Of a stretch of DNA of 32,256 bases, positions 1-32,256 are shown in pieces (position 1 is the first letter of the stretch; each line of letters begins with the position of its first letter). The DNA comes from Candidatus Saccharibacteria bacterium CG2_30_41_52. Its GTDB lineage: Bacteria; Patescibacteriota; Saccharimonadia; Saccharimonadales; Saccharimonadaceae. The DNA lies in contig MNZN01000012.1 in the NCBI GenBank assembly GCA_001873625.1, forward strand, positions 76,712-108,967, in the 5' to 3' direction. A model generated the notes under the pieces. It was given only the letters and a program-made list of their open reading frames with translations, was not told the DNA's origin and made no database searches. The translations under genes were made by a program, and so were the position numbers.

Positions 1-1908
1 ATATACAGCAGCGCTACTGCTTGATTTTACAAGGCCACCAGGAGCATATATAGGCTTGCTTGTTGGTATCGAATCAGCTGTAATTTTTGGCAGGAGCGCC
101 CATTTAGTAGATTTGTCTATATGTAGATTCAAAAAATCATTCCAACTCGGAATAGAGTATTTTTTACCTTTTATAACCATATATATTGTCGATTCGCCAT
201 CGACTTTTATGAAACGGCTATTCACTGGCTGTGTGCTATTTGGAATTAGACCAAATATTGTATCCGTTAAAGTTGTATAAGACCCCAACCATTCTTCAGG
301 GTTTGAGAGTAGAGTTTTGCCGTACGAGTCAATAATATATTTCTTACCCGTACTATTCTGGGCAAAACCATTAAAGCTTTTACTGATTGTAAACTCGTTT
401 ATACTGGCGCTATCTAGTTTGCTATCTGATAATTTAGTGAAAGCGTCAGAATCTAATAAGTACGCAGATAATTTTATAAACCGACCATTTTGCGATATAT
501 ATTTACTACCAGTCTCTCTAGAGGTGACGATAACATCATCCCTTATAACTGGAGAGCCGTAACTTAGATTTGATATAGCCGACTCATTTAACGTATTGGA
601 GTTGGCAGATACTCCAATTTTCTGTAAAGATGCATCATCATATATTTCTTTCTTTTCGCCTGATTTTATATAAAACCTCTTGCCATTTGTCGTTTGAAAT
701 ACATTCGTCATGCTTGGACCGGTCGATAATGACCCTATCAGATAATCTGAGAGTAAAGCTGGTTGCGTGCAGTCATATCCATAATCGACCATCTGCGCAC
801 AACTCTTAAACGCTAGTTTAATACCAGAATCAAAATAATAAATCGTTCCACTGCTGGACGTAATCAATCTACCTAGTGTACGACCCAGTGATTTTGCATC
901 TAAATATGACTGCGTCACATATGTTATATCACCAAAAGGCTTAAGCGAGCTAAGTATGCTAGCGTCAGCAATTGGGTATCTGTCATCATCAGATATAAGA
1001 TACACGGTCGCATTCTCTCTAGTTCTTACTAAATTACCAAACTGAGGCGAACCAAACCAGTCGCTAAAATATAGATAAAAATTTCTATTACCGTACGCAC
1101 CGCAAAAAACCGAACCGTAGCCAGCGTCTAACGCGGCCTGGTTTGGCTGATAAGGCGTATAGTCATACAATGCTTGCGTTGCTCGGTTTTGTATATTTAC
1201 CGTTGAGCTACCGCAGTATTCAATATCAGCTTTCGTGCCAAACCTTCCATAATAACTCTGCGTAGCGTTGTTATAAGGTCCGGGATTGTAATATATTTTA
1301 TTATTACCAACTACATATGGTGAATACCATGTAGGAGAATCGTTCATAATAGCTCGATACATCTTTCCAGACCAATCCAACTGATTAGTTAATCCATAAT
1401 ACTGGCTATCACAAGGTGCCGTGTCTGGGCATCCATACCCTGTAGCTTTTTCGTACTGCCAAGGCCCAGGCCAGTCATCAGTTACGAGCCCTTGTTCTTT
1501 TTGTAACAATACAATTAAAACTTGTGGATTTATATGATATTTTTGCGCAACGTCATAAATAATCTGAGCAGAGCTCTTACCTCCCTCCTTATAGTCACGT
1601 AAGCACGTTAGCGGAGTATCATACCCCCAGCTACGTATATAATCACGACGAGATGTTGCCGTTGAACCACCCGTTCCCCAGGTGTCGCAGACGGGAACTT
1701 TACTATTTAGAAAATCTTGAATCTGCTTTACTGTCATAGTTTGATCATTAGTGAAAATGTTGTCATTTATGATAAACCCCGGGTTAAGGCCAACAACAGG
1801 CGTCGCAAACACCATACTACTACTTGCAATAATAGTCCCAATCAAAGAGAGCGCGATAAACGCGAAGAGTGTAGTAATTATTCTCTTCTTTGGTGTTATT
1901 ATGCTCAT
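1..1908 (-). CDS. Secreted repeat-containing surface protein, C-terminus cut by the window edge
   Basis: The minus-strand frame is open from the ATG at 1908 to base 1 (636 codons) with no stop, so the C-terminus lies outside the window. Residues 1-36 form a signal peptide (basic start, hydrophobic core, ending near VFAT). Residues about 55-285 resemble a domain I recall from secreted actinobacterial proteins, often labelled haemagglutinin-like, with hallmarks QKEQGLVT, GYGCPDTAPCDSQYYG and YTPYQPNQAAL. The phrase INPQVLIVLLQKEQG looks like the helix bearing the catalytic Glu of lysozyme-like enzymes, but activity is unproven. From about 290 on there are diverged repeats of the type TVYLI...R.PI and TGKKYIIDS / KGKKYSIPSW, probably beta-rich. 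It starts 4 nt after the preceding gene's stop, so it is the distal gene of the polysaccharide operon. Likely cell-surface; exact function unknown. Confidence 0.85.
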   Translation of the reverse strand, partial: MSIITPKKRIITTLFAFIALSLIGTIIASSSMVFATPVVGLNPGFIINDNIFTNDQTMTVKQIQDFLNSKVPVCDTWGTGGSTATSRRDYIRSWGYDTPLTCLRDYKEGGKSSAQIIYDVAQKYHINPQVLIVLLQKEQGLVTDDWPGPWQYEKATGYGCPDTAPCDSQYYGLTNQLDWSGKMYRAIMNDSPTWYSPYVVGNNKIYYNPGPYNNATQSYYGRFGTKADIEYCGSSTVNIQNRATQALYDYTPYQPNQAALDAGYGSVFCGAYGNRNFYLYFSDWFGSPQFGNLVRTRENATVYLISDDDRYPIADASILSSLKPFGDITYVTQSYLDAKSLGRTLGRLITSSSGTIYYFDSGIKLAFKSCAQMVDYGYDCTQPALLSDYLIGSLSTGPSMTNVFQTTNGKRFYIKSGEKKEIYDDASLQKIGVSANSNTLNESAISNLSYGSPVIRDDVIVTSRETGSKYISQNGRFIKLSAYLLDSDAFTKLSDSKLDSASINEFTISKSFNGFAQNSTGKKYIIDSYGKTLLSNPEEWLGSYTTLTDTIFGLIPNSTQPVNSRFIKVDGESTIYMVIKGKKYSIPSWNDFLNLHIDKSTKWALLPKITADSIPTSKPIYAPGGLVKSSSSAAVY

Positions 1909-1912
1909 GTAT

Positions 1913-2431
1913 CTATTGTACCTTGTAAGTCTTAGTCGCGCTTCCTTTCCTAGTTCCTATCTCGACAGAAAGTGTCGTCTGCCAATCACCAGGCGACAAT
2001 TCACCTATAGATATATTAAATCCCTCACAAGTTGAAGTAGTCGGACCAGCTTGTATGCCGCTTGTTTTAGTAACAGTCACACCGTCTTTGACCATTGTCA
2101 AAGTGCATGACCCACTATTACTAACTGCCTCTATTAAACTGCGTATCTGAATTTGTTCAGTTGATTGATTAAAAGACGTAAAATCAACTGCTATGATGCC
2201 GTCTGTGCTTGTATTGCCTTTGGGTGTTGTATCCTTGCCATCTGCAGGCACGGCTGTTGATTTTTTCTGATCCTCACCAGCATCCTTTTGTTCATTGGTT
2301 GCTTTGTCGCTATTGAATGGAAAGAGATCGTTAAAATAAGCCACAGTACAATATAAAACAGCAAGAATTATCATACTGGATGTAATTATTGTAATTATTT
2401 TTTTATTAGATTTTCTTTTATTTATTTTCAT
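1913..2431 (-). CDS. Hypothetical membrane-anchored extracytoplasmic protein
   Basis: This encodes 172 residues. A Lys/Arg-rich start is followed by one hydrophobic segment (about residues 12-33, IITIITSSMIILAVLYCTVA), then a low-complexity linker rich in Lys, Asp, Thr and Ser (about 40-80). A C-terminal domain follows (about 82-172) with two cysteines (in SGSCTL and STCEG) that could form a disulfide, and a beta-rich, Ig-like look (GDWQTTLSVEIGTRKGSATKTYKV). It is therefore probably an anchor with an extracellular beta-sandwich. I do not recognise a named family. The stop is 4 nt before the start of the secreted repeat protein downstream, so the two are probably co-translated and may act together at the surface. 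A gap of 73 nt separates it from the upstream glycosyltransferase. Confidence 0.75.
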   Translation of the reverse strand: MKINKRKSNKKIITIITSSMIILAVLYCTVAYFNDLFPFNSDKATNEQKDAGEDQKKSTAVPADGKDTTPKGNTSTDGIIAVDFTSFNQSTEQIQIRSLIEAVSNSGSCTLTMVKDGVTVTKTSGIQAGPTTSTCEGFNISIGELSPGDWQTTLSVEIGTRKGSATKTYKVQ

Positions 2432-2504
2432 AAACCCACTTTTATTATTGTGAATTAGTTTATTTACACTATAAATAATACCATAAACGGTATGAATTAG
2501 CTAC

Positions 2505-3494
2505 TTATTTAACGCGCTTCTTCTCTAGAGAATGTTTATTAAAAAGGTCACTGTCCCCCAAATCTGCTGCAACCGCCAGTCGAACGCCGCGCCACTTTTC
2601 AATATGGAACAGCGGGTTAACAACTAGCCAATATAATTTTCTTTTTTTCGAAAACTGACCATCATAGATCGTGCGAACCCAATCTTTAGCAACCCCGACT
2701 ACAATTAGTTTAATCATTGATTTTATCGAAGGTGACCCCACGTTAACACCAAAACGACGGAGGCCAATGGTTTCATCAAACATACGATTCTTATACTCAC
2801 TCAGTTTTAGATCATTAGAATGAACAACACTAGCTCTTGCCGCATAAACTTTGTAGTAACCGGCATCTATAATATCCCTTCCGAATAGTTGATCCTCTGC
2901 ATATGGAACGTCTTTATATGGAAATTCACCAACAAGATAATCACGTCTTGCGGCTGAATTTACGTCAGAATAAAAAGTAATTGCATCATATATGCCTTGA
3001 TTTGCTACAAAATCATCTTTATAAAAGATAGTTGTTCCAAAATCTGGTCCGAAATTCTTAAAAACACTTTGAATCTCATATTTAAGTAATGGGAAACAAT
3101 TCGATCGAGGAATTTGCTTACCCGTAACTCCAACAATTTTGTCATTCAAACTAAAAGGCTTAACCATTTCATATAACCAACTATTATGCGCAGGGATTGC
3201 ATCATGCGATAAGTAAACCACTATCTCGCCTTTTGCGATTTGAGCAGCATAATTCCTAGTCTTGCCATGACCGAACTCGCTATTAGCAATTTCGACTAGT
3301 TTGATATTTTTGTGCTTATTCATGTAGGTCTTGATAATCTGAAGAGTCTTATCTTTGGACCCAGAATCAATTATTAGAACTTCAAAAAGGAAGTCTACTT
3401 TTTGAGTAAAAATAGCAGCTAATATATCCCCTAGATGATCTTCTCCGTTATATGTCGGTATAAATATAGTTGCTTTCATCTTATTATTCTTCAT
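2505..3494 (-). CDS. Glycosyltransferase family 2 (rhamnosyltransferase-like)
   Basis: A 329-residue inverting GT-A enzyme. The N-terminus has the family 2 nucleotide-binding pattern (ATIFIPTYNGEDHL, then LIIDSGSKDKT). The metal/donor site is probably YLSHDAIP near residue 95, where a DxD-type acidic site is expected. Further along, YAEDQLFGRDI fits the ED acceptor/catalytic-base motif of this family. GHGKTRNYAA and VTGKQIPR are typical of rhamnosyltransferase-like members that build O-antigen or cell-wall polysaccharide, but sugar specificity cannot be read from sequence. No transmembrane segment is evident, so it should act on a lipid-linked acceptor at the cytoplasmic face. The start overlaps the last 11 nt of the epimerase gene, indicating translational coupling. 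Confidence 0.9.
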   Translation of the reverse strand: MKNNKMKATIFIPTYNGEDHLGDILAAIFTQKVDFLFEVLIIDSGSKDKTLQIIKTYMNKHKNIKLVEIANSEFGHGKTRNYAAQIAKGEIVVYLSHDAIPAHNSWLYEMVKPFSLNDKIVGVTGKQIPRSNCFPLLKYEIQSVFKNFGPDFGTTIFYKDDFVANQGIYDAITFYSDVNSAARRDYLVGEFPYKDVPYAEDQLFGRDIIDAGYYKVYAARASVVHSNDLKLSEYKNRMFDETIGLRRFGVNVGSPSIKSMIKLIVVGVAKDWVRTIYDGQFSKKRKLYWLVVNPLFHIEKWRGVRLAVAADLGDSDLFNKHSLEKKRVK

Positions 3495-4434
3495 TTTCAG
3501 TCTTTCCGATTTCTCTTCTTATATAGTCGTAAGTTCGCGCCATACCATCGTTTAACGACGTGACCGCCAATCTTCCGAATTCTCTATTAAAAGATGACGT
3601 ATCTAAATCTACTTTTTGTAGGAATGTAGGGGGAACTTCTTTATGTTCTATCAAAATTTCTTTTTGTGAAACCTCTCTTGCAACTTCGATTAACTGGTTG
3701 ACGCTAGTGGCGACACCTGCCCCCATATTATAGGTATCCTCAATCGTATCTTGTTGAAACATCGACACAATACCGTTGGCTAAATCTTTTACGTATATGT
3801 AATCCCTAGTCATACTGCCGTCACCCAAAACAGTGATTGGTTTATCCTGATATATATTCTCTAAAAATATAGGGATTACTCCTTGTTTGCGATGAAATGG
3901 CTGTCTTTCTCCGTAAGGATTCGAGATTCTCAAGACTAGTGAGCCAAGCCCATGTTTAACACGAAAATACCTTAAATAATGCTCGATTGTTAATTTACCA
4001 ATTGCGTATGGTGATACAGGATAAGGAGTATCTGTCTCTTTAAATGATGTTAGTTTATCATTATTACCATACACAGCACCACCTGTTGATGCAAAAATAA
4101 CCTTACCAATTTTTTTACTTACGCACAATTTAAATAATTCAACGCTCATCCTTATATTTGTGTCGACATCTACCACCGGATCATTTTCAGCACTAGCTGG
4201 TGTTGTAGTAGAAATAAAATGGAACACATATTCAACATCATTAAGAGCCTGGTCTAAATCATTCAAATTAAGATAATCGCCCGCAATAACTTCAATGTTT
4301 TCACTATTGTTAAACATATACTTATCAGAACTAAACCTATCGAATGCACGCACCGTATGACCAGCGTCAACCAAAGAATCAACCAAGTGGCTACCGATAA
4401 AACCATTCGCTCCTAGTACTAATGTTTTTGCCAT
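3484..4434 (-). CDS. NAD-dependent sugar epimerase/dehydratase (extended SDR)
   Basis: A 316-residue extended short-chain dehydrogenase/reductase acting on nucleotide sugars, similar to UDP-glucose 4-epimerases. The Rossmann NAD-binding loop is GANGFIGS (residues 8-15). The substrate-proximal Ser/Thr region is FASTGGAVYG (about 115-124), and the catalytic pair is Y143 and K147 in SPYAIGK. The region NPYGERQP is typical of GalE-like proteins, and DGSMTRDYIYVKDLA is a conserved C-terminal element. It probably supplies an activated sugar to the adjacent glycosyltransferases; epimerase versus dehydratase cannot be settled here. The ATG overlaps the previous gene's stop in a TAATG arrangement, with AAGGAAC just upstream as the Shine-Dalgarno sequence. 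Confidence 0.93.
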   Translation of the reverse strand: MAKTLVLGANGFIGSHLVDSLVDAGHTVRAFDRFSSDKYMFNNSENIEVIAGDYLNLNDLDQALNDVEYVFHFISTTTPASAENDPVVDVDTNIRMSVELFKLCVSKKIGKVIFASTGGAVYGNNDKLTSFKETDTPYPVSPYAIGKLTIEHYLRYFRVKHGLGSLVLRISNPYGERQPFHRKQGVIPIFLENIYQDKPITVLGDGSMTRDYIYVKDLANGIVSMFQQDTIEDTYNMGAGVATSVNQLIEVAREVSQKEILIEHKEVPPTFLQKVDLDTSSFNREFGRLAVTSLNDGMARTYDYIRREIGKTENEE

Positions 4435-5669
4435 TACGAAAGTTCCTTATCTATAATTTTCAAAAACTTCTTACCAGCCACATCCCACCCATTTGTTGCC
4501 ACACTTTCTGAGGCTTCTTTGGAATAAGTTGTTAGATTATCTTTTTTAACTATCTCTATGATTTTATCTGCCAATGCTTCTGGTGATGGATCGGTATACG
4601 CAATATACGGATTATTACTTACTAACCTATTGTTTGGCGCATCATTAACCACCGGTATAGTTCCGCAAGCCAATAATTCAAGTGGCAATAATGACATGTT
4701 AGTAAGCGACATAACCAAAGCTGCTGCTGATTTATTGTATACGTCCGAAAGTTCCTGCATCTTCATCATTTTGTGGTTAACGTATGGGAAAGGAACGTCC
4801 CATTCTGATATATCCCAACCTGCCATATTAATAGTGTATTCAGGCATTCTTTTGTGAAAAATTTCTAGTGCCATCACACCAAGATCAAACCCTCTGCGCT
4901 CAGTCACAGGGCGAGCATAAAAGAATATCTCTTTTCTTTTATTGCTATTCGTCAATTGATAATTCTTAGGGTCTGCTCCAAAATCATAATGATCACAAAC
5001 CATTCCATATTCACTTGTAAGTTTTTTATCTAGCCAACCTCCGGCTGTTACACCGTGAAAGCCAAATTTGTATGTATTCTCTGCAAGAACATAATCAGTT
5101 CCCATAGGATAAAAGAATGGTTCAAAATCTTGAACAAAATACATTTTATGAGCATCCGTTTTTTCATTAAAAACAGGATACGCCGTCTCCCATCCGGTAG
5201 CAAATAAAATATCTGATTGCTCCATGATATTCTTTTTGTATCGGTAGAAAGATAGTTTATCTGCTTCGCAATACGCACTAACGTTATCTCGCGCCTGAGC
5301 GATAGTCATATCATCCTGGGTACTATAAAGATATACGTTATTTTTATACCCCAGCTTATCAAGTATCTCAATAAACCTGAATATATTTTGGTGACCTCCT
5401 CCTCCACCGGGGGGTGACATGACCCAATTTATTGTGTAGGGTGCCTTCGTTTTGTGCAACGAAGCAATATATGGATTTTTTGACCAATCGGCGTCCATTA
5501 CACTTTGTCTATCAACTAAGGATACGAATCTCTTCTTCAACGCCACATTGTCGCTTTTTTTTGATTGATATTTTTGGATTTTTTGAAGGCCTTTTATGCC
5601 AAACGAGATCAAGCCCTCATTTTTCAGAATAGTTGCAGCCTTTCGGCTATATTTTTTTATTCTACTCAT
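4434..5669 (-). CDS. Glycosyltransferase, WsaF-like (GT4 type)
   Basis: A 411-residue GT-B fold glycosyltransferase resembling the rhamnosyltransferase WsaF, which helps build S-layer glycans. After a basic N-terminal stretch (1-70), a first Rossmann domain starts with INWVMSPPGGGGGHQNIFRF, a glycine-rich loop typical of this group. The middle holds YFVQDFEPFFYPMG. The donor-binding half carries FFYARPVTERRGFDLG and the motif LVMSLTNMSLLPLELLACG, with Glu as the usual donor-contact residue, followed by VVNDAPNN. The ATG lies within the end of the pyruvyltransferase gene (ATGAGTAG overlap). It is likely to extend the lipid-linked glycan that the operon's ABC transporter exports. Fold and family are clear; the sugar is not. 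Confidence 0.88.
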   Translation of the reverse strand: MSRIKKYSRKAATILKNEGLISFGIKGLQKIQKYQSKKSDNVALKKRFVSLVDRQSVMDADWSKNPYIASLHKTKAPYTINWVMSPPGGGGGHQNIFRFIEILDKLGYKNNVYLYSTQDDMTIAQARDNVSAYCEADKLSFYRYKKNIMEQSDILFATGWETAYPVFNEKTDAHKMYFVQDFEPFFYPMGTDYVLAENTYKFGFHGVTAGGWLDKKLTSEYGMVCDHYDFGADPKNYQLTNSNKRKEIFFYARPVTERRGFDLGVMALEIFHKRMPEYTINMAGWDISEWDVPFPYVNHKMMKMQELSDVYNKSAAALVMSLTNMSLLPLELLACGTIPVVNDAPNNRLVSNNPYIAYTDPSPEALADKIIEIVKKDNLTTYSKEASESVATNGWDVAGKKFLKIIDKELS

Positions 5670-6876
5670 ATTTTTTACCTACAATCATATAAGCTATCCT
5701 TTTCATACGAGAAAGGAGCCTCTTCTTTTGTTCGATCACTAATTTATTCTCTAGCTCGCTAATATAATCTCTCAGAGTATTCAGCTTTTTTTCGCTAGAA
5801 CGCATATTTTCATAAATCATATTATGCATAAGAACATCACGCTTACCGACAACGCCCTCAAGCTGCTTAACCTCTAGTTGTAACCTGCGTAGCGCACTAG
5901 CTTTAATATCATCACTGCCTTCTTCATATTGCGCCGTAGTGCTGGTTGAATTAATAATCTCAACATACTTATCAATCGTCTTATTAACCATGGCCCTATC
6001 TTTTTCAATCTTCTCACTCATATCTATGTTTGAGTTTTCAACTAAGTCAATTAAGCCGACAAGCTGTTCTTGATTTGTATACACAAAGTTATCAAGCTTT
6101 CGATCTTTAAAATAATCATGTGCCTTTTTTTGATACATCGATATAAAAGGCACATTTTGAGTATACGCAAAAATGCTAGCATGCAAAGATGAGACTATTA
6201 CGTAGTCCATTTGTGACATTGCAGAATGAAGTTCAAGAGGCTCAAGTTTGTCTAACATTATTGCATTTGTTTTATCAAAAGGCAGGTTCTTCATGAAGCT
6301 CGCATCTTGATTGTAATGTGTAAACGGAATGAATACTTTTTTATGGGGAATATTGTTAATAATTTGAATAATATCAGGGCACGTGATTAATACATCCGGC
6401 ACTAATTGAATGCCAACCACCTTTTCGCCGGGTTTTGATTTTAAGCCTGGAATTGTATATTTTTTTGATTCAAGCAATGTAGTCGTGCACGGTATAACAT
6501 CTACCCCTTTACCAACATACCCCTTTATAACATTCGACTCAAAAGTGCTTCGGGTAGAAACATATAAATAGTCTTTTAGATAGCTGAAGTCTTTTGTCCC
6601 GGATACCCCGACACTATTTAATATATGCTTACCTTTTATGCGAAATTTATCATAAAAGTCATCACCGGGATCGCGTAATAGTTGACCTCCACCTACGATA
6701 ACCGTTCTTGATGGATCATTCTTGTAAGTGTACGGATCCAGTATTCTGGCTTTTATGCCGCGCTTTTCTAATACCTGAATTAAAGCCACCCCTATAGCGA
6801 TGTCGCCCGTATTTAAACTTACAGAATCGTATAAAATTCCGACTGTTTTATCTGTTGTGTTAATCTTTTTTGACAT
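5662..6876 (-). CDS. Polysaccharide pyruvyl transferase family protein
   Basis: A 404-residue member of the polysaccharide pyruvyl transferase family (CsaB/WcaK-like), which adds ketal pyruvate from phosphoenolpyruvate to glycans. Hallmarks are VGILYDSVSLNTGDIAIG at the start, VIVGGGQLLRDPGDDFY near residue 60, the RST pattern in YVSTRSTFE, and VIVSSLHASIFAYTQNVPFISM, the conserved S-x-H-x-x-I region. Residues about 320-395 form a predicted coiled coil ending in a basic, amphipathic tail, longer than a minimal CsaB. In Gram-positives, pyruvylated wall polymers serve as ligands for surface-layer proteins, which may link this gene to the secreted protein at the operon's end (inference). The Shine-Dalgarno sequence CGGAGGT lies within the end of the upstream gene, which it overlaps by 17 nt. 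Confidence 0.88.
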   Translation of the reverse strand: MSKKINTTDKTVGILYDSVSLNTGDIAIGVALIQVLEKRGIKARILDPYTYKNDPSRTVIVGGGQLLRDPGDDFYDKFRIKGKHILNSVGVSGTKDFSYLKDYLYVSTRSTFESNVIKGYVGKGVDVIPCTTTLLESKKYTIPGLKSKPGEKVVGIQLVPDVLITCPDIIQIINNIPHKKVFIPFTHYNQDASFMKNLPFDKTNAIMLDKLEPLELHSAMSQMDYVIVSSLHASIFAYTQNVPFISMYQKKAHDYFKDRKLDNFVYTNQEQLVGLIDLVENSNIDMSEKIEKDRAMVNKTIDKYVEIINSTSTTAQYEEGSDDIKASALRRLQLEVKQLEGVVGKRDVLMHNMIYENMRSSEKKLNTLRDYISELENKLVIEQKKRLLSRMKRIAYMIVGKKYE

Positions 6877-8068
6877 AATTAGCTATTACCTCCGGGTGTG
6901 TAAATGCAGTTGAAACTCTCCATCCACTAATTTCAAATTTTGCCGTCTTTAGTAGCTGGTCGTAAACTACAGATTTATCATTTGATTTTAGGGCTGCTGA
7001 TATCGTATACGTTCCGTTATGGAATATATTTTTTGTTACCAAGTTAATCGACATTCTTTGTTTCTTATTTAATGAAATGTCTAATTTTTCTTCAATGTTG
7101 TTATAAGAAAATATAATGTTATCTGAAGCATCTTGAATCTGAACACCAAGAATTGCTGATTTAACATCTCGGTTCGCAATAACTTCCACTAAAATGTTTA
7201 GGTCCTCTTTTGGAGATATATGTTTAATATCCTTGCCATCTTTTTGGATATGGAGTTTTTGAATAGTAGCAGAACCATCCCCATAATGGTGAGACTCATC
7301 TTTACTTTCGCCTTTTACTGCCGATCCTGAGAAGTTAATCTCATTGTATATTGCTGCGGCCTCCGTAGAGTTGCCACTAAATTGGATAGACCCATTGTTG
7401 ATAATAATAGCTTTGTCACAAAAATCTTGAACCGCCGCCATGTCATGGCTTACGAAAACAACTGTCTTTTTGCTAGCTTTTAGTTGTTTAAAATAATTTA
7501 GGCATTTGCGTTGGAAGTTTGCATCACCTACGGCCAAAACTTCATCTAGTACTAATATGTCCGTATTAGCCCTAATTGCAATAGAAAATGCCAAACGAAC
7601 CTGCATACCCGATGAATAATTCTTTAGTTTTTGATCCATGAAGCGTTCAAGTTCAGCAAATTCAACAATCTCATCATACATCTCGCCCATTTCTTTGCGA
7701 TTAAAGCCGAGCAAAGCGCCGTTTAGAAAAACGTTGTCACGACCAGACAATTCAGGATTAAATCCAACTCCTAGCTCTATAAATGGAGTAAGCTTGCCAT
7801 TGATTTCAATAGACCCTTCATTTGGAGTATATATCCCAGCTAGCAACTTAAGAAGTGTGCTTTTACCGCTACCGTTGCGCCCAACAATTCCAAAAAACTC
7901 ACCTTTTTTTACATCAAAAGACACATCCACTAATGCGTGTTGAACTTCATATCCACGCTTGCGGAAATTAATTAATCTACCTTTTATAGAGCTCTGCTGA
8001 TCATGTGGCAACTTAAAATTCTTACTTACATGCGAAACTCTAATAGCAATGTCATTATTTTCTATCAT
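6860..8068 (-). CDS. ABC transporter ATP-binding protein for polysaccharide export, with Wzt-like C-terminal domain
   Basis: 402 residues. The nucleotide-binding domain (about 1-245) has Walker A GRNGSGKST (63-71), signature YSSGMQ (151-156), Walker B ILVLDE (171-176) and the switch His208 in VSHDM. It belongs to the Wzt/TagH/RfbE export subfamily, shown by the features around ELGVGFNPELSGRDNVFLNG. Residues about 265-395 form a beta-rich extension like the Wzt C-terminal carbohydrate-binding domain, which in homologues recognises the terminal modification of the finished glycan before export. That suggests a defined capping group, possibly made by a neighbouring enzyme (inference). Its start abuts the permease stop (TAA then ATG), forming the usual export pair. 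Confidence 0.94.
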   Translation of the reverse strand: MIENNDIAIRVSHVSKNFKLPHDQQSSIKGRLINFRKRGYEVQHALVDVSFDVKKGEFFGIVGRNGSGKSTLLKLLAGIYTPNEGSIEINGKLTPFIELGVGFNPELSGRDNVFLNGALLGFNRKEMGEMYDEIVEFAELERFMDQKLKNYSSGMQVRLAFSIAIRANTDILVLDEVLAVGDANFQRKCLNYFKQLKASKKTVVFVSHDMAAVQDFCDKAIIINNGSIQFSGNSTEAAAIYNEINFSGSAVKGESKDESHHYGDGSATIQKLHIQKDGKDIKHISPKEDLNILVEVIANRDVKSAILGVQIQDASDNIIFSYNNIEEKLDISLNKKQRMSINLVTKNIFHNGTYTISAALKSNDKSVVYDQLLKTAKFEISGWRVSTAFTHPEVIANYVKKD

Positions 8069-8869
8069 TTATATATTCTCCGCAAAGTAATTGGCCTGAC
8101 TCTTGAAATACAATAACCCACACAAAAAAACTATTCCAACAAACACAGATGGGATAATGACATACCACGACCCGCCCCACATTCCATATGTTGTTAGGGC
8201 GTCGTGCGTAATCAGGTTATAGCGAGAACCTTGAATGGCTTGTGCCACTGGATTCATTAATAGAATTTTTTCGACTAGCTCGTTATTTACAAGCTGCAAA
8301 GGATAAATAATTGGTGTCGCATAAAACCCAGCCTGCAGGACAACTTCCCATATATAACTGACATCACGAAATTTCACATAAGCAGCTGATAAAAATAATG
8401 ACAACCCCAAGGCGAATACATAAATCATAACCAGATAAACTGGTAGCATTAGTATACCGAGAGTTAAAGGTACTTGATTCACAACCATAAATACAAAAAC
8501 AACAACTAAGCTCAGTAGCAAGTTGATTGTTGCGGAAATGCTACTCGAAAATACCACCATCCACCTAGGTATACGGATTTTTCTTATCAAATCACCACGT
8601 CCAACAATAGACCCTAGACTTTGCATCGTCATTTCTACAAAGAAATTCCACATAACTATACCTAGTAATAAATAAACTGGGTAATGAGGAATGTCATTGC
8701 CTATATGTAAAAAATAAACAAATACAATATATAAAATAACGAATAACAAAAGTGGTCGAAGCAAAGACCAAGTGTAGCCTAAAATAGATCCTTGATATCT
8801 TAGTTTAAAATCGGTTCTAACCAATTCGCTAAAAAGAGCTTTATTCTCTTTGGATAAATAATTAATCAT
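8069..8869 (-). CDS. ABC-2 type permease for polysaccharide export (Wzm/TagG-like)
   Basis: 266 residues from the chosen start. Six hydrophobic segments and the conserved N-terminal region FSELVRTDFKLRYQGSILGYTWSLLRPLL, shown here only as a family cue, are typical of Wzm/TagG permeases. So is the late segment VVLQAGFYATPIIYPL with the following LLMNPVAQAIQGSRY. The reading frame extends upstream to 9046, but that extension overlaps the divergent glycosyltransferase and lacks family character. The start at 8869 (MINYLSK) fits the family and lies just downstream of a TATAAT on the same strand. It heads the minus-strand polysaccharide operon and forms the membrane channel with the adjacent ATPase. 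It has no clear Shine-Dalgarno sequence. Confidence 0.92.
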   Translation of the reverse strand: MINYLSKENKALFSELVRTDFKLRYQGSILGYTWSLLRPLLLFVILYIVFVYFLHIGNDIPHYPVYLLLGIVMWNFFVEMTMQSLGSIVGRGDLIRKIRIPRWMVVFSSSISATINLLLSLVVVFVFMVVNQVPLTLGILMLPVYLVMIYVFALGLSLFLSAAYVKFRDVSYIWEVVLQAGFYATPIIYPLQLVNNELVEKILLMNPVAQAIQGSRYNLITHDALTTYGMWGGSWYVIIPSVFVGIVFLCGLLYFKSQANYFAENI

Positions 8870-8888
8870 ATGTTTGCTATTATTATAG
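8870..8888. promoter_or_regulatory. Shared bidirectional -10 region between divergent glycan genes
   Basis: Only 19 bp separate the starts of the ABC permease (8869, minus) and the GT2 (8889, plus). On the plus strand TATTAT (8878-8883) ends 5 nt before the ATG. On the minus strand TATAAT (8887 to 8882) ends 12 nt before its ATG. The two overlap, so RNA polymerase could initiate one gene or the other but not both at once. Neither gene shows a Shine-Dalgarno sequence, implying very short or absent leaders. The -35 elements would lie inside the opposing genes and are not obvious. This is a positional and motif inference. Confidence 0.5.
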
Positions 8889-9920
8889 ATGAACATGACA
8901 AATACGTCGACACCAAAGCTAGCTGTAATAGTTCTTAATTGGAATGGCATTAAAGATACCATCCCATGTTTAGACTCACTTATTAAACAATCAATCCCGG
9001 TAAAAATAATAGTCGTAGATAATGGATCAACCGATAATTCCATCAAAATCTTATCTGAATATCAATCCAAACACGCAAACCGTGTCGACGTTTTATACAA
9101 CCCTATAAATTATGGTTTTGCTGGCGGCGTAAACACAGGGATTGAATATGCCCTGAATGATAACTATGGATACATCGCTTTATTTAATAACGACGCTATG
9201 GCCGACAAGGAATGGGCTTCTGGCCTTATAGATTCAATCTCCGAGAACAAATCTATTGGTATAGCAACGTGTCTTTTATTAAATTCTTTAGGCGAAAAAA
9301 TCGATAGCACTGGCGAGCAATACTCAACCTGGGGGTTGCCTTTCCCGCGCAATCGCAATCACAAACGTGAATTAGCACCAGCAGATGAACTAGTATTTGG
9401 GGCAACTGGTGGGGCGAGTTTGTATAAAACCGAAATGTTGCGTGAAATTGGCCTATTTGACGAAGATTTCTTTGCATACTATGAAGACACTGATGTCAGC
9501 TTCCGCGCGCAACTAGCGGGCTGGAAAGTTGCTTATACCGACAAGGCTATCGCCTACCACAAACAAGGCGAGACCAGTAAAAGAATGCCTGGATTTACCG
9601 TTTATCAAACATTTAAGAACCTACCATTATTATTTATCAAAAACGTACCGTGCGGATTATTATTATCAATTGGTATTCGTTTTTACTTTGCTTACGCCCT
9701 AATGTTTTTCAATGCCATCGTAAAAGGTAGCGGCAAATCAGCCATCAAAGGAGCTTGGCAAGGTTTTATTTTGGGTTTTAAAAAACTAGGCGAACGACGC
9801 GAAATTCAATCAAATAAAAAAGTAACTACAAAATACATAAAATCTATGTTGTGGCCTGACCTACCACCAGACCAAACAGGTATACGTAAATTGCGAAAAT
9901 TCTTTACTGCCAAAAACTAG
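8889..9920 (+). CDS. Glycosyltransferase family 2
   Basis: A 343-residue GT-A enzyme of the family 2 rhamnosyl/glucosyl type. Features in order: LAVIVLNWNGIKDT (about 11-24), IVVDNGSTDNS, the loop NPINYGFAGGVNTGI, the metal-binding NND in ALFNNDAMAD, GATGGASLYKTEMLREIG, and FDEDFFAYYEDTDVSFRAQLAGW with the ED(D) catalytic region and the following W. A hydrophobic patch near residues 245-285 (LLLSIGIRFYFAYALMF) may anchor it to the membrane. The start is ATG 8889, with another ATG at 8895. The stop TAG overlaps the convergent cupin gene's stop by a shared CTAG. It is divergent from the export operon but probably serves the same glycan. Confidence 0.9.
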   Translation: MNMTNTSTPKLAVIVLNWNGIKDTIPCLDSLIKQSIPVKIIVVDNGSTDNSIKILSEYQSKHANRVDVLYNPINYGFAGGVNTGIEYALNDNYGYIALFNNDAMADKEWASGLIDSISENKSIGIATCLLLNSLGEKIDSTGEQYSTWGLPFPRNRNHKRELAPADELVFGATGGASLYKTEMLREIGLFDEDFFAYYEDTDVSFRAQLAGWKVAYTDKAIAYHKQGETSKRMPGFTVYQTFKNLPLLFIKNVPCGLLLSIGIRFYFAYALMFFNAIVKGSGKSAIKGAWQGFILGFKKLGERREIQSNKKVTTKYIKSMLWPDLPPDQTGIRKLRKFFTAKN

Positions 9921-10471
9921 GCTTGACGACTATAGTCATCCTGAATACGCACAATATCATCCTCGTCAGAGATATTATTGGCATCAGTGTGACTCCATAT
10001 TTCGGCAACCAAAGTGTATTTATGCTCATCACCTACTAATCGATGCCTCTCAAACGCAGCCATACGAACTACATCGCCATCATTAGCACTTTGAAGCTCT
10101 ACTTCTTCATCTGTCAAACTTTTAGCATAATATCCACCATGCAAAAAAGCCCATATTTCTGCCCTACGACTGTGCCATTGCCAACTTAGTCTTTTACCCG
10201 GCGATACAATTAATATCTTTGGGCTAAATTCAGATGCAATACCACCCAAACTAATATCATCCATACTAAACCCTGGGAAAAACTCTTTAATAAACCTGTT
10301 TGCGTCTTTGTTGTCAAAGCGCAAATAAGCACCCCAAGGTTTTTGGTCTCGTAGCTCTATAATCGTATAACCACTGGCGTCAACATATTTTTTTATCCCA
10401 TTAACAATCTCGCTCTTGCTAATTAACTCGCTGGTATTCATCTTTGATAATTGATTAAATAATTCTGACAT
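9917..10471 (-). CDS. Cupin-domain sugar isomerase-like protein (type II mannose-6-phosphate isomerase-like)
   Basis: A 184-residue protein with a cupin barrel like the C-terminal isomerase domain of type II phosphomannose isomerase/GDP-mannose pyrophosphorylase. Cues are QKPWGAY (43-49), PGKRLSWQWHSRRAEIW (91-107) and DDIVRIQDDYSR near the C-terminus. Probable metal ligands are Q98, H100, E105 and H143. The pyrophosphorylase domain is absent, so it is a stand-alone isomerase or a related cupin acting on sugar phosphates. It probably feeds mannose- or fucose-type nucleotide sugars to neighbouring transferases (inference). GGAGG lies 5 nt before the ATG. It is convergent with the GT2 gene and divergent from the GtrB-like gene. 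Confidence 0.82.
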   Translation of the reverse strand: MSELFNQLSKMNTSELISKSEIVNGIKKYVDASGYTIIELRDQKPWGAYLRFDNKDANRFIKEFFPGFSMDDISLGGIASEFSPKILIVSPGKRLSWQWHSRRAEIWAFLHGGYYAKSLTDEEVELQSANDGDVVRMAAFERHRLVGDEHKYTLVAEIWSHTDANNISDEDDIVRIQDDYSRQA

Positions 10472-10475
10472 TTTT

Positions 10476-10498
10476 CCTCCGATTAATTAATTATATCA
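10476..10498 (-). promoter_or_regulatory. Extended -10 promoter and Shine-Dalgarno of the cupin gene
   Basis: On the minus strand TGATATAAT (10498 to 10490) is an extended -10 element. It is followed by a short leader containing GGAGG (10480 to 10476), 5 nt from the ATG at 10471. This is a conventional leadered start, unlike the gene on the other side of the same gap. Confidence 0.6.
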
Positions 10499-10544
10499 GG
10501 ATTTTACTAACGTTTCATGGTGCCATAGATAAAGTCTAAAGTGT

Positions 10545-10557
10545 TATACTAGTATTA
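10545..10557 (+). promoter_or_regulatory. -10 element placed for a leaderless transcript of the GtrB-like gene
   Basis: TATACT at 10545-10550 ends 7 nt before the ATG at 10558. Initiation normally occurs about 6-8 nt past the -10 element, so the transcript would begin at or next to the A of the ATG. No Shine-Dalgarno sequence fits in the gap. The -35 match is weak. Confidence 0.5.
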
Positions 10558-11508
10558 ATGAAAAAGATTAGTATTTTAATCCCTACCTATAACGAACAAG
10601 AGGTTTTAGAGCATCTTTATCAGCGACTAGGTAAATTAGCAAATGATAATAGGGCATATGAATTTGAGTTTTTGTTTATAAATGACGGCAGTCGCGACAA
10701 AACCCTAGAAATTATCAAAGGCTATGCCGAAAATGACAATCGTATCGCCTACGTAAATCTATCCCGCAACTTTGGCAAAGAAATTGCCATGATTGCCGGT
10801 CTTGATCATGTGACTGGTGATGCCACTGTTATTATTGACGCTGACTTACAAGATCCACCAGAATTAATCCCTAAAATGATTAAATATTGGGAAGAAGGTT
10901 ACGACGATGTTTACGCTAAACGCAACAGTCGCGACGGTGAAACTTGGTTTAAAAAAGTAACTTCAAAACTTTATTATCAAATACTTCAAAAAGTTACACA
11001 CATCAAGATTCAAAAAGACACTGGCGATTTTCGCCTACTTGACCGCCGCTGTGTCGAAGCCTTAAAACAAATTCGCGAATCACAACGTTACACCAAAGGT
11101 ATGTTCAGTTGGATTGGTTTTGAAAAGAAAGAAATTACTTATGATCGCGACCCAAGGATTGCTGGCACTAGTAAATGGAATTATCTAAAACTATTTAATT
11201 TTGCTATTGATGGAATTACTTCTTTTACAACCGCCCCTTTGCGCATATCTTCATTCGTAGGTTTTATTGTATCTGTAATATCATTTATCTACATAGTTAT
11301 AGTTGTAATAAGGACAACATTAAACGGTAGCGATGTTGCGGGGTACCCATCACTAATGGCTGCTGTACTATTCCTTGGTGGCGTCCAGCTGCTTTCCCTT
11401 GGTATTATTGGCGAATACATCGGCCGAATTTTTAACGAAACCAAACAGCGCCCACTCTATTTTGTCGAGGATTATCACAGTGGAAAACATGTTAAAAAAG
11501 CACGCTGA
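10558..11508 (+). CDS. Polyprenyl-phosphate glycosyltransferase (GtrB/DPM1-like)
   Basis: A 316-residue family 2 transferase moving a sugar from a nucleotide donor to polyprenyl phosphate. Motifs: SILIPTYNEQE (5-15), INDGSRDKT (41-49), DADLQDPPELI (94-104, with the DxD metal site D94/D96), KDTGDFRLLDRR (153-163), and AGTSKWNY near 202-209. Two C-terminal transmembrane helices (about 228-252 and 264-286) match the GtrB topology, ending in a basic tail. The next gene encodes a GtrA-like flippase partner and overlaps it by 20 nt, the usual GtrAB arrangement. Together they would make a lipid-linked monosaccharide used outside the membrane to decorate glycan or protein. Confidence 0.94.
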   Translation: MKKISILIPTYNEQEVLEHLYQRLGKLANDNRAYEFEFLFINDGSRDKTLEIIKGYAENDNRIAYVNLSRNFGKEIAMIAGLDHVTGDATVIIDADLQDPPELIPKMIKYWEEGYDDVYAKRNSRDGETWFKKVTSKLYYQILQKVTHIKIQKDTGDFRLLDRRCVEALKQIRESQRYTKGMFSWIGFEKKEITYDRDPRIAGTSKWNYLKLFNFAIDGITSFTTAPLRISSFVGFIVSVISFIYIVIVVIRTTLNGSDVAGYPSLMAAVLFLGGVQLLSLGIIGEYIGRIFNETKQRPLYFVEDYHSGKHVKKAR

Positions 11509-11902
11509 AAAACTACGTTTTATAATTGTCGGCGGCCTTAATACGGCAATTGATTTTATTATATTATTCTTTCTTGTCGCGCTTGGTTTACCCGCTGTTG
11601 GCAGTAATTTTATATCGACCACTATCGCATTAATGTTTAGTTTTGTCGCTAATAAATCGTTTACATTTAAAGACACCGGTAAAAATTCTAAATCTAAATT
11701 TGCCTATTTTTTATCAATTACACTATTTGGCCTTTGGATTATTCAACCAATTCTAATAACTACTACCGCCTATATTATTGGCAATTTAGGCATTCCTGAT
11801 TCAATCGTATTATTTATAGGTAAAATCATAGCTACCATCGCAACATTGATTTGGAATTACTTACTTTACAGAAAATTTGTTTTCACAAAGGACAAAATAT
11901 GA
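11489..11902 (+). CDS. GtrA-like membrane protein
   Basis: 137 residues from the chosen start, with four hydrophobic segments typical of the GtrA/PF04138 family. These proteins are proposed to flip or organise polyprenyl-linked sugars. The conserved start LRFIIVGGLNTAIDFIILFF, then FSFVANKSFTFK and the final WNYLLYRKFVF, are characteristic. The frame extends upstream to 11375, but that part overlaps the GtrB gene and is not GtrA-like. ATG 11489 gives the normal family length; an in-frame GTG at 11480 is the alternative. The stop TGA overlaps an ATG at 11899 (ATGA) that opens a 33-codon frame leading to the next glycosyltransferase. Confidence 0.9.
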   Translation: MLKKHAEKLRFIIVGGLNTAIDFIILFFLVALGLPAVGSNFISTTIALMFSFVANKSFTFKDTGKNSKSKFAYFLSITLFGLWIIQPILITTTAYIIGNLGIPDSIVLFIGKIIATIATLIWNYLLYRKFVFTKDKI

Positions 11903-12000
11903 GTCCCGTTAGAACTCTACAACATACCCACAGGCATCAAATACATATGCAGATTAAACGAATAGTTATTAGTAGCACTAGAATTACATGGGAGTTCTAA
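11899..12000 (+). CDS. Possible leader small ORF (33 codons) between gtrA-like and GT4 genes
   Basis: An ATG at 11899 overlaps the stop of the GtrA-like gene in the ATGA fashion used for coupled translation. It opens 33 codons, ending TAA at 11998-12000, only 4 nt before the ATG of the GT4. The peptide is basic, starts MSPVRTLQHTH, ends STRITWEF, and matches nothing I recognise. Its first codons and its stop lie in the two arms of a 14-bp inverted repeat. It may be a leader peptide whose translation opens the stem that hides the downstream start, or it may be non-coding. Coding status rests on position alone. Confidence 0.3.
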   Translation: MSPVRTLQHTHRHQIHMQIKRIVISSTRITWEF

Positions 12001-12005
12001 CGGGA
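11904..12005 (+). repeat. 14-bp perfect inverted repeat bracketing the GT4 start
   Basis: TCCCGTTAGAACTC at 11904-11917 is the exact reverse complement of GAGTTCTAACGGGA at 11992-12005, with 74 nt between. In RNA the stem would pair away GGAG (11991-11994, the only visible Shine-Dalgarno sequence for the GT4, of which all but the first G is in the arm) and the A of its ATG. A chance perfect 14-mer at this position is unlikely. A cis-acting RNA switch or a small palindromic element are the two readings. Confidence 0.75.
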
Positions 12006-13093
12006 TGAGCCACATAGCCATTGATGCGCGTATTATTAACAGTTCAACTGGCACGTACGTTGAACGGCTACTCACTTACTTGCAAGAAGTTGATACAGTC
12101 AATCAATATTCAGTAATCGTGCCCTTTAACGACGTGAATTATTGGAAACCAACCGCTACAAATTTCAAAGTTATAACCGCCGATTTCAAGAACTATTCCC
12201 TATCCGAACAAATTGGATTTAAACGATTTTTAGACAAACTACATCCAGATTTAGTTCATTTTTGCATGCCTCAACAGCCCATTTTATACAAAGGCAAACA
12301 TGTCACTACTTTTCATGATTTAACACTATTACAAACCTACAACTCGGATAAAAACTGGTTTGTTTTTCACACTAAACAGCAGGTCGGTAAATTCGTATTC
12401 AAAAGTGTCGCCAAATCCAGCCAACATATCATCACCCCAACTAAATTTACTAAAAATGAACTAGTCAAATTCGCTAAGGTATCGCCAGACAAAATTACAG
12501 TCACATACGAAGCAGCTGATGTTTTTATCGACCAACTAACACCATACAAACACCCATTCAACAGATATATTTTATACGTCGGCCAACAAAGTGACTATAA
12601 AAATATCCGCCGTTTGGGCGATGCTCACCAAAAATTATTATCAAAGTATCCAGACCTGGGATTAATATTAGTAGGTAAAAAGAACGCCAGCATAATTAGT
12701 AATGAAAAGTATTTTACAGACAAAAAATACCGTAATATATTATTCACTGATTTTATACCAAACAACCAACGCGACTGGCTGTACACCAATACCGCCGCCT
12801 ATATGTTCCCATCGCTTATGGAAGGTTTTGGATTACCAGGGTTAGAGGCTATGGGATATGGCGCGCCAATTGTCAGCAGCAGCGCAACATGTCTACCGGA
12901 GGTCTACGGCGACGCAGCCCTATATTTCGATCCTACTAATACCGACGACATAGCATCAGCAATTAACCAAGTTCTGTCAGATGATAATCTACGAAACAAC
13001 TTAATTAAAAAAGGTCATGAACAAATCAAAAAGTATTCTTGGAAGCGTATGGCTGAACAAACTTATAGCGTCTACAAAGACGCTATAAAATAG
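12005..13093 (+). CDS. Glycosyltransferase family 4 (mannosyltransferase-like)
   Basis: A 362-residue GT-B fold retaining transferase of the mannosyltransferase-B type. The N-terminus begins IAIDARIINSSTGTYVERLL, where the glycine loop binds the acceptor. The donor half has YILYVGQQSDYKNIRRL, the common VG...KN pattern, and FPSLMEGFGLPGLEAMGYG, the EX7E motif with both glutamates. VVS-type contacts and CLPEVYGDAALYFDP complete the family signature. It is cytoplasmic and probably adds a hexose to the surface glycan. Its start codon sits in the right arm of the inverted repeat described above. Its last codons contain a perfect 10-bp hairpin that may serve as terminator. It converges with jag, with an 18-nt gap. 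Confidence 0.93.
   Translation: MSHIAIDARIINSSTGTYVERLLTYLQEVDTVNQYSVIVPFNDVNYWKPTATNFKVITADFKNYSLSEQIGFKRFLDKLHPDLVHFCMPQQPILYKGKHVTTFHDLTLLQTYNSDKNWFVFHTKQQVGKFVFKSVAKSSQHIITPTKFTKNELVKFAKVSPDKITVTYEAADVFIDQLTPYKHPFNRYILYVGQQSDYKNIRRLGDAHQKLLSKYPDLGLILVGKKNASIISNEKYFTDKKYRNILFTDFIPNNQRDWLYTNTAAYMFPSLMEGFGLPGLEAMGYGAPIVSSSATCLPEVYGDAALYFDPTNTDDIASAINQVLSDDNLRNNLIKKGHEQIKKYSWKRMAEQTYSVYKDAIK
13063..13088. terminator. Putative bidirectional terminator hairpin inside the GT4 3' end
   Basis: TTATAGCGTC (13063-13072), loop TACAAA, GACGCTATAA (13079-13088) form a perfect 10-bp stem overlapping the last codons of the GT4 gene. TTGTTT follows on the plus strand. It lies at the convergence of GT4 (plus) and jag (minus), where bidirectional termination is expected. 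T-tracts are weak on both sides, so efficiency is uncertain. Confidence 0.5.
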
Positions 13094-13111
13094 TTGTTTC
13101 TAGAATAAATC

Positions 13112-13573
13112 CTAGCTACCAGCCTGAGCAATCGTAAGCTTGCGGTCGTAACCTTCACCTTCAGAAAATGTACGAATATCACTATATTCGCTAGCTACTT
13201 GGTGAACGATGCGCCTGTCGGCAGCATTAAGGCTAACAATCTTTGAATCACCACTACGTCTGACTTCTGCAATCCATTCACGGGCTTGTTCAGCCAAGCG
13301 ATCAGCACGTTGTTTTTTGTAATCAGCAATGTCGATATTTACACGAGTGATTAAAGAACCTTTGTTGCGGAGTACGGTTGAAACAATATATTGCAATCCA
13401 CGAAGAGTTTCGGCATTACGACCAATCAACAAACTGTTTAGTTCATTCGAAGGTACAGATAGTTCAATTACATCATCGTTACAAGTTGATCTGACGGTCA
13501 AATTTGCCCCAAAAAACGACAGTAAATCTTCCAGATATTTCTGTGCGAATTGGACTGATTCTTCTTTATTCAT
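13112..13573 (-). CDS. jag: Jag/KhpB RNA-binding protein (KH and R3H domains)
   Basis: A 153-residue KhpB (SpoIIIJ-associated, Jag) protein. The KH domain includes LLIGRNAETLRGLQYIVSTV (about 48-67), with the GRxxxxL loop that contacts RNA. The R3H domain covers about 85-153 (RADRLAEQA...MNAADRR-type region, then IVHQVASEYSDIRTFSEGEG), where the R-x-x-x-H signature reads RRIVHQ. The N-terminal Jag domain found in longer homologues is missing, as in many short versions. It binds RNA and influences cell elongation and envelope genes in Firmicutes. AAGGAG precedes the ATG, and it lies 14 nt after yidC, the standard pair. Confidence 0.93.
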   Translation of the reverse strand: MNKEESVQFAQKYLEDLLSFFGANLTVRSTCNDDVIELSVPSNELNSLLIGRNAETLRGLQYIVSTVLRNKGSLITRVNIDIADYKKQRADRLAEQAREWIAEVRRSGDSKIVSLNAADRRIVHQVASEYSDIRTFSEGEGYDRKLTIAQAGS

Positions 13574-13587
13574 AAACTCTCCTTATT

Positions 13588-14538
13588 TTACTTCTTGCGT
13601 GGCGACGTGTCTTTGGCAGTAATGCGAGTGATGTTCGCTTCGGTAGCTTGTTTGGCGCGCGCTTTGGCGGTAGCCTTTTTGTTCTGAACAGGTTCTGTTA
13701 CATAATCTGCGATCGCAATCATTTCTTTGGTATCACCTTTTAGTATACTTCCTTGTTGCGCAACTGCAACAATGTTAGATACCGTATAGTAAAGGACTAG
13801 CGCGCCTGGCAGATTAATCATAATAAAGAACATCATGATTGGCAAAAACTTTATCATCTTGTTCATCATAATGGCATTCATTTCGCCCTGGCTTGATTGT
13901 TTACCTTCAGCAGCTTCGTTCATAACATCACGAAGTCGCTTGTTTGAGGTCTGTTTTGGCGCTGTCTGTTTAGACATCATGTATTGTGTTACTGCCGCGC
14001 CAATCGCCAAGATTAGGATAAAAACATTAACTGCAAAAGGATTAGATGTTATTGCCTGTTTTGAGAGATCCAAAAAACCAAGCATCTTTTCATTAAACTG
14101 GTTTGGGTTGGCAATTAAATCTTTAATTGGACCAATATCTTTCAAAAAACCATAAGTAAATCCTGCGATCTGACCTCGTTGAGAAGTAAATATCTGTATC
14201 ACTTCATAAAGGGCAATAAAGATTGGTAGTTGGATGAATAGGATTCCAATTGAACGAAAAGGACTGACGTCGTGCTTTTTGTAAAGCTCCATCATCTGTG
14301 CACCTTCAAGCTGTTTATTACCCTTAGTCTCTTTTTTAATCCTAACCAATTCGGGCTGTAGTTTTTGCATTGCTATTGCTTGGTGAAGTTGTTTTTTAAG
14401 CAATGGCCACATTGCAAATCGAACTAATACTGTAAATATAATCAACGCTATACCAAAATCACCACCTGGAATAAGGCTATAAATTACAAATAACAGGTTA
14501 AATATTGGTTGAGCAACAAATACTTGAAAAATATCCAC
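13588..14538 (-). CDS. yidC: YidC/Oxa1 family membrane protein insertase
   Basis: 316 residues, the short Gram-positive-type YidC without a large periplasmic domain. The start is GTG (14538), with GGAG upstream. Five hydrophobic segments flank the conserved core: IIFTVLVRFAMWPLLKKQ with the essential arginine (R41) in the hydrophilic groove, QLPIFIALYEVI, and the C-terminal IMMFFIMINLPGALVLYYTVSNI. The coiled cytoplasmic loop MQKLQPELVRIKKE is also typical. A basic tail (Lys/Arg-rich, about 285-316) probably contacts ribosomes. It lies between rnpA and jag, as in most bacteria. A TATAAT on the minus strand (14584 to 14579) could provide its own promoter. Confidence 0.96.
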   Translation of the reverse strand: MDIFQVFVAQPIFNLLFVIYSLIPGGDFGIALIIFTVLVRFAMWPLLKKQLHQAIAMQKLQPELVRIKKETKGNKQLEGAQMMELYKKHDVSPFRSIGILFIQLPIFIALYEVIQIFTSQRGQIAGFTYGFLKDIGPIKDLIANPNQFNEKMLGFLDLSKQAITSNPFAVNVFILILAIGAAVTQYMMSKQTAPKQTSNKRLRDVMNEAAEGKQSSQGEMNAIMMNKMIKFLPIMMFFIMINLPGALVLYYTVSNIVAVAQQGSILKGDTKEMIAIADYVTEPVQNKKATAKARAKQATEANITRITAKDTSPRKK

Positions 14539-14618
14539 AGGCTTAAAAACTCCAAAAAACGCTACATTTTATTAACTTATTATAACAGTTTTTAGTCTTA
14601 TTTGTATCTATAAGGCTA

Positions 14619-14963
14619 TTAAAGCACGCCTGTTTGGCTAAATAACTGGTTTAGTTGACCTGTTATATCTTGATGGGTTGCTGTTAATAACTCGCCAGAC
14701 GTAACAATAATTGCAATATCATAAGTAGCATTCAAATATGGCAATTTAAGCCTTACTTGTTCATAAATTCGCCTACGGATTAGGTTACGCCCAACAGCAC
14801 TCTTTAATATTTTTTTACTAATAACAACCGCGACTCGCGTTTTTTTGCGATGCTCATTAGATATTGTTTTAATAATAATTGAGCGTGAACGAACAGCTTG
14901 GCCGTTTTTATAAACGTATCGCAAGCTATTATGTCCATGGAATCGGTTGGTAAAAGAAATCAT
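14619..14963 (-). CDS. rnpA: Ribonuclease P protein component
   Basis: 114 residues, the usual length. RnpA assists the RNA subunit in 5' maturation of tRNA. The start RFHGHNSLRYVYKNGQAVRS is followed by RVAVVISKKIL and the RNR signature KSAVGRNLIRRRIYE (about 52-66), which binds pre-tRNA leader and the RNase P RNA. The C-terminus DIAIIVTSGELLTA is family-typical. It is separated from rpmH by a terminator, and TATACT lies 7 nt before the ATG, so it appears to be independently transcribed with little or no leader. No Shine-Dalgarno sequence is visible. Confidence 0.96.
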   Translation of the reverse strand: MISFTNRFHGHNSLRYVYKNGQAVRSRSIIIKTISNEHRKKTRVAVVISKKILKSAVGRNLIRRRIYEQVRLKLPYLNATYDIAIIVTSGELLTATHQDITGQLNQLFSQTGVL

Positions 14964-14976
14964 TATATATAGTATA
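14964..14976 (-). promoter_or_regulatory. -10 element of rnpA, leaderless spacing
   Basis: Minus-strand TATACT (14976 to 14971) is followed by exactly 7 nt and then ATG. That places the expected start of transcription at the initiation codon. The region is almost pure A/T and has no Shine-Dalgarno sequence. The -35 match is poor. Confidence 0.55.
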
Positions 14977-15015
14977 TGGTATTTGGTTAGTTGATAGTAA
15001 ATATCAATTTGTTTA

Positions 15016-15048
15016 TTTTTAAAAACACTGCAGCTTCCTGCAGTGTTT
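15016..15048 (-). terminator. Intrinsic terminator after rpmH
   Basis: AAACACTGCAG (15023-15033), loop CTTC, CTGCAGTGTTT (15038-15048) form an 11-bp perfect stem. Read on the minus strand the stem ends in GTGTTTTT, giving a short U-run. It lies 7 nt past the rpmH stop and before rnpA, so it should cut most read-through. Confidence 0.75.
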
Positions 15049-15054
15049 AGTCAT

Positions 15055-15195
15055 TTAGGCGGTAAGCCTTGTTCGGCCTTTAGCGCGGCGTCTTTTAATG
15101 ACGGCGCGTCCAGCTTTCGTAGCTACGCGTGCACGAAATCCGTGCGTACGAGCGCGATGACGTGTGTGTGGTTGGAACGTTCGTTTTGTTGACAT
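15055..15195 (-). CDS. rpmH: 50S ribosomal protein L34
   Basis: 46 residues. It begins [20 protein letters not shown] and ends [12 protein letters not shown], a textbook L34: highly basic, with the [19 protein letters not shown]-type helix. L34 is part of the large ribosomal subunit. It lies between the origin region and rnpA on the minus strand, its normal position. A TTGCTA-17-TACACT promoter lies directly upstream with only 9 nt to the ATG, and no Shine-Dalgarno sequence is present. Confidence 0.97.
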
Positions 15196-15204
15196 ATCTT
15201 TACC

Positions 15205-15233
15205 AGTGTACCCAAATTTGTCTCTTTTAGCAA
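15205..15233 (-). promoter_or_regulatory. rpmH promoter
   Basis: Minus strand: TTGCTA (15233 to 15228), 17-nt spacer, TACACT (15210 to 15205), then 9 nt to the ATG at 15195. Spacing is ideal for a housekeeping sigma factor, and the predicted leader is about 0-3 nt. Confidence 0.65.
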
Positions 15234-15384
15234 GGTGTTATTTGAAATTAATTAGATTGAATGTTTTGGTATATAAAAGTTGTCCCCAAAAATTGTATTA
15301 TTATCCACCTATTAATTGAGGTGGGCTGTAGCTGTGCATAACTGATACCCCTATGCAATTCTAATGTGTTAATAATTATCTGGG

Positions 15385-15413
15385 TTGTGGAAAAACTCAA
15401 GCTTCGTTATACT
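15385..15413 (+). promoter_or_regulatory. dnaA promoter with overlapping DnaA box
   Basis: TTGTGG (15385-15390), 17-nt spacer, TATACT (15408-15413). A DnaA-box-like TTTTCCACA on the opposite strand (15386-15394) covers the -35 element, a layout expected for autorepression by DnaA. The transcript would have a leader of about 35 nt carrying AGAGAGGA (15438-15445), 9 nt before the ATG. Confidence 0.7.
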
Positions 15414-15454
15414 TAAAAGCAATAAAGTGTGTTTTTTAGAGAGGAATTTTAAAT

Positions 15455-16828
15455 ATGTATCACGCGTTGTGGCAAAGTGTGCTCGGTGAAATCGAATTGA
15501 CGGTTCCACATGCTACATTCACGACGTGGTTCAAAAACACTGAACTTGTTGACCAAAACGACGCTGGCGTTGTTATATCAGTCGCTAATATATTTGCTAA
15601 AAAGCAATTCGAAGTAAAGTTCGATGATCAAATAAAAAGCATCCTTAGTAAACAAGGTATAAACCCAAAACAAATTAGCTATATTGTTAGTACGTCAAAC
15701 AAAAACACCAGATCTAATCGCGAAACCACCATTAACTCATCGTCTCAAGTTACCGCTGATGATTTAATATCAACTTCACCTAGGTATCAATCACAACCAG
15801 TCACAGCTTCAGTTGGCGGCCTCAACCCTCGTTATACATTCGATAACTTTATTGTTGGCTCTAGCAATGACCTCGCCTACACAGCCAGCCGAGCCGTTGC
15901 TGCAAATCCTGGAATTAAATATAATCCTATATATCTATACGGTGGCGTCGGTCTTGGTAAAACTCACCTTATGCAAGCTATCGGCAACGAGATTATTAAA
16001 AACGATCCTAAAATGCGGGTTTTATATATTAGTAGTGAAACTTTTGTAAATGAATTTTTGGAATATATTAGATTCAAGAAAAAAGGCTTCTCTGAAAAAT
16101 ATCGCAACGTTGATGTGTTAATTATTGATGATATGCAATTTATTGCTGGCAAAGAAAAAACTCAAGAAGAATTTTTCCATACATTCAATCACCTACATCA
16201 AAATAATAAACAAATTATTATCTGTAGTGATAAACCACCAAAAAGTATTCCAACCCTTACCGAGCGTTTACGAAGCCGTTTTGAAATGGGTATGGCAATC
16301 GACATTCAAATGCCAGACTTTGAAACTCGTTGTGCTATTTTAAATATCAAAGCTTCACTTTCGGGCGTTACCCTTCGAAAAGATACTATCGAATACCTTG
16401 CTACAAACATTAAAACCAATATTCGTGAACTTGAAGGTGCGCTGAACCGCCTACTTGCCTATGCTGAAATGCGTGGAGTTGAACCAGATATATCAACTGC
16501 CGAAGGATTACTAGGTAATATAAGACAATCACGCCCTCAGCACTTATCGAGTAAACAAATTATTGATCGTACCGCTAAACACTTCCAATTAGATGTTAGT
16601 GAAATATGTAGTGAAAAGCGTGATAAATATATTGTTGTTCCACGTCAAATTGCAATGTATCTACTTCGAAGTGAACTACACTTAAGTTTTCCTAAAATTG
16701 CTAATGAATTAGGCCGCAAAGACCACACAACTGCAATACATTCAATTGAAAAGATTGAAAAAGCTATCAAATTAGATTTCCTTATCCGTGAACAAGTATC
16801 TTCAATTCGTGAGAAACTCTATGCTTAA
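15455..16828 (+). CDS. dnaA: Chromosomal replication initiator protein DnaA
   Basis: 457 residues, full length. Domain I (1-80, opening MYHALWQSVLGEIEL) recruits partners. A polar linker follows (about 81-120). Domain III is the AAA+ ATPase, with Walker A GGVGLGKT (163-170), Walker B VLIIDD (221-226), the box VII/sensor region TERLRSRFEMG with its arginines, and sensor II TNIRELEGALNRL. Domain IV (about 362-457) has the helix-turn-helix and the DNA-binding signature RKDHTTAIHS (421-430). It binds DnaA boxes and melts oriC. It has a conventional leader with a Shine-Dalgarno sequence, and dnaN and recF follow in the classic order. Confidence 0.99.
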   Translation: MYHALWQSVLGEIELTVPHATFTTWFKNTELVDQNDAGVVISVANIFAKKQFEVKFDDQIKSILSKQGINPKQISYIVSTSNKNTRSNRETTINSSSQVTADDLISTSPRYQSQPVTASVGGLNPRYTFDNFIVGSSNDLAYTASRAVAANPGIKYNPIYLYGGVGLGKTHLMQAIGNEIIKNDPKMRVLYISSETFVNEFLEYIRFKKKGFSEKYRNVDVLIIDDMQFIAGKEKTQEEFFHTFNHLHQNNKQIIICSDKPPKSIPTLTERLRSRFEMGMAIDIQMPDFETRCAILNIKASLSGVTLRKDTIEYLATNIKTNIRELEGALNRLLAYAEMRGVEPDISTAEGLLGNIRQSRPQHLSSKQIIDRTAKHFQLDVSEICSEKRDKYIVVPRQIAMYLLRSELHLSFPKIANELGRKDHTTAIHSIEKIEKAIKLDFLIREQVSSIREKLYA

Positions 16829-17093
16829 TACCTGGGTAAAAAATGTGAACAACTGGCGAGTTGGTGTTGGTATAAGCCAAGGGTACCTAAACACAGTTAA
16901 ACTATCTGAACTACAATTTTACATAACTAATTGGGTACAACGACACTTATTCGCTTTTATAATCACTATTTATACCCCTATTATTTCCACAATAATAAAC
17001 ATCAAAACTAATCTGTTAAATAAAAGTTATCCATCCAATCCACAGCACCTATTATTAAGACTAAAAAATGAAATATAAAGAAAGGTAATAACA
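16829..17093. other. AT-rich dnaA-dnaN intergenic region, second oriC candidate
   Basis: A 265-bp, very AT-rich stretch without a convincing gene. It has scattered DnaA-box-like sites: TTGTTCACA on the minus strand at 16844-16852 (8/9), TTATCCATC at 17027-17035 (7/9) and ATTTCCACA near 16984 (7/9). The run around 16950-17030 is the lowest-GC part and could serve as an unwinding element. GAAAGG lies a few bases before the dnaN ATG. Fewer good boxes than the upstream gap make it the weaker origin candidate, though a bipartite origin using both gaps is possible. Confidence 0.4.
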
Positions 17094-18194
17094 ATGGAAC
17101 TCACAGTCACACAAGAAAATCTAAACCATGCACTATCGGCCGTTAGTCGCGTAGCAAACACTAAAACCCAATTACCAATACTTAGTAATATACTTTTACG
17201 TACAGACGGTAATCGTTTATTGGTTGCTGCAACAAACTTAGAGATTGCCATTACTCAATATATTGGTGCCAAAATAACCAAACCAGGTGCAATTACTATC
17301 CCCGCTCGGTTAATGTCTGAGTTTATATCAAGCCTTCCGAAAGAATCTGTTGAACTTAAAGTAATAAATGACAACCTTCATATTAAAAGCGGTACATATA
17401 ATTCCGTTATTAATGGTTATATTGCTGATGAATTTCCTGAACTTCCTACAATTAATGAATCATCATCGATCCAATACAGTATAAAAGTTGAAGATTTTAA
17501 AAAGGCAGTTTCACAAACGATAATTACTACCAGTAGCGATTCAACTCGACCAGTGTTAACTGGTGTTTATTGGCACTCATACAACAACCAACTATATTTG
17601 GCGGCAACTGACGGGTATCGTCTATCTGAACGCCGTTTAGTTGGTACAAAAAGTGATGTTTCGGTGATTATTCCAACTCAAACATTACAAGAAGTAATGC
17701 GTAATATAATAGACGATTCAAGTGAAGTTGATATTTTATTTGATGAAACTCAAGTTCGCTTTAGAATTAACGATGCCGAGATAATTAGTCGTTTAATTGA
17801 TGGTAATTTTCCTGATTATCGCCAATTAGTGCCAAAGGTATCCGAAACAACTGTGACGTTAAATAAATTAGATTTTGTACGTATAACCAAAATTGCTGGA
17901 TTATTTGCCCGCGAATCTGGTGGAAGTGTGACTTTAACCGCCGACAGTAACAAGGGTGTATTATCTGTTCACTCTATCGCTTCTCAGATGGGTGAAAACA
18001 CATCTGAAGCTAAAGCAAAAGTTACGGCTGATGGTCAAATTACCCTAAATTCACGTTATCTAAGTGAAGCGTTATCAGTTATTGACGGGGAAAATGTCGA
18101 ATTTAGTTTTTCTGGCAAAATTGCGCCATGTATTTTGAAATCGACTGACCCAAAAACCGATTATTATCATATAATTATGCCACTTAAGAGTTAA
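17094..18194 (+). CDS. dnaN: DNA polymerase III sliding clamp, beta subunit
   Basis: 366 residues, standard length, composed of three successive clamp folds. Cues include MELTVTQENLNHALSAVSRV at the start, TQLPILSNILLRT, the ATNLEIAI strand, TTSSDSTRPVLTGVYW, and AATDGYRLSERRL, the conserved DGYRL element of domain 2. The C-terminal end YYHIIMPLKS resembles the usual IMP(M/L)R(L) terminus that forms part of the partner-binding pocket. The dimeric ring tethers polymerase to DNA. AAAGAAAGG precedes the ATG. It follows dnaA and precedes recF by 10 nt. Confidence 0.99.
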   Translation: MELTVTQENLNHALSAVSRVANTKTQLPILSNILLRTDGNRLLVAATNLEIAITQYIGAKITKPGAITIPARLMSEFISSLPKESVELKVINDNLHIKSGTYNSVINGYIADEFPELPTINESSSIQYSIKVEDFKKAVSQTIITTSSDSTRPVLTGVYWHSYNNQLYLAATDGYRLSERRLVGTKSDVSVIIPTQTLQEVMRNIIDDSSEVDILFDETQVRFRINDAEIISRLIDGNFPDYRQLVPKVSETTVTLNKLDFVRITKIAGLFARESGGSVTLTADSNKGVLSVHSIASQMGENTSEAKAKVTADGQITLNSRYLSEALSVIDGENVEFSFSGKIAPCILKSTDPKTDYYHIIMPLKS

Positions 18195-18204
18195 TTTATA
18201 AAAT

Positions 18205-19245
18205 ATGGCGGTGGTAAAAAAACTATCAGTCCAAAACATTCGCTCACACGATAAATTTGTTATTAAACTCTCACCTACAATAACGGTTATTACTGGGTGT
18301 AATGGTAGTGGAAAAACTTCACTAGTTGAGGCTTTATATATTTCATTACAGGGACATTCATTTAAAGGTAGTGATAGTGATGTTTTGCGTCATAAATCAC
18401 CATGGTGGCGAATTGATGTCGAATTGGATTCGCATATTAAACGAACAATTACGTTTGATCCTAATCTAGAATCTGGTCGAAAAAAGATTATAGTCGACGA
18501 CAAAACTATGTACAGGTTGGTCGAAAAATATAAACACCCAGTAGTGTTATTTGAACCGGATGATCTGCGATTATTACACGGTTCGCCAACCAGACGCCGT
18601 CAATTCATTGACCGGTTTATCAGCCAGCTTGACCCACTATATAATAATGCATTACGCAAATATGAACGTGCATTAAAACAGCGAAATAATCTTTTAAAAA
18701 AACAATTTACAACCCAAGATGAACTGTTTGCTTGGAATGTCACACTTAGCGAATATGGTGCTTATATTATTGAAAAGCGGATTGCATTTATTGAGAGAAT
18801 AAACAGCCAATTAAACGAAGCCTATAATAACATCGCTAAAACGAATGATATTGTTTCAATTCACTATTCACATACCTATATTGGCGACATAAAACAAAAA
18901 CTATTAAATGATTTACATAGTCATAGTGACCGCGACGCCATTATGGGCTTCACCAGTATCGGCCCGCATCGACATGACGTAGTGTTTCAATTTAACTACT
19001 CCCCCGCCTTGACGGTCATCTCACGCGGCGAGGTACGTACGATTGTATTGGCGTTGAAGTTTTTAGAAGTCGATATCATCGAACAGATAACAAATATTAA
19101 ACCAATTATTCTACTGGATGACGTATTTAGTGAACTCGATGATTCACGCCAAAAATATCTAATGGACAGCCAAAAAGGTCAAATAATAATAACCTCGGCA
19201 CATACGCCCGAGGCTATTAAAGATTATTATTCAGTTAAACTCTAG
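18205..19245 (+). CDS. recF: DNA replication and repair protein RecF
   Basis: A 346-residue SMC-like ATPase that helps load RecA at gaps. Walker A is GCNGSGKTS (31-39), followed by LVEALYISLQGHSFKG, with the R/K-x-D-x-D region SDSDVLRHK. FEPDDLRLLHGSPTRRRQFIDRF is the classic RecF block. The signature motif near residue 275 reads SRGEVRT, slightly altered from the common SRGQQK. Walker B is IILLDDVFSELDDSR, with the D-loop. It is encoded 10 nt after dnaN. Its TAG stop overlaps that of the convergent secretion-locus gene within one CTAG. Confidence 0.97.
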   Translation: MAVVKKLSVQNIRSHDKFVIKLSPTITVITGCNGSGKTSLVEALYISLQGHSFKGSDSDVLRHKSPWWRIDVELDSHIKRTITFDPNLESGRKKIIVDDKTMYRLVEKYKHPVVLFEPDDLRLLHGSPTRRRQFIDRFISQLDPLYNNALRKYERALKQRNNLLKKQFTTQDELFAWNVTLSEYGAYIIEKRIAFIERINSQLNEAYNNIAKTNDIVSIHYSHTYIGDIKQKLLNDLHSHSDRDAIMGFTSIGPHRHDVVFQFNYSPALTVISRGEVRTIVLALKFLEVDIIEQITNIKPIILLDDVFSELDDSRQKYLMDSQKGQIIITSAHTPEAIKDYYSVKL

Positions 19246-19886
19246 TTGGACTTAATTAGGTCGGCTAACACATAATCTGGTATGGATGGGTTATTTAGTT
19301 TGTTTAATAATAAACTTGGTTTACCGACGACTACCCATTTTTTACTAGTTTCATCTTTTTTAAGAACAATATGATAATCATCATAGTTGTCTGGGTCGCC
19401 CAGACCAGAGCCACTAAAGGGGTTTATTTTGTATATTATCAATGAGCAAGAAAACCATTCTGCGCGATGGTATAGTTTTTCATTGGATACGATGTAGTTA
19501 TTTGATTTATAAGAAGTGGATATTATTTTTTTGATACTTACATCTTCAGTCTTTAATATAGAATATAATTTTACACCACTATAATTAGGGTCGAGATTAA
19601 TATCCTGGGTGTCATTGTTTATTACTACATCAAAGCTATCATGGTTGAGTTCATTGTTTTGATACTGGGCGCTATAAACCCCAGTCTTTAGTTTAATGTA
19701 TTGGTCTCCAGTTATCGTGGCGGTAGTAGTTTGATTATTGCGTGAAGTAATTGATATCTTTGTGTCTGGGTATGTTGAAGTGAAATGGATATTCTTTGTT
19801 GATAGGCTGTCATACAGCATAAATCCAGCAACCATCAATACGACAATTACAGTTGATATAATAATGGATGTTTTTTTAATATTCAT
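19242..19886 (-). CDS. Single-TM protein with PEGA-like extracytoplasmic region
   Basis: 214 residues. One N-terminal membrane segment (about 7-28, SIIISTVIVVLMVAGFMLY) leads into a beta-rich stretch with PEGA-like logic (TYPDTKISI...YIKLKTGVYSAQY), about 35-100, then a second domain of unknown type ending YVLADLIKSN. It resembles the next gene upstream in size, topology and plan, suggesting an old duplication. It is the last gene of the secretion locus, coupled to its neighbour by TAATG, and convergent with recF. PEGA domains often occur in envelope proteins; a role as an accessory subunit of the secretion apparatus is inferred only from position. Confidence 0.75.
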   Translation of the reverse strand: MNIKKTSIIISTVIVVLMVAGFMLYDSLSTKNIHFTSTYPDTKISITSRNNQTTTATITGDQYIKLKTGVYSAQYQNNELNHDSFDVVINNDTQDINLDPNYSGVKLYSILKTEDVSIKKIISTSYKSNNYIVSNEKLYHRAEWFSCSLIIYKINPFSGSGLGDPDNYDDYHIVLKKDETSKKWVVVGKPSLLLNKLNNPSIPDYVLADLIKSN

Positions 19887-20458
19887 TATTTAATCTCACT
19901 CTTAAAACTTAGAAAGTCAACTTTATAATCGGTTGGATTAAAGCCTAAACCCCTAATTTCTTGGATAGCCATTCTTCGACTGCTTGCGGTTGTAGAGCTA
20001 ATTGTTAGTCTTATGGAATAACCATTAACTACCGATCCGTAGATTGTGTAATCAATTGTGAATAAAGGGTCTTCGTATGGTAATTTACTAATTATAGGGT
20101 TATCAGTCACAAGTTTTTTGTAGCCAGCATCGCCAAGCTCGAAAGCCTCAACTATTCTATCTGGCTCGGCTGTTGGTGATATTTCAAAACTAACATTATC
20201 TTTATCTATGGTTATTATCTTGCGGTATTCATAGTAACCGCTCTTATTTACAGAAAGAATATATTTGCCAGGTTTTAGGTAGGTATCGCCCGATTGTACT
20301 TGCCTGCCATTAATCATTATTGATGCGTCAGGTTGCGAGACCGAGACATGGAGTATTTTTTTGTCATTTTGATAAATAAATTGAGCGGCAAAATATGAAC
20401 AGACCATTATGATTGGCAATAAAACAGATAGAAGTATTATTAATTTGCGGCTTATCAT
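19886..20458 (-). CDS. PEGA-domain membrane-anchored protein
   Basis: 190 residues. A signal anchor (about 5-29) is followed by a PEGA domain (about 36-92): VSQPDASIMINGRQVQSGDTYLKPGKYILSV...GY, the pattern of a short beta-unit that positions a glycine-rich turn. The C-terminal half (about 100-190) contains LPYEDPLFTIDYTIYG and SIRLTISSTTASSRRMAIQEIRGLG and has no family I can name. The start overlaps the previous stop in ATGA form, with AGGAG inside the upstream gene. It sits in the small-protein tail of the secretion locus and is probably extracytoplasmic. Function unknown. Confidence 0.78.
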   Translation of the reverse strand: MISRKLIILLSVLLPIIMVCSYFAAQFIYQNDKKILHVSVSQPDASIMINGRQVQSGDTYLKPGKYILSVNKSGYYEYRKIITIDKDNVSFEISPTAEPDRIVEAFELGDAGYKKLVTDNPIISKLPYEDPLFTIDYTIYGSVVNGYSIRLTISSTTASSRRMAIQEIRGLGFNPTDYKVDFLSFKSEIK

Positions 20459-20961
20459 TTATTCACTCCTAAATCATATGCAATTAATGACCCATCTTGG
20501 AGTTTTATTAATTTAACCCAATATGACCTTTTCGTGCTGGGTTGTTTGTTTTTTGTGTAAGAAGTGGTGTCGATATTGACAGTAAGATTTAAGCTGTTGC
20601 CCTCTGAATCTAATGACTCCACAGAAGTAACCTTAGAAGACGTTTTTGTAATATCAGATGTGAGATTATCTTGTTTGTATTTATAAACAGGACTGTTGCC
20701 AGAAAAATAAAGACTTAATCTGCTATTGCGAGCTTCGGCCGATTCATCGCTATTTTGTGTATCAAAGGCCTCAACAGCCGGAACTGCAACCTGTGCCACT
20801 TTTTTTAGGCTAGTAGGTACAAAGTAGTCATTATTAGTGACTAGGGTCGTGTCAATGGGGTTAATTAGACTAGAATTGGCCGCTAAATAAAAACCAACAA
20901 AAGACATTAACGTTATTATTGTTATTGTGGCGATGGATATAACTTTAATATTTTTATTCAT
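20455..20961 (-). CDS. Hypothetical single-TM protein of the secretion locus
   Basis: 168 residues from the start chosen at 20961, which lies 2 nt past the previous gene's stop. The longer frame from 20991 would overlap that gene's end. An N-terminal membrane helix (about 6-24) precedes an extracytoplasmic domain with SLKKVAQVAVPAVEAFDT and a final YWVKLIKLQDGSLIAYDLGV. Single-TM proteins with a small NTF2-like outer domain (VirB8/TcpC type) are common in such loci, and the strand pattern at the end is compatible. No diagnostic motif is present, so this remains a guess. Confidence 0.7.
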   Translation of the reverse strand: MNKNIKVISIATITIITLMSFVGFYLAANSSLINPIDTTLVTNNDYFVPTSLKKVAQVAVPAVEAFDTQNSDESAEARNSRLSLYFSGNSPVYKYKQDNLTSDITKTSSKVTSVESLDSEGNSLNLTVNIDTTSYTKNKQPSTKRSYWVKLIKLQDGSLIAYDLGVNK

Positions 20962-20963
20962 GA

Positions 20964-22259
20964 TTAATGTCCGCTCGTTGACCAATGCCATGCTTCTGAC
21001 GGCAAATTATAAAAACCATATTTTGATGCGTTTTGTTTTAGCCAATTGCTTACGCTGTCACTTACAACAAAATCTATTGCTAGACCCTTTTCATGTTCGG
21101 ATTGGCCTGCTGGGGCTGTTTGTACCCTACAACTTGTGGACGGTGATATGTCGACGTCTGGACAGCCGTTTTTTATTCTTGCTGCTTTTTGAGCATTGTA
21201 ATCCCTAAATGCGCCGCTGCTTGTTAGTGCTGTGCCATCCTGTTTTGCGGCCGCTATCATATTAGCTACATTCTGAGATACCATTGAGGATACTCTGCCC
21301 AGGTCTGTTTGGCATAGCCTAATTGTAAAGCCCCTGGTTGGATGAGCATATGTGCCCTTGTCGGTTGTCCCGTCGGCGCATTTCGTATCTGAATAATCTT
21401 TATTACTAATCAATGACCAGCCATTCTGTAAACTCATTGTTCCGTCTGGTGCTGACGATCCGCTAACTGATGCTATGCCACAGTTGGGCGTGCTTGATGC
21501 GGATGCTGAGCTGCCATCGGTTGGAGAGCCATCGGTACCCGGAGTAACCTCTGGTTTGTTAGTTTTAGCTATTTCTGACGATGGTTGCCATTTGCCGTCT
21601 TTTGCGATGTAGGCTGTTACGGCGTTAGAGACACCGCCGACGGTTTGTATATATGTTGGAGACGTTGCATACCCTGCTGCCTTAATCTCGGTTATATATT
21701 GAATAGGATCGCCCGGATAGTTAAGGGCTTTATTGTATCTAGGGTTACTCGTTATGAACTTACCATAACCCTCCCAGCCAGCCTCTTCCGATGGGTATTT
21801 TCGAAAAGTCGCGTCAACAGTAACTGCGTTGCCACCATAAACTTCACCTGTCTGCATATTAATAGTTTCACCGTCCCATCCAGCGCTAGCTTTGATGCCA
21901 AAAAAGTTATTTGCTAGTCGTGTTAATCCAGAATTACCGTAGCCAGATTCTATAACTCCCTGCGCCAAAATAGCCTCGTATGGTATTCCATATTTCTTAC
22001 CTACATCGAATGCCATCTGGCCATATTTATCAACAAAACTTTCTATTGACTGATTTAGTGGTGCTGTTCCGACACCACCAAGAGCGTCTAATGAATTGGC
22101 GGTTGTACAATCTTCGGGGTTGTAAAATAGAATATCGTTAGCCGAAAAGAACTGCTCGTCATAAGTCGCGCCTACTATTCGTGTTAGTGACGTTGCACAT
22201 AGTACGCTAATTACTAGAATATTAGTGACAGTTGTCAGTATTTGTCTAGGTCTTGTCAT
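20964..22259 (-). CDS. Secreted GH73 glucosaminidase and VanY D,D-carboxypeptidase fusion
   Basis: 431 residues with an N-terminal signal or anchor (about 8-30). Residues about 70-220 form a glucosaminidase (GH73/LytG-type) domain: YGIPYEAILAQGVIESGYGNS with catalytic Glu104, then ANNFFGIKAS and TFRKYPSEEAGWEGYG. A Ser/Thr/Pro-rich linker (about 225-270) follows. Residues about 320-431 form a VanY/D-Ala-D-Ala carboxypeptidase domain with R352, the zinc motif SEHEKGLAID (H389, D396), E422 and H425 in EAWHW. The two activities would cut glycan strands and peptide stems of peptidoglycan. It is coupled by ATGA to the upstream gene and lies inside a type IV secretion-like locus, where wall hydrolases locally open the wall for the machine. 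Confidence 0.93.
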   Translation of the reverse strand: MTRPRQILTTVTNILVISVLCATSLTRIVGATYDEQFFSANDILFYNPEDCTTANSLDALGGVGTAPLNQSIESFVDKYGQMAFDVGKKYGIPYEAILAQGVIESGYGNSGLTRLANNFFGIKASAGWDGETINMQTGEVYGGNAVTVDATFRKYPSEEAGWEGYGKFITSNPRYNKALNYPGDPIQYITEIKAAGYATSPTYIQTVGGVSNAVTAYIAKDGKWQPSSEIAKTNKPEVTPGTDGSPTDGSSASASSTPNCGIASVSGSSAPDGTMSLQNGWSLISNKDYSDTKCADGTTDKGTYAHPTRGFTIRLCQTDLGRVSSMVSQNVANMIAAAKQDGTALTSSGAFRDYNAQKAARIKNGCPDVDISPSTSCRVQTAPAGQSEHEKGLAIDFVVSDSVSNWLKQNASKYGFYNLPSEAWHWSTSGH

Positions 22260-24496
22260 TGGGTAGACTCCACTGTTGTTGCGGCGGTAGTATCTGGACC
22301 GTCTAATGATTGTTGGATGCGATGGTCGATTGTATATAAGGCATAATTCGCAGTCTTCTTATCCGTAATTTTACAACCTTCAGCCGCGTCTGTTGTTCCG
22401 TCGGTGCACGATGCCACCCATGCCTCTAGGTCTGAGCCCTCTACGGGGTTACCTGTATACTGATCTACATTATCATTACCAAGTGCCTGTAATACGTCCG
22501 TAGGGCTTTTGTCTAGATATTCTATTGGAACGCCATAAATTATATTGCAATAAGGGCCAGCGGCAACATCCTCTAGCATTGGATCCTGACAAAGCTGGTA
22601 TTGATTAGTATCGGCTGATTCTGCTCCGGCAGTAAGTGGTTGTAAAGCTGCACCGAACGATCCCATTACTAAATTGCCTATAAATGAGAGGCTGTGGGTT
22701 ATTGAGCCGACACCAGAGCTTGCACTAGTGTAGTATGGTATAAGTTTTTGCACGATACTACCTAGCATCGTGTTGGGGCTACTGATATCGAATGGGCTCA
22801 GGGTAGCCCTATCCTCTTCGGCATATGCAAGTTGCACCTGCTTGGTTAGCCCGTTATACGCAACGGCATCATCTACTGATAGGGGCATATTACCACCTGC
22901 GTTGGCGGCTTGACCCATCACATGGCTTGCGCCACTTGCCAGGGCATCGCCAACTTGTTCTCCATTGATGTCTTTCGTGAGGTCATTAAGAAACCAACCT
23001 AGGATTTTTTCTGTAGGTATGACTTCTGTTATTGCTTTAATAATTGGAGGAGCCACCATTGCGATAACTTCCCCTAAAGCATATCCAGCCGCTATATTAA
23101 TAACACCGCCTACTAATGTAGTTCCTGAAAGAGCTACGTCAACAGCTGCACCAAATTCTATGCTAGTCGTAACCTTGCAAGTATTGGTCTTGACTGCGCC
23201 ACTGACTACTTTGTTGTATGACCCTAGGTTCGATGTAATTTTATTGGCTGGGATAAACTGCTTGTAGTCGTCAGTCGATGGTTTTGTAGTGCTATTAATG
23301 GCATTATTCATACCAAATGAATCCATCGCAGATTTTCCATTGGAGCCTATTTTGGTCAGCTCATCACCAATAGTGCTTGCTTCTGCGGGCGTGGCATCTC
23401 CGGCCTTGATAGCGCCAAAAGCCGATAGAAAAACCATACTATATTTAATTAATTGCGCCATCTGGAAAGCCCTGACTGCTTTTGTAATAAGTTTAGGTGC
23501 GTCCGCCACTAAACAAACACCACCTGCTACTAGGCCGACTAACCCTCCTTTACCGGATTTAGCGAGTTTTTTAGATGTAGTCTCAACCTCTTTTTCTAAC
23601 AGATTTTTAATTTCAACTTCTGCACCCTTTTCGCCCTTGGCGAGTGCTTTTGCGGCGCTTCCCTCAGCTTCTAATTCGTTGCCAACCTTTTTTGTTAGAT
23701 CCTCTTCACTTTTCGCGCTTTTGAGCTTATCTGTAATATTAAAACCGAACTTATTCTTAATACTAGTAAAGACAGAATCAGTTAGGCTCATAAAACGTGA
23801 GTTAGATGCTTTGTGAAATGCGGCTCTAAACTCGGCATTGTCTAGAAGTTTACTAGACAATTCTTCTGCCGTAGCGGTTATCTTTTTACCTGCGCTATCT
23901 GTAAATTCATAAGATTTCGGACGAGTGTTTGGAAATAGCAGATTTTTTTCAACTGTGCTACTACCGCTACCCACCGCTTTAATGCCATTCTTTTCGAGTT
24001 GTGACAAAAACCGATTTGACGGTCTTGTGAATTTACACATAATAGTTATCGGTTTACATATTCCTTGAGTCGCATTACCTGCTAGCTTGCTTACCAAAAG
24101 CTTGTTGGCCCGCATGGTCATACTGGTTTCTTGGAGGTTGAATTTCTGCACAAGATTAGCCAAGATGCTTTGTGTTAAAAGGGCGGGCGATAATAATCCA
24201 CCAATGCCAATACTGCCACCCACAACCGTCAGTATAATCGCAGTTAATGGTCCCTTTTTTTTAACAAAACCAAAACGTCTGCCTGATGTTGCGGGTTTGT
24301 CACCGGATACATTATTTTGCCAATCCCCACTTGGGTTTTCTTCGGCATTTTTGACGTTGTCTGAACCACCACTATCGTCATTATTCGAACCAGCAGTGCC
24401 GTTCGACTCGGCTTTTTTGAGATCATTAAACTGATTGTCGGAGTGTTGTTGTCCGGGGTTTAATGTTGGGTCATCATCTGCGGTTCGTAGTGCCAT
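22256..24496 (-). CDS. Large membrane protein of unknown function in the secretion locus
   Basis: 746 residues. A hydrophilic, Asn/Asp/Gly/Ser-rich N-terminus (1-72) is followed by KKKGPLTAIILTVVGGSIGIGGLL (82-107), a membrane segment. Further hydrophobic stretches are GGLVGLVAGGVCLVADAP (near 315-335) and VALSGTTLVGGVINIAAGYALGEVIAMVAPPII (near 455-490). Regions between are Lys/Glu/Ala-rich and helical. The C-terminal third has several cysteines (QLCQDPM, AGPYCNIIYG, ASCTDGT, EGCKI), suggesting exposure outside the cytoplasm. No family recognised; VirB6-like partner, pore component or secreted effector are all open. It is preceded by TTGACC-19-TATAAT and coupled to the hydrolase gene downstream. 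Confidence 0.8.
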   Translation of the reverse strand: MALRTADDDPTLNPGQQHSDNQFNDLKKAESNGTAGSNNDDSGGSDNVKNAEENPSGDWQNNVSGDKPATSGRRFGFVKKKGPLTAIILTVVGGSIGIGGLLSPALLTQSILANLVQKFNLQETSMTMRANKLLVSKLAGNATQGICKPITIMCKFTRPSNRFLSQLEKNGIKAVGSGSSTVEKNLLFPNTRPKSYEFTDSAGKKITATAEELSSKLLDNAEFRAAFHKASNSRFMSLTDSVFTSIKNKFGFNITDKLKSAKSEEDLTKKVGNELEAEGSAAKALAKGEKGAEVEIKNLLEKEVETTSKKLAKSGKGGLVGLVAGGVCLVADAPKLITKAVRAFQMAQLIKYSMVFLSAFGAIKAGDATPAEASTIGDELTKIGSNGKSAMDSFGMNNAINSTTKPSTDDYKQFIPANKITSNLGSYNKVVSGAVKTNTCKVTTSIEFGAAVDVALSGTTLVGGVINIAAGYALGEVIAMVAPPIIKAITEVIPTEKILGWFLNDLTKDINGEQVGDALASGASHVMGQAANAGGNMPLSVDDAVAYNGLTKQVQLAYAEEDRATLSPFDISSPNTMLGSIVQKLIPYYTSASSGVGSITHSLSFIGNLVMGSFGAALQPLTAGAESADTNQYQLCQDPMLEDVAAGPYCNIIYGVPIEYLDKSPTDVLQALGNDNVDQYTGNPVEGSDLEAWVASCTDGTTDAAEGCKITDKKTANYALYTIDHRIQQSLDGPDTTAATTVESTQ

Positions 24497-24507
24497 AACT
24501 ACCCTAC

Positions 24508-24538
24508 ATTATACCTTAAATTTTAGAGCCTGGGTCAA
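24508..24538 (-). promoter_or_regulatory. Internal promoter before the 746-residue gene
   Basis: Minus strand: TTGACC (24538 to 24533), a spacer of 19 nt, and TATAAT (24513 to 24508), 11 nt before the ATG at 24496. It overlaps the end of the VirB4 gene, so the hydrolase and small-protein part of the locus may be transcribed separately. Confidence 0.5.
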
Positions 24539-26402
24539 TATAACTGCTTACGCCTGAATCATCAATTGGTATGTTTTGAGTTGGTTGATTTTGACCAGCG
24601 GGGGTTGTTGTTATAAGTTGTTTTTCGGTTTGGCTAGCTTCGATTTGAATGTGAACGTGACTTTGGCCAGCAAAAAATAAACCTTGTCCAACTGGGAAGT
24701 TTGCCAAGCGTTTCTTCTCTTCCTCAGTTAATTTGAACACATCCGATAAAACGTCGACGGCACTGGAAGATTGTTTTAACAATATCTGCATAGAACTGTT
24801 GGCGACAATTGCGCGACCCATTTTGCTGCCCATAAAGTCTTCGACGTCCTGAGTAATTGTGGTTAATCCCAAGAAGTATTTGCGGGCGCGTTTAGCAAGG
24901 CTAAACAAGAAGTTAGCCGAGTCATCGTATTTCATTAATTGCCATGCTTCATCAACAATCAGCATTCGCTTTTTTTGTTCGGTTCGGATTATATTCCAGA
25001 TGTGGCTAAGGACAATATACATCGCAACTGGTCGTAACTCGTCTTCCAAATCGCGGATATTAAACACCACCATTGGGTTATTTATTTCGGTATTTGATTG
25101 TTGGCTAAATATGCCGGCAAATGTTCCGGTTGTGTATTTGCGTAGTCGTTGAGCCAACTGTGGCCCGCTGCCACCCATGTGCAACAATGTGTCATATAAA
25201 TCACTGACTGTTGGCGGTTGCGAATTGTGAGTTAGTGGATCGCTGGTGATTCCAACACGGGCGTATGTATCAATTAATGCCTGATCAAGGTCGGCTTCTT
25301 CGGCTGGAGTAAGTGCCGATAGTGGTATGCCAGCGGCGGTTGTCTGTGTGCTACCTAGCATCAATTTTAATAGCCCGTGCAATGTAATTAAGTTAGCGCG
25401 CAAAGCATTGTCAGCTTCGTCTGTATCAATAACTCGTGGCAAATCAAATGGATTAATGCGAGTGTTTGAATTAAGACTTAGTCGAATATAACTACCACCA
25501 ACGGCGTCTGATAATTTCTGATATTCGTTTTCAGGGTCGATAATGATAATTTCACTGCCGGTCATCATACTGCGCAAGGCTTCTAATTTAACAGTGAATG
25601 ATTTACCTGCACCAGACTTCGCAAAGACCACCATGTTAGCGTTTTCCAAAGTGAATCGATCGAAAATAACCAGGCCGTTATTGTGCATATTAATACCATA
25701 AAGAACACCATTTTGTTGAGTTAAATCGGCGCTGGTGAATGGGAAGCTAGTACTAATCGCGCCAGTATTCATGTTGCGTCGAATTTGTAACTGATCGGCC
25801 ATTTGTGGAATCGTGCTGTTAAGCCCCTGTTCTTGTTGGCTGCTGGCGACTTTACTGAATATCATTTGTTGACCAAAGATTGTTTCGATTTTATGTTGAA
25901 CAAACCCAAGTTCATCTAAACTATCAGCGTACAATGTGACGTATAAACCGTAACGAAAGAATCGTTCGGCTCCAACTTGTAATTGGTCTCGTAATTCCTC
26001 GGCATCATTAATAGCCGCCTCTAACCCTGGGTCTCGTGTCCGTCCTTTATCGCTGTTGACCGACATTGATGCTTGCAACTGAGTTACTTTTTTGCGCAAG
26101 TTATTTAATACGACTTGGCTTTCAACTGGGTAGATAAACATACTAACATCCAACACTTCGTCGATGTTAATTAGCGAACTTAGCCAGCCTGTGTATATTT
26201 GTCGTGGGTAACCGTATATATAAAGTGTTCGACCGTATTTTGTCCCCAAACGGAAATAAGCAGCGTGAATTTCAAGGCTGCTTGGAGCAATCAAATCGCG
26301 TAATGTAGTTACGCCCTTCAAAAAGGCTTGTTCTACTTCGGTTTGTTCGCGAGCGCGCTGTTGGGCGGCGATATCGACGACATCAAGTTTTTTACGTGCC
26401 AT
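24516..26402 (-). CDS. VirB4-family type IV secretion ATPase
   Basis: 628 residues, the ATPase motor of type IV secretion and conjugation systems. Walker A is KSGAGKS (262-268) in MVVFAKSGAGKSFTV. EIIIIDPENEYQKL (about 284-297) is the typical VirB4/TraC follow-up. Walker B is LIVDEAWQLM (481-490), then RKYFLGLTTITQDVEDFM with the conserved TQ-D motif, and IVANSSMQILLKQ. The N-terminal part (1-230) is shorter than in classical VirB4, because the remaining N-terminal region appears to be encoded by the preceding gene. It overlaps that gene at TAATG and is probably a membrane-associated hexamer. This is the clearest T4SS marker in the window. Confidence 0.95.
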   Translation of the reverse strand: MARKKLDVVDIAAQQRAREQTEVEQAFLKGVTTLRDLIAPSSLEIHAAYFRLGTKYGRTLYIYGYPRQIYTGWLSSLINIDEVLDVSMFIYPVESQVVLNNLRKKVTQLQASMSVNSDKGRTRDPGLEAAINDAEELRDQLQVGAERFFRYGLYVTLYADSLDELGFVQHKIETIFGQQMIFSKVASSQQEQGLNSTIPQMADQLQIRRNMNTGAISTSFPFTSADLTQQNGVLYGINMHNNGLVIFDRFTLENANMVVFAKSGAGKSFTVKLEALRSMMTGSEIIIIDPENEYQKLSDAVGGSYIRLSLNSNTRINPFDLPRVIDTDEADNALRANLITLHGLLKLMLGSTQTTAAGIPLSALTPAEEADLDQALIDTYARVGITSDPLTHNSQPPTVSDLYDTLLHMGGSGPQLAQRLRKYTTGTFAGIFSQQSNTEINNPMVVFNIRDLEDELRPVAMYIVLSHIWNIIRTEQKKRMLIVDEAWQLMKYDDSANFLFSLAKRARKYFLGLTTITQDVEDFMGSKMGRAIVANSSMQILLKQSSSAVDVLSDVFKLTEEEKKRLANFPVGQGLFFAGQSHVHIQIEASQTEKQLITTTPAGQNQPTQNIPIDDSGVSSYIDPGSKI

Positions 26403-27223
26403 TAAAATGTGCCCCCTGATTGATTAACTGGTGCTTCACCTACACCTTTTTTGACAAAAGTGGCCGTCACATCATTAAAGTCGCCCAAAGGTTCGCGTAC
26501 GGCAGTATCGGGGTTGTAAAAGTTGTAATATAACTCACCTAGTGCTTTGGTATCCAGTTGAATACTTTGAACGCCTAATTGAAACAAGCCGGCCATAACG
26601 CCATCAACACGATTTTTTATTTCGGTCTTGGCTTTTTCATAGGTTATAGTATCAATTTTTGTAACGTTGTTTTGTGATTTAGAGAATATCTTGCCAAAGA
26701 AACCTTTGCTTTGCTCGACTAAGTTGGTCATATCGCCAGTTGGATAATACGGAATAGCGATAAAAAATGATTTATCCATAATGTTGGCTTCTTGGGACAA
26801 TACGTCGATAAAGTTAATATAATCATCCATTAATACGTTCAGCAGCATGTTGTCTTGGTTGTGGCGGATTTGAACTAGTCTATCGATGTATGGGCCAATA
26901 TCGATTCGTTGAGATCTGACCAAAATTTGTATAGGGTGGTTCAATGCATTCAAAAAGTTCTGATAACTATATTCAACACCTTCGCGTTCGCGGCTACTCA
27001 TTAGGTCAAAATTGATTGACTTACATGCTACAACGGCGCGGAATGATCCGTCGGCCATAATAACCATATTGTCGCGGACCTCAGATAATAACAGACTGTT
27101 TTGAGTAGAATTTGGGTTGCGTGGTTTTGCAGCGGGCTGCGCAGTTTCAGAGCCTCGTGGAATAGAGCTACCTGCATTGGCGACATCAGGTGTGTTGATT
27201 GGAAATTGATTGTTTGGTGGCAT
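26402..27223 (-). CDS. TraC/VirB4 N-terminal-domain-like protein
   Basis: 273 residues. After a disordered Pro/Asn-rich start, the core (about 40-235) reads like the N-terminal domain of TraC/VirB4 proteins: NMVIMADGSFRAVVACKSINFDLMSSREREGV, shown only partly here as a cue (GSFRAVVACKSINF), then NHPIQILVRSQRID and SFFIAIPYYPTGD. There is no Walker motif. It is translated directly before the ATPase gene with a one-base-type overlap (TAATG), so the two probably act as one split VirB4. The start at 27223 is preceded by AGGAC; upstream GTG codons are possible alternatives. Confidence 0.8.
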   Translation of the reverse strand: MPPNNQFPINTPDVANAGSSIPRGSETAQPAAKPRNPNSTQNSLLLSEVRDNMVIMADGSFRAVVACKSINFDLMSSREREGVEYSYQNFLNALNHPIQILVRSQRIDIGPYIDRLVQIRHNQDNMLLNVLMDDYINFIDVLSQEANIMDKSFFIAIPYYPTGDMTNLVEQSKGFFGKIFSKSQNNVTKIDTITYEKAKTEIKNRVDGVMAGLFQLGVQSIQLDTKALGELYYNFYNPDTAVREPLGDFNDVTATFVKKGVGEAPVNQSGGTF

Positions 27224-27262
27224 GTCCTGTCGCTCCCCACTCCCTTTTTGATTGCTGAATAA

Positions 27263-28183
27263 CTAACGCAGCGAGATTATTACTTCTTCGCCCAAGTCTT
27301 GTTTGTCATGAATTCGATTAGCTTCACGCGCTATCGCTTCAATCGACAAATCTTTATTACTTGCAAGGTTTAGTATATCAGCAGCTACCACCTTTTCGCT
27401 AGTGGTTACTTCGGGTTCATGTATCTGTTCGGTTGGATTAATTGGCTGAACGACTGATTGTTGTATGTTTTCGGGGTATGGATTGTATTCTAGTTTTTCT
27501 GGCATAACTGTGTCGGGCACCGCGCCTGGCGATGTTGCGGTGCTACTGAAATAATCATATGAATTTGTTGATGGTTTTGGTTCAACGGCTTTCCCGCGTA
27601 CCATGTCCATCATTTCTTGATGGCGCCGCGCATCGCTTTGATCTAATTTGTAGTTCAATGCTTGGGCAACTGTGTTTTCATCATCTAATACGTCTTCTGT
27701 CTGTTGAGCCGCAAAATAAACGTCACTTTTCATAGCGCTATTTGGAGCTTGAACGCCTGGTCCGCGTACTGCCCAGCCTTGGCTGTCGACTATTTCAGCT
27801 AAATAACTAAAACGACGCTGAGCTTCGTTTTGGGATATGTCTTTGGTACGTTGTACATTAACGATTTTAGGTACTGTTATTTCAATTAATGATTCGATAC
27901 CATCAGGCTCCCATAATCGTTTGCGAGCCTTTAGATAGAACGACAACATTGCTGCCATGTATATTTCCATCGGCTGGTCTTTGCGTAGTGGTAGGGCTAA
28001 TGCGCCAAAGAAAATAATAAATGGCAAAGGGATTATAGCCAGGGGTATAAATAATTGCGCCAATCCCCACGCCAACGCAATCGCAAGTGCGACAATAATC
28101 AAATAAACAAATTGCCGAAAACTAAACGGACCGATTAACTTATCATCAGCCTCGACGTCTTGGGGCACTTTGTACACTGCCAT
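27263..28183 (-). CDS. PrgI-family protein (VirB3-like) with long C-terminal extension
   Basis: 306 residues. Residues about 1-95 match PrgI: VPQDVEADDKLIGPFSFRQF, two adjacent membrane helices (about 24-66), then the RKDQPMEIYMAAMLSFYLKARKRLW region after the second helix. PrgI proteins are taken as VirB3-like partners that tether VirB4 at the membrane. Some 200 further residues form a soluble, probably disordered, Pro/Gln/Asp-rich tail (GQALN...; PTEQIHEPEVTTSEKV) ending DLGEEVIISLR. That is much longer than the core family and may dock other subunits. It is preceded by a TATACT element 9 nt from the ATG inside an inverted repeat. Confidence 0.9.
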   Translation of the reverse strand: MAVYKVPQDVEADDKLIGPFSFRQFVYLIIVALAIALAWGLAQLFIPLAIIPLPFIIFFGALALPLRKDQPMEIYMAAMLSFYLKARKRLWEPDGIESLIEITVPKIVNVQRTKDISQNEAQRRFSYLAEIVDSQGWAVRGPGVQAPNSAMKSDVYFAAQQTEDVLDDENTVAQALNYKLDQSDARRHQEMMDMVRGKAVEPKPSTNSYDYFSSTATSPGAVPDTVMPEKLEYNPYPENIQQSVVQPINPTEQIHEPEVTTSEKVVAADILNLASNKDLSIEAIAREANRIHDKQDLGEEVIISLR

Positions 28184-28187
28184 AATG

Positions 28188-28208
28188 CTTATAGTATAAC
28201 ACTATAAG
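28188..28208 (-). promoter_or_regulatory. Palindrome-embedded -10 element of the PrgI gene
   Basis: CTTATAGT (28188-28195) and ACTATAAG (28201-28208) are perfect 8-bp inverted arms around a 5-bp centre. Minus-strand TATACT (28198 to 28193) lies in the palindrome and ends 9 nt before the ATG at 28183. It could be an operator over a promoter, or an mRNA hairpin between the VirB6-like and PrgI genes. Confidence 0.45.
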
Positions 28209-28215
28209 GTACTAG

Positions 28216-31128
28216 CTAATAACCTCGGAACTGATTCTTTGGGTCGTTTTTGTCGTTCCAGTTTTCGGGGTTGTGGTCTAGTTTTAGTTCTTCAGGGCTT
28301 GTATTGCTAGGAGCGCTTTGGTTTTGAGCTGAAGCTCCACCGGCAATTTGTTCAAAGTATGCACGTTCGCCAGGTTTTAGACCAACAGTAAGTGCAGGTG
28401 TTGCTAAAATGCGTGCAGCTTGGGATGCGTCTAGTTTTCCCGCAGCAGTTGCCATTTTTAAGGTGGCCTCTGACTGACCTGCCATGTTTGCATCGGTAAT
28501 CTTGAATGTTCCAGGGTCCTTTTCTACGGCATTTAAGTCGCCACCAACATGGCTCCAGTTGCCGAGTGAGGCATCTTTGTCGCTGAGTGATGGGTTTGTG
28601 CTTGCGATATGTCCTTGTAATTTCGATAAGTTACCAGAACTTGCAAATTGTGAATTTGCGGCTGCATCCTTAATTAACTGGTGAGCCCTGTCTCTACCTC
28701 CACCAGACTGTAGCTGTATAGACATAGCAGCCCTTGCCCCGACAGCATCGTTCTTTGCCACAGCATCTTTGAATGCTTGGTCGGACGTGGTTTTACCTGC
28801 CAGTATTTGACTTTCAAGCAACGACTGTTGCGCTGATACGTCTTCGGTATCGGCTTTGTTAGCTGCTGATAAAGCAGCGCCTTCCAAGCTCCTTCTTACG
28901 TATTTAGCTTCTGCGCCAGGCATTGGTACCCCGCCAGATAGTGTTCGTGTTAATCCACTTGTACCCAGCCTCTTGGCGTAGTCTCGATCACGGTATTTCT
29001 GCTTTAATTGGGTGCGGGCTGCCATACCTCGTGCCAGGTCGGTGTTCTTCCATGCGTCCCCTGCTTTGGAGCTGACTCTTGAATTCGCTTTATCGCTCCA
29101 TTTACTTGCAAGTGATCCAAGTGCGGGTATTGTGTCGAGCGATTTCTTTAATAATCCAGGGATGATAAATAATGGCAATATTGACACAGCCGCTGCGGCT
29201 ATTTGTCCAATCCACTCACCATTAGCTAGCCCGCTAGGGTTTACTTGATTGAAAACGGACGTAAGTATTTTTGCAGCAAAACCAGAAGCACCAATTACTA
29301 ACGCAACCACAGGGAATAAAACTAACATAGCTGTAAGTGTTTTTCGCCATTTTTCAAACAAGCTGCTTGTATTCGGCAACAAGAAAGCAACGAAAGCTAA
29401 CGGTGAAATTACTACTAATAAAATAATAATTGCTTGACGAGCTACTAGTATGAATAAGATCATAACAACAGCAACGATAGCGGCTAATAAAACTGGAATT
29501 AAAAGACCAAGTGAAGAATACATTACAACTATACCTGCTGTACCCGCAAGTATAAGCCCCACTATTCCTGCCCCGCCATCGCCAGTTGTGGTATTAGTCA
29601 TGAATTGTGGAGGAGTGGCAGACCCACCCATGCCATCCAACATACTCTTTACCGAATAACCTAGTATATTTGAAAGGTCGACGACAACTTGACATACAAA
29701 GAAGGACACGTTAACTAGGATGGCCGCAATAACAATTCGTGGTAATAATTTTTTTATACCATAATTACTGATGCCGACGCTGGTAATTTGTGAAAAGATA
29801 ATTATCAAGAATACAATAACAAATGCCACGTTTGCTATACTTCTCATGGCAGTCCAGGCCTGGTAGGTTGCACTGTCTTGGGCTACAATGCTTGGGCTTG
29901 TCTCTAGAAAATCTTGTAGTATATTCCACGAGCCATCGACAATATATCCTAATAAATTAACTACTGGGCAAATAATCCAACCAACACCGCTGATGCCGCA
30001 GGAGCTTGAGTTTGCGCCTTCATTGGTCAAATCTCCAACGGTTGTTAGCTTGCTGTTAGGATTGGCCTGTTTAAACTTATTTAGTAGGTCAACATAGGCA
30101 TTCACGTTCTTGTTATTTTCGCCGTCCATGCTTTTAACTAAATCAGAGCAACTTGGTGCAAGCGCTTTATCAATTTGATTTGCTGACCACAAGATTCTAC
30201 CCGGAGGCGTGAAGAACAGAGCTTTTTGATACCAAGTGTATTCGGGCTTATATATAGTGTAAGAACCCGTATCCGGAAAAGCCATTCCATCGCTTCCTAT
30301 GCTTGCTACAGTGACACCTTCTAGCCCCGTCTTCCCATTATCCGAACCGTATTTTGTAGTGCTTGGAGGACCATCGATGCCTCGGAGGCAGGTATTCTTC
30401 AGGACACGTTTATAGAAGTAGTATAACTCAGCTTCGCTAAAACTCTGCTTAACACCGTGTTTTTCGGCATATATTCCAAATAATCTTACACTCTCATTTC
30501 GGCTGCCAGCAAATTGATAGTTAAATTTTTGCTCTGTGCTACCCAATATTATACCTGGCGTACCATCAGCGTTATTTTTTGCTCTATTGCCCTCGCAACT
30601 ATTAGCATCGCCACCATCATCACGCTCAAATCCAGAGGCGCACAAGGCTTCAATCGGGTTAGAGATCCCCAGCGAGCTCATTGCAGCCATTATCATGCTC
30701 TCGTTGCCACAATTTACTTCACCATTTGATACTCCTGTGGTGCCATACATATATGGGTTAGCACTAAATGTTGTTTCTGAAGCAGCAGCAACATTCCAGG
30801 CACCGTTATTTGAGAACCATCTACCATACTTTGCGTCGTCATACGTCATAGTTCTGTTGGGTACGCCGAAATTGAGTAGATAACTATTCTGAATACAATA
30901 ACTAACCATGTAATAGTACATATTTCTTTTAATCTGCTGGTCTAGAGTGGTGTTGGGATCGCTATCTGCGGCGGACACATTGGAATATTGCAAAATAGGC
31001 ATGGTCGTAGTTGCGGCAACTGATAAAAGCATCAAAAAGAGCAACAAGAATGATTTGGCTCTCTGTGGTATATTATCTGTTGTTTTGGAGCCACCAAACA
31101 TCACTAACTTTTTATATTTAAATAGCAT
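28216..31128 (-). CDS. VirB6/TrbL-like polytopic membrane protein with large extracytoplasmic N-terminus
   Basis: 970 residues. A signal-type segment (about 25-46) leads into a 320-residue extracytoplasmic region (55-378) with eight cysteines up to residue 387 (78, 140, 163, 178, 247, 327, 377, 387). A membrane domain follows (about 380-662) with six or seven hydrophobic segments and the loop VVISPLAFVAFLLPNTSSL, FEKWRKTLTAML, typical of VirB6/TrbL-like channel proteins in CPR genomes. The last 300 residues are soluble, Ala/Gln/Asp-rich and predicted helical. It probably forms the inner-membrane channel of the apparatus. A second ATG lies 9 codons in. It is flanked by the single-TM gene and PrgI. 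Confidence 0.85.
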   Translation of the reverse strand: MLFKYKKLVMFGGSKTTDNIPQRAKSFLLLFLMLLSVAATTTMPILQYSNVSAADSDPNTTLDQQIKRNMYYYMVSYCIQNSYLLNFGVPNRTMTYDDAKYGRWFSNNGAWNVAAASETTFSANPYMYGTTGVSNGEVNCGNESMIMAAMSSLGISNPIEALCASGFERDDGGDANSCEGNRAKNNADGTPGIILGSTEQKFNYQFAGSRNESVRLFGIYAEKHGVKQSFSEAELYYFYKRVLKNTCLRGIDGPPSTTKYGSDNGKTGLEGVTVASIGSDGMAFPDTGSYTIYKPEYTWYQKALFFTPPGRILWSANQIDKALAPSCSDLVKSMDGENNKNVNAYVDLLNKFKQANPNSKLTTVGDLTNEGANSSSCGISGVGWIICPVVNLLGYIVDGSWNILQDFLETSPSIVAQDSATYQAWTAMRSIANVAFVIVFLIIIFSQITSVGISNYGIKKLLPRIVIAAILVNVSFFVCQVVVDLSNILGYSVKSMLDGMGGSATPPQFMTNTTTGDGGAGIVGLILAGTAGIVVMYSSLGLLIPVLLAAIVAVVMILFILVARQAIIILLVVISPLAFVAFLLPNTSSLFEKWRKTLTAMLVLFPVVALVIGASGFAAKILTSVFNQVNPSGLANGEWIGQIAAAAVSILPLFIIPGLLKKSLDTIPALGSLASKWSDKANSRVSSKAGDAWKNTDLARGMAARTQLKQKYRDRDYAKRLGTSGLTRTLSGGVPMPGAEAKYVRRSLEGAALSAANKADTEDVSAQQSLLESQILAGKTTSDQAFKDAVAKNDAVGARAAMSIQLQSGGGRDRAHQLIKDAAANSQFASSGNLSKLQGHIASTNPSLSDKDASLGNWSHVGGDLNAVEKDPGTFKITDANMAGQSEATLKMATAAGKLDASQAARILATPALTVGLKPGERAYFEQIAGGASAQNQSAPSNTSPEELKLDHNPENWNDKNDPKNQFRGY

Positions 31129-31163
31129 ATTTAATACTATTAAAGCATAGGGATGATCATATT

Positions 31164-31180
31164 AACAGTGTTCCACTGTT
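31164..31180 (-). other. Short hairpin between the first two genes of the secretion locus
   Basis: AACAGTG (31164-31170), loop TTC, CACTGTT (31174-31180) form a 7-bp perfect stem in the 77-nt gap before the VirB6-like gene. A minus-strand TATAAT (31189 to 31184) lies just upstream of it. There is no U-run, so it is more likely an attenuator, processing or stabilising hairpin than a terminator. Confidence 0.4.
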
Positions 31181-31205
31181 TATATTATAAAATTACGGTA
31201 GCAGT

Positions 31206-32120
31206 CTATTTAACCACTTTGCCGAAAATTATATTGCTTATCTTTGCCTTACCGTTAATCTCCGTGATTTCAAGAGTCGGGTTCATTTGTCTTGTGTCTA
31301 TATTCTCAGATAAGTCTTCACCCGCTCTGTTGTCGGCTTCGTTGTCGTAAGAGTGTCCTATTATTGTAATGGTCATAGTTTTTTTTGATTTATCAAAATT
31401 AGAACTTGTAATCTCGTCTACTACATATCCTCTTTCATAAGGCTTTTTGTCTTCACTGACAACTCCGGACGAGGTTAAAAGGAATAGTGAGAGAACAGTG
31501 CGATGTTCAATTATTCCTTTCTCAACAAATTCTATTAGTGGTGCTTTAGATTGCCAATCTGGCACCAAAAGTGCACTAATATAGTTCTCGTCATATTCGT
31601 TAGCCATCTTTGCTGCAGAATCAGCAATCTCATCATGTGAGGCGTAGGCTACATCGACATTCTCTTGAGTGTTGCCGGCATTGTACCATTGGACGAAGCG
31701 ATCTTCCATCAACTCCTTAATTAGTTCTTCCGGATTTGACATCAAAGAAGCGTCGATTTCTAGACTTTCGACAGTTGGTATCGTTTCAGCAACGGTGTCT
31801 GCAGACTTTTCGACGGCAGGAACAGCCTCAATTACCACTTGTGGAGTGTCAACTGGTGTAGTTGGGGTTTCAATCTCAGTCGCAACCGGCTGGTTTTTAT
31901 TAAAAATTTTATTCGCTGTGTAACCACCAATAACAACCAATAGTGCAATGCCAGACATAATAGCAATAAGTCGTTTATTTTCTATAAAACCCTTTTTCTC
32001 GGGTGTGGGTGCTGTTTCTTTCTCTTTAGCTTTGGCTTTGGCTTCTTCGTCCATCTGTTTATAGCGGTCGATATAGACCATTTGTTCTTCTGGTAGCACT
32101 TGGTTTTCTGGCAAAGTCAT
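31206..32120 (-). CDS. Hypothetical single-TM protein, first gene of the secretion locus
   Basis: 304 residues. The cytoplasmic N-terminus is charged and probably coiled (EEQMVYIDRYKQMDEEAKAKAKEKE, given here only as a description of residues 11-35). One membrane helix (about 50-69, RLIAIMSGIALLVVIGGYTA) follows. After a Pro/Thr/Val linker (75-115) comes an outer domain (about 120-304) with EELIKELMEDRFVQWYNAG and a beta-rich end FDKSKKTMTITIIGHSYD. The topology matches a VirB8/TcpC-type subunit, but no diagnostic motif is visible. It appears to head the operon, with a well-spaced promoter immediately upstream. Confidence 0.78.
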   Translation of the reverse strand: MTLPENQVLPEEQMVYIDRYKQMDEEAKAKAKEKETAPTPEKKGFIENKRLIAIMSGIALLVVIGGYTANKIFNKNQPVATEIETPTTPVDTPQVVIEAVPAVEKSADTVAETIPTVESLEIDASLMSNPEELIKELMEDRFVQWYNAGNTQENVDVAYASHDEIADSAAKMANEYDENYISALLVPDWQSKAPLIEFVEKGIIEHRTVLSLFLLTSSGVVSEDKKPYERGYVVDEITSSNFDKSKKTMTITIIGHSYDNEADNRAGEDLSENIDTRQMNPTLEITEINGKAKISNIIFGKVVK

Positions 32121-32158
32121 TTGTCACTATTTATACACTAAATAGCGGTAAAATGCAA
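32121..32158 (-). promoter_or_regulatory. Promoter of the secretion locus
   Basis: Minus strand: TTGCAT (32158 to 32153), 17-nt spacer, TATAAA (32135 to 32130), then 9 nt to the ATG at 32120. There is no Shine-Dalgarno sequence, and the predicted leader is about 0-3 nt. Confidence 0.6.
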
Positions 32159-32194
32159 TAGACACGTAACAACTCACCACCTTTGCAACCTATC

Positions 32195-32256
32195 TAAACA
32201 AAAAAGCAGGCACTCCGTATACTGTATTTACAACTACATAATTACAGAAAGGAGGC
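32195..32256 (+). promoter_or_regulatory. Promoter and ribosome-binding site of a gene starting beyond the right edge
   Basis: TAAACA (32195-32200), 17-nt spacer, TATACT (32218-32223), then a leader ending in a strong Shine-Dalgarno sequence GAAAGGAGG (32247-32255). A plus-strand gene, divergent from the secretion locus, should begin within about 10 nt past the window. Confidence 0.6.

What the first reader, a model, noticed from the sequence alone, without database searches (positions are those of the whole stretch)
1..8869. Pyruvylated-glycan export operon ending in a secreted repeat protein
Export ABC pair, pyruvyl transferase, WsaF-like transferase, epimerase and GT2 are translationally chained and followed by two surface proteins. 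In Gram-positives, pyruvylated wall polymer is the ligand for S-layer-type proteins, and WsaF acts on S-layer glycan. The operon may therefore encode both a modified glycan and proteins displayed on or bound to it. The terminal protein has no SLH domain in the visible part, so any binding mode would be different.
Basis: partly seen in the sequence, partly recalled or inferred. Interest (0 to 1): 0.5.

Follow-up and report, generated by a model that had tools for sequence, protein, structure and literature searches.

The report
Wall-protein tail that follows glycan genes
In tiny Saccharibacteria, a secreted cell-wall protein has a constant front half and an exchangeable back half, and the back half changes together with the neighbouring genes that make and export the cell's surface sugar coat, which suggests the protein is matched to that coat.

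Summary
The operon is real: wzm-wzt-PF04230-WsaF-epimerase-GT2 is tightly packed; a membrane-anchored Ig-like protein (p172) and a secreted 791-aa protein (TERM) follow. TERM's missing end has no LPXTG, SLH or membrane anchor.

Pyruvylation is not the constant partner. TERM matches in 91 of 121 family genomes, the window's transferase protein in 1, its Pfam family in 39. PF04230 hits do cluster near TERM, but as an optional gene.

The wider idea, glycan plus protein as one unit, is supported. All 39 Wzt_C hits on TERM contigs and all 19 WsaF_C hits lie within 20 kb of TERM; in Actinobacteria 30 of 48 TERM neighbourhoods hold wzm+wzt.

TERM is a chimera: a constant, lysozyme-like domain without Pfam match plus one of at least a dozen exchangeable tails (LGFP, ricin, ChW, EccB-like). 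Tail type tracks Wzt/Wzm after control for N-domain and dnaA (0 of 1000 permutations); the EccB-like tail tracks WsaF.

Best reading: the tail docks on the glycan made next door and holds a wall-cleaving enzyme there. Activity and binding are untested; co-transfer of tail and cassette without functional matching is not excluded.

The parts
8069..8869 (-). Wzm-type ABC-2 permease of glycan exporter
   Evidence: PF01061 E 1e-15; ATG at 8869
6860..8068 (-). Wzt-type ATPase with C-terminal glycan-recognition domain (Wzt_C)
   Evidence: ABC_tran 2e-22, Wzt_C 3e-15
5662..6876 (-). PF04230 polysaccharide pyruvyl transferase-like protein; optional cassette gene
   Evidence: PF04230 E 5e-17; own protein matches in 1 of 121 family genomes
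4434..5669 (-). WsaF-like glycosyltransferase
   Evidence: WsaF_C 4e-17; 2x0e E 2e-15
3484..4434 (-). NAD-dependent sugar epimerase/dehydratase
   Evidence: PF01370 E 8e-53
2505..3494 (-). GT2 glycosyltransferase
   Evidence: PF00535 E 1e-22
1913..2431 (-). p172: one N-terminal membrane helix and an Ig-like sandwich with an invariant Cys pair; usual partner of TERM
   Evidence: AF2 pLDDT 86, helix 10-36 then strands; Cys109 and Cys135 invariant in 62 rows; immediately upstream of TERM in 150 of 163 testable loci
1033..1821 (-). TERM N-domain (residues 30-292): lysozyme-superfamily-like fold with invariant Lys137-Glu138
   Evidence: VIA Z 9.4 to LytB 7pj3, 8.0 to AtlE 4pia; Lys and Glu invariant in 60 of 60 rows
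1..1032 (-). TERM C-terminal repeats (window part; they run on to residue 791 outside the window), EccB/PlyCB-like
   Evidence: Foldseek EccB1 4kk7 E 1e-7; gene ends inside the repeats without an anchor

Best explanation
The locus makes and exports a surface glycan (Wzm-Wzt with its own glycosyltransferase cassette) and encodes a dedicated secreted wall protein matched to it. TERM leaves by a signal peptide (inferred). Its constant N-domain has a lysozyme/GH73-like fold and most likely cuts peptidoglycan glycan strands with the invariant Glu138 (inferred). Its exchangeable C-terminal module, here EccB/PlyCB-like repeats, most likely docks non-covalently on the glycan that the neighbouring cassette builds (inferred from coupled evolution). 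p172 is the membrane-held partner (inferred). Shown: the conserved p172-TERM pair, its co-location with glycan export in two phyla, the constant head with swapped tails, and the tail's co-variation with Wzt, Wzm and WsaF but not with its own N-domain. Not shown: enzyme activity, glycan binding, glycan structure.
For: Co-location: of 50 Wzt_C hits 39 lie on a TERM contig, all within 20 kb of it (11 are on other contigs or in genomes without TERM); all 19 WsaF_C hits lie within 20 kb (from; hits at E 0.001, a few under Pfam's cut-off). Chance would be about 4-5% (40 kb of roughly 0.9 Mb, my estimate). Second phylum: N-domain in 139 of 150 genomes of a Microbacterium genome's family; in 48 neighbourhoods, 40 that I picked from that search plus 8, wzm and wzt are both present in 30 and adjacent in 25, a glycosyltransferase in 44 (own profiles). 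Fold: N-domain to LytB Z 9.4, rmsd 3.4 over 140 residues; tail to EccB1, whose repeats resemble phage wall-binding PlyCB (PMC4769845, passages). Modularity: 168 tails in 17 clusters, 13 of them with two or more members; pairs with 70-97% N-domain identity share the tail type in only 25% of 353 cases. Matching: EccB-like tail with a strong WsaF in 15 of 21 loci against 2 of 130 others; 11 independent pairs on the N-domain tree, on average 8.3 same way and 0.1 opposite, median p 0.008. Among 15 such loci tail identity tracks WsaF (partial 0.41 given N, 2 of 2000 permutations) and not the N-domain (-0.02), while the N-domain tracks p172 (0.76). General: same tail type goes with similar Wzt and Wzm given N and dnaA in 43 genomes, partial r 0.24 each, 0 of 1000; tail type is unrelated to dnaA given N (-0.008); given N alone it also holds in 64 loci, with and without the EccB-like type.
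Against: No sequence-level link of the N-domain to GH73: hhalign probability 2.8%, no significant Pfam or NCBIfam match in 35 members. The fold match is modest: Foldseek alone gives LytB E 0.37 and AtlE E 0.2, and VIA's own note warns that Z under about 13 may mean little for helical domains. Superposition of Glu138 on a known catalytic Glu was not done. In 55 of 64 loci the tail end faces the exporter, the tail-Wzt link vanishes between orientations (r 0.026, 379 of 1000), and the 5'-facing set is too small (36 pairs, 130 of 1000), so co-transfer can explain much. Single tail/gene links other than EccB-like/WsaF do not reach median p 0.05 on the tree, and on the dnaA tree even that one reaches only median p 0.125 with 6-7 pairs. 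Exceptions: WsaF with other tails (L062, L123; L238 with LGFP) and EccB-like tails without strong WsaF (6 of 21). Many loci are cut by contig ends, so an absent gene is not always a true absence.
Confidence: 0.43

Rival explanations
1. Linkage only: recombination in conserved flanks swaps the glycan cassette, and because the end of TERM lies inside the swapped block the tail travels along without having to match the glycan.
For: The tail end faces the exporter in 55 of 64 loci; the tail-Wzt association is absent between orientations.
Against: In L002, L049, L050 and L052 the N-domain and p172 lie between cassette and tail, yet the other three resemble the window in tail (0.31-0.36) and WsaF (0.70-0.72) while their N-domains (0.46-0.53) are at the background of all loci (median 0.48). 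Several tails are recognisable binding folds, which neutral hitchhiking does not require.
Confidence: 0.28
2. Host targeting: TERM is an adhesin or lysin of an epibiont; its tails follow the wall glycans of different actinobacterial hosts.
For: Cultivated Saccharibacteria grow as epibionts on Actinobacteria (PMC10633639, abstract start). In S. epibionticum several envelope proteins with polysaccharide-binding domains are essential and the authors speculate on host glycans (same paper, passages). Tails turn over fast. Papers on lysins of Gordonia phages and mycobacteriophages mention LGFP repeats, one tail type here (term counts in the listing, not read).
Against: The same N-domain sits at wzm-wzt loci of the Microbacterium family, not known as epibionts (recalled). 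The tail tracks the cell's own exporter.
Confidence: 0.17
3. One reading: a pyruvylated wall polymer is the ligand of the terminal protein, as for SLH proteins and CsaB.
For: PF04230 gene in the operon; PF04230 hits cluster near TERM in both phyla (19 of 23 same-contig hits in family genomes; 7 of 47 actinobacterial genomes).
Against: TERM in 91 of 121 genomes, PF04230 in 39, the window's own protein in 1; same gene order and tail without PF04230 in the locus in L049, L050, L052; no SLH.
Confidence: 0.06
4. Interbacterial weapon: TERM is the target-binding part of an antibacterial particle, comparable to lectin-bearing umbrella toxin particles of Streptomyces.
For: Constant domain plus varied lectin-like tails.
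Against: Constant link to glycan export and p172 and presence in most family genomes point to housekeeping. Toxin genes were not sought.
Confidence: 0.05

Closest known systems
GH73 / lysozyme-superfamily autolysins (LytB, AtlE)
   Same: Fold of the N-domain (Z 9.4 and 8.0); an invariant Lys-Glu in the last turns of a helix; enzyme-like head plus wall-binding module
   Different: No detectable sequence homology; constant head with many exchanged tails; sits in the glycan export locus with p172
EccB1 repeat domains / phage PlyCB / LysIME-EF1 wall-binding domain
   Same: Fold of the tail repeats (EccB1 Foldseek E 1e-7; 6ist Z 5.4 over 54 residues)
   Different: A string of repeats fused to a lysozyme-like head; global superposition poor (TM about 0.1); sequence match weak (Pfam EccB in 3 of 19 tails, best E 2e-4)
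CsaB / SLH pyruvylated wall polymer system
   Same: A PF04230 protein beside a wall protein
   Different: No SLH; PF04230 is optional in the locus
Wzm-Wzt O-antigen exporters with Wzt_C
   Same: ABC2 permease plus ATPase with Wzt_C; the O-antigen transporter recognises its glycan through a carbohydrate-binding domain (PMC9445017, abstract start in the listing)
   Different: Taken to be a monoderm wall setting (recalled); a secreted wall protein whose tail co-varies with the exporter
Streptomyces umbrella toxin particles
   Same: Constant part with diverse lectins (details recalled; PMC11062931 seen only as abstract start)
   Different: Different head (recalled); TERM is tied to glycan export loci

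Membership tests
GH73 / lysozyme superfamily | Lysozyme-like fold | tested here: met
   The rows listed for the N-domain range are autolysin glucosaminidases, lytic transglycosylases, g-type lysozymes, phage lysins or tail-tip proteins and similar; top Z 9.4. Caution: Foldseek E 0.2 or worse for them, and VIA warns about Z under 13 for helical domains
GH73 / lysozyme superfamily | Sequence-profile match to Glucosaminidase family | tested here: not met
   hhalign against five GH73 domains 2.8%; no Pfam match
GH73 / lysozyme superfamily | Catalytic Glu | tested here: inconclusive
   Glu138 invariant in 60 of 60 rows; not superposed on a known active site; spacing to GH73 'ESG' matches only by eye
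EccB-type repeats | Repeat fold | tested here: met
   The 11 Foldseek hits with E below 0.001 are all EccB chains; local matches, not a global superposition
EccB (type VII secretion) | Sequence match above the Pfam cut-off | tested here: not met
   11.9 bits against a cut-off of 27 for the whole protein; tail profile against EccB1 E 0.02
EccB (type VII secretion) | Location with other ESX genes | not tested
   ESX genes were not searched for
CsaB/SLH system | SLH domain in the bound protein | tested here: not met
   No SLH in the 791-aa protein
CsaB/SLH system | Pyruvyl transferase regularly with the bound protein | tested here: not met
   TERM 91, PF04230 39, both 35, of 121 genomes; enriched near TERM but optional
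Sortase- or membrane-anchored surface protein | LPXTG plus C-terminal hydrophobic helix | tested here: not met
   Protein ends ...VLNTIVDGPAV within a repeat
ABC-exporter-dependent glycan locus | Wzm, Wzt with Wzt_C and a glycosyltransferase cassette | tested here: met
   adjacent wzm-wzt in 64 of 152 non-redundant loci, many of them cut by contig ends
S-layer glycan system (WsaF) | S-layer protein carrying the glycan | not testable with these tools
   Needs glycan and proteome data

The most novel reading that the evidence does not exclude
A serotype unit whose boundary lies inside a gene: a hitherto unnamed lysozyme-like wall enzyme, shared by Saccharibacteria and Actinobacteria, carries an exchangeable self-glycan-reading tail that is replaced together with the cassette and the exporter that make that glycan, so that enzyme, exporter and sugar coat form a lock-and-key set.
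Probability: 0.35. Interest if true: 0.78.

Novelty: new variant of a known kind. Interest (0 to 1): 0.6.

Why it matters
The constant domain is widespread (586 relatives confirmed in one capped scan; 139 of 150 genomes of one actinobacterial family), yet 35 members gave no significant match in Pfam or NCBIfam. If tails read the cell's own glycan, loci like this give a ready set of natural lectin-glycan pairs, tell how ABC-exported glycans meet the wall in monoderms, and make the surface chemistry of uncultured epibionts testable from sequence.

Tried and rejected
Pyruvylation as constant partner: rejected. SLH: in L128 and L131 an SLH-like stretch seen by eye was not confirmed by Pfam (both are cut by the contig end). 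GH73 by sequence: not supported. Further tail/gene pairs (ricin tail, GT4 with Ig/B-lectin tail, wzt presence with EccB-like tail): not significant on the tree. One search made 616 tail/family tests, uncorrected; its partial Mantel over all neighbour families gave r 0.10 (0 of 500). p172 fold search: no match below E 0.001, generic sandwiches. Promoter and terminator scan before p172: no excess over shuffles. PHROGs: one weak match of the tail, none for p172 or the PF04230 protein. N-domain and full TERM against PDB sequences: nothing meaningful. Literature: the 10 searches of the held library listed no paper whose title or abstract start I recognised as describing this locus; passages were read in two papers (PMC10633639, PMC4769845), the rest were seen only in listings. 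Most subscription papers are not held, so this is no proof of absence.

Rows dropped: L118 from the WsaF test (short contig); loci whose TERM lacked a full N-domain or 50 tail residues (168 tails from 173 TERM ORFs in 172 loci; 167 loci used, some genomes twice); N-domain duplicates at 97% or more (167 to 152); second copy L213 of genome G077. WsaF means more than 300 bits with my own profile; with a laxer cut-off (E 1e-10) the table is 17 and 4 against 15 and 115. The dnaA of G004 is a 199-residue piece. Partial Mantel tests are known to be liberal (recalled). Identities between repetitive tails at 15-35% depend on the alignment.
Full report
Setting. The window is G000:C12:76712-108967 of an 825-kb genome, 96% complete. 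A genome placed in the same genus (G036) has a 542,581-base contig, the same length as that of 'Candidatus Saccharibacteria bacterium RYN_406', so the organism is taken to be a saccharibacterium (inference). A dnaA gene lies in the same window at 15455-16828 (named by sequence; used as query).

Observation. The locus extends beyond the window: TERM is 791 aa and ends within its repeats, without LPXTG or a hydrophobic tail. On its far side lie multi-membrane-span, methyltransferase-like and flippase-like proteins (named by eye, except a sub-cut-off flippase match).

Is pyruvylation the partner? Not as a constant one. TERM matches in 91 of 121 family genomes, the window's PF04230 protein in 1, the PF04230 family in 39. 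L049, L050 and L052 keep wzm-wzt-WsaF-epimerase-GT2-p172-TERM, with the same tail type and without PF04230 in the locus; G004, the genome of L049, has one on another contig. PF04230 is nevertheless enriched near TERM: 19 of 23 same-contig hits within 20 kb in family genomes, and 7 of 47 actinobacterial genomes. It is one of several optional genes.

Is the protein tied to glycan export? Yes. In the same 121 genomes all 39 Wzt_C hits on a TERM contig lie within 20 kb of it (11 further hits are on other contigs or in genomes without TERM), as do all 19 WsaF_C hits. p172 stands immediately upstream of TERM on the same strand in 150 of 163 testable loci; six of the 13 misses are actinobacterial, and one other (L207) has an unmatched 198-aa protein in that place. 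The pair often lies near dnaA-yidC-jag. In 192 genomes drawn from the phylum 71 match, strongly within the order and mostly partially elsewhere. In the family of one Microbacterium genome 139 of 150 genomes match. Of 48 actinobacterial neighbourhoods 30 have both wzm and wzt (25 adjacent) and 44 a glycosyltransferase.

What is the protein? AlphaFold2 on residues 30-636 with 60 rows gave mean pLDDT 78, most of the N-domain near 90. VIA-align places the N-domain with LytB (Z 9.4, rmsd 3.4, 140 residues), AtlE (8.0), MltF (6.5) and g-type lysozymes (5.6-6.0); Foldseek alone ranks these low (E 0.2 or worse), and the tool advises caution for helical domains at such Z. What persuades me is that the listed rows for this range belong to one superfamily. 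Lys137-Glu138 is invariant in 60 of 60 rows, actinobacterial ones included. A sequence test against GH73 domains failed, so the fold is claimed, the family is not. The tail matches EccB1 (Foldseek E 1e-7), whose repeats are known to resemble wall-binding PlyCB (PMC4769845, passages). p172 is one helix plus a sandwich.

Modular tails. The 168 tails fall into 17 single-linkage clusters, 13 with two or more members; Pfam names ricin-type lectin, LGFP, B_lectin, N_BRCA1_IG, ChW, DUF5648, FG-GAP and fn3 among them. In 152 non-redundant loci the tail type changes at least 86 times on the N-domain tree; pairs with 70-97% N-domain identity share the type in 25% of 353 cases.

Do tails follow the glycan genes? 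The EccB-like tail goes with a strong WsaF in 15 of 21 loci against 2 of 130 (Fisher 4e-14); on the tree, 11 independent pairs give on average 8.3 same way and 0.1 opposite. The neighbouring WsaF, GT2 and epimerase families are in 9 of 10, 8 of 9 and 8 of 9 cases with this tail, but each alone reaches only median p 0.06 on the tree. Among 15 loci with both, tail identity follows WsaF (0.41) and Wzt (0.39; 78 of 105 pairs), not the N-domain of the same polypeptide (-0.02); the N-domain follows p172 (0.76; 91 of 105 pairs). Across 64 loci with adjacent wzm-wzt, same tail type means more similar Wzt and Wzm given N (0 of 1000), also without the EccB-like type; the p172 control is weak (0.060, 32 of 1000; 0.041, 160 of 1000 without that type). 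With dnaA as a species proxy in 43 genomes the link stays (0.24, 0 of 1000) and tail type is unrelated to dnaA given N; on the dnaA tree the WsaF link has too few pairs (6-7, median p 0.125). In another phylum L242 combines WsaF, epimerase and GT2 with the EccB-like tail, but L238 combines them with LGFP.

Limits. In 55 of 64 loci the tail end faces the exporter and between orientations the signal is absent. So the swap block may simply begin inside TERM. That is itself notable, because the block's edge then cuts the protein between enzyme and binding module, but it does not prove recognition. The strongest counter-indication to pure linkage is the window's own group, where N-domain and p172 sit between cassette and tail and yet the N-domain is at background identity.

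Mechanism, by status. Shown: constant head, swapped tail, usual partner, shared locus, coupled evolution. Inferred: export by signal peptide, peptidoglycan as the constant substrate because the head is constant, cognate glycan as the variable ligand because the tail varies with the cassette, p172 as membrane tether. Unknown: which step of glycan assembly needs the cut (insertion, release or trimming).

Noticed in passing
window 20964-22259 (-): A GH73 glucosaminidase-domain protein lies beside the type IV secretion-like genes (named by eye); its C-terminal part looks like a VanY-type carboxypeptidase by eye. GH73 was found in only 5 of 41 family genomes.
   Followed up: partly
L086:3557-4129 and 12880-13452: A duplication: GT2, WsaF-like and p172 genes occur twice about 9.3 kb apart, with identical p172 copies; only the second is followed by TERM.
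   Followed up: no
L145:1141-4977: Two TERM genes, the second preceded by p172, with tails of one cluster.
   Followed up: no
L002:1621-3150 and 4738-6210 (-): Two similar multi-membrane-span proteins (about 500 aa) downstream of TERM; the one scanned had no NCBIfam match; they look like GT39/GT83-type transferases by eye.
   Followed up: no
window 1-1032 (TERM residues 297-358): Weak match of one tail repeat to a phage protein family of unknown function, phrog_9616, E 6e-5.
   Followed up: no
L128:9857-11467 and L131:9896-11401: Tails that end in an SLH-like stretch seen by eye, cut by the contig end; Pfam gave fn3 for L131 only and no SLH.
   Followed up: partly
S. epibionticum SEML1_0890/0891 (literature): Neighbouring locus tags of essential envelope proteins with fn3 and VCBS domains (PMC10633639, passages); could be a p172-TERM pair, not checked.
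   Followed up: no
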